Origin: Siphonodentalium dalli
Taxonomy: Eukaryota > Mollusca > Scaphopoda > Gadilida > Siphonodentaliidae
Direction of reading: 5' to 3'
Assembly: GCA_032622095.1 (NCBI GenBank)
Contig: CP136061.1
Location: 249,065,582-249,129,581, forward strand
DNA: 64,000 nt
In this document: positions 1 to 64,000 of the stretch, in pieces
Position numbering within the stretch: the first letter of the stretch is position 1
Layout of the letters: every line of letters begins with the position of its first letter
Translations under genes and position numbers: made by a program
Notes under the pieces: generated by a model
Seen by the model: only the letters and a program-made list of their open reading frames with translations
Told to the model about the DNA's origin: nothing
The model's database searches: none

Positions 1-78
1 TATGTCACGACCTGGACGTCTATCTATTTTAGGAGTACTGAACAAATCCTTAGAAATATAATCTTTGGATGTAGCCAT
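1..78 (-). CDS. LTR retroelement polyprotein, N-terminal 26 codons (runs off the window)
   Basis: Reading the minus strand from an ATG at 78-76 gives an uninterrupted frame of 26 codons to the window edge, starting MATSKDYISKDLF and ending RRPGRD-I. It lies 17 bases downstream of a primer-binding-site-like sequence and of a TG-starting LTR boundary, which is where Gag or Gag-Pol of an LTR retroelement normally starts. The fragment is too short for family assignment (Ty3/Gypsy or BEL/Pao are both possible). The gene context, not the protein, supports the call. Confidence 0.5.
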   Translation of the reverse strand, partial: MATSKDYISKDLFSTPKIDRRPGRDI

Positions 79-95
79 ATTTAAGAAAATCCTGC

Positions 96-106
96 TCACG
101 GCACCA
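96..106 (-). promoter_or_regulatory. Candidate primer-binding site, tRNA-His-like
   Basis: On the minus strand these bases read TGGTGCCGTGA. This is complementary to the 3' end of tRNA-His (…TCACGGCACCA) over 11 bases including the CCA. It sits four bases downstream of the LTR edge at 111, the expected spacing for a reverse-transcription primer site. Confidence 0.55.
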
Positions 107-110
107 AAAT

Positions 111-1000
111 TGTAACCGGCACAGTCCCACACTGGCCAGTGACGCAGTATATGTTCGAATCGGGGATTCTCTTAAATAAGACAAACCACAATATAGGGGA
201 CACACGATTTATTCTTATTAATAATATATGTATATGTATGTGTATATTCAACTCATTTGGCCATGATCACTATAAACTTCAGTTATGTAAACTCTAACAC
301 ACAATATACTACTTCACTTTAACTATTCTATACAAGTTCTATTTCCAAATTAATCTAATATCACTAAATATTTCTATCTAAATTACTAACTAGAAATATG
401 AAAGAAATCTTATTAAAGATTTCTGCTAAATACTCGTATGATTTTCAACCAAAAATATTCCAAATATGAAAGAAATCTTATCTCTGATTTCTATAAAGTA
501 TATCTAAGATCCACTAATTTATAAGATATAAGATCACAGGATAAATTCCTTAATTACTATTCAGAGAAAATTACTGTATTTATTCTCACAAAGCAAAAAC
601 CTATCAGACTAGGTTTTATACAGTTTGGAAACTGAATTCAAACTCAATGTGTGTAATTATTGCTCAAAGCCAACTATAAACAATTAAATAAGTGTCAAAA
701 TGTGTCAAATGTATCAGAAATAGATAGCAAATGATGTCACAACCTACAATTATGCACACTATGTCTCAAAATAGACGCCAAAACACGTCACGATCTATTA
801 ATATACCAACTTGGGTCTCAAATCTATAAATAGCTACCAAATGACGTCACATTCTATAAATATTCCATCTAGGTCTCGAATCTCAAAATAGATACCAAAT
901 GACGTCACAATCTATTAATACTACAACCGGAACTCCATTACACGAGTTCTATAAATAGACAAATACGTCACTTCCCGCTCATTTTGAAATCCTACCAACT
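111..1000 (-). mobile_element. Long terminal repeat (5' LTR) of a minus-strand retroelement; far end approximate
   Basis: On the plus strand the LTR edge reads TGTAACCGGC at 111, which on the minus strand is an LTR ending …TTACA. The primer-binding site and start of the polyprotein follow it. The distal boundary cannot be fixed because the second LTR is outside the window; about 1000 is a guess placed just after the CRE-like array. The sequence is AT-rich. The Gag-proximal half has no coding potential. Confidence 0.45.
732..970. repeat. Degenerate 51-63 bp tandem repeat with five CRE-like (TGACGTCA) sites
   Basis: CRE-like octamers lie at 732 (TGATGTCA), 783 (ACACGTCA), 842 and 900 (perfect palindromic TGACGTCA) and 963 (ATACGTCA). 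Around them repeat 'accaaatgacgtcacaatct' and 'ggtctcaaatct' phrases. Consecutive spacings are 51, 59, 58 and 63 bases. The position in the putative U3 of the LTR suggests an enhancer bound by CREB/ATF-type bZIP proteins (inference). Confidence 0.6.
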
Positions 1001-1655
1001 ATGAATGAAATATTATTTATTCATGAAAATGTGTAATTTAATTCAAACGAAATCTGCCCTATCTATATGCAAATGGGCATGGTTCAACAACAGAACGGCC
1101 TGGTTAGGCCTTTACTGAATATTGAAACATGTTCCATGATTTCTAGCACTGCAAGCGACTGGATGAAGTCTTAATGATGCAACCTACTCTTGTGGAGTTT
1201 TGAAAGGAAGCACCCTGAGAGAAGAAAGCACAGGGCTTTTAACCTCTCAAGTGAAAACCAAAACATGGGTTGCGATTGGATCTAAATCAATTGTTTATCG
1301 ATTAAATCCAATGGCAAACCATGAAAAATAACCAAGTGTAAACGAAACGATCTGATTGGGTAAGCCTTGACTTTTTGAACCAATCAGAGAAACCGATACG
1401 AAATTTGAAGGCGAACACACCAAAATGTCGGACTCTCGGAGCTCCGCAAAATACATCGAAAATACGAGATAATAATTGTCATAGATCGAATACACAATTG
1501 CAATTTTATACATTAATTTGCTGAAACATATTTTAGATGTCCGATCAGGAATAAACCACACAGGTAAGTCACTAGGTACACAAATCAGTTCTGAAATGGC
1601 TGCTTAACTGTAGCAAGAATCGCACGTTGGGAAATAGGTACACAAATCAGTTCAG
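1001..1655. other. Non-coding stretch, LTR edge to transposon
   Basis: There is no supported gene. A short phrase, 'ggtacacaaatcagttc', occurs twice (about 1575 and 1638), the second copy directly beside the transposon insertion point. The 88-codon minus ORF at 1295-1561 has no recognisable domain and is probably chance. Confidence 0.4.
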
Positions 1656-1658
1656 AAA
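1656..1658. repeat. Target site duplication AAA, left copy
   Basis: AAA directly precedes the left inverted repeat, and AAA at 9040-9042 directly follows the right one. A 3-bp duplication of a homopolymer is weak evidence on its own, but it fits exactly the two inverted-repeat edges. Confidence 0.55.
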
Positions 1659-1896
1659 CCAGGTCTGGCAAATGTGAGAATACAGCTACAATAGCTGTAT
1701 TCAGCTAACCTAGCTGTATTCAGCTATATATTCTACTCTCAAAGCGGTGGTTTTTCGTTAATTAACAGGACGCGCTAATTTGCGCATCTAAATTAGGTGA
1801 CCCTATTCTCGACTTACTTTTTACCAAATCAGAACCGTCATTTGCTTTGTGACATAATGTTGCCTTTTGTCGATACAGCGATACTGTTTTTGTTTG
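1659..1896 (+). repeat. Left 238-bp terminal inverted repeat
   Basis: It matches the reverse complement of 8802-9039 without a gap. Beyond 1896 the arms diverge at once. Near the outer edge it carries two copies of the phrase 'tagctgtattcagcta' and, further in, the palindrome GTTAATTAAC. These subterminal repeats are candidate transposase-binding sites. Confidence 0.92.
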
Positions 1897-2344
1897 AAAA
1901 CTTAATATGGCGACCAATGTCGGTCATAACGGTTTAATAACCCTCTTACCAATGCGGAATATCATTAAAACTATATTAAAAGCAATCTTTATCGCCGAAA
2001 ATGAAATGTCTAACAATTTCCGGAAGTAGCAATAGGATAATTCTAAAACGAAGTTTGAAGGCCGGCTTAAAATTAGTAAAAAGGGAACATCTCGAGCCAG
2101 AGATTAATTGAGCGAGTACATCTCACAACTTTCTCCGAAAGTACGGAAACTCATACTTGTAACTGTGAGTGTGACTCGCAAAAATACATAACTTCAACGT
2201 TTCTTGTGTATGTAGACATGGCATTTGAAGAAAAATTATGTCCTTGCGTGAGTTAGACAACAAGCAATCACAATAGCGTGCTGGAAAATGCTGAGTGCGC
2301 TTGAATAGGGGCTTCATGCAATGCGTGGCACAAATCAGTCACAC

Positions 2345-2359
2345 GATTTGGTCCAAATC
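2345..2359. promoter_or_regulatory. Palindrome resembling paired CArG half-sites, upstream of the MADS-PHD gene
   Basis: GATTTGG and CCAAATC are 7-bp inverted arms around one central T. MADS/SRF proteins bind CC(A/T)6GG boxes, of which CCAAAT is a half. The palindrome lies 130 bases upstream of the start codon of a MADS-type gene, so autoregulation is conceivable (inference). Confidence 0.25.
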
Positions 2360-2402
2360 ATGAATTGAGTGATCAAATTCATCCGATTATTCCCGGCTGG
2401 GG

Positions 2403-2440
2403 TATTTAATGCAGCGTTTTTGTCGCGTCGTGTTCCATTC
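2403..2440 (+). promoter_or_regulatory. Candidate TATA box and initiator for the MADS-PHD gene
   Basis: TATTTAAT at 2403-2410 is followed about 30 bases later by an initiator-like TTCCATTC (2433-2440), about 50 bases ahead of the ATG at 2489. The spacing is normal for an RNA polymerase II core promoter. Confidence 0.3.
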
Positions 2441-2488
2441 TGCGACCTAAACAATCACAAATCGGAAGTTATATAGAAGAACTCGAAA

Positions 2489-5400
2489 ATGGTAAGTTAA
2501 ATTAAATGTATAACTTTATAATGTCATCAATCCATTATAGATTAAAGTTGGCATATAAGATCCACATAAGTACAGAATCAATATAAATAACAATGGATAT
2601 CTTATTTGTATTGTATGTTTATATAATGTAAATGCATTAGCATGTTGGTAATAGACTGTTCGTTGTAAGCAGGTATCATACTTAGCTTCCATCATTTTTG
2701 AATTTGTTTCAGAACTAATCAGATTCCAGTGGTGGCATATCTGGGTCCGAGTCGCTCTCCTGGTCCTCTATAATTGGTTCTGGAAAATAACACGAAAACA
2801 TAGTATTTATTTTATGATAAGTGACTGCCAGTGTACAAAACATCCCATGAGTATAAACACAAAACCATAAAATGATAATCATGTTTTTGCTCATTTCAGT
2901 CAAAACGAAATGCAAACGATGCAGTTCTGTTCGAATGTAAAAAAGGCAGAAACACCAACCCAGGAAACAACACAAAGGGTCAGGCACCTCGTGCGAAAAC
3001 TCAAGCGACTGGTCCTCGTAAAATTGAATACATCACTGACAGTTCGAGACGAGCACAGTGCCTCAGCAAACGGATACGGACATTATTCAAAAGTGTGAGT
3101 ATTATATTGACTGATATATAGACATATCGATAGAATCACATAACTATAACGTACCATCATAACTTGCTTCGCGGTCGGCAGCAAAGCGTTGCCTCAACCC
3201 ATCAATTGTTTCATCAATTTGGACCACCAATTTTACCAGCGTTTCTTTTTTTGCACGTTTCGCAGCAACCCACGCTTCCGAAAACTGCTTGTGTAGATCT
3301 TCGATCCCTGCCCTTTTCAAAAGCTCCAGTTTCTCTTTCGTCATTGAATTTAATTCAGCCTTCGTTTTGCACTGCATGCTCTCTGAATTGAATATAATGG
3401 TTTAATGCTCAATGCCTTCATTTTAAAGTTGAACATTTACAAAAACTTATATGTAGACGAGATATCATATTTTTTCACAAGTATTACCTGCTTTCCTCCT
3501 ATCCTCCTCAGTAACAACTACCCTTTCGATGGGAGCGCCTCTATAATCACAATGGTCGAACACATAGTCTATATACACCATCCTATTGGTCACACTTTGG
3601 TTATGGATGGTGGACAGATCCCCATCTAGCGTTGGTGCTGTCGCTCCGATGGCTTGTACTGGTCGTGTTATCTGTAACAAACAATACATTTCATGTGATA
3701 GAGAGAACGATAAACCGGAAGATCAGGAGAGATGAGATGAGGAATAAAATACTAACATAAATATAAAATGATTTATACGCTGGAAACAATTCAACAAGCA
3801 CAAAGATGTAAAAAAAAAATATTCTGAAAATGGCTTCCAAAATGGCAATTCGATTATGTCGCTTTCAAATGAATCAGTGTGATTACAATATTTCGCTTGT
3901 TTATCCACAGAGTGTTTAGTTACAGGGTTAGAAAGCTCACTGGCCAATGGGGTTACAAACACGCACCTTTGAGTCAGCAACATAATCCGCATTACGAAGT
4001 ATCTGTCGCCAGTGTGCTATTTCCTTGGAAATGTCCGTTTTCCGCAATTCCTTTCTTTCGCCATCATTAGTTTTTCCAGTCTGTTCTTCAATATTTTTGC
4101 GTATCTGCGTATGGAAATGATTTATTCAAGTATGTTTTATTTTTAGCTCAATGAAATTTGTACCCAAACTGGCATGGAGGCGTACTTAGAAATAAAAACC
4201 CCCAGCTCAGCAGGGTACTACTGGGCGACGCCAGAAATGGGAGTGAAACATGGAGTGGAAGTAAGTATATTTTGATGTTATTATAAAGCTTGTGTGTAAT
4301 ATTTCAAATAAATTCAACGTTAAAAATGTTCATAAAGAAATATAGAATATCTCACAGGAGTTTCTATATTATACGGAATTTATCAAGCGAGTTCACTAAA
4401 TTCGATTTGAGCTGAGGTTTACCAAGGCTGAAATAGAATTTAGTAGACGAGATTGATAACTTACGTATAAAATAGAACGATTTTGAGACACATTTTATCA
4501 CATGATAAAATAAACGCGAAACAATCAGAAGTATTCATACAAAATAACAACCATAAACTGATAAACTTCAGCAATCGCTAGTCATTCAAATAATGGCGTG
4601 ACGTCATCGCACGCGCTAATATTACACGTGTATCTTACCAAGGATTACGAAGCTGGTTTTGTGGGTTTATTATGTGATACATATATATAACAACAAAATA
4701 TATATTTATTTTGAAATTCCTTTTTATACCGATTGTGCATTAACCACAGTGCACGCTGCCAGTGCCTTAACATAACTATTGGCCATCTATGATCCATAAA
4801 GATCAACACATGTTATTAAGTGACGATGTTCATACAATCTGAACCTACATTCAATGTCAATCTCCGAATCCAATGATGTATAATGAATATGCACGAAACA
4901 ACCAAAGTGGTTTGAATTCTTATGTTATGGCGCCTGTTTTATATGCTAGGTGGAGAGTAACTCCAATAACAACGAGGAGACACCACGGGCGGTAGCACTT
5001 ACTGAGACTACAGCAGCACCACCATCCGCCATAGAAATAGACCACCCATACGTACAACCAGAACCAGAGAGCGAAGTGATGAGTCCGCCATCCCCGAGCC
5101 ACATTACAACGTACCGGGATGTTGAATCCCAGTGGTGTGAAGAGGCCATCGCCGGCATAAAAATTTGTCGAGAATGCGCTGCGATATGGGAGGACGAGAC
5201 AGTCGAAGAAGAGCGATGGCTTGGGTGCGATATGCCACCAGAAGGGACCTGTGACTACTGGGTACACGCAAAATGCCAGGGCTACCCGTTGCTCACAGAT
5301 GAACAGGCTGACAGACTTGATTTTCTCTGTCCAAAGCACAGGTAAGCACTAAATAACACAAGTCCCCCACAACATAAATAGCATTGTGAAATAGAATAGT

Positions 5401-6024
5401 ACAACTCAAATTATTTAACTACTATTTGTCCTTATTAAAATGGATTTGTTTCAGTTTGGCAGTTTTACAAGGTCATTGTCACTCATGTGATTTCTTCATA
5501 ATAACACAATAACAATAAGAGGAACATGTTGAAATATTTATTACTATACGAAAATTACTTTAATATGAATGGTCTGTATGTTTTATGCCTGTATTATAGC
5601 AATCAAGATAATTATTGGGGGGGGGGGGGGTAAACCACTTCAGAATATAAGACAACGGTCACTAAATTGGACGTAAATGAATCTTGAACTATATAAATAT
5701 ATTTCGCGCTGTAAAATCCCATGCAAGTGGCTGCATGTATCAGTAAAATGATTTTTGTTTCGGAGATGGCTTCCAGAATGGCCGCAAAGCTATTGTGTTC
5801 TAATCCACCGCTAATGATATGCAATATATTCTGTTTTGTTCCAAAGAGATCTACCTTCTCAAAATGCAACGAAATTAGCGAGGCAAGAAAAGCAACCGTT
5901 AGAGACTGCTGTTCGGGGAAGAGGAAGAGGTTCGGGACGAGGCGGTGGCAACAGGGGGCGCAGGCCAAGAGTTCGTGGCGGCAGAGGAACTGGAAGAGGG
6001 AGACAAGAAGATAACAATAAATAA
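2489..6024 (+). CDS. MADS/SRF-type DNA-binding domain plus PHD finger protein with RG-rich tail, transposon-encoded (5 exons, 293 aa)
   Basis: Proposed exons are 2489-2491 (the ATG alone, then GTAAGT), 2900-3094, 4147-4260, 4950-5341 and 5847-6024. All junctions are GT-AG and phases agree (0, 0, 0, 2). Residues about 40-100, split across exons 2 and 3, align without gaps to the MADS box of SRF: PRKIEYI, SKR at 57-59, then a helix and strand region with the TG of 'TQTG' and YYWATPEM, matching the SRF motifs KIKMEFI, FSKR, TLTG and VYTFATRKL. Exon 4 has a Pro/Glu-rich linker, then a zinc-finger pattern C177, C180, C197, C205, H210, C213, C231, H234 with Trp two residues before H210. This is PHD-like, with His as the last ligand. 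Residues 235-293 are Arg/Gly-rich (RG and RGG repeats). AATAAA overlaps the stop. The role is inferred: element-encoded DNA- and chromatin-binding factor. Confidence 0.75.
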
Positions 6025-8165
6025 ATATAGACACGTATTTCTTATAAAAATTACTGGATTCTTACCTCGTCCAAGTCGTCTACGCCACGACACAGCTCCA
6101 CCCATCTCTCTTCCGAAGGCAACCCAGGTGGTAGCCACGCTTTTAGCTTTTTGTTCCGCCCTTCCAAAACAAAGTCCCCACCTTCACCTTTGCTCGAGTG
6201 GCCAGACAGAGAAAACGCCAAATTTTTATCCACTAATAGTCGCACATCGTCTGGCATCAACACTCTTGTAAATGTATATCGTAGATAAATTTCACGATAA
6301 TTCGGAGAATTGGTCAAGAAAAATAGAAGGCAAAGTTTTGTCAAAGCAGCATTAATAATTATGGAATTGTTCCTTCTTATACCAGCCCTGAATAGATCAA
6401 ATGCGAATAAATATGTAAATGTCATTTTGAACATGAATTTCAAATTTAAATTGTGGCTCTTTTGAACATAATTATAAAGTCCTTCTTCCGAAACATTTTC
6501 ACTGCACACATTAGCATGTTGAATATAATTGGTAAGAATTTCATCCCTGGTGCCATTAAATAGAATCTGTAAAATTTGCCATGATTTATGGTGATCAGAG
6601 CACTTTAAACAGGTAGACATAGCCTTAGGCGACTTAAAGCCTAACATGTCTGCCAAATTGCACACAACAATGTCCCAGTATATTTTAAAAAACGATTTCA
6701 CCAAGTTTATTTCAAAATGTCCAAAACCTGGCATCACAAGAATGTCCCCATACTTCCTATCAGAAGGCTCAATTGTATACCCCTTGATAGCATGGGACTT
6801 AAGTTGGTGTTCAATAAATGCAACATCACCCGTAAACTCAAGAGAACACTGTCTACACTGAAACATAGTGTCAATGAGTCTATGTGCCAGTGTGTACGGT
6901 GACCCATCACAGCCAAGGATAGTCCACGCCCGACCACTAGGATGGGTTGATGCATTCAATAGTTTATCCAATATTATTGTCACAGAATCGTATCCATTTG
7001 GATTGACAAATATAGGTTCACCTAAAACAGCAGCTGGTGGTGAAATTGGATGGCAGCTGTCTACAAATGAATACTTATCATTTTTCGGAGCACATGACGT
7101 TTCAAATGTGGGCTTTGAATCTGAGAATTTCACAATATTAACTTTATCACTTGAAGTCGTAGTCGTAGAATTACTGGTTACCAGCTCCTTTAAGACAATA
7201 TCAATATATTTGGATCGTTCGGTTCGGAAACAAATTTCATCATTTTCGATAACAGTTTTAACTTTGCAGAACAGCGACTTCCGTTCAGAACATTTTATGA
7301 AATTCCACTGCATGGGCGAAAGAGAACTTTCCCACTGAAGCTTAGACATTGCATCGGGTATTAGATGCAAAACATTTGTCATAACACTCAACGTTGGCTT
7401 TGAATTATCCACCACCCTCCACCTCTTGCCGAGAACCTGATTGTTATCGAAAAAAGTTATGACATCACCTTCATCCGGAACCACGTTTGGCACATTACCA
7501 TTTTCAGAGATCCATTTTCGTATGGTGGTATGGGAACCTGAAGGCCGAACATTGGCGTTCAAACCACAAATTGTTTTACTCCCGGTCAAATAGTGAGTCA
7601 ACAAATTTAATGAGAATGAAAATGGTCCTATATAATTTACACATCTTGAATTTATGATTTGTTCCATTGATAAACACAAAGAATTCAATTTCCGTGGACT
7701 GCTTGATGGAGAACAAGTAGTGACTCCGAGAAGAAATTTACAAATTGTTTGGTTTTGCGAGGTTAACCAAACGGAGGTAGAAAACTGTTTTAAATAATTT
7801 ACATTGTAACATCCAACTGTTCCACTTTTCCCTCTATCCAACACATCATCACTTTGACTTTTTCCCAACTCAAATGCTAACAGTTGTAGTTGATCGGGCG
7901 AAAGTTTTCCCTCTCGAATTGCCGTTAAAACTTCATTAAAAGCATCAGTCTCACGAGAGTTGTTATCCACAAGAGTACCATTTTGAGAAAAATTTACACA
8001 GGCGGTGCACAGCCACCGGAACCGGGCAGACAGAAAACCCTGAGAAATTAGTCCATCAGTTTCAGATTTCTTAAATTTTTTGTGGTCTCTTCCATGGAGA
8101 GTGAAAGTCTTACCCTGAGAAAATTCAGCGTGTTTAGTACAGGAACAGTTTCGTGTCGGTGGCAT
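2715..8165 (-). CDS. Transposase-like protein of the 7.4-kb element (5 exons, 904 aa)
   Basis: Proposed minus-strand exons are 8165-6066 (700 codons), 4104-3967, 3671-3488, 3382-3155 and 2779-2715 (TAG). All introns are GT-AG and phases agree (0, 0, 1, 1). The N-terminus has a Cys cluster (CSCTKH near 7-12, CTAC at 53-56). Candidate catalytic acids are D420 in GCDGSPY, H483/E485 in PGFGHFEIN and E668 in VLEGRNKK; this D…H/E…E order resembles RNase-H-fold transposases (inference). A C2H2 finger (C437, C440, H453, H458) sits between the first two. The tail is acidic (ESDSDPD). I do not recognise the superfamily; DUF6589-like proteins share the 'GxFH…E…N…K' layout. The large 6065-4105 intron contains three exons of the opposite-strand gene. 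It is the likely recombinase because it is the only large gene between intact ends. Confidence 0.72.
5618..5631 (+). repeat. Poly-G run inside the last intron of the MADS-PHD gene
   Basis: An uninterrupted run of about 13 G lies in the 5342-5846 intron. It is a G-quadruplex-prone or slippage-prone tract and has no further meaning that I can support. Confidence 0.7.
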
Positions 8166-8801
8166 GCTCTATTGTAAGATGAACGTTCCAAATTTTCAGG
8201 TGGAATAAACAAGGTCGGTATCACCCCCATGTTATGTTTGATATGAATCCACAAACTAGCCAATCGTGTGCGTTTATTTTGAGAAACTCATAGCAAAAAA
8301 GTTGTGCATGAGCTAGTATTACATGTTTTGGGGAATACTGCCATTTGATTGGCGAAATCCCACGTCGGCAGATCGGATTAGGACTCGACGGCCATGCATG
8401 GGCGATAATCTGTGGAAGAATTGTTACTATTTCGGGCCAAAACTCACCAGAGAAGGCTTCTCTTGATACATTTGACTCTTCACTTACACAAGAAATTCTT
8501 CAAGTCACAAATTATGTATAGTTGTCTATATGATGTGCCATACTTTCATAATGTACCGCTTAATATCTGTAGATACCGTTACAAATAGTACGCTGCATCG
8601 TTCAATAAACGTTACTCGTAAGTAAATTTAAATGCTTGAGATGTGTACTGCATTTCAACGCGAACTTCCGGTTTGGGAGCAGGAAGAAATATGGATGAAT
8701 TGTGAGAGAAAATATCTTTATTTCCAAGCTATTTAACGATTCGATAGCATAGAAAATAGTACCAGGTTTATTTCCTCCGCCCACCATAAGTGGTTACTTT
8801 A
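8166..8801. other. Transposon right internal flank (putative transposase promoter region)
   Basis: This is non-coding sequence upstream of the minus-strand transposase-like start. No strong TATA box was identified. The small ORFs here (8048-8263 and 8602-8787, minus) have no domain. Confidence 0.4.
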
Positions 8802-9039
8802 CAAACAAAAACAGTATCGCTGTATCGACAAAAGGCAACATTATGTCACAAAGCAAATGACGGTTCTGATTTGGTAAAAAGTAAGTCGAGAATAGGGTCA
8901 CCTAATTTAGATGCGCAAATTAGCGCGTCCTGTTAATTAACGAAAAACCACCGCTTTGAGAGTAGAATATATAGCTGAATACAGCTAGGTTAGCTGAATA
9001 CAGCTATTGTAGCTGTATTCTCACATTTGCCAGACCTGG
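8802..9039 (-). repeat. Right 238-bp terminal inverted repeat
   Basis: It is the reverse complement of 1659-1896 with no difference found by eye. The outer end reads …TTTGCCAGACCTGG and is followed by AAA, the second copy of the target duplication. Confidence 0.92.
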
Positions 9040-9061
9040 AAACGGCAGCGCCCGTCACAGT

Positions 9062-9560
9062 AGCCTATATGTACATGTAGTGGCACCATGCAGAAGCAAA
9101 TGCGGGTCTGAACTGGTCTAAATCAGAAACTCTCATGCAGGAGTTAAAGTTTTCGAAAAGAGGATTGATGCAGTTAAGAAACTTTCGGATCACACGCACC
9201 AAAGAAAATATAAATGTTTCTATCCCGAAACATGCGTTTCAAAAAAGTGGTCTTAAGCAACGGTGGATGGAATAGAACAATGTCACAATACATAGTTTAT
9301 TTTCCCCATTATTCTTTTATTTCGTGAAGTTGATGCATTATATAACATGGTCAAATACTGGATCAGAATTGCTAAATCTAACGAATTGTCAACTCCAAAT
9401 GCATTACAATTATCGAAGAACATTTACATTAAAGATGGATTATCTCTTCATACATGTATAACAATTTTGCATAAATATGACTTGAAGACCCCTGTCCGGA
9501 AACGCTTCTATCAAATAATATTGATTTTATATCGAATATTATTTTTATAAAATGAGATGA
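9062..9560 (+). repeat. Direct duplicate, first copy (second copy 16122-17170), with an empty TTAA site
   Basis: From 'agcctatatg' onward (CCATGCAGAAG, CTCATGCAGGAG, GTGGTCTTAAGC, GATGCATTATAT…) this stretch recurs at 16122-17170 with scattered changes. The second copy contains a 520-bp element at a TTAA that is unoccupied here (9174-9177). Confidence 0.8.
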
Positions 9561-9728
9561 TTAAATGGGACACAGTATTCTTCTATTTTTAGAACAGACC
9601 ATTCGGGTGATACCATATAGCGATAGAGAGCATTAGGCTGTTCATATGGCTACGTACCGAACGTCAAATGTCCCAGATTGATTGTGTGTATTGTTTTATT
9701 TCATAGTTATAAGCGATAATTAGTTTAA
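9561..9728. other. Non-coding, TTAA-element-derived fragment
   Basis: The sequence just before (from TTAA 9429-9432) begins with a variant of the TTAA-family end, 'aagatggattatctcttc', so this stretch is probably an old, truncated copy of that family. No gene is seen. Confidence 0.4.
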
Positions 9729-10695
9729 TTAAAGGTGGATTATCTCTTTGTAAACATGTATTATATAGTTACCGGGGTATAAAATATTATATTTGAATCG
9801 AAGACTCCTGTCCGGAAATGCTTCTATCGATTAATATTAATTTTATTTCGAATATTTTCTGGTCTAAAAAGGTGTGTTTGTTCAGCTAACGAACAATAGT
9901 GGTTACTGTTAACAGAGACCAGAAATGATATTGTGCAATTTTGTCACAAATAAACGTTAATTATACTCACTATCGCTTATAAATGTTACCCATAATTCTG
10001 CTTTGGTTAAGAGGTCGATTACTTAGGGCATTACTGTATACCTTTGCTGATTTAACACAACATCTGCCTCACAAGTTCACAACTTATTATACTGATACTG
10101 CGACTTGTGAAATCCTTCAAATTATCACTCTCTGTGAGTCCAATAGCTATTCACCTAATTTAACATTATATTTACCAGTCATGGTCCTTGCTGGTCAAAA
10201 ACACATAGAAATCCATATACATTGATATATGGACTATATTTTGAAAGGGAAATTCATTATATGTTGAAAAAAGTTAAAACTTTTGTTATACTCGCACAAT
10301 GCTCAGATAAATTATGTGCACTTTAGAGGTAACCTTACACTATTATCAAGGCTAATTAACAGAACCCTAGATATTTGCATGTATTTAAGATTCATCAGCC
10401 ATGTTTGGGTTTCAGGCATATCAAAATTTCAGATCTACTAGACTTATGCTTATTTTCAAACTGATTTAAGATATTATTAGTTCATAAATTTATATTGGCA
10501 TGTGTTGAAACAATAATAATAGGTACATGTAGCAACCTGAACATTTGTCACATGACTGATATTTACAGGAATGTCTGTTTTCAACCTTGTTTGAGCTGAT
10601 TTTTGTCAAAATTTGTCTAAATTTGACCCACAGTGTGGAGTGTGTGTATTTCCTAGAGTATGTGGGACCCGAATTCACATTTACCAGTATTAGCT

Positions 10696-10976
10696 GATAA
10701 AATGGTTTGACATAAATGATATAAGTGTGGACAATGCCGTCACTTATTATACCCTTGGTTGTCTTAAGCGAAATTATGGTTCGCTTAATAAGAGTAATCC
10801 ATTCTCATGACATCATGATTTACACTGAAGCACGATTCACTCACATATAGTTCAGACATGCTCTTTCAGAATTCCGCTCAGGTTGAAACCTTTGACATAG
10901 TAGTTTCTCAGTCTTTGAGTCAACTAATAGGGGAAGGCTCCACACACTAATACCATTTATGTCATACCATTTTATC
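10696..10976. mobile_element. Small inverted-repeat element (MITE-like), about 280 bp
   Basis: The left end 'gataaaatggtttgacataaatg' and right end 'catttatgtcataccattttatc' are inverted copies with one mismatch over about 23 bases and weaker similarity further in. The element is nested in the interior of the 2.5-kb TTAA element. No ORF is present. Confidence 0.6.
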
Positions 10977-11779
10977 CAAGGTGACAGAGGTAAAACAAAC
11001 AATGGTGGTTAAGGGTAACTGAATTATATATTTACCATAATGCAATGATACTTCAGAGCAATATATTTATGCTTAAAGCGTAATTGAATTGTGTTATCAT
11101 AATTAGCTTATATCAGTAAATGTGAATTAACTTTACATATATTCTGGAAATATTTTTCAACTGGTACCTCTATCTTTCCAATTGTTGGAAACTTAAAAAC
11201 TGAAACCCCTTTATTGGAGAATGTGTAAACATTCATGAACTGACTACGCTTAGCATATATGATTTATGCCGCACAATAAATTAGCTGATCCGGAAGCATG
11301 ATTGGGTTCTTCGGCTATCTTACATCAGGTATAATGGTATAAGCTCATGCAAAGATTGTAGGTGGAGCAGGGGATGGGGGAGTCAAAAATTTGCAGGAAG
11401 GAATGAATTTTTTTTTTGCATCTGGCATTTTCGGGGACCTACCACCACCAAACCTGCAAAACCAATATGTTTTTAACTCCCAATTTGTTTACACCCACCT
11501 CCCAAATTTCACTAAATTTGGTTCAAAACTGCATAAAGCTGTACTGATATTACTCATATGACTGGGAATGATCTATCTCATTTAGTTCAAATAACAGTTT
11601 AACCTGTTCCAGAAGCTGTTTTGATTGAAATACACCTAGGTCATTGTGCAGGATACACATAATTTGATAATTTCTAACTATTTCCTGATTAGTCTTTCAA
11701 CCAGCCCATTATCTAACATATTCCATACCACTTATTTTAGTGTACTGCAGCAACTTACTTCTATTATAATAAACTAGCT

Positions 11780-12010
11780 GAAACAGGCTATATTCAGCGT
11801 CGGAGATACCCGACCCCCCCCCCCCCCCACTATGGGACTTCGCACACATTTTGATCTTAGACAGAGCCTTTATTCAGCAGCGACCCCTTTTGTCTGCTTT
11901 AAGCACATTTTAATCATTGAAACAATTTGTTTTATATATATTGTTTTATTTAATCATAATACCAAATATAGTTGAAATCGGTCCAGGGATCTGAGAGAAC
12001 AATAGGGACA
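11780..12010. repeat. Dispersed repeat copy with poly-C tract
   Basis: Phrases 'ttttgatcttagacaga', 'gcctttattcagc', 'tttaatcatt' and 'gggatctgagagaa' recur in the same order at 46250-46590. A run of about 17 C begins at 11813. It is an unclassified dispersed repeat. Confidence 0.45.
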
Positions 12011-12242
12011 TATGCTACTCATTTATCTAAAAAGCAGTCACAGCACTCTATCAGACTTGGATACTTTAGGTCTTGCCAGAGATCATCTTAGTTGATAGAC
12101 ATGCAAATAATTCACTGATTGGCTTGATGCACTGATGACAAATATTTTCTACCCTTTCATATCTATTATTTTATACCCACGCACCTATTTAAAATGTGTT
12201 ATTTAAAGAGATAATCCATCTCTAAAGAGATAATCCATCTTT

Positions 12243-12373
12243 AAATATAATACAAATATAGACCTTTCTTTAAATATAATACACCATATAGATCTTTCTT
12301 TAAGTATAATACACATATAGACCTTTCTTTATATATAATACACATATAGACATTTCTTTGAATACAATACACA
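12243..12373 (+). repeat. 29-bp tandem repeat, about 4.5 copies
   Basis: The unit is approximately 'aaatataatacacatatag' + 'acctttcttt'. Copies differ at one to three positions. It lies between two members of the TTAA element family. Confidence 0.75.
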
Positions 12374-12398
12374 TATGTTGGATGTAGCGTAATTTTAA

Positions 12399-12918
12399 AG
12401 GTGGATTATCTCTTTGTAAACATGTATTATATAGTTGCCGGGGTATAAAATATTAGATTTGAATCGAAAACTCCTGTCCGGAAATGCTTCTATCGATTAA
12501 TATTAATTTTATTTCAAATATTTTCTGGTCTAAAAAGGTGTGTTTGTTCAGCTAACGAACAATAGTGGTTACTGTTAACAGAGACCAGAAATTATAGTGT
12601 GCAATTTTGTCACAAATAAACGTTAATTATACTCATTATCGCTTATATCTGTGGAACAAAACAATACAAACAACCAATATGTGGCATTTGACATTCGTTG
12701 CGTAGCCGTAGGAACAGCCCAGTGCTCTATATCGCAATACGGTCTCATCCGAATGGTTGGTTCTAAAAATAGTAACATAAATGGGCCCGATTTAATATTC
12801 GAAATAAAATCAATATTAATTGATAGAAGCTTTTCCGGACATAGGTCTTCAGTTCATATCTATTATTTTATACCCACGCAACTATTTAAAATTTGTTATT
12901 TAAAGAGATAATCCATCT
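12399..12918 (+). mobile_element. 520-bp non-autonomous TTAA element, copy 1
   Basis: Flanked by TTAA (12395-12398 and 12919-12922). The ends are imperfect inverted repeats of about 125 bp: AGGTGGATTATCTCTTTG on the left against the complement of …AAAGAGATAATCCATCT on the right, continuing through 'gtataaaata', 'gtccggaaa' and 'ttcgaatatt'. TTAA duplication points to piggyBac- or Kolobok-type mobilisation. An 86-codon frame on the plus strand lacks an ATG and overlaps the inverted repeat, so I do not call it a gene. Confidence 0.8.
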
Positions 12919-12922
12919 TTAA

Positions 12923-13336
12923 ATATATACTATAAAATCAAACCGGTATAGGATATACAGGACATATGAATTATCTTATTCTCGTCAATTGACTCATACT
13001 AATAAATCATTTCCCGCACATATCGCATGGATGCGGGCGATGTCCGTTGTGGATGCTCGTATTAACCCATTGAGAACCGCATGTAGACTGTAGCAGACCA
13101 CACACCGTACGTAGTGCATGCACACATGCTGTGATGTTCCCTGTTGGTTAATCGTGTGTGGATTTTCGTAGTTGTAACCAGGGTTCACTTTGTCCATTTT
13201 TGTTTTTTAAATAGAAAACAAAATTTCATTAGAGCAAACTTTTGGCCAACGTTTTTTTTTTTGTGCCAAAAAACAAAACAAAACATAATTGGCCAAAATA
13301 TTTGCCAAAAATTGCTCAGTACAGCGTGGACATTCA
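12923..13336. other. Non-coding gap before the zinc-finger array
   Basis: This holds T-rich and A-rich runs (13240-13280) and no supported gene. Confidence 0.4.
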
Positions 13337-13431
13337 AAATACGGGCAGTCACCTGTATATGGGAGATCACTCTATATACGGGCAGTCACCTGTATATAGG
13401 AGATCACGCTATATACGGGCAGTCACCTGTA
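13337..13431 (+). repeat. 37-bp tandem repeat, about 2.5 copies
   Basis: The repeated phrase is 'acgggcagtcacctgtatat' followed by 'gggagatcactctata'. It lies just downstream (3') of the decayed end of the zinc-finger array. Confidence 0.75.
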
Positions 13432-13439
13432 AGAGTTAT

Positions 13440-14404
13440 CTTACCGGTATGCAACATCAGGCCACTCTGATGTTAGAACATTTTCTCGCACATATCACAT
13501 TGATACGGGCGATCCCCTCGTGTGGATCTTCTTATGCGTTGTCAGGTTACTCGATTGAGTAAATGATTTCTCGCAAACATCACATTGATACGGTCGATCC
13601 CCAGTGTGTATCCTCATGTGTATAGTCAGGTCACTCGACTGAATAAATGATTTCTGGCACACATCACATCGAAACGGACGATCCCCAGTGTGGACCATCT
13701 TATGCATTGTCAGGTTACTCGAGTGAGTAAATGATTTCTCGCACACATCACATTGATACGGCCGATCCCCTGTGTGTATCCTCATGTGTATAGTCAGGTC
13801 ACTCGACTGAATAAATGATTTCTGGCACACATCACATCGAAACGGACGATCCCCAGTGTGGACCATCTTATGCATTGTCAGGTTACTCGGCTGAGTAAAT
13901 GATTTCTCGCACACATCACATTGATACGGCCGATCCCCTGTGTGTATCCTATTGTGTATCGTCAGAGTACCTAATTGTGAAAATGATTTCTCGCATAAAT
14001 CACATTGATGCGGGCGAGTCCCCGTGTGGGTTAACGTATGCATCGTCAGTGTACTCAAACGAGCAAATGATTTCTCGCACACATCACACCGATATGGGTT
14101 ATCCTCAGTGTGGATCTTCTTATGTTTCGTGCATAGTCAGGTTATTCGACTGCGTAAATGATTTCTCGCATACATCACAACGATACGGCCTATCCCCAGT
14201 GTGTATCCTCTTATGCATAGTCAGGTTACTCGACTGAGTAAATGATTTCTCGCATACATCACATCGATATGGCCGATCCCCAGTGTGTATCCTCATGTGT
14301 ATAGTCAGGTCACTCGACTGAATAAATTATTTCTGGCACACATCACATCGAAACTGACGATCCCCAGTGTGGACCATCTTATGCCTCGTCAGGTTACCCA
14401 ATTG
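13440..14404 (-). pseudogene. C2H2 zinc-finger array, decayed 3' part
   Basis: Continuing the array below, this segment encodes about nine further 28-residue fingers (CDVCEKSF…H…H with TGDRP linkers). Reading is broken by the TAA at 14405-14407, a second TAA at 14327-14329 (both at the Ser of 'KSF'), a 7-bp excess near 14121-14135 that looks like two finger versions joined, and a frameshift near 13512 just before a further degraded finger. Six complete fingers remain open between 14082 and 13495. The mutations at the same codon type suggest relaxed constraint rather than sequencing error, though errors cannot be excluded. Confidence 0.7.
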
Positions 14405-15937
14405 TTAAAATGATTTCTCGCATAAATCACATTGATGCGGGCGAGCCCCCGTGTGGGTTAACTTGTGCATCGTCAGTGTACTCAAACGAGCAAATGATTT
14501 CTCGCACACATCACATCGATACGGGCGATCCCGAGTGTGGATCTTCTTATGTTTCGTCAGGTCACTCGACTGAATAAATGATTTCTCACACACATCACAT
14601 TGAAACGGGCGATCTCCCGTGTGTATCCGCTTGTGTATCGCCAGGCTATTCAAATGAGTAAATGATTTCTCGCACATATCACATTGATACGGACGATTTC
14701 CCGTGTGTATCCGCTTGTGTATAATCAGGCTACCCGACTCGGTAAATGATTTATCGCAAACATCACATTGAAACGGACGATCCCCGGTGTGGATTCTCTT
14801 ATGTTTCGTCAGGTCACTTAACTGAGTAAATGATTTCTGGCACACATCACATTGATACGGGCGATCTCCCGTGTGTATCCGCTTGTGTGCGGTCAGGCTA
14901 CTCGACTCAGTAAATGATTTACCGCAAACATCACATTGAAACGGACGATCCCCGGTGTGAATTCTCTTATGGATGGTCAGTGTACTAGACTGAGTAAATG
15001 ATTTCTCGCACACATCACATCGATATGGGCGATCCCGAGTGTGGATCTTCTTATGTTTCGTCAGGTCACTCGACTGAATAAATGATTTCTCGCACACATC
15101 ACATTGAAACGGGCGATCTCCCGTGTGTATCCGCTTGTGTATCGCCAGGCTATTCAAATGAGTAAATGATTTCTCGCACATATCACATTGATACGGACGA
15201 TTTCCCGTGTGTATCCGCTTGTGTAAAATCAGGCTACCCGACTCGGTAAATGATTTATCGCAAACATCACATTGAAACGGACGATCCCCGGTGTGGATTC
15301 TCTTATGTTTCGTCAGGTCACTTAACTGAGTAAATGATTTCTGGCACACATCACATTGATACGGGCGATCTCCCGTGTGTATCCGCTTGTGTGCGGTCAG
15401 GCTACTCGACTCAGTAAATGATTTATCGCACACATCACATTGATACGGACGATCCCCAGTGTGGATCCTCTTATGGCTCGTCAGGTTACTCGACCAAGTA
15501 AATGATTTATCGCACACATCACATTGATACGGACGATCCCCAGTGTGGATCCTCTTATGGCTCGTCAGGGTACCAGACTGAGTAAATGATTTCTCGCACA
15601 CATCACATTGAAACGGACTATCCACGATGTGGACCATCTCATGTTGAGTCAGATGACTCGAGTCAGTAAATGATTTATCGCACACATCACATTGATACGG
15701 ACGGTCCCCAGTGTGGATCCTCTTATGGCGCGTCAGGGTACCAGACTGAGTAAATGATTTATCGCATACATCACATTGAAACGGACGATCTACGGTGTGG
15801 ACCTTCTTATGTTTCGTCAGATGACTCGAGTCAGTAAATGATTTATCGCACACATCACACTGATACAGGCGATCCCCAGCGTGGATCCTCTTATGTTGCG
15901 TCATGGTACTAGACTCAGTAAATGATTTATCGCACAT
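14405..15937 (-). CDS. C2H2 zinc-finger array, 17 complete fingers (possibly part of a pseudogene)
   Basis: A 510-codon frame on the minus strand made entirely of Krüppel-type fingers, Cys-x2-Cys-x12-His-x3-His, with linkers HTGDRP(Y/F) close to the canonical TGEKP. Seventeen fingers are complete; the first lacks its first Cys and the last ends in TAA after CEKSF. Fingers 7-11 and 13-17 are almost identical, showing a recent duplication of a six-finger (504-bp) block. No N-terminal effector domain (KRAB, BTB, ZAD) is visible. Upstream, TAA at 15944-15946 and a frameshift near 15970-15985 interrupt further finger-like sequence, so the Met at 15937 is probably internal. Function would be sequence-specific DNA binding in the nucleus, if expressed. 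Confidence 0.65.
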   Translation of the reverse strand: MCDKSFTESSTMTQHKRIHAGDRLYQCDVCDKSFTDSSHLTKHKKVHTVDRPFQCDVCDKSFTQSGTLTRHKRIHTGDRPYQCDVCDKSFTDSSHLTQHEMVHIVDSPFQCDVCEKSFTQSGTLTSHKRIHTGDRPYQCDVCDKSFTWSSNLTSHKRIHTGDRPYQCDVCDKSFTESSSLTAHKRIHTGDRPYQCDVCQKSFTQLSDLTKHKRIHTGDRPFQCDVCDKSFTESGSLILHKRIHTGNRPYQCDMCEKSFTHLNSLAIHKRIHTGDRPFQCDVCEKSFIQSSDLTKHKKIHTRDRPYRCDVCEKSFTQSSTLTIHKRIHTGDRPFQCDVCGKSFTESSSLTAHKRIHTGDRPYQCDVCQKSFTQLSDLTKHKRIHTGDRPFQCDVCDKSFTESGSLIIHKRIHTGNRPYQCDMCEKSFTHLNSLAIHKRIHTGDRPFQCDVCEKSFIQSSDLTKHKKIHTRDRPYRCDVCEKSFARLSTLTMHKLTHTGARPHQCDLCEKSF

Positions 15938-16080
15938 ATCACATTAATAGGAGCGATCTCCCGTGTTGATACTTTTTTATGTGACAGCAAATTTGCAGAT
16001 GTGCCGCGTGATTTCCAGTATATATCGCACTGATATAAATGAACAGCCGTTTGCTTTGTCTTATTGTGCAAACTGCTTAA
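15938..16080 (-). pseudogene. Degenerate 5' fingers of the C2H2 array
   Basis: Frame-shifted reading gives QCDIYWKS…LLSHKKV, a finger that has lost its second Cys, and then a TAA where the next finger would have Gln. Together with the broken 3' part this argues that the locus is a pseudogene at both ends. Confidence 0.55.
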
Positions 16081-16121
16081 CGTATCCACGCCTCCAGATC
16101 TCCAGTCTCCGTTGTTTTTAA

Positions 16122-17170
16122 TGTAGCCTATATGTAGTGGCACCATGCAGAAGCCAATGCTGGTCTGAACTGGTCTAAATCAGAAACTCTCATGCAGGAG
16201 TTACATTTTTCGAAGAGATGATTGATACAGTTAAAGGTGGATTATCTCTTTGTAAACATGTATTATATAGTTACCGGGGTATAAAATATTAGATTTGAAT
16301 CGAAGACTCCTGTCCGCAAATGCTTCTATCGATTAATATTAATTTTATTTCGAATATTTTCTGGTCTAAAAAGGTGTGTTTGTTCAGCTAACGAACAATA
16401 GTGGTTACTGTTAACTGAGACCAGAAATTATATTGTGCAATATTGTCACAAATAAACGTTAATTATACTCATTATCGCTTATATCTGTGGAACAAAACAG
16501 TACAAACAACCAATCTGTGACATTTGACATTCGTTGCGTAGCCGTAGGAACAGCCCAGTGCTCTATATCGCAATACGGTCTCATCCGAATGGTCGGTTCT
16601 AAAAATAGTAACATAAATGGGCCCGATTTAATATTCGAAATAAAATCAATATTAATTGATAGAAGATTTTCCGGACATAGGTCTTCAGTTCATATCTATT
16701 ATTTTATACACACGCAACTATTTAAAATTTGTTATTTAAAGAGATAATCCATCTTTAAGAAACTTTCGGATCACACGTACCAAAGAAAATATAAATGTTT
16801 CTAACCCGAAAAAGTGGTTTAAAAAAGTGGTCTTAAGCAGCGGTGGATGGAATAGAACAATGTCACAATACATAGTTTCTTTTTCCCATTATTCCTTTAT
16901 TTCTGGAAGTTGATGCATTATATCACATGGTCAAATACTGGATCAGAATTGCTAAGTCGAAGGAATTGTTAACTCCAAATGCATATAATTATCGGAGAAC
17001 ATTTACATTAAAGATGGATTATCTCTTCATTTTACTATTTTGCAATAGTTTCATGTGTATAAAATAATGATATGACTTGAAGACCCATGTCCGGAAACGC
17101 TTCTATCAAATAATATTGATTTTATTTCGAATATTTTTTTTTTTATAAAATTAGATGATTAAACGGGACA
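16122..17170 (+). repeat. Direct duplicate, second copy, interrupted by a 520-bp TTAA element
   Basis: Matches 9062-9560 except for the insertion at 16235-16754. The two copies bracket the zinc-finger array about 7 kb apart. Confidence 0.8.
16235..16754 (+). mobile_element. 520-bp non-autonomous TTAA element, copy 2
   Basis: Flanked by TTAA at 16231-16234 and 16755-16758, and nearly identical to the copy at 12399-12918. The duplicate segment at 9062-9560 shows the same site without the element (CAGTTAAGAAAC at 9171), which proves its boundaries. Confidence 0.9.
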
Positions 17171-17409
17171 CTTTATTCTTCTATTTTTAGAACAGACCAT
17201 TTCGGCGATACTGTAACGCGCACGGGTGTTCAAATACGGACCACGTAACCCCCAATACCCCAAATTCATCGGAACTGCATTACATGTCCAATGTCACGAG
17301 CCGAAAACTGATTATTCCAACAAATGGTAGTTGCCTTCAAAATAAGTCTCTTCGGTTCCCCATGCTCGCCAAATAAAATCTAATCTTTTTGGAGTGAGCC
17401 GCCCCCCAC
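17171..17409. other. Non-coding spacer with a poly-C tract
   Basis: C-rich run at about 17402-17422. No gene is seen. Confidence 0.4.
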
Positions 17410-18511
17410 CCCCCCCCCCCCTCAGATTCTTTGCTGAGGTTCCTGCCAATTTTCATGTCACACCTCAGACATAGATGCGAACGCCTCTAAATGGTGTGTC
17501 AACGCCGAAGTATTTTTGCCGATTCTTTTGAAAGAGGAATTTTGTAAAAAAGACTGTGAGATCCGATACTGCGATATATCTCCATTGTGCAATTTTCCGT
17601 GGTGTGGAATCGACATCAGGCATGACTGCTGGTTGGGGTTTGCTGTATTTCCCAACATCAGCAAACGCTGTCACGAGTCTAAAACCTCCATTTGGTTTCT
17701 TAATCAGGAATGACGCGTTGATGTACTCCACCACCACACCTCTGGTATTCTGAATACACCCAGTTTCTCTAACTCGTCGAATTTGTCTTGTAGCTCTACC
17801 AGCTTATACCGAGAATACTGTGGCACATGATCCCTTCGCTGTGGCGGTTGTACGGGCCCCATATTAACAACGGTCTCAAATTTTCCAAAGGCGCTATTGT
17901 ACCCCGGGAACTTGGTATCGGATACGGTATAGTAGTCAGCCAACGCAGCAAACAGTTCTTCTTTCACTTTAGGCGGAAGAATGCAGTCCGGATCGACAAT
18001 GACAGCATGTGAATGCAGAATATCTTGGTATAGTCCATTTGGTTGAGACTCACGACCTGTAGTGACAGATACATTCATTGGTCGATTGATATTCGACGTC
18101 TCTGTATGTGAAGCATAGTAGTCTATGACAGACCTTTCGCTTGCGACAGGTACGATTTGACCGAAATGTTCATTCTTTCGCAAATTTACCATTTTACCTG
18201 TATCATTGCTTATTCTTATCTTCCTCCCTACGGCTTGTATGATGCCGGGGATTGGCCATTGTCGTGTTGCATGGTTAGTTTCGTCTAACCGGGGTTCGAT
18301 GGCCAGTACTGAATCGAGATCAAGATTGTCTGGAAATCCGAGTTCGAGATATTCTCCTGACCACAGCGTTGTCTTAGGAGCACGAAGTACGTTAGTTCGC
18401 CTAACAGCATGAGGACCTCGTGACTTGGTCTGGTGACTGCATGAGAAGGATTTATTGCCGATAGTAACCATTTCTTTCGCGGGTCGTACACTAATATCAA
18501 TAGTTGTCATG
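17410..18511 (-). pseudogene. Ty3/Gypsy-like pol relic (protease C-terminus, linker and N-terminal reverse transcriptase)
   Basis: The minus strand encodes a pol segment: 'LPPKVKEELFAAL', '[15 protein letters not shown]', then after a frameshift near 17737 '[20 protein letters not shown]', '[19 protein letters not shown]' and '[10 protein letters not shown]'. These are the first reverse-transcriptase blocks of Gypsy-type elements, including the D-L-T that precedes the catalytic region. The Y-x-D-D block is absent and the reading degrades below 17460, so it is truncated and inactive. Confidence 0.75.
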
Positions 18512-18514
18512 GAC

Positions 18515-18840
18515 GGTACTCCCACCGAAAGCGACAAAATATGCGATATTAGCGCATGTTTCGGCGCGCCGAAAGCGACAAAATGTGCGCCGTAACGGTG
18601 CACATTTTGTCGCTTTCGGCGCGTTACTAATGGCGCACTTTTTGTCGCTTTCGGCGCGCACCGAAAGCGCCATTAGGTATACTATTAGGTCCACTCCCTA
18701 ATGGCGCGCGCCTGAAGCGACAAAAAGTGCGCCATTAGGGTATGTTTCGGCGCATTTTTTGTCGCTTTCGGCGCGTTACTAATCGCGCACTTTTTGTCGC
18801 TTTCGGCGCGCGCCGAAAGCGCCATTAGCAAGTGGCCCTA
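18515..18840. repeat. Palindromic repeat cluster (core CGAAAGCGACAAAA and complement)
   Basis: At least seven copies of a core CGAAAGCGACAAAA, in both orientations, occur with GGCGCGC and 'gccattag/ctaatggcgc' phrases. Neighbouring copies form inverted repeats able to fold into long hairpins. The cluster interrupts the Gypsy relic between its gag/protease and pol parts. No ORF of its own. Confidence 0.8.
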
Positions 18841-18849
18841 ATAGGATTC

Positions 18850-19840
18850 CATAGTTTAGGACTGGTGATTTCTTCACTTGTACTCGCCGCGCATTCGAAT
18901 GGTCGACTGATGTGCGTACGTTGTCATCGGGACACTCTGTGTCTATATATCTCTCCTAATTCGTCGTCTTCACATATCATAATTGATCGTGTCCTTGTTT
19001 TGAACCGTTTATCGCTAGCAGGGAGGAATGGACATTTGCTCAAGAAATGGAAGAAGTCTGTTCGGTTTGCTTGCTTAAACAAAGGGACACGACTATATTT
19101 TCAAGTCTTTCGGATGAATTGTTGCACTTGACCTTTCTGTTGAATACATTCTCTGTTTAGTCATAGATCGAATTATCTTAAAATCAGTGCCTTTGCGACT
19201 TCGTCTAACAAGGAGTCCAGTGCCAGAGATATATCCTGCTTTATGAACGCAAGGGATTCAGAACGCAGCTCAGTCCCGTATCTTTGTTTTACACGTTTCG
19301 GTAGGTTCGGATGTAGTAAACGTAACCAGGTAAAAGCGATCATGTTCTCCAGTGTTGTTGTCATTTCTTCATCTTCATCGGGTGTCTCCCCGTGGTGCGA
19401 AATCACACTATCAGCCTTCAACAAAGTGACGTCAACGAATGCAGATATACGCTGAAACAGGTCCTGGGGACTTTCATCTGGTTCAAGCGATGAAATGACC
19501 CCCGGTGGAACTGAATCTGTAATGCATGCGAATCGTCTGGCACACATTTTCGAGGGAAGTTGATGTCTTAACAATATCACTCCGTGATAGTACTGGGCAA
19601 AAGTTCGCAATTTGACCGAACATAATTGTAACTTTCTGTTCTGCCGTTTTTCTGGTCCCAGCAGGCACCCCATCGCCATCATCGACAAAACCACGGAGCG
19701 GCGTGTTCTTCGTCCTTTTCTGCCATATGACCCCGGGGATGAGGAATTTTGCGAAGTTTTCATCACATGTTAATGAATAATGTAAATTTGATAGCCAACT
19801 TTCAAACGATGTTACTGTATCTGTTTTGTTAATGACCACT
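18850..19840 (-). pseudogene. Ty3/Gypsy-like gag relic with decayed zinc knuckle
   Basis: Minus-strand frames show capsid-like sequence, FESWLSNLHYSLTCDENF and 'ESPQDLFQRISAFVD', 'LRLLHPNLPKRVKQRYGTEL', then a nucleocapsid-type knuckle near 19000-19100 ending HFLSKCPF in which upstream Cys positions are changed. Frameshifts (near 19500) and stops separate the pieces. It lies in the correct gag-before-pol order with the pol relic, so both came from one element. Confidence 0.65.
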
Positions 19841-20775
19841 GCTTTGGAGTGCGATTGGCAGCACTGTTACCTTAGAGATCAAACGAAACAGCAATGTGCT
19901 CACACACCGTGTCGATATTTCTTCCGCTACGTCGTAATTAGTCGACAAGGTTGTCCGAAACCCCCGATTTTTTGGGGTTATTTCCCGTATTTTAGTCAAC
20001 GAAGTCGTACCATATAAGGTATGATGCCACCACGCCAATATGGTAAATAACTAGGAAACGTTTGGAACTACCCAAGGGGTGATTGAATCTATAACAATGT
20101 GATTTGCAGAGAGAATAATATTATGCTGTCTAGCAAGAGGTTATAAGCAACTAAATAATTAAAATTATGCCCCTTGGCATTTGTGTAGGGAAACTCGAGT
20201 CAGCATATAACAAAATACCGGCAGCTGAATGGTGTATAATATATTCGGTTGTTTAATGTTAATTCCTCGGCCATTTGTGTGGGATTGTTCGTCAAGCGTC
20301 TACATTGGTCGCCAAATTTGGTAGGGGTGGGGGTATTTTTCTATACTGAAATTTTGTGCACAAAAGGGGGTAGTTGTGGAAAGGCAAATTTATTTCCAGT
20401 AATAAGTATGGTAAGACACCATTTCTTTTTTGACTACTTATGTCCGACGTGGATTTATATACGCAAAAATATTTGAAGTTTGGCTCAGTATGGTAATGAA
20501 TAGTGGGCATGGCTTAACCCTAACACTGTCGCCTATGGGAAATATTTAGTTGATTGTAACCTATAATCACAAATCGTGTTTTGTTGTATCATCGGCTTGT
20601 ATGGCAACGGGGTGCAGATTTTGGCCACCAGTCAAATCAAATCCAAGAGTGAACAAAATTAGGGACCCAAAGCGTGTCGCAGCGCCACATAATCTGACAA
20701 CTTAACCCTTTGCAACAAAATTCAGATTGTATGCCCAAAAATGGGTGTTTCGTTAAAATGAATTATTTGGGACAG
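19841..20775. other. Non-coding
   Basis: No supported gene. A short inverted phrase around 20000-20035 (ACCATATAAGGTATGATGCC) is the only structure noted. Confidence 0.35.
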
Positions 20776-20777
20776 AT

Positions 20778-20900
20778 TTACGTGGTACACCATGGTAAAA
20801 GTACCGCGGTACACCAAGGTAAATATACCGTGGTGTACCACGACCAAACACCCGATGCAGCACCGCGGTATTTTTATCATAGTTTACCGTGGTAGATTTT
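20778..20900. repeat. Hairpin-rich GGTA/TACC segment
   Basis: CGTGGTACACCA at 20781-20792 is the exact complement of TGGTGTACCACG at 20831-20842. Further TACCGCGGTA and TTTACCGTGGTA phrases surround them, so the segment can fold in several registers. Confidence 0.65.
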
Positions 20901-21485
20901 TATAAGGGACGACGACACATGGCCCACGGAAGAACCAGCCTAACTCTAAATAATGAACCAACAAGTCAAATGATAAATCCTCTTCATAATAACGTCTTTA
21001 GTTGTTGCAGGTGGCATCGATATGTGGCGGTGATATATTTACATGTAAAGGTAAATAATGCATCAAATGTAGGATTTTAATAATGTCTGCATGTGCATGT
21101 CTTACTAACTCTTTAACACTTAATTAGTCCGTAATTAATCTTAACTGCACTTCACTATCCCTCATAAACAAATCGTATTGCTTTAATATTAAGTTTCGCG
21201 CTAAAACCTAAGTCAGCCCAATACTTTTAATTGGATTGGATTGGTTTAACCGCGAAATGTCAGTTGGTGTTCATTGTTGAAAAGAAGGTGCTGAGTTTTC
21301 AACAAACTCAATTATAAACAGTTAATTAATGGAGCTAAACTTTTAATAATGTTTGCAAAAGTATTCTACAAGTACAAGGAGACATCCAGACTCAAAACTC
21401 ATCGTTTAGGTATGTTCAATGTCGTAGTTTTATGTTCGTTTAAATGTTATATATTTTAACCCATTTTTCCTATTGTCGTCAATAG

Positions 21486-22992
21486 AGATCCACTTGTGAT
21501 TCTCCATAATTGGAATATGTCCGTTTTATAATTATGGATAGTTCACTTTATAATATGGTAAACTATAATTAATTCTCATTTAATTGCATATTTATAGTTA
21601 TAACATATTCATCTATACTTTGTGTTTGTGAAACTTCAAGTAGTAGTAGTTTGTAGAAAGTCTCTGACAGGAGCATTAATATATCCCCTTATGTGTGTAT
21701 AGGTTATTCTATATAACTAGTAGTATGAGTAGTATTGTGTAAGGGTGTATTATGTCTGTATGTTGGGAGGTATACCTCTTCCCTTAATCGAGAAATTAGG
21801 ACTTGTTTATTTATGTTTGTAGAGTCTACATATCTACATCTATACATATCTACAAAGATTGATGATAAAGTATTGTTGGAGTTGAGAATGTGATGATGAG
21901 TTTATTGATGAAAATATAGATAGAGATATAAAGTAAGGTATTGAACTTTATTACTCCCAGCACATAATGTTAACTAAGAGAGCACCAGCCCAAAATGATG
22001 ACTAAGCTACGAGTTGGTTGAGATGGAAAGAAAGGCGTAGACTTTATATATAATGTTATTTGAACCTTGAGATAAATGTATATGATTCCATGGAACTATC
22101 TCGTGAAAAATAACTGAGTTAGCCGGATATCCGTGGAGTTATAGATATAGTTGTAATATTGCTCCATTTCCTTTACCGTGGTGATTTATCTGGCCAGATA
22201 CTGATTGGCGCAGGCACAAAAAACGAACAACAAGAAACATCAACGAAACGCTTAAAGCTCAAATGAATATATCATGACCTTTTAGCAATGCATGGGTTCG
22301 TAGAATGTTACACTGTCGCGGCTCTATGTGGAATAGGAAAATGTGATGCATATAAGATTCTCAAAGTTGAAAAACACAATATAAGAGATATTGGTACACC
22401 CTCTGTTACAATATACGGAGTTGTAGATGAGGCTAGATAATTTATTTTTGATTGCTATGGGAACAAAATTGGCAATCAACCATAGAGGCTCGACGGAATT
22501 ACGGTTCAACAACGGCGGCCGCAGTAGTGCCAAAACTGAATTATCTACCCCAACCGACGATACGTTAATCGAAAATATTAAACGCGCCCACTTTCAAGTA
22601 TGTGCATGGAGACATGCGCTTGATGATACACCTCCTGACCACAATCCAACTGATTAATTATGTTCGACAGACGACAGGTCACTCGTCCCGACCTTAGTTC
22701 CAACTGGGAAGCCACTGTTCTTGAGATTATACTAAACTCATTAGATCTATGGTGTGTTTCAAATGCCCCTTGCGTGACAAAACTTTGTGGGTGTAGACGC
22801 GCGGGTTTAACCTGTACGACGTTCTGTTCGAGTGAGGGAGACATTTACTGTAGCTGACACATCGACCTGGCGAGAACAATACTGATGACATATATTAAAT
22901 GTGGATTGATTATAGTTTACCATATTACAAAGTAAACTATACATAATTATAAAAAGGACCTATTCCAATTATGGAGAATCACAAGTGGATCT
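21486..22992. mobile_element. 1.5-kb element with ~90-bp inverted repeats
   Basis: AGATCCACTTGTGATTCTCC at 21486 is mirrored by its complement ending at 22992, and similarity continues for about 88 bases (through TGGTAAACTATAAT) with few mismatches. TA lies near both edges but a target duplication is not clear. The interior holds the degenerate cysteine-rich gene below and no transposase. Confidence 0.7.
22427..22857 (+). pseudogene. Relic of a repetitive-family protein with C-terminal Cys cluster
   Basis: The first frame (22427-22657) contains 'IENIKRAHFQVCAWRHAL' and a Pro-rich end; after a TAA and frame change the second (22660-22857) reads 'RRQVTRPDL', 'LNSLDLW' and a terminal cluster TKLCGCRRAGLTCTTFC. 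I recall this succession (IKRAHxQxxxW, then a CGCxxxGLxCxxxC tail) from multi-copy uncharacterised invertebrate proteins, probably transposon-derived. It is broken and lacks the N-terminal portion. Confidence 0.45.
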
Positions 22993-23496
22993 ATTAGTCC
23001 AGGAGATATTGGTTGACCTCTGCACCCCCCCCCCCCACAGGACTCTCCTTCACCCCACTAATTTTCTTTCTTAATGTCTCCTCTAATTTGTTCCGGTTGT
23101 TAACAAGAAAAAAAAGTTGCCGCAGAGACTCCAGACAAGATGGCGTCCATCATGGCGGCCATTTTTTAATATGCACCAGGTCTCTTTGATCGCCGTTATA
23201 GTAAGGATGATGTGACACGCGGTCTTGTTTTCCGTTCGGTTCGTTATGGTAATATACAACCCTTACAAATTAGCCAAAATTCCGACACAAAAATCCAATA
23301 TGGCGGCCAAAATGGCCGCCGAAATGTAAAAGTTTTCGGACATTCACCAACTTTCCTTTGTCTCTGTGGGAAAATGTTGGCACCTTGACGCGATTTTATA
23401 TATTTATCGTCTAGAAGAGTCATTGGTGAACACACGGGGACCATAATATGCATTCCTTGCTGGATATTTTTGTCCGATATCACGTTTTCCCAATTG
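22993..23496 (+). repeat. Dispersed repeat X, copy 1 (inverted copy at 62326-62820)
   Basis: It contains 'gactccagacaagatggcgt', 'ggtctctttgatcgccgtta' and 'tatggcggccaaaatggc', all found in reverse at 62326-62820. It ends at the CCGG where the foldback element begins. A run of 14 C is at about 23024. Confidence 0.8.
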
Positions 23497-23500
23497 CCGG

Positions 23501-26500
23501 TATAATCCGGTCAAAGCCAAATCGACGCTAATGACGCAATGTCTGTTTCGAATCAATTAATGTTATTGCTATCATAAACAAACCCATGCGTATATATGTG
23601 CAGGAGATACTCGAGCTAGGATTCCTCTTATACCTGAGATGAGGAATATTCACCCAAATTCAAGATGGCGGCCAAAATGGCCACCAGAAATAGAAAAATC
23701 GCTGGTTTTAACATCAGTGAGAGTTATTGTCACGACAGCTCCACACCTGCTTACTATTGTGAGTTGGGAAACACTGAGGCGAAGAACTTTCCTTATATCA
23801 CATCCAAATAAAAGTCCCTCAAATCCAAAATGGCGCCCACAATGGCGGACAAATTTGAAAAATCACCGAAATTTCCTCATTTTCACATCATTGGGCATTA
23901 TTGTCGAGAAAACTCCACACATGCTGACAGTTGAGTTGGAAATACTGAGGTGAAGTAATTACCTTGCATCTGATGAAGGAATTTTTTTCCAATCCGCATA
24001 TGGCGGCCAAAATGGCGTCCGAAATTTGAAAACGAGCTTACATTCCTTTACTTTCTTACTATGGGCGTTATTGTTAAGCGAATTATACCCACAACTACAT
24101 GTTCACATGGGACATTGATATGAAGTATTCATTTGAATTTGGCCAACTCTCACAGTCAAGATGGCTGCCAAACTGGCGGCCAAAAATTGAAAAGAAGTCG
24201 AAATTGTCACATACTAATTTCAAACTTTTTTGTCATAATATCAATGTGTATGGGTTGGACGAAACGGCACATAAGCCATCTATTAGTTCCAACATAGGTC
24301 GTCGTCTTCTGGAAGGACGAAAACACACAATAATCGCGATGTGGCATTTCGAAATCCATTCTCCACTAAGCGCCCACAGTGGCCGTAACCGTATATGGGT
24401 GCGCCGAATAGTCATATTATGACTTCCAAGAATCAAAACAACAATACCTAAGCGTATTCTGATTTGCCACATTCAGCATTATCTGGACCAGCATCCGTCT
24501 CATCGTCACATTAATCTATCTCGCTCGCACCAACAGAGTTTTCTACACTTCTTGGTAGAAGGGTCCCACTAATCGGAATGTTTCAAACAACTCATATGTC
24601 GGTGTCAAGCTCACGTGTTTGTCTCGAAAGCTGGGAATTCTTATCCTTATTCTTTGCGAGCTTAAATCGTGGTAGGTTATGGTATAATTCAGATGCATAA
24701 TATGGGATCTGAGCATTATCTTGCGTGATAAACTAGAAAGGTATGCGATCGATGCGTATACTAGCTTTCAGAAGGACCTCTCTATCTGCGTATTTTTCAG
24801 ATTTGGTTACCTAGTGTGGATAGCAAAATGTACATCTGGTGATCTTCCCACCCAGCCACTTCTCAATATATGGTTCATCAATTCACATATCCACGTACTG
24901 GCGTAGCCGGACAACTTCTGTATATGGCTTCGAATGTTTAAAGCCTAACATTTGACGGATGCCTTTCTGCTAAGGCGTTGAAGACCATAATGCATAATAT
25001 ACCCACACTTCTTGACCATGATCATAAGAACAGTCCTGTTGGCGTCCAGCAATCGTCTCACCATACAGATCCAAGCAGATAACAATACACGCGGTGCTAG
25101 TTTGTGGGCATGTGTCATGACGGTGGAAATGAAATTGGACCATGACTGCACCGCTCCTTCTTTGTGTATGTTTTAGATTCAGACATGATCGCATGTGGCT
25201 TTGCTTTCCTTGTATCTTCCAATCCGTTTGGAAGCCGCTCTTAATCAACTGGACCAGGCGTGTACCATTGGCTACTATATAAGCCCCACCCAGACTGGGA
25301 TGTAGTCTTAAGGACGATGCATTTGATAGTTGATATGTCATACTCACGCTGTGTGGTGGTCGGTATGGTTCAAGAAATGCCATCAACACAAGGGTGAAAT
25401 GTTCAACGCGAAGAACATCTAGAGGAATGTTACTTTGATGAGATCTTGCATTCAGTTTAACCTACGTTGGGCACACAAAGTGATTTCTTGGTAACATCAC
25501 CATTCAAAACCATTGTCCTGCATGAGACATAGTAACTACTATATTCTAAAGTTATATAATATAAAGCTCTATGATCATAATTATCACGTTTACCAACGTC
25601 CACATCCATTGCCGTCGAGACTATAAATTGTTCTTTAAACACACAATGAAATAAATGCACCACAGTTCCTGACATTTTCTTGAATAATACCGCCCGCATA
25701 CTGACACTAACCCTGAGAGAGGATAACAACAACGCATACCTTCATTCCACAAAGACATTATCCTTTAGCTCATCCGACTGTTCTGGGGAGGCTAGGATAG
25801 TATTATCCAGACAAAATTATACGTCTGGTCAAGTTTATTAAGAACGGCCTTGAAACGGATGTGGAAATGCAATCATACCACACCAAAAACACCAACACGC
25901 ATGATATTCTATATCTGAAACATGCACATGTTGTAGGGGTTTATACCGTGGCCATTTCATTCCCACTGTCATGGCGCATGTCTACAAACTAGCACCGCGA
26001 GTATTGTTCTCCTCTACTGGGAGCTATTCGACGAGACGACTGCGGGACGTCACACAGTTTGCCTAGGATCATGGTCAAGAAGTGTGGATAGTATGGAATG
26101 AGACATCTAGCTACCTTCGAAACACTGCCGAAGTTGTCCACGTATGTCAATACGTTCGCTAAGATTGTGAGTTGAACCATCTATTGAGAAGTGACTAGTT
26201 AACTGGGAAGTTCGCCAGGTGTACATGTCGTTATCCCCATGGGGTACGAGAAAGACATACATAGACATGACTTTCTGTAAGCTTGTATACTCATCGACCA
26301 TATGCCTTTCTAGTTCAAGATGACGAACAAATCCCATATTTAGAAAGTATTTAAAATCTTAAGCTAGACACCTGAAAATTAATTGTTTGAAACGTTATGA
26401 TTAGAGGGACCCTTCTCCCAGGAAGTGTTGAATACTTTGTCGGTGTGAGCTACCTAGATTTATCAGTCAAAGAAATGGAAACTGGTCCAGATCATTAAGG

Positions 26501-27464
26501 ACGTGGCAAATCAGAATCTGTTATCAGGTAATTGTTCTAATATGGCTATTCGGTGCACCTACGGTCACGGCCATTATCGGCGCGAAGTGTCGAATGGATT
26601 TCGGAATGCCACATCGCGATATTAATTGTGGATTTCGTACTTCCAGAAGGATGCGAGCAATGTTATGCGTTTTGATACGTTTTAAGTCGAACTAATAGAT
26701 GGGTTGTGTATAGTTTCGTCCATACATATCGATATTATGACAAAAAGTTGAAATTTGTATGTGAAAATATCGATTTCTTTTCAATTTCTGGCCCCCAGTT
26801 TAGCTACCATCTTGACCTTGAGTATCAATTACCAAACTCAAATGAATACTTCATATCACTATTCCATATCAACATGTAATGGTGGGTAGAATTCGCGAAA
26901 CAATAACGCCCATCGTAAGAAAGTAAAGGAAAGTAGGCGTGTTTTCAAATATCGGTCGCCATTTTGGCCGCCATCTTAGTTTGGAAAACAATTTCTTGCA
27001 TGGGATGTAAGGTAACTACTTCACCACAGTATTTCCAACTCAGCTGTAAGCATGTGTGGAGTTTTCTCGACAATAATGCCCATTGATGTGAAAATGATGG
27101 ATTTTCGGTGGGTTTTATAAATCTGTCCGCATTGTGGGCGCCATTTTTGATTTGGGGGACTTTTATTTGGATGCAATATAAGGACAGTTCTTCGAATCAG
27201 CGTTTCCAACTCAAAATAGTAAGCAGATGTAGAGGTGTCGTAACAATAACTCTCACTGATGTTAAAATCAGCGATTTTCGGCGATTTTTCTATTTCTGAT
27301 GGCCATTTTGGATGAATATTCCCCAACTCAAGTAAAAGAAAAATCCTAGCCCGTGTATCTCCTGCACATATATACTCATGGCTGGAGTAATAATGACAAT
27401 AGCACTCATTGATTCAAAACAGACATTGCGTTATTAACGACGATTTGGCTTTGACCGGATTATA
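23501..27464. mobile_element. 3,964-bp foldback element with CCGG target duplication
   Basis: Termini TATAATCCGGTCAAAGCC and GGCTTTGACCGGATTATA are exact inverted copies. Inverted similarity continues inward for at least 1.4 kb per arm (for example, 'ttaacatcagtgagagttat' near 23705 against its complement near 27250, and 'cttcttgaccatgatc' at 25008 against its complement near 26070). CCGG flanks both sides (23497-23500, 27465-27468), and the 62.3-kb repeat shows the site without the element. Arms carry recurrent 'aaaatggcggcc' phrases. No intact transposase was recognised in the interior; small ORFs are shadows. Confidence 0.85.
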
Positions 27465-27468
27465 CCGG

Positions 27469-28540
27469 TGTTCTGCTTAATAAGTACGTTGCCAGATAAG
27501 TCAGTATCTAAAAATAGAATGGCTTAAGCATAGGCCCCGGTGCGCACATGTGCTATGGACGAGAGCTCTGATTGGCTCTGCACATAAAGGTAATGGTCAT
27601 TCTTCGTGTCGGGATAATACATTTTGCCAAAATAGTTATTTTGCTGTCACTCAAGATTCTGTGTTCTTTGAGAATCAGGTGCCCTGCCGATACCAAACTC
27701 TAATTGACGCGGGCAAATTTCACTGAGTTTCATTTCAACCTGAATAGAAGATAGATCTCAGACTTTCGTCCTCTTATAACTAGTTGAAGCTTTCCTATGA
27801 AACAATAAGGACAAACTGTATAAAAACTCATTCTTTGTCAAAACAATCATTGAATGTAACCACCTGGAGGACACGGCCAGCGCATATGATTTAACATCAA
27901 CAACAACATTAACAGCGTAAGTCGTCCAACGGTGAACCTACAGCCAAATCAAGGCTCCTACACCGACCAACATACAGATGCAGATCGAACTTGAAACAAG
28001 ATAATCACAAAATGAGTGTTTACTGTATTATATATTTTATAATAATTAATATAAGTGTTTTCCACGTAAAAACATTCAATTAATTCTATTCAATATAATT
28101 CATTGTCAATGTCATTGACGCGAAATTAGGTTACTTAGTTAGTTAGTACAACTGACCTCCTCGATACAATCATTATGATTAAACGCTGAAATGCATAAAA
28201 CTAAAAGGCCATGCATTGAAATTATTCAGATTCAGGGGTCATTAATATTGTTGCCACATTTTGGTTTGTTGGCTGGTTGGAAACGGGCCAGCTCGTCCTA
28301 CTCCCAGATCTACTCGTGGCCATATACTATAGCGACGAGGTCGCCGAGCCACTATGTGGCCATGGAAACGACGATTAGCTTTCTTGAGTAAATTCTCCCA
28401 GCCTGCAAAGGTATCTGTGTCAACGGCGTCACTGGTGCCTTGTATCGCAACTACCGTACCGTAACGGTGCATATATTTATTATCGCCAATTCGTTATCGC
28501 TAATTTTATCAGGGAATTTCATAGGAAATGGTAGATAAAG
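27469..28540. other. Non-coding
   Basis: Begins with the other half of repeat X (TTCTGCTTAATAAGTACG). No supported gene. Confidence 0.4.
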
Positions 28541-28549
28541 AGTGATACC

Positions 28550-28840
28550 ATGCAAAACAAATCACTCAACATGCAGGGTAGATATGCCTACGGCTACATG
28601 TATACTGAAATGGAGCCTATACAAGTTGGTAGAGGCATATCAGGAGACATCGGGTCGTCATCTTTGTATCCCGTCCCATATGGAATTAATCCATATCCCC
28701 CCTCGGCTCAGGGTTCCCATATGGGGTCGATGTCCGCCATTTTGTTTTTTCATGGAACTCTGCCACCTCGGGTATATTTTCGGTGTATTTTGGCGCCAAG
28801 AAAAGGGATATCTGTCGGAAATCGAGTTCTGTTAATTTAA
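28550..28840 (+). CDS. Unrecognised ORF, 96 codons, possible exon
   Basis: The frame starts MQNKSLNMQGRYAYGY and is rich in Gly, Tyr, Pro, Ser and Met (PVPYGINPYPPSAQGSHMGS), unlike the Leu/Ile/Asn/Lys-rich chance ORFs of the neighbourhood. The composition resembles low-complexity activation regions of transcription factors, but no domain is present, no partner exon was found and splice sites are unclear. It may be a fragment of a real gene or a chance frame. Confidence 0.2.
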   Translation: MQNKSLNMQGRYAYGYMYTEMEPIQVGRGISGDIGSSSLYPVPYGINPYPPSAQGSHMGSMSAILFFHGTLPPRVYFRCILAPRKGISVGNRVLLI

Positions 28841-29999
28841 AGACATCAACCCTGATAATTAGGAAAAATGTCCTTAATATGCAAAAAAAACAGCATTCTC
28901 TTAGGCTTTTTTTTTAATTGTCCAAAACAAGCTCGAATTGTTCAATTATGTTACTGAATGTGTTAGATCTTGTTAGAAATCAATTGTCATCTAAATAATT
29001 TGATCATTACTGATATTTAAGAACTTCAACTATATGTATTAAACCATATTTGTTTTTATTTCAAAATACTTTCTGAGTATTAATTATATATTAATAATAT
29101 AAGCCAACACACAACAACAACATAAATGGTACTGTTTTGAAAGTTCATGTTTCTTGCAATAGGAAATTTGTATGGGCCAATTCCTTTGAATTCTGGGCAT
29201 ATAATATTGATATTGGTAATTACGTGGACCCTTCTGTATCTGTTCATGACTCGTATTGACTGACTTAGGTTTTCTCCGCACGGACTCCCAATTCTGTAAC
29301 ACATGTGTTGGGAATATGTGTTTTGGGTACCCAGTAGTACATTACCAGTCGATTTGCAAAATCCTACCTGTCAAAAAGTTTGTTGTGAGCAAACCCGCCC
29401 TGTCGCCCAGCTTGAAATCACAACTGGCTATTATCTACGGGTCGGGCAAAGAATTCCCCCAAAAAAAATGCTGAAATGAGTTTTATGGCTTTTCATTTCA
29501 TAATGAGGGATGTGAATACCATCTAGAGAAGAAGAATCATTCGAACCGGATGAAAATTATTAATTGGCTTCTTTATCTATAAATTTGTATAAAACATTAC
29601 TTTTACTGATAGTCGAGTCTGATCAAAGAGAAACTATTTCACAACATACCTATATTTTAACATTGTTGATATAATACATGTATATATAGAGGATCTACAT
29701 CGGCTCCTATAAGGCATGCAATAACGTTTCACGTAACTGCCCTCATAAAGAAATAGTCCAAGATAAATAAAGACTCTTTGTCGTATTTAATGGCGCATAT
29801 TTAATGACATAATTTTTCAAACTCTTCATTCATTATAGCTTGTGGGAAAAATATTGGAAGCCAAAGTATTTTGAGACGTAGTGTACGGAATGTAAACAGA
29901 CGACAGACCGATTTCAAGCATGACCTGGCACTATTTCCTATTATTAAACGAACGTTTAATATCACAATTTATAGAATGGGTTTATTGAATGGAATAAGT
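28841..29999. other. Non-coding, AT-rich
   Basis: No supported gene or clear repeat was seen. Confidence 0.35.
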
Positions 30000-30001
30000 G
30001 T

Positions 30002-30238
30002 AGGACCATGTAATAAATATATGTTATAACATTTTTTCGTACATTTTTGTTTACTGTTACATGTATTTGACAAAACTTGCTGCATAAAAAATTCTGAGCA
30101 ATCCTTCTGTTTGGTTTTAGACCAAGTCATTATGATACTAGTCGCTACAATCCAGATTGGGAACACGAACGAACATACTGACATCCAGGGGATACAGAGG
30201 CAACCTATTGAAAGCATGAGGGACATTTTCAAGTGATG
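30002..30238 (+). repeat. ~220-bp direct duplication, copy 1 (copy 2 at 31043-31258)
   Basis: Starts 'taggaccatgtaataaatat' and ends 'catccaggggatacagag' in both copies, about 93% similar by eye. The duplicates flank the hAT-like element. Confidence 0.85.
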
Positions 30239-30274
30239 GGTGAGTATTTGTAGAGGCAGCTAGATATGTCTCTC

Positions 30275-31009
30275 CAGTGTTCGCGCTGGACCGAAAAATA
30301 TTTTAACCAAATGAAAATTTTATTAGCCAAATGAAAAAAACTTAAGCCAAATGTTTTTTGGCCAAATTAAATCCTCATTTTCTGGGCGGTTCACAATTAA
30401 TGACTAAACTATTCGCTTTAAACTTTATTTGTTATTCAGTATAAAAACATAATTAAAACAACACAAAAACAACTTTAAAAACAATATTATACGAACATAT
30501 GTATGTATTATATCACACAAGCAGATCAATTCATAACACATTACTATAGAATACGGCGGGATTTCACATCGCAAAAGACCGCATAAATTCGCTAAGCTAA
30601 TTAATTGTAATAACTCTATGTCGTTGACACTTTTATGATGAGAAGCCAGTTTATTAAACGGGATTCAGATTACGCAACCATTGATTAAGAACTGCTCTTC
30701 TGAACAAAGCATTTTATCTTACAGACGGCTTAATCAGTTACATAACCAGTATACAGCTTAAGCATTTTGACGATTAGGCTGGTTAAATGTCATCGACGGC
30801 GTATAAACATAAGTACGAAATACTTTCATCACATAACTTCGATCTATTCAGCGCTTTTATTAATTAGCTTTACGACTCCATGCTTTCCGTCTCCATTTGG
30901 GGTAAAAAAAAAAGTTTAGCCAAATTTTTTAGCCAAATGAAATTTTTATTAGCCAAATTCAAATAATATTAGCCATTGGCTAATTTGGCTACCGACAGCG
31001 CGAACACTG
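30275..31009. mobile_element. 735-bp hAT-like non-autonomous element
   Basis: Ends CAGTGTTCGCGCTG…CAGCGCGAACACTG are inverted copies and start CA-G, as in hAT elements. The 8-bp flanks are TGTCTCTC (30267-30274) and TTTCTCTC (31010-31017), 7 of 8 matching, which fits the hAT 8-bp duplication. Subterminal 'tagccaaatg' phrases recur at both ends in inverted sense. No coding capacity. Confidence 0.85.
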
Positions 31010-31042
31010 TTTCTCTCTAAATCACGGATATGAAAATGGAAT

Positions 31043-31258
31043 AAGGGTAGGACCATGTAATAAATATATTTTATAACATTTTTTCGTACATTATAGTTTA
31101 CTGTTACATGTATGTGATAAAACTTGCTGCATCAAAAATTCTGAGCAATTCTTCTGTTTGGTTTCAGACCAAGTCAATATGATACTAGTCGCTACAATCC
31201 AGTTTGGGAACATAAACGAACATACTGACATCCAGGGGATACAGAGCCACTTGTTTTA
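31043..31258 (+). repeat. ~220-bp direct duplication, copy 2
   Basis: See copy 1 at 30002; differences are scattered substitutions and short indels. Confidence 0.85.
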
Positions 31259-32279
31259 TGATTGACAGGTACAAAATCTATTCTAGCCATGGTTATCCGA
31301 TCTGAATGTAATTTGGTATGGAGGTTTGCCATCACAAATACTTTCAAAAGAGTGCCCAATTGCGTTATTTGTGTTTTTATTTTGTCTGATTAATCGACAT
31401 TCATAATATTTTCTCGATTTTGTGTCTGTAAGGCTTTGAACCAATTTCAACAAACAAAGTTTTGGTATTCACTCGTGCAGGTGTTATTCAGTCATCACGG
31501 GTCGGATTAAGACATCTTTCAAAATAAGCCAGATAAGAAAATTAATAAACCTCATTAGAAAGATACCTTGGTGGGGGTATATTACATGTATATATTATAT
31601 ATATATTATATATATTATACCAAGCTCTTTCCTAAGTAAAATAAAATAGAAAAATTGGCCATGCAAGTACTTGGCCCATGTATCTACTATCTAGCTACTA
31701 ACTATAGCAAGGGCGATTTTTATCTCACAGATTTTTGGTAATGGGCAGGTGGTGGGTGGTCATTTTCAGATTAGTGATTTAACATCATAACTTGAACAAA
31801 TATCAACTGATTTGTTGATATTTGATACAGGTATATGAAACTTGCTCATTAATGCTCAACAATGTCTTGATCGAGTTTGAAAACCGGTCAGGTATGTGAA
31901 GCACAGCCCTTAATTAGTTAATTTTTAATAGTGCCATAACTTGAAAAAAAGTTAATCAACTGATTTTGTTATATTCGGTATATGAGACTCGCTTAATAAT
32001 GTCTTGTTCGAAATTCAAAGTCTACTAATATGGTTTATAAGCATTCGTTCTCTATTTCTATAGATTACATGTATCTCATCCTGTTTTTTTTTAAGATATC
32101 ATACAAGCTATCCAACAGTGAACAGAATTTAGATCCTACACAGGCCACTGGTAACTCTTAAGAAGAATTAGGATAGATGAAACAGTAACTATTAAGGTTA
32201 TGAATCTACCACAGGTAACTTGAATTTTTAGCTGCATTAATTTTAGACTTATTTTAGTTCAACTGAGAAATTGTTAAGA
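31259..32279. repeat. AT-rich spacer with degenerate 'cttgaac…caactgatt' repeat units
   Basis: Includes an (AT)n tract at about 31590-31620 and, at 31790-32010, units of the same degenerate family found at 33880-34440 ('aatgtcttgatcgagtttga'). No gene. Confidence 0.5.
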
Positions 32280-33148
32280 GGTGCCACGATTATTGATTTT
32301 GATAATCGATAATCGGTTGTCAATAATCGACTATAATCGATTAATCGTACCTAATAACTTCAGTGGAAGATTTCCGTAATATGGCCTATTGGCTGGGGGC
32401 TGGTTAAATGCACTGTCGCTGATTGTGGCTTCGGCTGATGTAATTTTTTACATTAATAAAGTGCATCATAAACCACTGTTAATGACCAATGAACACAATG
32501 TATTGAATACCACCACAGTTCTCGGTGATGTTATGATTATAATATTTGTGAGTTCATTTGAACGAACGTTGCGATTGATTTCAGTTATGAATAGCCAAAC
32601 ATACAAACAATATAAGAGTAGGAAAGTTAGAAACTATAAGTTTCATTAAACATCCAGTGCGTGGTTAACAATCACAAACGTGTGCCCCCCCACCCGCAAA
32701 TTACAGGACTTAGAACAAGTTAAGTATGATACACGATAACTTGTATTAGTAACATCTAAGGTGACAGTCGGCACATTTCAAAGCCATAGTGCCACCTGTC
32801 AAGTTTAAATTTATATACAACGACGTCGCCATAAGTACAAAGCTGCAGTGCCACCGATTTGTAGAATATACAATGGGCCGAAGAGTAACCATGTCGCATC
32901 ATCAAATGAACTGCCGAGTGTTTGCAACATAAGTTAGTAGTACTCATGTTGTCGGAATCTCTTTGATTAAATTGATGTTGTTAACCCTTCGGTTGTAGAT
33001 TAAACTGTGTAAAAGAAACACCGTATTCAATAATACCCGACATTTTCCGACATCTGTAATAAATAACGCAGATTAATCGACTATGGCAATGGTAATCGAT
33101 TATCGGCTTTATCAACGGTTCATCGATTATACGATTAATCGTGGCACC
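32280..33148. mobile_element. 869-bp inverted-repeat element (GGTGCCACGATTA ends)
   Basis: GGTGCCACGATTA at the left and TAATCGTGGCACC at the right are exact inverted copies. Near each end the phrases ATCGATTA and TAATCGAT recur in several registers. A target duplication was not identified. No transposase. Confidence 0.65.
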
Positions 33149-33199
33149 CCTAAATTTAATTGTTATGACTGCTTGTCCAGGCAACTTAACTTGAAAGAG

Positions 33200-33302
33200 T
33201 TGTGTGGTATAGCATGATACAAGGTGATTTGGGACCAATACCAGCACGAACCGATGGGTGGTATTGGTCCTGTTGAGTCTTGTATCATGCTATAACACAC
33301 AA
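33200..33302. repeat. 103-bp near-perfect hairpin
   Basis: Outer arms 33200-33223 and 33279-33302 (TTGTGTGGTATAGCATGATA… against its complement) differ at one position over 24 bases. Inner arms GGACCAATACC and GGTATTGGTCC extend the stem around a small central loop. Confidence 0.8.
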
Positions 33303-33879
33303 CCCAAGACACTGTAACATTTTTACCATGTTGACAATTCTAACCAATTGGGAAAAAATGCTCCATCTGTGAGTTTGCATGCCAAAAGTTACATTTTGAA
33401 CGAATGCCTTTAGAATAATCATGATGGCCCAATGATGAATTTTGTTTACATGATTCCAAATGATAACAACCAAGATCAGAATAAAAATTGAGGTCTGTTG
33501 GATTGGGAAGAAGATGTTAAAAGCTTTCTGAGGGGTAGTTGTGGAAAATGTTTTCTGTATAATTCCAAGTGATGTCCACCAAGATGACTTGGATAAGAAA
33601 AAAAATCGATATTTTTTTGCCAACTCTTTCCATGATGGGAGGTGGAAGTGGGTTGATATATTTAGACCTGAGTATCCCCTCTCCACCATGAATGAGCATA
33701 AGAAAAACAAGTTTAAGTTTGTTACAAACCTATGTAACACAGCCATTTATTGATGAATTGTGACATTTTTTGGTACATGACTTTATTCTCACATTTGACA
33801 GAAAGTCAGGACAGCCCCGTCTTTTAACCAGAGTTATCCCACTTATTTATATGTAATTTTATGTCCATTAGTGTGGTAA

Positions 33880-34443
33880 CTTTATAACAAATGTCAGCTA
33901 ATTAAATTCATATTTGGTTTATCGATCTTTCACAACAATGTCTTGATTGAGTTAAACAACCAGTTTTGTTCAATTTGTTTTACCTGAGTTACAGCCCTTA
34001 GTTTATCTCTTTTGAGCAATTTTGGGAAAATTTATGTCTGATGCACGATAACTTGAACAAACTTCAACTGATTCCATTCGTATTGGGTGTATGGATCTTT
34101 TACAACAATATCCTGAACGAGTTCGAAAACCAAATTTGTCCGACATTTTTTACCTGCGTTGTGGCCCCTAGATTGTCTATTTTAGCAATTTTATGACTGT
34201 TAGCACGGAAATTTCAACTGTATCCATTCATATTGAGTGTATGGATCTTTCACAGCAATATCATGATTGAGTTCGAAAACCAGGTTTGTCCGATTATTTT
34301 TACGGCCCTAGTTTGTTTATTGTCAGCAAGTTTATGACCATTTGCGTGATAACTTGAAGAAACTTTCAACTGATTCCATTCATATAGGGTATATGGACCT
34401 TTCACAACTATAATCAATATCTCGGTTGAGTTCAAAAACCGGA
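33880..34443 (+). repeat. Degenerate ~120-bp tandem repeat array
   Basis: Four or five units share 'tatggatctttcacaacaat', 'gagttcgaaaaccag', 'tttttacctg' and 'tagtttgtttattttagcaa'. The array continues past the inserted element at 35935-35990. Non-coding. Confidence 0.7.
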
Positions 34444-34446
34444 TTT

Positions 34447-35931
34447 TAGTCTGGTCGATAAACCAAAATTTTAGGGTCAACCTAGAAATAATTTGGACTA
34501 AGTTAGTTTCTATTCCATTTTGAAGAGGAATATATCCTCTATAACATATCCAAAATCCGCTTTGAGCATTTTCTGTAATACAAGATGGCGTCCATGATGG
34601 CAGTTGGTATAGAAAAATCCTGAATTTCGGTGGTAGGTGCGCCAACAAATACCAAATTGGTAATAAAATAAAATCCACACAAACAATCCTTAGTCGTAAA
34701 CCATATCGGTAGAATGTCTCCAAAATGGCCGCTAAAATGAACAAAATCTAATGAAATTTACAATTTGCGGAAAATTGAATAGCTGGTTATACAAGAACGA
34801 ACAGGCCGTCGAATTATACGAGGAAGAATGATTTCAGAGTATAAGGGGAGCTATTAATAATAGTATGTATCGCATCGCAGCGTTTACCCATTCTCCCTAA
34901 TGTTACACATATCTGTTGCATACACAACCATAAATAGCAACATTGGATGAATGGTAAACGCAGAACTAATAACTGTAAACGCTGATGACCTGATATTTAG
35001 CGCAAGTATGTGGGTGGCAATGGTAACATAATTTCAAACAACAAGATACTGACAACTAATAGTGTGTATTGCGTGGTACATATTCATGTTGTAAAGTGCC
35101 GATTGAAGTAATTTGAACATAATTGTCTACTAAGAAACCGGTTTGGGAGCACCATGAAAATTAGTACTAAATAAAATGTACAGTCTCTTCAATCTAGTAA
35201 GATAGGGTACTATTCTGTTGAAGAGATAAGTGTTTCTTGACAGTATAATTAGCATTACGACATACGTGTATGGTTTATTGTCACGGAGAGTGTTGAAAAT
35301 TCTGGAAATATAACTAGTATTTACACAGATAGGGTGGGCACTTCAGTTTCTGCTTTACATTCAATAATTAATCATCATTCCAAAAGGAAACTACCACGCA
35401 CTGTGTGACGAAATATTACTTCGTGTGTTGCATGCCCAAAATAGTTGGATGTATTCTAATAAGAAAACCCGAACGTAAATCATTGGGTTAACGTGCGTAG
35501 CAGTGATCGATAAATCATTAAGATAGATCTGTTTTCATTATATGTGTACCTTTAAAGATATATAACAACATTCTTGTAAATTACAAATGTGTATTTTCGC
35601 TTATAGGGGGTATCCAATATGTTGCTTTCATCGTAGCATGGATTGTAGTTGCGGCCATTTTGACAGCCATTTCATCGCCGCGATTGCATTGTTTTCTGTC
35701 CTTGTCACTCTATTCGCCCCCTATACTCTTTTACACAAACTGGTATATATCGGATGGAGGATTAATGCGTTCTGGTGTCGCCGATGAGGGATATTGTAGA
35801 AAAACGTACTTCTCAAGGTCGAAAAATGAGCATTTTGGATATGTTGAAGAGGAAATATTCCTCTTCAAAATGGAATAAAAACCAACTTAGTCCAAATTTT
35901 TTCTAGGTCAAACCTTTTATCGACCAGACTA
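34447..35931. mobile_element. 1.5-kb inverted-repeat element inserted in the tandem array
   Basis: TAGTCTGGTCGATAAA at the left is mirrored by TTTATCGACCAGACTA at the right, with imperfect inverted similarity for over 110 bases (including CCATTTTGAAGAGGAATAT). TTT flanks both sides. Neighbouring array units read 'ccaggtttgtcc' where this insertion splits 'ccggattt…tttgtcc', so the unoccupied site can be inferred. No transposase found. Confidence 0.78.
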
Positions 35932-36065
35932 TTTGTCCAATTTTTTTACCTGAATTATGGCCCTTAATTCTGAGTTATGATTCTGAAGGGGGAAAAAAAA
36001 CCCGGATTAGAGCCATCTTTGATGAGCAATCCTAGTTTTGTCATCCTTGGGTGAGATTATTTATA

Positions 36066-36745
36066 CAGTTAAACTTCGTTAAGTCGAATTGCAAGGGACC
36101 GTTGGGTTACTTCGAGTTATCCGAGTGTTCGACTTAACTGTTTTGACCATTTGGTGACCACAAATTCCAACCAGTTGAATTCATATCGATCCGATATGGC
36201 CCACGATTGCTGCATCAGTGTCATGGCATCGAGAACATTCAAATTGAGTTCAGCCTTCTTGTCAATAACATTTCTTCGTTTGGAACATTGTTTTCGTTTT
36301 GGGAAGACATGACTGAATGAAATTATTCTCTGTATCATGCCGTTTAAATATGGTTTTCATTTCGCCTGTCAACACAACTAATCCTCACAGGGGAAATTGA
36401 CCCCCACACCTCGTTAATATGTTAAATAAACAATGCATTAGGATAAATAAAGACTCCAGGAAACTTCACAGCTTTTTAGGGTAATGAATAGAAGCACACT
36501 GAGTTATAATCATATGGCGATGCGTCGCCGACGGCGGTTCGACTTAACCATAGTAATTAGTGTTATAATCTGGCTGGTGGAACTAAATTTCGTTTCGACT
36601 TAAGCGGAATTTCGACTTATCCACCTTCGACTTAACCGTAATTATTCTAATGGCTTTGCTCACAAGCTCAGCCGGGACCAGGCGATGGCTTTGACTTAAG
36701 TGGGGTATTCGAGTTACCGACGTTCGACTTAACAAAGTTTAACTG
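36066..36745. mobile_element. 680-bp pogo/Tigger-like non-autonomous element
   Basis: Ends CAGTTAAACTTCGTTAAG…CTTAACAAAGTTTAACTG are inverted copies (one mismatch) flanked by TA on both sides, as for the Tc1/mariner superclass. The 'CAGTTAAACxTCGTTAAGTCGAA' end is pogo/Tigger style. Internal 'ttcgacttaa' phrases recur in subterminal positions. No transposase remains. Confidence 0.82.
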
Positions 36746-36929
36746 TACTTAATGGTATGCCTGGAATCTTGCTGATTTTGTTTGTTATTATCACAGGTTG
36801 AAAAACTTTTTCTCAGAGTTGTTAGTTGAAAAGTTGCAAAAATAAACAAATTACTGTTTTATCACGGCTGCCTGGATATCTTCATCACACATCATCCTGC
36901 CTAACTGGGAATTATATCATACTAGCTGG

Positions 36930-37545
36930 TGGACCCGACTTCATCCGGGCTGTTTCCCCTGTGCTTTCTGGCGAAATGCGCGATTTGACCTTGAATTGAT
37001 CATTTTGAAGGTCAAGGTCGGGTCGGGGTCACGATTCGACCCATCCAAAACACTCCTCGGACAAAAGTAACCGTAGGTACCAAATTTCGTGAAAATACCG
37101 TAAAAATTCGCGATTTGATCTTGAATTGAGCATTTTGAAGGTCAGGTCGGGGTCACGATTTGACCCGTCCAAAACCCTCCTCGAACAAAAGTATCCCATG
37201 GTCTCAAATTCATCAAGATTTGTCCGTTTTACCCAATTTGACCTTGAATTGAACTTTGAAGGTCAAGATCAGGTCGGGGTCACGATTTGACCCATTCAAA
37301 AGACTCCCCGGACAAAGTTACCTATAGGTATCAAATTTCGTCTAAATCCGTCCCGATTTGACCTTGAATTGACATTTTTGAAGGTCAAGGTCAGGTCAGG
37401 GTCACGATTTGACCCATCCAAAATATTTCCCGGACAAAAGTAACCCTAGGTATCAAATTTCGTCAAAATCCGTCAGGCAGTTTTCCCGGCCATAGCTAAC
37501 AAACAAACAGACAGAAGTCCCAAAATATATATTAGATCTTGTATC
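36930..37545 (+). repeat. ~120-130 bp tandem repeat, four units, with SINE/Penelope-like flanks
   Basis: Units beginning 'cgatttgaccttgaattga' lie at about 36981, 37111, 37234 and 37354, each with 'ggtcggggtcacgatttgac' and 'caaatttcgt'. The array is preceded by 'ctagctggtggacccgactt' and ends 'aacaaacagacagaagtcc'. That opening and ending are typical of a widespread invertebrate interspersed-repeat type, whose class I cannot assign. Confidence 0.7.
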
Positions 37546-37890
37546 TTTTCACACATAAACATGAACTCAGTGATTTTTTCTTCTCAATGTAATAGATACA
37601 GAAACATTTTTTGGGTTGGTGCAGAAATATACCACTTATATATATAGGCATTTCTTTGACACAAGGAATCTAATGCTCAATGCTGTGGACTAGAGTTGTC
37701 GAAGAGCACAACAATTGGTAACAAATTTATTGACACTGACATCAACCACATGTATATTAAGAATTTAAGAGGATATCTCGTGATTTGAGTGCACAAAAAC
37801 AATTATCTCATTGAGGAAAGTAGACAAATGTTTATTTTCCTGAGTGAAAATGTTTGGTATCAAAAACAGTAAAGTTTAATCAATTGTTTT
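37546..37890. other. Non-coding
   Basis: No supported feature. Confidence 0.35.
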
Positions 37891-37891
37891 T

Positions 37892-40800
37892 ATGTTTACC
37901 CATACCATAGTATGGTAAACATAATGTCGACGTCCGGATTGACCACTCGTCGTCCGTCCGTCTGTCTGTCTGTCCGTAGACACTTTACGCATGGTGCGAT
38001 ATAAACTCAAAAAATTTCTATCCGATCAGAACCAAATTTTGTATATGAGTTTCTCAGACCAAAATACAGATCGAGTTCGAATATGGGTTTGATCCGAGTT
38101 TTTTTTTACAGAGTTATGGCCCTTTTTTTACTTCGAATTTACGCATGCTGTCATAACTCAAACAATTTTTATCTGATCGGAACCAAATTTGGTATGCGAG
38201 TTTCAGAGCCCAAAATACAGATCGAGTTCTAATATGGGTTTGATCCTATCTATTTTAAAGGAGTTATGTCCCTTTTTCGAAAATAAAATAAAAAAAACAA
38301 AAATCCAATGCTATAACCGAAGTATATTTTGTCCGATTGTGTTCGTATTTTATATGTATGTTTATGATGACACGCCCCTCATCTGTATAGTTTTTGGTAT
38401 TGATTGGTTGATCAGTTTAGAAAATAATTAACCCTTTACACACATGCTATCCAATGCAATAAGTTGAACATATTTCTTCTGATCTGCCTCATATTTTTTA
38501 CCTAGGTTTTTCTTAGCACGTTCTTCATCTGTATGGTTTTTAGTATTGTTTAATTAGGCCAAAAAAAAAAGTGTTTTGTTTCTCGGGCATAGCCTCGTCT
38601 GGAAAAATGGCCCTCGTTGAACCATTTTATTACGAATTTCAATTTGACCGAAGCTGTCAAATGAAAAAAACGAAAATAGGAAACTAGAAAACATAAATTA
38701 TTTGTTTCAAACATCGAATATTATAGTCTGTATAGACATACAATGGTGTATGTGTTAGTATTCAAAAAACAGACACTAGGCAAGATAACTACCAGGTATA
38801 TTGTCACCACAAGCTGCCCAAACCCCAAGTATTGGCGATGTGTTTGCTGGTTTAATATAATAATATTTGAAGTTTTTATGGCTAGCATGTATAGTTACTA
38901 TAGTATAGATGGATAAATATTAAAGTATATAGATAGATATAAATAGATACATGTATATACTATAAAAGGTACATACATATTTCAAATATATCAACAATAG
39001 TAATTTGAAATATACATTGCATATATATATCATTCTGGTAAATCCTATAATAGGCTATATGATGTAGGATAGTACAATGTCATATTTATGTCATTCTTTA
39101 TTTAGATTTGATGAATGGGTACGCTGTACGCTGTGATAATTGGTAATTCTGTATAGTGGAATACATTAGTTTATACAAAACAATGTTCTCCTTACATTTT
39201 CTTAACCTGGGAAGGTATAATAACCCATGCTATCTATGGGCATTATCCCCATAACAAAAATAAAAAATAAAAATAAAACCCTCGCTCCCTCATCGATTCT
39301 CAAAAAAAATTGCCCGAGAATCAAAATAAATTTTTTGTTTGGCCTTAACCCTTTTCACTCTTATGTTTACTTAGAATTCACCCAAGCTGCTATGACTCAA
39401 AACATTTTTCATCTGATCAACACCAAATTTGGTATATGAATTTATCACCCCTAAATACAGATCGAGTTCGAATATGGGTTTGATCCGATATATTTTAACA
39501 GAGTTATGACCCTTTATAATTCAAGTAATTACTGCTGGGAATTTGAAGAGAACATATCTAACAGACAATGTGTGTTATTGAAATGAGTTAAATCTCACTG
39601 TGGACATAAGATATGACATGCTATAAAGCCTGATAGTGGTACTGCTGGCTGGTTTATTTTAGCTGTACACTAGATTGAGTTAGATGGCCTTGGTGGCTTG
39701 CAGGTGGCTGTCAAGAATATAATTAATGGATGGGTCTCTATTCTGTTCTGTGCAATATTAAGTTAACCCATTTGTTGAAACTGGTTCATTATTAGTTAAT
39801 TTACACCTATTCCAAAATTACAAATTGGAATAGTCCAATGTTTATTTGTTGGGATGTTTATAGACATTGTTGTTTACACTCACACTGTAACTTAGAAATT
39901 ATTAACCCACCCATTCCATAGTTCCATCATATGATAGCATTGAACATTATTAACCCTCTCCGCACATCATATGGTCTTCTGATGTTTTTCATCTGATCAT
40001 TCTCTTATTCTATGTCCAGGTTGATGGTGATCCACTTTTCCCTTGCATATTTAATGATATTCTGCTGTTTACAGACATTGTATCTTTCAAATGATCAGCT
40101 TAGAATAAAATTAACCATAGATATACTGTATGCAATCCAATGTTATGACTCTAATATTTTCAATCTGACCATTCTCATTTCTCACCTTTATTTATCTGAT
40201 AATTCTGCTTTAAAATATTTTATATCCAACCATTACCAATCACATTTAATATCCAGGTCTATACACCCCTCACTTGTATAGATGTTCAAGTATTGATTGG
40301 TTTCTAATTCAATGATCTCATAACTTTTTGATATGTAGCTAACACAACAATATTATGACTCCGGTTCTAATGTAAGAAGTAGATAAATAGATTTATTATG
40401 ATGTTATGTGTTTAATTTTGTAACTATTATATCGTTAACAGCTATGGTGCATCTGTCGGTCTGTGGTTGGGTTATTTAGCTTTATCACTCTATAACACAT
40501 GCATGTATCTGTGTTGGAGTTACCCACTTTTTGCTTGCATGGATTTTGCGATTAAAATTAACACATTCCATAGACACATGATATCCGATAGGCAGATATT
40601 AAATTATCTCTTTCACCTTGAACCAGGTTCAGTAAGGATTTCTATAAGCCACCAATTGAATATTCATCATCAGATGAAATATCTTATTTTTAAATTCACT
40701 CAATTGCATTTGGGCTGCAGAATAATAATGGTGCTGGTATTCTTGAGACTACTTATTGGTCAAATATTTCTCACCGATAACTTTTATAATCTCATCCAGG

Positions 40801-41130
40801 TTAATCATGACACATAAATTTCTTCACCTGTATTTTGGTATTGATTGAATGGTTTTGAAAATATTTACCCCATATTTAATAATATTCTGCTGTTTACAGA
40901 CATTCTATCTTGAAATTTAATGCCATATCCATGGTCATATTGTGTTTATGTGAGCAAGTTGCCCAATAAGTCTGATTCCACTTGGGAACTATTAATTAAT
41001 AGTAAGCTGTGAATTGTTGAAAGTCTTATACTCATGAATAATTGGTATACAGATTTATGAAAATAGCTAATCACCATCGCCAAGGTATGGGTTAAACATC
41101 TGCCGATCGTGATCGGCCTCTCGTTGTTTT
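37892..41130 (+). mobile_element. Repeat family A, long copy (hairpin start, CCGT microsatellite, ~155-bp units)
   Basis: Begins with a palindrome (37892-37922, ATGTTTACCCATACC and its complement), then CCGTCCGTCTGTCTGTC, then units with 'gagttatggccc', 'catgctg(c/t)cataactca', 'accaaatttggtat' and 'tcgaatatgggtttgatccg' (units to about 38450, one more at 39360-39520). The right end 'atgggttaaacatctg' is the approximate complement of the left end and is followed by 'cgatcgtgatcggcctctcg', as in the copy at 54816-55905. Interior ORFs at 38189, 40012 and 40467 have no recognised domain. Confidence 0.6.
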
Positions 41131-41949
41131 TATTTATTTGTTCAACAGTAATTATTTAAATAGAGATTAATGTGAAGGCACATACATGAAGGTAATATGA
41201 TGGATCTTTGAAATTGTGTTGTACATCTATTTGATTTCCTAACTCTCTACACAAGCACTATACTCTATAGGATATCTCATTTTTATACTCGTAATGGTCC
41301 GCTTCATAAGTTATTTGCAACAGTTAATTTACTGGACTGGATTGAATTTCTGAATCAAAGAGTGTCCACAATATAATCATGCTTCTTTAATGACCCAAGA
41401 CTTTGTGGTGATCTATAATTCACTCATGTAATCTTATATCATTTCTCATACTCGTTAATTTCCATGAATGGCAATTTGGTTTAACACAAGTTGTTTTTAA
41501 ATATTCAATCCGAAATTTGATATTTGCAGAACCTTACTTAAATTTAAGCAAAGTATGGACAAAATCAGTTTAAAAAGATTGCAGTAGTACACTTTCAAGT
41601 TGATAATCCAATGTCATATAGACAAACAGTCTACCACCATATTGTGGTACATACTAATTTATTCTGGGTGATTATAAATTACCTGTATATTTTATTTTTA
41701 GATATCGTAGCTATATCCCAATGTGAACAGAAATTGGACCATAACTTATCAAATGAGCTATTGGACGAGAACAAAAGGATATGAATCTTAACAAAGGTAA
41801 TGATTTAAAGCTGCATTTACTATTATACTCTAGTGACATTGGCAAAAAAATCAGTTATCACAAAAAGCTAAAAAGGGATTGCAATTATACAAAAAATGTA
41901 TTGTCAATTAGGTTGTTAAGGATAGTATATGATAAAGTGATGTGGATTT
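41131..41949. other. Non-coding, AT-rich
   Basis: No supported gene or repeat. Confidence 0.35.
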
Positions 41950-42330
41950 GAGCTCACTTAATGTGAAGTCTCTGGTGGAGCTATAGTCATCCGTCCGTCC
42001 ATCTGTCCATCCGTCCTTCAACAATTCTTTGAACATCTTCTCCAGATCCATAGGACCGAATGGGTTCATATTTGGTGTGGATGTTCCCTAGGTGATTCAC
42101 TTTCAGATTTGTTCAAATAAGCTCACTGGGTCAAACAGCTGCGAAGCCAGGGCCAAAACTCTTTCCCTCCATAGTAATTCTAAAAACGATTTCTTCTCAA
42201 GAACCATCTGACATATTTAGTATATATTTGGTCCTTGTGTGACTTGGGCAGATCCAACAGAAACAATGCCTGGTCTATTGGTGGCAGGAGTAAAGTTGAA
42301 CCCACTATTTACTCTAAATGAAATACTTGT
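41950..42330 (+). repeat. Repeat family C, copy 1 (AGCTCAC… start)
   Basis: Contains 'tggtggagctatagtcatcc', a GTCCGTCCATCTGTCCATCC microsatellite and 'gaatgggttcatatttggtg', all shared with 51256-51620. Confidence 0.65.
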
Positions 42331-43280
42331 TTGACAGAGGTTACATGTGTAGTATTAACCCACATACTCACTGACATACTAGAATATTTTTCAAAGTCTT
42401 TATTTATATGTCCATGTGTACTCATAATAGTGGGGCACACATGTACTTACTCAAATAGAACATGGAGGTGGGTGTTGAAATGCATGTCAGAGTTAGTAGT
42501 CAGGCATCCAAATAAATCATCTCACATGTCCTATTCTCGCAGGGATATGCCAAGAGGATGGGAGGGGGATGGCGGGTTGGTTGCATATTTTTTCAATGAC
42601 ATTTAATTTTTTTTCCAAAACAATTATAAATACCAAAATGAATATATAATTATAGACCAATATAAATCAAGAGAAGGGGCTCCCAGTTGTAATATTTTAC
42701 CCACTATTTATTATTTTATAACACGATATCATGGGGTGGGTTCTGCTTCTGATAAAGACAAAATTGGACAGTTTCATTAAGCTTACCTGACCTGGTATCT
42801 AAAACCTTTTGTGCCCTTTTTATGTTTTATCCTTCTATTTTAACATTTAAATTTGAGTATGAACTACTTGTAGAATTTAGTTCCTGATAACATTCACTTA
42901 ATTCAAATAAATCTTCTGATGAATGTCAGTGTTATACATTTTATATGTCTTCCAACACATGTACACATGTGGTGCACATATTAAATGTCAACACATGAAT
43001 CTCATATCAGGTTTGCTCAAATTGGGTTGGTTATTCCTTGCAGATTTAATACTCTGCCTTCAAATTAATTGAATCAAGAATATGTATGTATGTCACTGTG
43101 AACACTTTAATTTCTAAGCTGAGTGTATGTGATTTTAACTATTTATTTTGAAGTAAATTTGACAAGTACTGACTGTTGTAGTCTTCATAGTGCCAGTCTT
43201 CTCAGTTTTCATATTGAATTGTAAATAGGGCAATGTTGTCAGGCACTTATTTGATAAGTGTTCTGAATAAATATTTATGC
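42331..43280. other. Non-coding
   Basis: AT-rich with no supported gene. The 91-codon ORF at 42331-42606 has no recognised domain. Confidence 0.35.
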
Positions 43281-43335
43281 ATGCCATTCAGGGATGTGGC
43301 TAGAGGGGGGTGTGGGGTGTCTCACCCCCCCCCCA

Positions 43336-44460
43336 CAGGCCTGGAAATCTCAAGGCGGGCTGGCGGGCCTACAGCCGGCCTAGAATTTTCCAAGGCGGGC
43401 TTTTTATAGCCCGCCTCGTCTACGATAGGACATTTATTATTTAGTTATTTTATTGTGTTTAATGAGTAAAATACTGCATCGAAATCGTAATTATATTGTA
43501 CAGTGTGGGGACTGTGCGCATGCGTGACTTGACGGTAATGTCAAATGGGAATTATAGCGGAATCAGTAAATTCCGGAACGAACTGTTTCGTAAATCTGAT
43601 CTTTTGATCGATTCTCACACATTTTATGACCAAAATAAATAATTTCTCTTCATAAGATTGAGCTTACAATATATTTCACTGGATAAAATGACACATGTTT
43701 GTGGATAGTGAGACCCAAATGTCACTGTCCCAATTAAGTTCAACCTTTCGTTCCGTTTCCGGTTCCTATCAGTGAAAATTGTATTTAGCTTGCAGCCGTC
43801 TTTTATCGCTTCGATTGACAATATTTTAATATAATTAGCTAAATGTATCCACGTATTCTAGTTTACACTGTTATTCAATTATTAAAGTTTTATATTTTCT
43901 ATGTCCCCAATTGCAAACACCCAGTAAATCTATAGATAGCGACTTGACCGCTGCAAGCAGCAGTCTGCGATCGACAATGGAATATGGATTACTTTGAGAG
44001 AAAAAGCAGTCAATATTCAAGTGCAAGTATACTGGATTTAATATTGTTCTTGATTGTGTATTTTACGTAAAATTACACTTTCATGGAGAATGCTTTTAAT
44101 GTGGACAAACTCACCCAATTCCGTTGCATGGGTTGGACACCGACTGACAAATTGTTGAGTACAAATACTCTTATATTTTGTTTCTTGTACATATAGATTA
44201 TCACAACATATAAAACCATTTTATTACCATAATTACTGTGGGGGATTTTGACATTCACAACTCTGTGGACACTTTGTTTCCACATGAAGAAAATTAATTT
44301 AAATGGAGTTATACAACATCAAAAATAGACAAACTAACGGCAGTAGTAACTCAGATAAAATAAATCATAACTTTAAAAGTTGAGGAGGGCTATAGCCCTC
44401 CTAGGCATATCTAGGAGGGCTATTAATAGCCCTCCTGGATTTTCTAGATCGCCAGCCCTG
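43336..44460. mobile_element. Nested hAT-like element (CAGG…CCTG ends)
   Basis: Left end CAGGCCTGGAAATCTC and right end ATCGCCAGCCCTG are imperfect inverted copies. Both subterminal regions contain self-complementary 'gcgggcttttta…agcccgcc' or 'gagggctatagccctcc' hairpins. C-rich flanks make the 8-bp duplication ambiguous. Confidence 0.6.
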
Positions 44461-44941
44461 CCCCCAGCAGAGAGCTATATTTTCAATAGTTGGAAATTTC
44501 ATACCTGCCACAACGAAATTTCACACCAACAATAGGTTGAAAATGTTCTTGTAGTTTGATTATAGAACAATTTATTGGGGGGAATTTATTGTTTTTCGAC
44601 CAATATTTGCATATGTTCCTATTTTTGGTCAAAATTTTTGACAGAAATGGTCATCAGTTGGAAATTTTCCAACCTTAGGGGGGTGACAGATCGGAAATTT
44701 CCAACACTTGGAAAGCTTGTGTCCTGGTCTCTCCCCCGTGGCCAGTCAAAAACTTCTAGTTAATTTAAGAAAACAATATTGTCATACAATTGGTCAACAT
44801 TGTCATTGGAATTTTAATCAGTTTGAAAATTTCCAACCTAAGTGGGGGTGTAGGGTTTGAAATTTCCAACAGTAGGAAGGCTTGAGGCTAGTCTAGATGT
44901 TAGGATTTTGCGATTTTCTTGTTCAGATTTCAAATTTTTCG

Positions 44942-44974
44942 CACACCGGGCCGAACCATGGTCGGCCCGGTGTG
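44942..44974. repeat. 33-bp GC-rich palindrome, copy 1
   Basis: CACACCGGGCCGA and TCGGCCCGGTGTG flank ACCATGG; this is a near-perfect hairpin in otherwise AT-rich DNA. A second copy is at 45201-45236. Confidence 0.85.
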
Positions 44975-45200
44975 TCATTGCCCCATCCACATGGCCAATA
45001 CAAAACTGCTAATTAGTTTAGCAAAACAATATTTTACTACATTTGGTCAAACTTGTAGACATAAATGGTCATCAGTTGAAGAATTTTCCAACCTGAGGGG
45101 GAGTATGAGGTTTGAAATTTCCAACACTAGGAAGGCTTCAGTTGAGGCCAGTCTAGATGCTAGGATTTGCGATTTTCTTGTATAGTTTTCAAAATTTTCT

Positions 45201-45236
45201 CACACCGGGCCGAACAACCATGGTCGGCCCGGTGTT
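45201..45236. repeat. GC-rich palindrome, copy 2
   Basis: Same arms as copy 1, with a three-base longer centre. It sits at the equivalent position of the next degenerate repeat unit. Confidence 0.8.
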
Positions 45237-45404
45237 TCCTGGTCTGTTGTCGGTAGCTGTGTGCATTTGTCTGGAATTAGATCACTAGTTGTTTTTTTGG
45301 GGGCAATTTTCAGGTTAAAATATCTTAATGTTCTCATACTGGGAAAATAGAAGCATGGCTTATGAATATATAGGAATTTAGGCCTGAGCGTGATGTACAA
45401 GGGG

Positions 45405-45600
45405 GGGTGGTGCAAATGGAATTATGCAAAAAGTTGTGTTGGTGTGATTCCGACTTAAGGGGGGGGGTGCAAATGGAATTATGCAAAAAGTTGTGTTGGT
45501 GTGATTCCGACTCAATGGGGGGGGGGGGTGCAAATGGAATTATGCAAAAAGGTGTGTTGGTGTGAGTCCGACTCAAGGGGGGGGGGGGTGCAGTTGGAAA
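45405..45600 (+). repeat. 57-61 bp tandem repeat with poly-G tracts
   Basis: 'tgcaaatggaattatgcaaa' begins at 45411, 45468 and 45529, with a partial unit at 45589. Each unit ends in a G run of 7 to 12 bases whose length varies. Confidence 0.85.
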
Positions 45601-45657
45601 TTCCCAAGGTGGACGCCCCCCCAGCGGAGACCCTCTAGCCACATCCCTGATGCCATT

Positions 45658-47725
45658 ACACAATAAAAATTCATGTTATTTTATTATGTGGCTGAAACTG
45701 GCTCCATATTTAGTGTCGGATCAGCATGCAGCCCATTTGTGCACTAAGTGCATACATAGAGGATCTCTAATGAGTCGCAATTTTATATGAAATTTATTAA
45801 CCGAGCTAAAGCTCGACTCAAATAAAAAATTTGTGGACAAGGTTCATAAATTTTGTAAATAAATTGGATGAATTCGAGATCCATTCTATCACATAATCGC
45901 ATTTTAGCAAGGAAAACGATCTCGAAATGCCTGGGGTTAAATTTGCCTTGGGGTTAAATTTATTGCTTTACCACAACCAAAGAAACCTTCAAGAAAAAAT
46001 ATAGTTCCATTTTGAATGCGTCTTTTCTTGCTGACAAAATTGTTCAACCACCATTATCACCAATGTTTATCTCACAGTCAACACTAAATAACACAACACA
46101 AATTGAATATCATAATTATATTCTAATTAACATGATAATAAAGTTCTGGCATTGATATCGACATCATTGAATGGTGCTCTTACGTCACTGCGCATGGGAA
46201 TTATACATGTGTGTCTTACTTAAAAATATGAGATCGGATTTAGGGGCTACTGTGTGATAAATTTTGATCTTAGACACACTCTTTCTCTGGGAGCCTTTAT
46301 TCAACCGCAGCCTCTCTGTGCACTTTAGCACAATTTGTTCGTTTAATCATTTTGATTTAAAAAAAAAATTTATTTAAAAGTTGAAAAAATATTGAATTTA
46401 TAATTATTTTTTATGTTGAAGTCAAAACACTTTTTTTTTTAAATTAAGTTTATTTTTTTTTTAAATCAAAATTTCGATAAAATAACGACATTACAACATC
46501 CGATATTCCGATGGGGTACCCCCGGGTTACCACAACAAATCTGGTTGAATCGATCATAGGGGTCTGGGAGAAAAGTCATTAACAGCCAGAGAGATCCTAC
46601 TCTTTTTATATATATATATATATTATATATTGATGTATTGTTTTATTAGCATACTGCCTTTGTTGGTGCTTATGCAAATAAATCATATTGAATGAACATA
46701 ATTTGCATAGTAGGGCTATAATATAAAGACAATTAAATTAGAAAATGGGATTTGACAGAGATGTCCACATTGAATGTGCAACTGCACACCTTGAACCATA
46801 CCAAATATCCAAGTCTATGAAATTCCTTTGCACCCCATCGCACTTGGGTTGGAAATTTCCAACTATCTCAAGCTTTACCGCTGTTGTAAATTTACAAACT
46901 GATATAATCCCTACGTTTGGAAATTTTCAAACTGATAACCAAAAGTCAGTGAAAGTAGGAAAATGTTCAACTTTTGGCCTAAAACAACAAATTGCACTGA
47001 ATCATGCCAAATTCAACGCAACTTTGATTTAATATTTTGACAAAACACGCTGACGTCATGATAATAAAAATATTTAAAATAAAATAAAACATAAATAATA
47101 ATTAGAAGTAGAATAGCAACGGTGTCTTCGAATCCATGCCTGATCGACAGTGCAAGTGTCTTTTGTGTGGCAGCAACTTTTGATATGACAAAAATAGCGA
47201 TTACACTCAGGTGGTTGAATGCAATATTGACACTTTTTCTTCTCTGAACTGAGTTTATCCTCTGGACTAGCTGAAGTTGATGGGGGGGTAAACTATTACT
47301 ATTAATTGTTAGTTGTGATAAAATGATGCAAATTTATATTTCAGGTTCTGACATTTCACGTGGAAAGGATTGAGGCCCATTTCAAAGGCAGGGGGGATGT
47401 ATGGCATAACTTCTAAAATAACAAAATGAAAATCAGCCAACACCAACTCCAATGAAGATTTTTCTCAGTTTCTATATAAGACTGTGACATTGGTCAAGAC
47501 AGATAAATGGTTGCAAAGACACAGTTAAAGAAAAAAATGAGAACAAAACTTTCTCAAGAGAAGACAAAGGCTGTGTAAAAGACAAAGTTATGATTCATCC
47601 TTCTCCTATACCCCACTTCAATGCAAAGGATTTGCAAAGTTTGGTGCGAGATATAGAAATTAGTTCTGTTGGTCTTGTGCATATGTCTGTTAGGAAATAT
47701 TTTGCTCTATTTTGTTTAGGTGCAA
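45658..47725. other. Non-coding; dispersed repeat and simple sequence
   Basis: 46250-46590 is a relative of 11780-12010. Poly-A/T tracts lie at 46360-46470 and an (AT)n tract at about 46606. 46745-47032 is a 95-codon ORF starting MGFDRDVHIECATAHLEPYQ, without a recognised domain and sharing 'ggaaatttccaac' phrases with the hAT-like element. No supported gene. Confidence 0.4.
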
Positions 47726-48705
47726 TTTTTAGCTCAACTTGCCAAAGTAAAATGTAAGCTATTGCCATGGGATGGTGTATCCGTCCATCTGTCAACAATT
47801 TCCCTACAGGTCACAGCTCTCATCCGATCATCACCAACTTCATAAGGATCTTTGGAGTGACCTCTACATGGGAGCCATGAATGTTTCCCGAAATTCGTTT
47901 AAAACAGCCATCTTGGATTTCAAATTTGAATTCATCGGCACACCTTTTAGTCGGTATTTATTGGAAAAATGTTTTGAAAATTTACAGCCATGTTTAGGGT
48001 CACCTCTGGGTGGTGGCTATCAAAATTGAATGAATTTTTATGAAAAACATAGCTGCTGGCAGCCATCTTAGATTTCACTCTTTGCATGACTAAATTCTTT
48101 GGCGCCCTATAGTAGGCTAGAGATCACATCCATAATCCATTCGTCACCAAAATTCATATGAACCACTAGATAAAGAGTCATTAAATTTAGTTGAAATACA
48201 TGGCCACCAGTGGCCATTTTGGATTTTATTCTGTGCATAACTAAATCCTTCGCCATTCCCTACAGGCCACATTCCTCATTGTCACTAGATGGGAGCCATC
48301 AAATTTTTTCAAAATTTTGTTAAAAACAAACATACGGCCATCTTGGATTTCACAAATTAATACATCGGCACACCCTGCAGCGGACGTTTATTGGAGAAAT
48401 GTTCAAAAAATTTACAGGCATTTCACGATCACTTCTGGATGGCAGCTCTTGAATTTGAACAATATTCAAAGAACTGCCGGCAGCCATCTTGGATTTTACT
48501 CTTTGCATCACTAAATACCTTGTCATGCCCTTGACTGACAACATTATTTTTTTTCTCATTGATCCCAAACTTCATAAGGTGCTTCGGGTTGACCTCTGGT
48601 GAACGCTACTTAAAAATAACAACTTTCCGCAGTCCTTATATCTCCATTGGCTGTAATGTATGAATTATCACCTCTCCAGGTTGAGCTACAGTGTCATTGA
48701 CACTT
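47726..48705 (+). repeat. Repeat family B, copy 1
   Basis: Starts TTTTTAGCTCAACTTGCC and ends CCAGGTTGAGCTACAGTG, so the ends are inverted (AGCTCAAC/GTTGAGCT). Internal units carry 'ggccatcttggatttca', 'gcatgactaaatcctt' and 'ctttagtcggatc'. Copy 2 is at 51836-52356. Confidence 0.7.
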
Positions 48706-48825
48706 TCATTATTAAAGATACATAATACGATTCAATGGTCCCCATATCATCCAGTACAACAACAATGGAATTTCACAAAGAGCTGATTTGGTTATCCAAA
48801 TTAGTATATACCCATTTGCGTAGGT

Positions 48826-49900
48826 CCCATAAATGGGCGGAAAAAAAAGATTTGAAGGGAGGAATGAGTGTATGTATATCTCAATTGAGACATATTTTAA
48901 ATGAAAAATGATACAATAATCGATAAAAGTGGCTTGTTCTATCAAAAATATGTGCCAAGGTTGATAAACATTTGCTGTGTATACCTTGTATTTAAATTTG
49001 TGCAGCACTATTTTTTTGCTCAGTTTTAAATGGGCGAATTTAAAATGGACACAAATATTTTTTGTAAATATCTTGGATCTGATGACAGTTTAAGTGGATT
49101 AATCATTCCCGAAGATACATGTATATCTTAAACACCATCAAGACATATTTACATAGTGTAAAACATAACTGCGTCATCAATTTGTTGTGAAGATGTGTGT
49201 TTATATGCTCGAAATAATTATTCGGACACTGAAATAGTTATAGACATCATTGAAATGAACTAGAAAGAAGTAAAACCACAACCGTGTATATGCTACTTGT
49301 CTGCAGGTTGTGTTGACATAACTAATTCAGGCTATTTGGTCAGGGAAGATGTCACTCCATGGTTGCAGGTCGTGCTTTCGCGAACCATCAGTCTGGATCA
49401 TGTGTACTTCTTAACAATCACATGTATTTGAACATCATCAATGTTACCATGTTTTGTCACTTCACATATGGGTAATTGTGTTGATGTTGGTTGCTTGTAT
49501 GAAACTATTGGCATACATGCAGACCTATATTTGTCCATTCAGTCTAACATTGAGTAATGTGAGTAATACATCAACATAGCCATTTTGTCTGCCATGTGGT
49601 TTGATGTAAACTCAGGATTCATTCTTGTTTCTGCTCAGTTTTAAATTTGCACATCGATGGGTGTGCAAACATTAGTACTGCACGAAATTTAAATACGAGT
49701 AAGGTAGGCATATATGCCACTGTATGCCCATAGCGAATGTTTATCATCATATTGGTCTGCACCAGTGACATTGGAGGATATTATTGATAGAACAAGCCAC
49801 TATTATCATGTCGTTATTCATTTAAAATCAGTGTCAATTGACTGTTCCCCTTGAAATCTCTCTTTTTCGCCATTTTAGGGGACCTCTGCAAATGGGGACC
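48826..49900. mobile_element. ~1.1-kb foldback element
   Basis: 48826-49012 and 49676-49900 are imperfect inverted arms of about 190 bases (e.g. 'agtggcttgttctatca' against its complement, 'gataaacatt' against 'aatgtttatc', 'tttaaatttgtgcagc' against 'ctgcacgaaatttaaa'). The interior is non-coding. Confidence 0.65.
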
Positions 49901-50605
49901 TATTGCAAATAGTCACAATGTATGGTAGTGTTATTAGGTGTTAATATTGATATGATATTGTCACTTGCCATAGTATATATAAGTTTTATCATGCCTCGAC
50001 TTGTAACTTCACAATCTTTCGAAACTCTGTCTCGTTGATGCTGTAATATATAAGCAATGGGGCATAAATTCCCAAAATTATGAAACTATGAAGAACTTTA
50101 GGATATCGGACGTTTTCCTAAAACCAATTCAAACTTCTCAAAATAAAATTTATATTTTGCTTACAAGCAAGACAAATGTTACAAACATTGACAATGGGCA
50201 ATTCGCAGTAAGAACATATTATATTATTTGATTACTGATGTGGAAGCTATAATTATTTCAAGCTGCGTGATACATACTGTTCATGCATTATTTTCATATG
50301 TGTAAACATATTTTATTAAAAAAAAGTGGGGTATACTGTTTTGCACCTGTCTAGCCGTCCGTCAGACGTGCGTATGTACGTCTGAAGTCTTTTCATATCA
50401 TAACTTGAACAGTAGCTTGGATCTCAATGAAATTTGGTAGGGATGTTCACTACTATGAGGACATTAAATTGAGGGCTCCTTTCGTCTTTTATAGTACGCA
50501 TCACAAAAACAAAATCTCCAATGTCATTTTTCCCCTCATAGTTCAAATGCATCGCCCGTGGCATCACGTGACCAGAACATTGAAATCGATTGATAATTCA
50601 CAGCT
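49901..50605. other. Non-coding with a CCGT-type repeat fragment
   Basis: 50340-50470 has 'tagccgtccgtcagacgtgc' and 'catatcataacttgaac', resembling the start of a dispersed repeat. No gene. Confidence 0.4.
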
Positions 50606-50608
50606 GAT

Positions 50609-51174
50609 ACTCTAGACCAAGTCTTCTCAGTCCACAACATCGGATATCGGTTGGGATGATGCTGTTTTAGGACTAAGTCCCCTCCTGTTACTCTTCTATA
50701 ATGGACTTTCATTCAAAATATGTACTATGTGTACATGTGAAGCCCCGACATTCACATGAACCCCTGAATGTGATAAATAATCTGACAGAATAATCTTGAT
50801 AGAAAAGGTCAAGTGATGATATGATCGTTTCATGTATTGTTTAAATACATTTTCTGATAGCGAGACAAATCAAAATTCTCTGGAAAACAAAGCTTTGTTT
50901 ACTTATCAATTTTGTTGCTCTGACATTTAATGGACCTCTGATATATATATGCATGTTTGATATCATCATGCTTGGGAAAGGCTGCCATCTATGTTCATAT
51001 ACGCAAAGCATCCATTTGACCTCATCTGAAGACATATAAGCAAGATAACTCCCACACACAATTATGGATGTAAAGTTTGTTGTAGAAGAGTAATGGGAGG
51101 GGACTCTTCCAAAACAGCACAACCCAACAGATGTCCCAAGCTGTTGTGGACTGAGAAGACTTGGTCTAGTGAAA
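50609..51174. mobile_element. ~560-bp inverted-repeat element
   Basis: 'ctagaccaagtcttctcagt' near 50612 is mirrored by its complement near 51165, and similarity continues about 110 bases inward (GTCCCCTCC…TTACTCTTCTA against its complement). No target duplication was determined. Confidence 0.7.
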
Positions 51175-51255
51175 CTCAAGCTGTTATTGGACCGACTTGG
51201 TTCTGTGTGGGTTAAAAATACTCAGCAGATTTTATGAAAATAAATACTTTCAGCT

Positions 51256-51835
51256 TTTTAGCTCACCTGAAACGAAGTTTCCGGTGGAGCTATAATCATC
51301 CTCCTTGTCCGTCCGTCAAGATTAGAATCATCTTCTCCTCCAGAATCGTAAGACAGAATGGGTTCATATTTGGTGTGGACGTTCCCTATGTGAATCACAT
51401 TCAGGTTTGTTCAAATGAGGTCACCCGGTCAAATAGTTGCGAAGTTAGGACCATAACTCTTTTCCACCATAGTAATTTGTAAAATGACTACTTCTCAAAT
51501 TTCATTGGGGGCAAATGGGTTCATATCTGGTACAAAGGGTCCTTGGGGGACTGTGATTCAGATTAGTTCAAATGAGGTCACTGGGTCAAATGTTGACGGA
51601 TCCAGTGACATAACTCAAAAAACAAAACAAAAATTTTAATTCATTTTTTTTGGAATTTTCACCTTGCTCAATTTAACAAAAAGAATTTTTTTTTAAACAT
51701 GTTATAAAATTTGAAAATGGTAACACCATTATAACATCTGCAGAGTTATGAAACTTTGATCTTTAATGAAATTAAATTATATTCAGTATGGATGGGCCTT
51801 GGGTGAACGGGTTCAGATTTGTTCAAATAGGGTCA
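51256..51835 (+). repeat. Repeat family C, copy 2
   Basis: Starts with the palindrome AGCTCACCTGAAAC…GTTTCCGGTGGAGCT, then GTCCGTCCGTC, then 'gaatgggttcatatttggtg' units. It is cut by family B at 51836. Confidence 0.7.
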
Positions 51836-52356
51836 TTTTTAGCTCAACTTACTTTGTAAGTTTGAGCTATTGCCATGAGTTGGCATCCGTCGTCTGTGTG
51901 TCTGTCAACAATTTCCTTTGGCGTGGGCTACAGGTCGTACCTTTGGTCTGATCTTTATGAAATTTGTCATGAATGTTGACATTGACATGTAGATGGGAAC
52001 GAGTCATTTTGGGGTTGTTCTGTCAAACAACATGGCCGCCAGCAGCCATTTTGGATTTTACTCTTCGCATGACTGAATCCTTTGGCGCGGGCTGCAGATC
52101 GTAGCTTTAGTCGGATCTTCTTGAAATTTGTCATAGATGTCAACAATGACATGTAGACGGGAACGAGTTATTGTGGGGCCATTTGGCCAACAAACATGGC
52201 CGCTGGTGGCCATCTTGGATTTTACTCTTTGCATGACTAAATCCTTTGGCACAGCTAGGTTAGACATTTCAATTAGCACCTTTCCTATTCCTCCATTTAC
52301 TGTCAACCATTAAAATATTCCCCTACCTAAGATGAGCTACAGTGTCACTGACACTT
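51836..52356 (+). repeat. Repeat family B, copy 2
   Basis: Starts with the palindrome AGCTCAACTTAC…GTAAGTTTGAGCT, followed by 'ccgtcgtctgtgtgtctgtc', and ends 'gatgagctacagtgtcactg' directly before family A. Confidence 0.7.
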
Positions 52357-52361
52357 ATATT

Positions 52362-52910
52362 ATGTTTACCCATACCATAGTATGGTAAACATAGTGTCGT
52401 TGTCCGGATTGACCACTCGTAGTTAGTCGTCGTCTGTCTGTAGACACTTTACGCATGGTTCGATAACTGAAATATTTTCTATCTGATCAGAACCAAATTT
52501 TGTATATGAATTCTCAGCACCAAATACAGATCAAGTTAGAATATGGGTTTGATCCGATTTTTTTAATGGAATTTTAGCCCTTTTTCGACTTAGAATTCAT
52601 GCATGCTGCCACAACTCAAAAAAAATTTATCTTACCGTCACCAAATCTGGTATGCGAGTTTCTTAGCCCAAAATACATATCAAGTTTGAATATGGGTTTG
52701 ATCCGATATTTGTTAATGGAGTTATGGCCCTTTGACATAGAATTCATGCATGCTTTGATAAATCAACCATTTTTCAACTGATAGAAACCATATTTTGTAC
52801 GTGAGTTTCTCAACTCAAAATACAGATCAAGTTCGAATATGGGTTTGATCCGATATTATTTAATGGCGGCGTTATGACCCTTTGATTATTTTATTCATCT
52901 CTAAAATATA
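52362..52910 (+). repeat. Repeat family A, truncated copy
   Basis: Palindromic start 52362-52392, short CTGTCTGTAG microsatellite, then three ~160-bp units. The right-hand family end is missing. Confidence 0.7.
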
Positions 52911-53042
52911 TCAAAGATACACAGTTTGCACTGTCCAAGTAGAATCTAATAAATCAGGTTTACAATGCCATGAAGTTGTCTTCTCACATTGAGCAACAGA
53001 GATAGTATCAAGTGACAATGACTCTCTCTTGCATTGAGTTAA

Positions 53043-54416
53043 TGGACCTATCCGTATTTCAATTATAGCCAATGAGCCGATAGCTTAAACCCGGAAGCGA
53101 CATAGGACTGCCTAGTGATATGAATCGCACCACAAGCCAGTCCCTAACTACAGTTGTAAGCAATAGGGAATTTACGAACACGGGAGCAAAATATGTCTTA
53201 AAAAGCTACAATGGTGTTGATATGTGCATGTGGAACATGTCCGATTGACGAACGATATTTATACATGTTTTAGTTCGGTTTCCTAAATAAAAAAAAGTAA
53301 CTATGACATCTCTTTAGGCTGGATTAAACAATACCACCGACCACACTCGGATCCTAGTGTTATTTAAATTTCAATATTTATATATAACAGATTTCAGACT
53401 AAAACGTGGAAATAGTAGTCCCGATCGGTGATGCGTTATGAATATTAATTGTGCCACGAATATGTGTTTTATGTGAAGTGTTTTTCGTTATAAATGTATA
53501 CATTTGTTGCTGTTATAACATCGTGGTAATATTGAGTTCGACTGTCTGCTATTCGCACTAACCTGTAGGAGCTCGTGCGAACGTCGATCTTACTGAATCC
53601 ATTTGATAATCTAAAGCTTCCTCCGACAATGTACGTGTAAATGAGAATCAACAGATGTTTACCAAGAGAATTACACGAAATTTCACACATTGCACGTGCT
53701 TCGCGGTGTATACACGCAACCTTCACCGAACAAGTTCACTTTGTGCCATTTGTTGCCTCGACATGGCAACATGCAACTGACTCCATGATAGTCGGCATTT
53801 TCTTTAATGTACATTATTTACTTGAAAATAGGATGTGCAATTTTAAAAGGCCATTATTTGATAATCCTTTGCATCCGGCCTGATGGCACCAGAGTTTATT
53901 CAGGACGCTCGTGTATGGTAATCTGATATCGTTATATTTATTTCGACAAAAGAGGGATTATAGATTAATTACCACATGTACACCTACGTTTGGTTTATTG
54001 CATCAAGGTGTGAACCATTAGCATAGCTTCGATAGTAAATTTGCTATTTGATATTGAAGTTTCATAATGGCTTCATTTACACCGTTTGATTCAACGTATG
54101 CCTAAACATCTATCTTTGTTGTTTATCGGAAGTGGCCTAACAATCACACCTGTTTTTTTTTTAAACTGGTTCTATTTTTGTTTATATCTAATGACAGTCA
54201 CTTTTACATGTTGCATATATACACACAAAGGTATCTTGAAAATCGTGATATTCAGAAGGGACCTATATTATCGTGTTACATGGCGTTTAACAACACAGTC
54301 CTTTCTCATCGGAAGCTATTTTAGCACTGAAGAGATAGCGGAATTGAGATGGCTTGTGGTGCGTAGTAACAGTAACCATGCAGTCTACAGGTGGGCAGGA
54401 CGTACGGATAGGTCCA
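53043..54416. mobile_element. 1.37-kb TTAA-flanked element
   Basis: TTAA at 53039-53042 and 54417-54420 flank TGGACCTATCCGTA…TACGGATAGGTCCA. Weaker inverted similarity continues inward ('cgcaccacaagcca' against its complement near 54355). The ends differ from the 520-bp TTAA family. The 113-codon ORF (54086-54427) crosses the right edge and is unlikely to be a gene. Confidence 0.78.
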
Positions 54417-54420
54417 TTAA

Positions 54421-54815
54421 CTGCTAGCAGATGTGTTGGCCATATGATGAGATATCATAGATGGAATGTTTATGCTTTTATATGCATGGTTATTTAAATT
54501 TCATCTTAAAGGCATAATCTATTTTTATTGTTTAATAGCATTACTATTGGAGGTTAATAATGTGATTGTGTTTAGTAGATTTGTTTGTTGCATGGGAAGA
54601 CAACTTGAGAGCTCTGTATCAGTCTATGAGAACAAAATAATTATTCAAAACACTTTTAGAACTGTAGGTCTAGTTTGTTTTATTTATATATTAATGGAAA
54701 GCTTTTTCGACATTGATTTCAATTGATTACAAATGTGAATAGAAATATTAAAGAGGCACAACAGGTTTGAACTTTGATACATTTTTCTTGTACTTTGCAT
54801 GAGATAACACTTTTT
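54421..54815. other. Non-coding
   Basis: AT-rich, nothing supported. Confidence 0.35.
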
Positions 54816-55905
54816 ATGTGTACCTATACCATAGTATGGTACACATAGTGTCAATGTCCGGATTGACCACTCGTCGTTCATCCATCCATCTGTACATCCA
54901 TCTGTCTGTCCGTCCGTAGACACTTTATGCATAATGCGATAACTCTAACATTTTCTATTTGATCGGAACCAAATTTTGTATACAGGTTTCTCAGTTCGAG
55001 TTCGAGTTCGAATATGGGTTTGAATCGATTTTTTATTTTATTTTTTACAGTTTTGGCTGGTTATGGCCCTTTTTTACTTATAATTTACACATGCTGCCAT
55101 AACTCAAAAAAAATTTCATCTGATTGACACCAAATTTGGTATGTGAGATTATCAGCCCAAAATACAGATCAAGTTCGAATTTGGGTTTGATCCGATTTAT
55201 TTTAAAGGAGTTATGACCCCTTTTTTTTGTTAAAAATTTTAATTTAAATTTTTTTTTTAGATTGAATTTCCTCGCTCAATTTAACACGCAAAAAATATTT
55301 AAAAAAACTTTTATATTAAATAATAAAAAACATATTTAATTAAAAAAAAAAAATTCATTGACACTAATTTGTTTTAGTTATATACCATTAATTAGGTGTG
55401 ATGTCCTTTTTTGAAGATATGAAGATTTTATTGCAATAGTTGCATGTAATATAATGATAGCAATAAATTGCGATGTGAACATCCAATATCCAGAGTATAT
55501 GAGAGTACCTTTAATAGATGTCATTCCAAGCGAAATCTGTTATTAATTGAGTGGTGACATATGTTACAAAGCTCTAGGGGGTGGTTGTGTGAAGGTAAAG
55601 ACAAACAACCTGCTGGCTGGATAATTGTTTATCCTATCTGTCAAATTTATTAATGGCTAAAACATTGGATCTCACAGTGAGAGGTCATTGTGTGAATAGG
55701 GACAGAGTTATGAGATTTAAATCGACTCCTCCCCCACCCCAAATACTTTAACCCCTTCTTAAGACAAATTATTTGAGCTTTTGATTTTAAGTATTGATAT
55801 ATGTATTACTGTGATTATATATTAGACCAATTATCAGTTATAGCTAATCGCTATCGCCAAGTTATGGGTTAAACATCTGTCGATCGTGATTGGCCTCTCG
55901 TTAGG
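54816..55905 (+). mobile_element. Repeat family A, 1.1-kb copy with both ends
   Basis: Begins with the palindrome ATGTGTACCTATACC…, then 'catctgtctgtccgtccgta' and units to about 55225. It ends 'gttatgggttaaacatctg', 'tcgatcgtgattggcctctc', matching the end of the 37892 copy. A shorter interior suggests deletion. Confidence 0.65.
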
Positions 55906-56219
55906 AAATGAGGTCCCCAGAGAGTGAATACGTTGTGCTATTCCACCTTGGGGAATAGTGTCATTTAATTCACCTTTTGTGGACCTCATTCTGCAGAGGT
56001 CAGACACTCTAAATACAGACTTGGCTGTCCCAATATTAGTTTGTTAACCACCACTCATCCAGGTGAAATCATACCCTATTGGATAGTGGGGGTATATTGA
56101 TATTACTAGATGAATGGATCTCATAGATGGGGATTCACATTTGTTCTAATAGGGGCAGAGATAAGAGATTTAACTCTCCTCTATCCTGTTTGGTACTGGT
56201 ATAATAATATTGATTTCTA

Positions 56220-56714
56220 GGAAGCCTGGGTGGGGGCAATGTTGGAGGCAACGGGGAAGGAGTGTAGAGCGGTGGAGTTTTTACCCCCTATTTGATCAAA
56301 ATTTAAACAGTTGAAAATTTCATGCCTGGTATAACATTATGATTAGTTGTAGATTAGATGTTCACATAAAAATAGGTTAGAATTGTTCTCATAGTTTGGT
56401 TTGTTTTTCCCTCATGTATGTTTTTAAACCAACAGTCCATATGTTCCTACTTCAGGTTAAACTGTTGGACCAAATTGGCCACAAATTTTAACTTTATTTG
56501 GTTTGTAATTTTCAAACGTTTGAGAGCTTGAAGTACTGGTACCAGTTGTAAAATTCAATCTAAGAGGGATGTGCAAAAGGATTTTTGTGAACTTAGTACT
56601 GTGGTATGGTTGTTTTCTTTAAAAGGTAAAAGATTGGAGATTTGTCAGTGGTGTGCAATTAGAAATTTCATTTGACGAGCCTTGCTCATCTGAGAACCTC
56701 CAGCTATGTCCCTG
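56220..56714. mobile_element. Degenerate relative of the 43289 hAT-like element
   Basis: Shares 'gttgaaaatttcat', 'aataggttagaattgttctc' and 'gtccatatgttcctac' with 44480-44640 and ends 'ctccagctatgtccctg', a mutated form of that element's right end. Confidence 0.5.
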
Positions 56715-56868
56715 TTTAGAACTACTTGTCTTTAGTGATATTGTCACGTGCTGACCCTTGTAGTCTTCAGAGTCTCAGTCTTCTCAGTCTTTAAAGTCTA
56801 GTGAGCGACCCACAGTCATTGACTGTCTTATTTATGGGAATAAACAATAAAAAAGCTATATAAATAAA

Positions 56869-57026
56869 GAAATGAATGCAGTGGGTTTATGCGTGTGTGT
56901 TATTGAGAGATACTGCACATAGGTTGTTGGGGCACATTTAGTGTCAACCGCTTTACACAATGTCCCCAAACGACCACAGCGCCGTGTCCCCCAATAACAC
57001 ACGCACACCCACTACATTCATTTCTT
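56869..57026. repeat. 158-bp hairpin
   Basis: GAAATGAATGCAGTGGGTTT… at 56869-56905 is the near complement of 56992-57026 (about 33 of 36 positions), with a loop of about 85 bases. Confidence 0.75.
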
Positions 57027-58355
57027 AAATACAATATTTTGTGCAACTCTCATTTTATCTTTGAAGCTCCATACTTTAATATATACATGTATGTACTACT
57101 ATAGAGCACATATTAGATATTGTTGTTATGGACTTTTCCTGAATTTGAATAAATAGTTTGACAGTATTTCTCTTTCTCTCTCTCCATTGTCCTGGATATA
57201 TGGCCTCTGAAAACAAGTTGGGGGGAAGACCTTCCAACATTTCATGGATGCATGAGATGAAAATAATATTGCCTCTATCGATGAGATGAAACGACATTTT
57301 TATATCTTATCCTTTTAAGATATACCAACATGTATAACCAGTGTTATACATGAAATAACCATTGCAAGATGTTTATCAATTACAGATACAGTGCATGCGG
57401 TTCTGCATTACATTCAAGTCAATAATGAATATATTTACAGGCATGTGGGCAATTGCATCTTTCAATAAGTCATTTCTAAAGTGTTTCCATTAGTATTATC
57501 CCCCAGCTGTGTCACTAAATTACCAGCTTTTATAGAGCCTATAGACAAGAATTCTACTGTCAATATTTGGAGATATTTCATCCCAATATCTATAAATTCA
57601 AATCAATATTAGTCAGCAATCTTGAAGCAGTGAAGAAACCACACTTGATGTTACCCACAGATTACAATATTTTAGTCGCGCACTTCCATTTCAAATCAAA
57701 GTGGTTTGTTCAAAAAGATTCCCTACAGTATCTCCTCTGATGGGCCAACAGAAGCTTGAAGTTTGCAAAGAATCTTTCCATTTTTTAAACAGTTTAGTTT
57801 AAATATTCATCTGATGCCCTGTAGTACTCGTGGAGTTTCAATGTATTGAAGGAACAATAATTTAGATATGTGCCTTGAATGGCAAGCGTTTGTATCAATT
57901 GTGTGTTGAAAGACAAGCCTGTGTTAGGATCTCCAATAATTGGATAGATGTCTGCATACAGTAATATATTTGAAGCTTTGAAGTACATTTATGACAAATT
58001 TGTGGGATACCTTTACTAAATGGTAGATCAATGATGCACTTCACAATAAGGTGATATGGAGGTGATTTTACAATATGAAAATGGAGCCATCAGACAGTGA
58101 GTACCTGCTTGGTGGGGAAACTTGCACGAGAGTAGGGGTGCTGTCAGCGCGGGACCTAATCAGTCCACCATACAAAAAATAAGTCCATCATATCAATTAC
58201 TAGATAGGGTACCTGGAATTGCTCAGGTAAAGAATGAACACATTATTAGTGCCCCCTCCAGTCATTTAAACTATTTATTAGTCACCTGAGATAAGCATCA
58301 CATATATATTGCATGAAACTCTGGATAAAGTTACCTCTACTTTTAAGTTGATAAT
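57027..58355. other. Non-coding
   Basis: AT-rich; small ORFs at 57076 and 57794 (minus) have no recognised domain. Confidence 0.35.
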
Positions 58356-58990
58356 AAACGCTCTTTATAGCTAATTACTAGTACTTCTTTAAGTCATCTG
58401 ATGTCAACGGCACCTATCCCATGACACGCTCATATTAGCTCTGTGTACCAATTTTCCCATATATCTTCTGAGATGATAATGCTTTTAATTGATAAGCTAT
58501 GTTAACATATTTTACAAACCCCCCTTTATGTCATCTGATGTCCAAGGCGCCAATCCCATGACATTTCCCTAGTCATGGGATCCCATGTGTACCAATTTTA
58601 CTACATATCGTTTAAGCTGATAAGAATTGCTCATCTCTATAATATAATCTATAAGTTCCCCTTTAAGTTTGCCCGGGTCAATTTACCCCTGTATACCAAT
58701 TTCCAGCGACCAGAGTCTAACCATTTTGTGTATATGATTCATTTTTTAAATTAGAATTGTTTATGCCCCTTTAAGTCGTCTGAATCAGATGTTAACAACA
58801 CCTATCTCGTGACAATATTCGTGTCAATTGACCCATGCGAAGCAATCTTTATTACAAAATTTCGACCATTTTGGGTGTATAATTAATTTTATTGTCCTTT
58901 TAAGACATCTGATGTCAATGGCACCAATCCCATGACACTCCCCGGGTCAATTGACCCATGTGTACATTTTTTAGCACCAATGGTCCAGCC
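58356..58990 (+). repeat. Degenerate ~130-bp tandem repeat, about five units
   Basis: Units share 'ctttaagtcatctgatgtca', 'ggcaccaatcccatgacac', 'gggtcaattgaccca' and 'gtgtaccaatttt'. Confidence 0.7.
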
Positions 58991-60849
58991 AAACAGTTTT
59001 TATTAATATATGTCAGAGTTCTAAATTGAGTTAGATAATTTTACTAAAGAAAACTGAAACTTTGTACCCAAAGTAGCAGTCTCCAATTTCAAGGTGCTTA
59101 TCTCTGACATAGGCCTAAACATGCGCTCAGGTGATAATATTTTATATTAGCAAAATTCTTTTGTCTGGGATTTTTTTTTATCACGCTACCAGTAATTGCT
59201 CACTTATATTAACTTAGTGTAGTCAAATGAAATATTTTCCAGTTCATTTCTTTAGGAAGTGACATCTGCAGTAAATAATCTTGTGTCACTAGTTTCCAAG
59301 AGGCATGGTATACTACCTCCTGCTGCTTAATTTGAGTATATGTTAAGCCAATCGCGCTTGCGTTAGTAATGTATTATCGAGCAATCGATATATATAATTC
59401 GACAGTGTGTAAACTCGCACTTAATTCTCTTGTATTGAATACTCGAGTGTTGGTTCGTCAACTTCGTTGAGTTCTTGGTAAAACAACAAGAACATAGAAC
59501 TGACGAACTTGGGTCGTCCAAACCACTACTCGAAATTGATGCAATGGGCATTCTTCTGTGGAAATGGGGGGGGGTAGAAATGCATATAGAACTTACTTTC
59601 GTAAATGGTATTTCGTTTTCCCACGCATAAATTCATACAAACAATATTTTATTTGCAGAATGTTCTGCAATTGAGTTGAACATACAGTAATTAATTTAGC
59701 ACAGAGCCCCCCTCCCCATGTAACTTATGCTGCATGCGGCGGGGGAGATAATGCAGTAACATTGACGATATCAGTTATATATATGCACGAACGCGTTGAC
59801 ACGGGACGGGGTCGTGGTGTCTCCCCTTCCCACTTTGGTAAAATAAATTCAACAGTTTGAACTTTGAAGTCCAATACACTAATAGATTTGTGTGCAGTTA
59901 GCGATTATAAATTTCCAATATGTGGCCATAGCATGGTGCAATTATATAGACTTTCTTCAATTTTTAGAATTATTTTGGTTCGATCAAAGGTGGTGCATTT
60001 AGAAATTCCAAGTTTTGCACCAAAACGTAAACATTCTAGACACTTTGATGTAGGGCCTAGATATGTTTTAAATATAAGTTTGCTCACCGTACGTATAACC
60101 TTTATCGCGATTCTGATATAAATGGTTCATCCCTAGCTCAGACATATACGTATATAGTTTATCCACCCAACGATGTATATACAACTTATCAATTCCTATA
60201 ATGAGTCCGTGCCACTATTTCTCCGATACAGTATATATATATATATATACAGCCTATAATATAGACTGGGATTTGTGGATTCAAGGCCTATATACAGGCA
60301 CGCTTAACCACCTGTCGCAGCAGACAGTCACACAAACACGGAGTTAACGAAATGTATAGGGGATATTTTGCATGGGATCCATACATATATAGGTGTAGGC
60401 ATGCTACCGAACATGGTTTGAGTGACTTTTTTTTCGCACGATGTCGCCTCGGTTGCTCTTTATTGGAGATTCGATCGATGGTTTACACTATAGCTGCCAA
60501 GGATGCAAATATAGTACACTATATATTGATATAATGTGTGCTCTCATCTATAACTACGATCGAGCAGCATCAGTATATAACCACCAACTCAAAGTTTGTG
60601 ATTATGTTGTGGTTGATTTAGTGAAATTCGCATGTTTCCGTGGTCTGACCGTGGATTGTAGTATAATAGACTACAGAGCGCGCGGTACAAACCCTGGAGG
60701 ATCTTTAATACAAGCGTACTTGACCAATCCATTCTTACGAATTTGTTAAAGCATTTTAGTAACGTATTCAAAACTTGGTGTGTTTCTTCCCGTGTATCAA
60801 TGCACATTCATTGTGATGCATGTAGCCACCGAAGGGGTTATCGTGATAA
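58991..60849. other. Non-coding
   Basis: Contains an (AT)n tract at about 60234-60250 and no supported gene; ORFs at 59864 and 60441 have no domain. Confidence 0.35.
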
Positions 60850-60860
60850 TATAGCCTATA

Positions 60861-61786
60861 GGGGGAACTGGGGTGGAGTGGGACATTTTTTTCTTCCAAG
60901 GCCCAGAACTCAATTTGTGCTACATATCCAACTGTTGTTTTGTGTAAGATTTATACATAATTGATTACCGCAACTAATATGACTGTGTATACTATTACCA
61001 ACTTGATATATTTCCCATGCTGGCAACTTAAATAAGGTACCCAAATGTCCCACACGTCCCCGGGTCATGGGGTACAGTGGGTCACCCATTGGAATTCAAT
61101 AACATACCCCATAACAACAACCGAAACAGTTATTCATTCAAAGAGGGAAATTCTTTATGTGGTAACACACATTTATATAGTTGAAACATAAGGTTTTATT
61201 GATACTTCCACTCAATCGGGGAGGAGTGGGACACAGTGTCGATCCATAGGGCCCAAATTATAATCTGACAAAATAATTAATAAACGTTCTGTTGGGTGTC
61301 TACATGTAGAAGATAAAAGCAACCAGGAATGGTATTTTCCAAAGATCTGCTCAACTCTACATTACTGTAACTAACCGTCCCAATGTACACCAAGCCATAT
61401 GTCCCACTCTACCCCGACATGGTCATGTATCGGTTGATTCAATATTCTACCAACATGCCTATGCTAACCTATTGAAACAGATATGCAATTTGAAGCTTAA
61501 ACACAGTTGTTTCAGAGCTCAGAGTCGGTAAGAAAATATCTCTCATATATGTACTTTGAATATTTCAAAATGTTGTGTTCCGAAAAAATTGCTCAGATTC
61601 CATAAAAATCCTTTTGTTCACATAAAAAATTTAATATGCTTGCAACACGTTTGATTCATGTCATATGTACATGGGACATCTTATGAGCATCAAATGAATC
61701 CATACAGATGAGGCAACTCATCGATGTTATGGAGTTATCTCCACTGTCCCACAGTACCCATTGTCCCACTCCACCCCAGTTTCCCC
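60861..61786. mobile_element. 926-bp element with long TSD, MULE-like
   Basis: Ends GGGGGAACTGGGGTGGAGTG…CACTCCACCCCAGTTTCCCC are inverted copies with a single mismatch. The 11-base TATAGCCTATA lies on each side (60850-60860 and 61787-61797); duplications of 9-11 bp are typical of Mutator-like elements. 'GTCCCAC' and 'GTGGGAC' phrases recur internally. No transposase. Confidence 0.8.
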
Positions 61787-62321
61787 TATAGCCTATACGA
61801 CCATTCAAAGAAGGTAATATAGCCAAAAATACAGTAGTTATCAACAATGGTGTGTGTGTGTGGGGGGGGGGCGGGGGTAATAACCTTTGTTTTCTCATTC
61901 AATGCTAAATTCTCAGAAGCATTTAATTATTTTGCCATAATTAGCAATCGATGGGCCATATTTATTAATCGACATCATAAGTTAGGGTAGGTCTAGTCAC
62001 TGCATAAATGTGAATTTATTCTTATCAACAGCGATGCCATATGTATAAACACATTCCCTGTGCCCAATACGAAGAAATTTGCCCGGGGAGTTGATTTTAA
62101 ACCTTTATTCGCGTAAAAACGTTTCAAAAATCAGATCACGGAAGCATTTTTTCGATATCGTGTGCGTAATACGTCATACACTACACATTTATTGACTAGG
62201 CAACGCCAAACGACCATGTCGTAATTGCAACGATATTTCTCCGAGGGCGGGGCTATACATCCACGTTACTATTATTAGAAATATTGACTTATCTGGCAGG
62301 ACGTACTTATTAAGCAGAATA
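61787..62321. other. Non-coding
   Basis: Contains a GT/G-rich tract at 61850-61876 and, from 62288, the flank of repeat X ('cttatctggcag', 'gtacttattaagcagaa'). Confidence 0.4.
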
Positions 62322-62820
62322 CCGGCATTTGGGAAAACGTGATATTGGACACAAATATCCAGCAAGGAATGTATATTATGGTCACCGTGTGTTCGCCAAT
62401 TACTCTTCTAGACGATATATGTATAAAATCGCGTCAATGGGCCAATATTGTCCCACAGAGACAAACGAAAGGTGGTGAAATGTCCGAAAATTTTAACATT
62501 TCGGCGGCCATTTTGGCCGCCATATTGGATTTTTGTGTCGGAATTTTGGCTAATTTGTAAGGGTTGTATATTATCATAACGAATCGAACGGAAAACAAGA
62601 CCGCATGTGACATCTTTACTATAACGGCGATCAAAGAGACCTGGTGCATATAAAAAATGGCCGCCATGATGGACGCCATCTTTTCTGGAGTCTCTGCGGC
62701 CACTTTTTTTTTCGTGCTAACAACCGAAAAAAAATAGAGGAGACATTAAGAAAGAAAATAAGTGGGGTGAATTTGAGTCCTGGGGGTGCAGAGGTCTACC
62801 AATATATCCTGGACTAAGAA
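62322..62820 (-). repeat. Dispersed repeat X, copy 2, carrying the unoccupied CCGG site
   Basis: Inverted relative to 22993-23496. Reading the minus strand, sequence equivalent to 23480-23500 runs directly through CCGG (62322-62325) into 'tattctgcttaataagtacg', which in the other locus lies on the far side of the 3,964-bp element. Confidence 0.85.
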
Positions 62821-63271
62821 TTTTGGGTTAGAGCAAAAATCGGTACTTGGCTGCTAGACTATGAGTTATCATTCACCTTTAATGGATTATTATTATTTGG
62901 ATTATGTACCATCAACACCAGCTGGGGACCAGAAGAAGTACCGGTAAGTACTTTAGTTGAAAATATCATGCCGAATAACTGCAGTTTTAATGATAAGCGT
63001 GCGTCGTCGGATTCATTTCCTCCACAAGCAACTTATAGTTTGAATTTGAAGTTTAACCCTTCAATTCTTAGAAATGAATAATATCAGTTTCGTGTGATGT
63101 AATCCAACTTTATGATTAGTGAAACGTCATCCTAATTACAACTTAAATTTCACGATCAATGTGTGATGATAGATTTAGAGACGTGGCGACACGGGACTTG
63201 CATGGTAGTCTCACCCCGCCCAACATTGGTCAAAATTGTCAACAGTTGGACATTGCATACATGACACAACA
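62821..63271. other. Non-coding
   Basis: No supported feature. Confidence 0.35.
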
Positions 63272-63275
63272 TTAA

Positions 63276-63369
63276 AGATGTATTATTTCTGCATATAACA
63301 ATTTTAAATAGTTTCGTGCGCATAAAATAATAAATATGAATTGAAGACACACTTCCAGGAACGTTTCTA
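63276..63369 (+). mobile_element. TTAA-family end fragment
   Basis: After TTAA (63272-63275) runs a diverged family end ('aagatgtattatttctgc' … 'ttccaggaacgtttcta') that is cut by the next copy. Confidence 0.55.
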
Positions 63370-63373
63370 TTAA

Positions 63374-63895
63374 AGGTGGATTATCTCTTTGTAAACATGT
63401 AGTATATAATTACCGGAGTATAAAATATTAGATCTGAGTCGAAGACTCCTGTCCGGAAATGCTTCTATATCGATTAATATTAGTTTTATTTAGAATATTT
63501 TCTGGTCTAAAAAGGTGTGTTTGTTCAGCTAACGAACAATAGTGGTTACTGTTAACAGAGACCAGAAATTATATTGTGCAATTTTGTCACAAATAAACGT
63601 TAATTAGACTCATTATCGCTTATATCTGTGGAACAAAACAATACAAACAACCAATCTGTGACATTTGACATTCGTTGCGTAGCCGTAGGAACAGCCCATT
63701 GCTCTATATCACAATACGGTCTCATCCGAATGGTCGGTTCTAAAAATAGTAACATAAACGGGCCCAATTTAATATTCGAAATAAAATCAATATTAATTGA
63801 TAGAAGCTTTTCCGGACATAGGTCTTCAGTTCATATCTATTATTTTATACCCACGAAACTATTTAAAATTTGTTATTTGAAGAGATAATCCATCT
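63374..63895 (+). mobile_element. 522-bp non-autonomous TTAA element, copy 3
   Basis: Nearly identical to copies 1 and 2, flanked by TTAA at 63370-63373 and 63896-63899. It landed inside an older family member. Confidence 0.85.
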
Positions 63896-63899
63896 TTAA

Positions 63900-64000
63900 A
63901 GGTGGATTATCTCTTCCGCAACATGATATATAGTTTCCTGCGCCTGAAGTAATAGATACGAATCGAAGACCCCAGTGACCCGCCATATCAAATCCAGTCG
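63900..64000 (+). mobile_element. TTAA-family left end, running off the window
   Basis: AGGTGGATTATCTCTTCC starts directly after the TTAA of copy 3, so two family members abut. Only 101 bases are visible. Confidence 0.6.

Follow-up and report, generated by a model that had tools for sequence, protein, structure and literature searches.

What does an SRF-type MADS domain joined to a PHD-like zinc finger do inside a DNA transposon? The question is raised by a stretch of 64,000 nucleotides from the scaphopod Siphonodentalium dalli (the window), which holds a DNA transposon with two genes on opposite strands: one for a DUF6589-like transposase, the other for a protein that joins a MADS domain to a PHD-like finger and an RG-rich tail (MADS-PHD; Table 1). 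As a sequence-only reading of this locus had proposed, the MADS-PHD gene lies between intact inverted repeats, which are identical at 241/242 positions between 1659-1900 and 8798-9039, and the position of the target duplication sets the limits of the element proper. Comparison with other copies favours the 5-bp GAAAC over a 3-bp AAA as the target duplication, and 5-bp duplications flank five of the six copies with both ends read (window, L037, L039, L040 and L041), none being visible at L038. Each gene starts about 0.6 kb inward from the inner edge of one repeat. Rfam and tRNA scans (the latter with the bacterial code) found nothing in the window.

Table 1. Features of the element, in positions of the window.
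Feature	Position	Strand	Remark
Complete DNA transposon, 7,379 bp, termini CAGGTC...GACCTG	1660..9038	.	inverted repeats, target duplication, near-full-length copies with the same ends
Target site duplication GAAAC, 5 bp, left	1655..1659	.	
Target site duplication GAAAC, 5 bp, right	9039..9043	.	
Left terminal inverted repeat	1660..1900	+	trimmed one base to fit the target duplication
Right terminal inverted repeat	8798..9038	-	
Array of alternating half-sites CAGCTA/TAGCTG	1678..1726	.	left end
Same palindromic array	8972..9020	.	right end
MADS-PHD coding exon 1, ATG only	2489..2491	+	GT..AG borders kept in 6/6 other near-full-length copies
MADS-PHD exon 2, MADS first half	2900..3094	+	Pfam match from near 3029
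MADS-PHD exon 3, MADS second half to about 4239	4147..4260	+	
MADS-PHD exon 4, linker and PHD-like finger (about 5166-5339)	4950..5341	+	
MADS-PHD exon 5, RG/RGG-rich tail and stop	5847..6024	+	
Transposase exon 1, putative catalytic region	6066..8165	-	
Transposase exon 2	3967..4104	-	tail homologous to Tegillarca protein P0006
Transposase exon 3	3488..3671	-	P0006 match
Transposase exon 4	3155..3382	-	P0006 match
Transposase exon 5 (acidic end, stop codon)	2715..2779	-	outside P0006 match

On the + strand, five exons encode a product of 293 aa that ends in TAA, and all four junctions are GT..AG and join in frame, in agreement with the five phase-compatible exons of the sequence-only reading. 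The RG/RGG tail that it placed after the finger is read directly from the product, whereas its PHD assignment held only in part: the eight zinc ligands follow the proposed C-C-C-C-H-C-C-H order with PHD spacing (Cx2Cx16Cx7Cx4Hx2Cx17Cx2H; the last ligand is His, where Cys is usual), but the Pfam PHD scores lie under the cut-off of 24 bits (exon 4, 22.2 bits, E 1.5e-4; whole product, 20.1 bits), and the domain is therefore called PHD-like. A RAG2-type PHD was rejected, as a weak PDB match to RAG2 (E 0.26) vanished with the PHD stretch alone and neither of the two RAG2 patterns in PMC7204232 has this spacing; a single-sequence structure model of the finger, all-helical with a mean pLDDT of 64, was discarded. 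An AATAAA at 6016 overlaps the end of exon 5. No homologue of MADS-PHD appeared at E up to 10 among 5.8 billion proteins, in a search that needs exact 5-residue words and of which one run had only 6 candidates, so that absence elsewhere is not implied. NCBIfam gave no match, and pattern matches in viral contigs (1, 1 and 91 stretches) yielded no confirmed relative.

The MADS segment, correctly described earlier as gap-free, passes Pfam SRF-TF (cut-off 26 bits) both within the whole spliced product (27.4 bits, E 2.3e-6) and as a 66-aa segment (31.1 bits, E 1.6e-7), and it aligns without gaps over 61 residues with SRF of PDB entry 1hbx, 17 of them identical. Exon 2 alone stays below the cut-off (15.9 bits, E 0.009) and exon 3 alone gives no match; as the halves fail separately, it is the 3094/4147 junction itself that creates the match. 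The ungapped BLOSUM62 score against SRF is 60, a value reached by none of 200,000 residue shuffles (best 25), and the best unspliced score among 6,551 stop-free windows in six frames is 13. After splicing in silico, a score of at least 55 was found in one of 77,607 windows, namely that of the 3094/4147 junction. R143, the arginine with which SRF contacts the minor groove, has no aligned counterpart in the element's domain, and this counts against the accessory role considered below.

The origin of the domain is shown by its intron. Intron 3095-4146 interrupts the MADS box at the same codon boundary and in the same phase as the intron of host SRF, whereas the host MEF2 intron differs in position and phase, and within the domain such a coincidence would arise by chance about once in 168. 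The shared intron implies descent from an intron-bearing SRF gene, and we place the domain in the SRF clade, as a descendant of animal SRF that has kept the intron of its source. Residue identity separates SRF and MEF2 poorly (16/56 identical to each; over 40 residues read from host loci, 11 to SRF and 12 to MEF2), while the scores are 66 to host SRF versus 45 to MEF2 (16 of the MEF2 residues coming from outside the host locus) and, over those 40 residues, 43 versus 33. An SRF-TF search of the genome gave 4 matches, none of them the element's own MADS exons; the search being exon by exon, this is no count of MADS-bearing copies.

The transposase, of 904 aa, is encoded on the - strand by exons that interdigitate with those of MADS-PHD without sharing a single base. 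Eight relatives were found at E 2e-87 to 2e-123, and D240, D420 and E542, invariant in 9 sequences, are taken as putative catalytic residues. Its score against PF20231 (DUF6589) is 19.4 bits, under the cut-off of 27, which is passed by one of the eight relatives (P0004, 33.3 bits); no mention of DUF6589 was found in the literature searched. The structure model is poor (mean pLDDT 58.5), and a Foldseek search with it placed the P element and RAG on top, every listed match having an E above 1.

The MADS-PHD gene belongs to the element family, as it is present in every near-full-length copy examined. All its exons occur in 6/6 other near-full-length copies fetched, so that absence from all other copies, named beforehand as an outcome that would speak against the sequence-only reading, did not occur. 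The view taken in that reading, of an SRF-type MADS domain fused to a PHD finger and an RG tail and carried by a DNA transposon as cargo or accessory gene, is supported by these copies, the profile match and the intron common with host SRF. The frame is intact in four of the seven near-full-length copies (window, L037, L039, L040), all + strand splice sites are kept in 5/6 of the others, and exons 3-5 are also found in the 13%-diverged L043, a broken copy that has lost the original residue at the last PHD ligand. Recent movement of the element is implied by four near-identical copies found at other sites. Furthermore, the gene carries a signature of amino-acid-level constraint, with dN/dS of 0.25 (L041), 0.27 (L042), 0.25 (L043) and 0.27 (L046) at one-sided Fisher p of 2e-5 to 3e-10, or 0.32-0.40 (p 6e-3 to 4e-4) without CpG-containing codons, the pairs sharing ancestry and hence not being independent. 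In L041, L042 and L046, three of the four diverged copies, the exons are for an unexplained reason more diverged than the introns (in L042, 6.4% in exon 4 versus 2.1% and 1.9% in the flanking introns); dN in L041 and L042 is thus close to or higher than the divergence of the introns, and it is an unexplained excess of dS that keeps dN/dS low.

Both ends of the element carry a palindromic array, which holds one palindrome with 11-bp arms, GAATACAGCTA CAA TAGCTGTATTC, and two TAGCTG-TATT-CAGCTA palindromes spaced 19 bp apart; when the repeat was dinucleotide-shuffled 200 times, no arm was longer than 9. The outermost 70 bp, in which the array lies, are nearly invariant across families: at both ends of L054 and L055, 70/70 bases are identical to the window, versus only 127-137 of 165-171 in the remainder of the repeat, and the array is near-invariant also in L048, a short non-autonomous copy. 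This conserved array could equally be a site of the transposase and not of MADS-PHD. No perfect CArG or MEF2 site occurs in the element, and relaxed CArG-like sites number 4 in the element (2.8 expected), 1 in the 242-bp repeat (0.08 expected) and 2 in 1659-2488 (0.25 expected). Each repeat has a one-mismatch CArG-like site (1788-1797 and 8901-8910), present in the window and L037-L040 and altered in L041, L042, L043, L046, L048, L054 and L055; as it is not kept in older copies, no argument is built on CArG-like sites. These arrays, the SRF rather than MEF2 source, the interdigitated antisense transposase and the 5-bp duplications go beyond what the sequence-only reading contained.

MADS-PHD is on balance probably an accessory factor for the element ends and chromatin, acting in a RAG2-like manner with an SRF-type DNA-binding domain. 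A MADS dimer would bind the palindromic array of either end, each of which lies upstream of a gene, the PHD-like finger would contact histone H3 tails and the RG tail would bind nucleic acid; in this way MADS-PHD would assemble the transposition complex or guide it to its target, and would adjust transcription of the element. A RAG2-like PHD binds H3 (PMC7204232), and the ends of ProtoRAG drive and regulate expression of both RAG-like genes (PMC7481187). We also offer, tentatively and as possible rather than probable, a bolder version, in which an SRF domain captured with its intron became a dedicated transposition subunit and an independent counterpart of RAG2, the MADS dimer sitting on the end array and the PHD on histone H3, and the two genes regulating each other via their fully interdigitated antisense units.

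Other explanations deserve weighing. That the MADS similarity is a product of chance or of artificial splicing might be argued from a gene model drawn from genomic DNA alone, from single exons that both miss the Pfam cut-off and from the lack of a database homologue, but the shuffling and splicing controls and the intron shared with host SRF in codon and phase make this scarcely credible. DNA transposons are known to capture genes, and MADS-PHD might accordingly be captured host cargo, a piece of SRF with a PHD exon that travels passively and has no role in the element, to which exons evolving faster than introns would lend some weight; the intact frames, the conserved splice sites, the low dN/dS and the persistence of exons 3-5 in L043 nevertheless render it improbable. 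A stronger competitor, which we still consider unlikely, sees in MADS-PHD mainly a transcription or anti-silencing factor, an activator or repressor of both genes via the ends, outside the transposition complex. The SRF-derived domain, the PHD-like finger and the position of nearly the same end sequence upstream of each gene agree with it, as do the regulatory ends of ProtoRAG (PMC7481187) and the TET/JBP genes carried by fungal DNA transposons, proposed to counter silencing (PMC12730594). Yet the array lies in the outermost 70 bp and is kept even in L048 and L054/L055, which points to transposition, although its binder could be the transposase.

An accessory factor of this kind would have precedents in Harbinger (Myb-like protein) and En/Spm (TNPA), where a transposase is accompanied by a separate DNA-binding protein; the two-gene plan is the same, with a helper that here combines MADS and PHD. 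Transib elements end in a heptamer, unlike the CAGGTC found here, and the transposase has no Pfam match to the RAG1/Transib core. The likeness to ProtoRAG/TransibSU lies instead in the architecture, as these elements are described with two oppositely oriented genes, inverted repeats, 5-bp target duplications, a length that the present element shares, and a RAG2-like second protein that in many members includes a PHD finger (PMC4411706, PMC7204232). In the second protein of our element, however, an SRF-type MADS domain stands in place of the kelch propeller, and no Pfam match to kelch repeats was found in it. Fungal transposons with TET/JBP likewise captured a chromatin-related host gene, there an enzyme, here a putative DNA-binding reader in an animal (PMC12730594). 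Academ elements, described as long and common in bivalves (PMC10294476), have target duplications of 3-4 bp (AcademX) or 9-10 bp (AcademH; PMC10045372), not 5 bp, and neither gene of our element matches a nuclease or helicase profile. With animal SRF the domain shares the gap-free alignment and the intron; unlike it, it is mobile, fused to PHD and an RG tail, and identical to the SRF of 1hbx at 17 of 61 residues.

No description of a MADS-bearing DNA transposon was found among the literature matches listed, most subscription journals lying outside the search. MADS domains are few in animals; for instance, two SRF-TF genes are reported in an acoel (PMC6451197) and 1-4 per column in the eight columns of a table in a hydrozoan genome paper (PMC7642931). 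A mobile SRF-derived lineage illustrates how a transposon may recruit a core host regulator along with its mode of binding DNA, a capture that the intron common with SRF makes traceable. With end palindromes, intact copies and paired genes at hand, the mechanism is open to direct testing, and the element invites comparison with the way in which the RAG1-RAG2 pair arose.

One DNA transposon lies complete within the window, and the intact inverted repeats which the sequence-only reading had placed around the gene were borne out at nearly every base. A 5-bp target duplication was seen at five of the six copies with both ends read (the window and the host loci L037, L039, L040, and L041) and not at the sixth, L038. 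Membership of Transib or Academ is not supported.

Coordinates of the transposon and other features (plain numbers, window positions; L handles, loci of the host assembly, given as assembly:contig:range)
Feature	Position	Strand	Remark
Element	1660-9038		ends read as CAGGTC...GACCTG; 5-bp GAAAC on both sides
Terminal repeats	1659-1900; 8798-9039		241/242 identical
Coding regions of both genes	2489-8165	both	ten exons, 0 bases in common
MADS-PHD gene, exons 1-5	2489-2491; 2900-3094; 4147-4260; 4950-5341; 5847-6024	+	
Transposase gene, stop	2715	-	
CArG-like sites	1788-1797; 8901-8910		one in each repeat
Outermost 70-bp end	1660-1730		
C2H2 zinc-finger array	13482-15970	-	long; 84-bp tandem unit, 29.5 copies (TRF)
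Open frames like a decayed retroelement gag/pol region	17704-19866	-	visual resemblance; two frames searched in Pfam, neither matched
MEF2 MADS exons (L001, L002)	G000:C3:231731514-231734633; 231900395-231903514		
Non-autonomous copy (L048)	G000:C6:142847949-142849065		~0.9 kb, both ends only
Diverged copy (L050)	G000:C5:86126675-86134675		internal repetition

The plus-strand gene encodes a MADS-domain protein, 293 aa long, and the five coding exons predicted for it are joined across GT..AG borders. The SRF-TF profile matched the spliced product with 27.4 bits and a 66-aa segment with 31.1 bits (curated cut-off 26), upholding the proposed MADS-like segment; exon 2 by itself scored 15.9 bits and exon 3 by itself gave no SRF-TF match. 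In a PDB search the top match was SRF (E 0.018 for the whole product, 0.028 for the segment), with MCM1 as the sole other molecule found with the segment, and these one-to-one scores are weak, yet extend without gaps across 61 residues. No shuffle out of 200,000 reached the MADS alignment score, the 6,551 unspliced windows all stayed far below it, and among 77,607 windows spliced in silico a score of at least 55 arose at this junction only. The proposed PHD finger stood in its eight ligands, all in exon 4 (Cx2Cx16Cx7Cx4Hx2Cx17Cx2H), and fell short in its profile score (22.2 bits, cut-off 24), while the RG/RGG tail is encoded by exon 5, as claimed.

From which MADS gene the domain descends was addressed in the host genome (2.23-Gb assembly, 9 contigs, with the window in contig C1), where SRF-TF had four matches, namely two MEF2 exons and the two exons of a single SRF gene. 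The MADS exons of host SRF are split by a 3,872-bp intron in phase 0 (...SKRKTGIMKK / AYELSTLTG), at the codon boundary identical to that of the element's exon 2/3 junction, likewise phase 0 (...SKRIRTLFKS / LNEICTQTG), while the host MEF2 exons start at another place (VTFTKRK). Because this intron position is common to both inside a gap-free alignment, it strengthens the predicted junction and indicates that the domain came from an SRF gene with an intron, not from a processed copy. By residues alone the SRF and MEF2 clades are poorly separated: of the 40 comparable with the host loci, 11 agree with SRF and 12 with MEF2 (alignment scores 43 vs 33). The two MEF2 exons lie on the same contig with 169 kb between them, which may reflect local duplication of MEF2 or an alternative exon.

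On the opposite strand, five exons encode a 904-aa transposase, whose exon 1 has eight relatives (E 2e-87 to 2e-123), with D240, D420, and E542 invariant throughout, and the DUF6589 profile scored under cut-off. Four of these relatives have names and belong to oysters or an ark clam, which, together with satellite units of familiar appearance, would suggest a molluscan host. The later exons match collinearly the C-terminal part of P0006, a relative from Tegillarca (BLASTP E 3e-8; phmmer domain E 7.9e-6), and this match, given by one relative of the eight, supports exons 2-4 of the model. The two genes are antisense and interdigitated, each with its exons within the other's introns or flanks, and they start at opposite ends, ~0.6 kb inward of the repeat's inner edge.

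A left-repeat search scored 40 of 1,643 candidate places, hence copy numbers are lower bounds, and 19 stretches were compared. Six (L037-L042) cover 0.96 or more of the element, and in each of them both genes have all their exons, so the gene proposed for the element recurs in its near-full copies. Small deletions lie within exons of L038, L041, and L042, and near window position 4818 L039 has an additional 1.56 kb. Most of both genes is retained in L046 and in L043, which is 13% diverged; part of the MADS-PHD gene was found in four of the remaining 11 stretches (L044, L045, L047, and L050) and none in seven, several of these stretches being limited to 8 kb from one end, with their other end possibly beyond. 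Among the seven near-full copies, its frame is open in four (window, L037, L039, and L040) and broken in L038, L041, and L042, and the transposase frame is open in five (window and L037-L040). L037-L040 differ pairwise by 0.19-0.27% over 1901-6060, and therefore the family moved recently. In L050, transposase exon 1 and the MADS-PHD exon 5 region were each matched 2-3 times.

Against L041, L042, L043, and L046, the MADS-PHD gene gave dN/dS of 0.25, 0.27, 0.25, and 0.27 (one-sided Fisher p 2.3e-5, 5.6e-6, 3.3e-10, and 7.0e-7), and 0.32, 0.35, 0.36, and 0.40 without CpG-touching codons (p 6.3e-3, 5.0e-3, 3.6e-4, and 3.8e-3). For the MADS core alone the test said little against L041 and L042 (p about 0.5) and was clearer against L043 (p 0.003) and L046 (p 0.035); for the PHD core alone it was clear against L043 only (p 1e-4, with 0.09-0.35 against the others). 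Transposase values were 0.37, 0.43, and 0.25, leaving out 0.71 for L046, where exon 1 is partly misaligned. In L041, L042, and L046 the joint divergence of the MADS-PHD exons exceeds ~two- to fourfold that of the introns in which no other exon lies (2900-6024), for instance at exon 4, with 5.4% in L041 (adjoining introns 2.6% and 2.9%) and 6.4% in L042 (2.1% and 1.9%); in L043 the excess is not clear. The higher rate is the one per synonymous site; synonymous divergence thus comes out high, and CpG change accounts for a small part of it. With this caveat, the substitution patterns indicate amino-acid constraint on the gene.

Each repeat opens with alternating half-sites CAGCTA/TAGCTG, spaced by 3 and 4 bases, which form one palindrome with 11-bp arms and two with 6-bp arms, the latter two 19 bp apart. 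In 200 shuffles the arms reach 9 at most, and the palindromes of the array would suit a dimer. The array is mostly the same across 19 ends of 11 loci, taken as those matching the first 10-14 bases, with 1-3 changes in L039, L043, and L046. At both ends of loci L054 and L055 the outermost 70 bases equal the window's (70/70), and the remaining repeat agrees at 127-137 of 165-171 positions (~75-80%). The conserved 70 bp would look like a site common to families and needed for movement, as if such common ends were mobilised in trans. The element contains no perfect CArG or MEF2 site; a one-mismatch CArG-like CTAAATTAGG is present in each repeat of the window and L037-L040 and is altered in the older copies examined, in most to CGAAATTAGG or CAAAATTAGG. 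MEF2 sites have the format CTA-W4-TAG, and the array's 10-mer core CTG-TATT-CAG, which would fit it with one change per half, offers a lead.

DNA transposons with a DNA-binding or chromatin-reading helper are a known kind, and the nearest functional parallel is the RAG2-like protein of ProtoRAG (PMC4411706, PMC7204232, PMC7481187). No description of an SRF-derived MADS-PHD helper was found in the parts of the literature searched. The best-supported account is that this two-gene transposon uses the MADS-PHD protein as an accessory factor, although we infer the protein's molecular activities, as well as which protein owns the end array. The MADS-PHD protein would bind the element ends in SRF fashion, its PHD finger may contact histone H3 and its RG tail nucleic acid, and it might thereby act in complex assembly, targeting, or expression.
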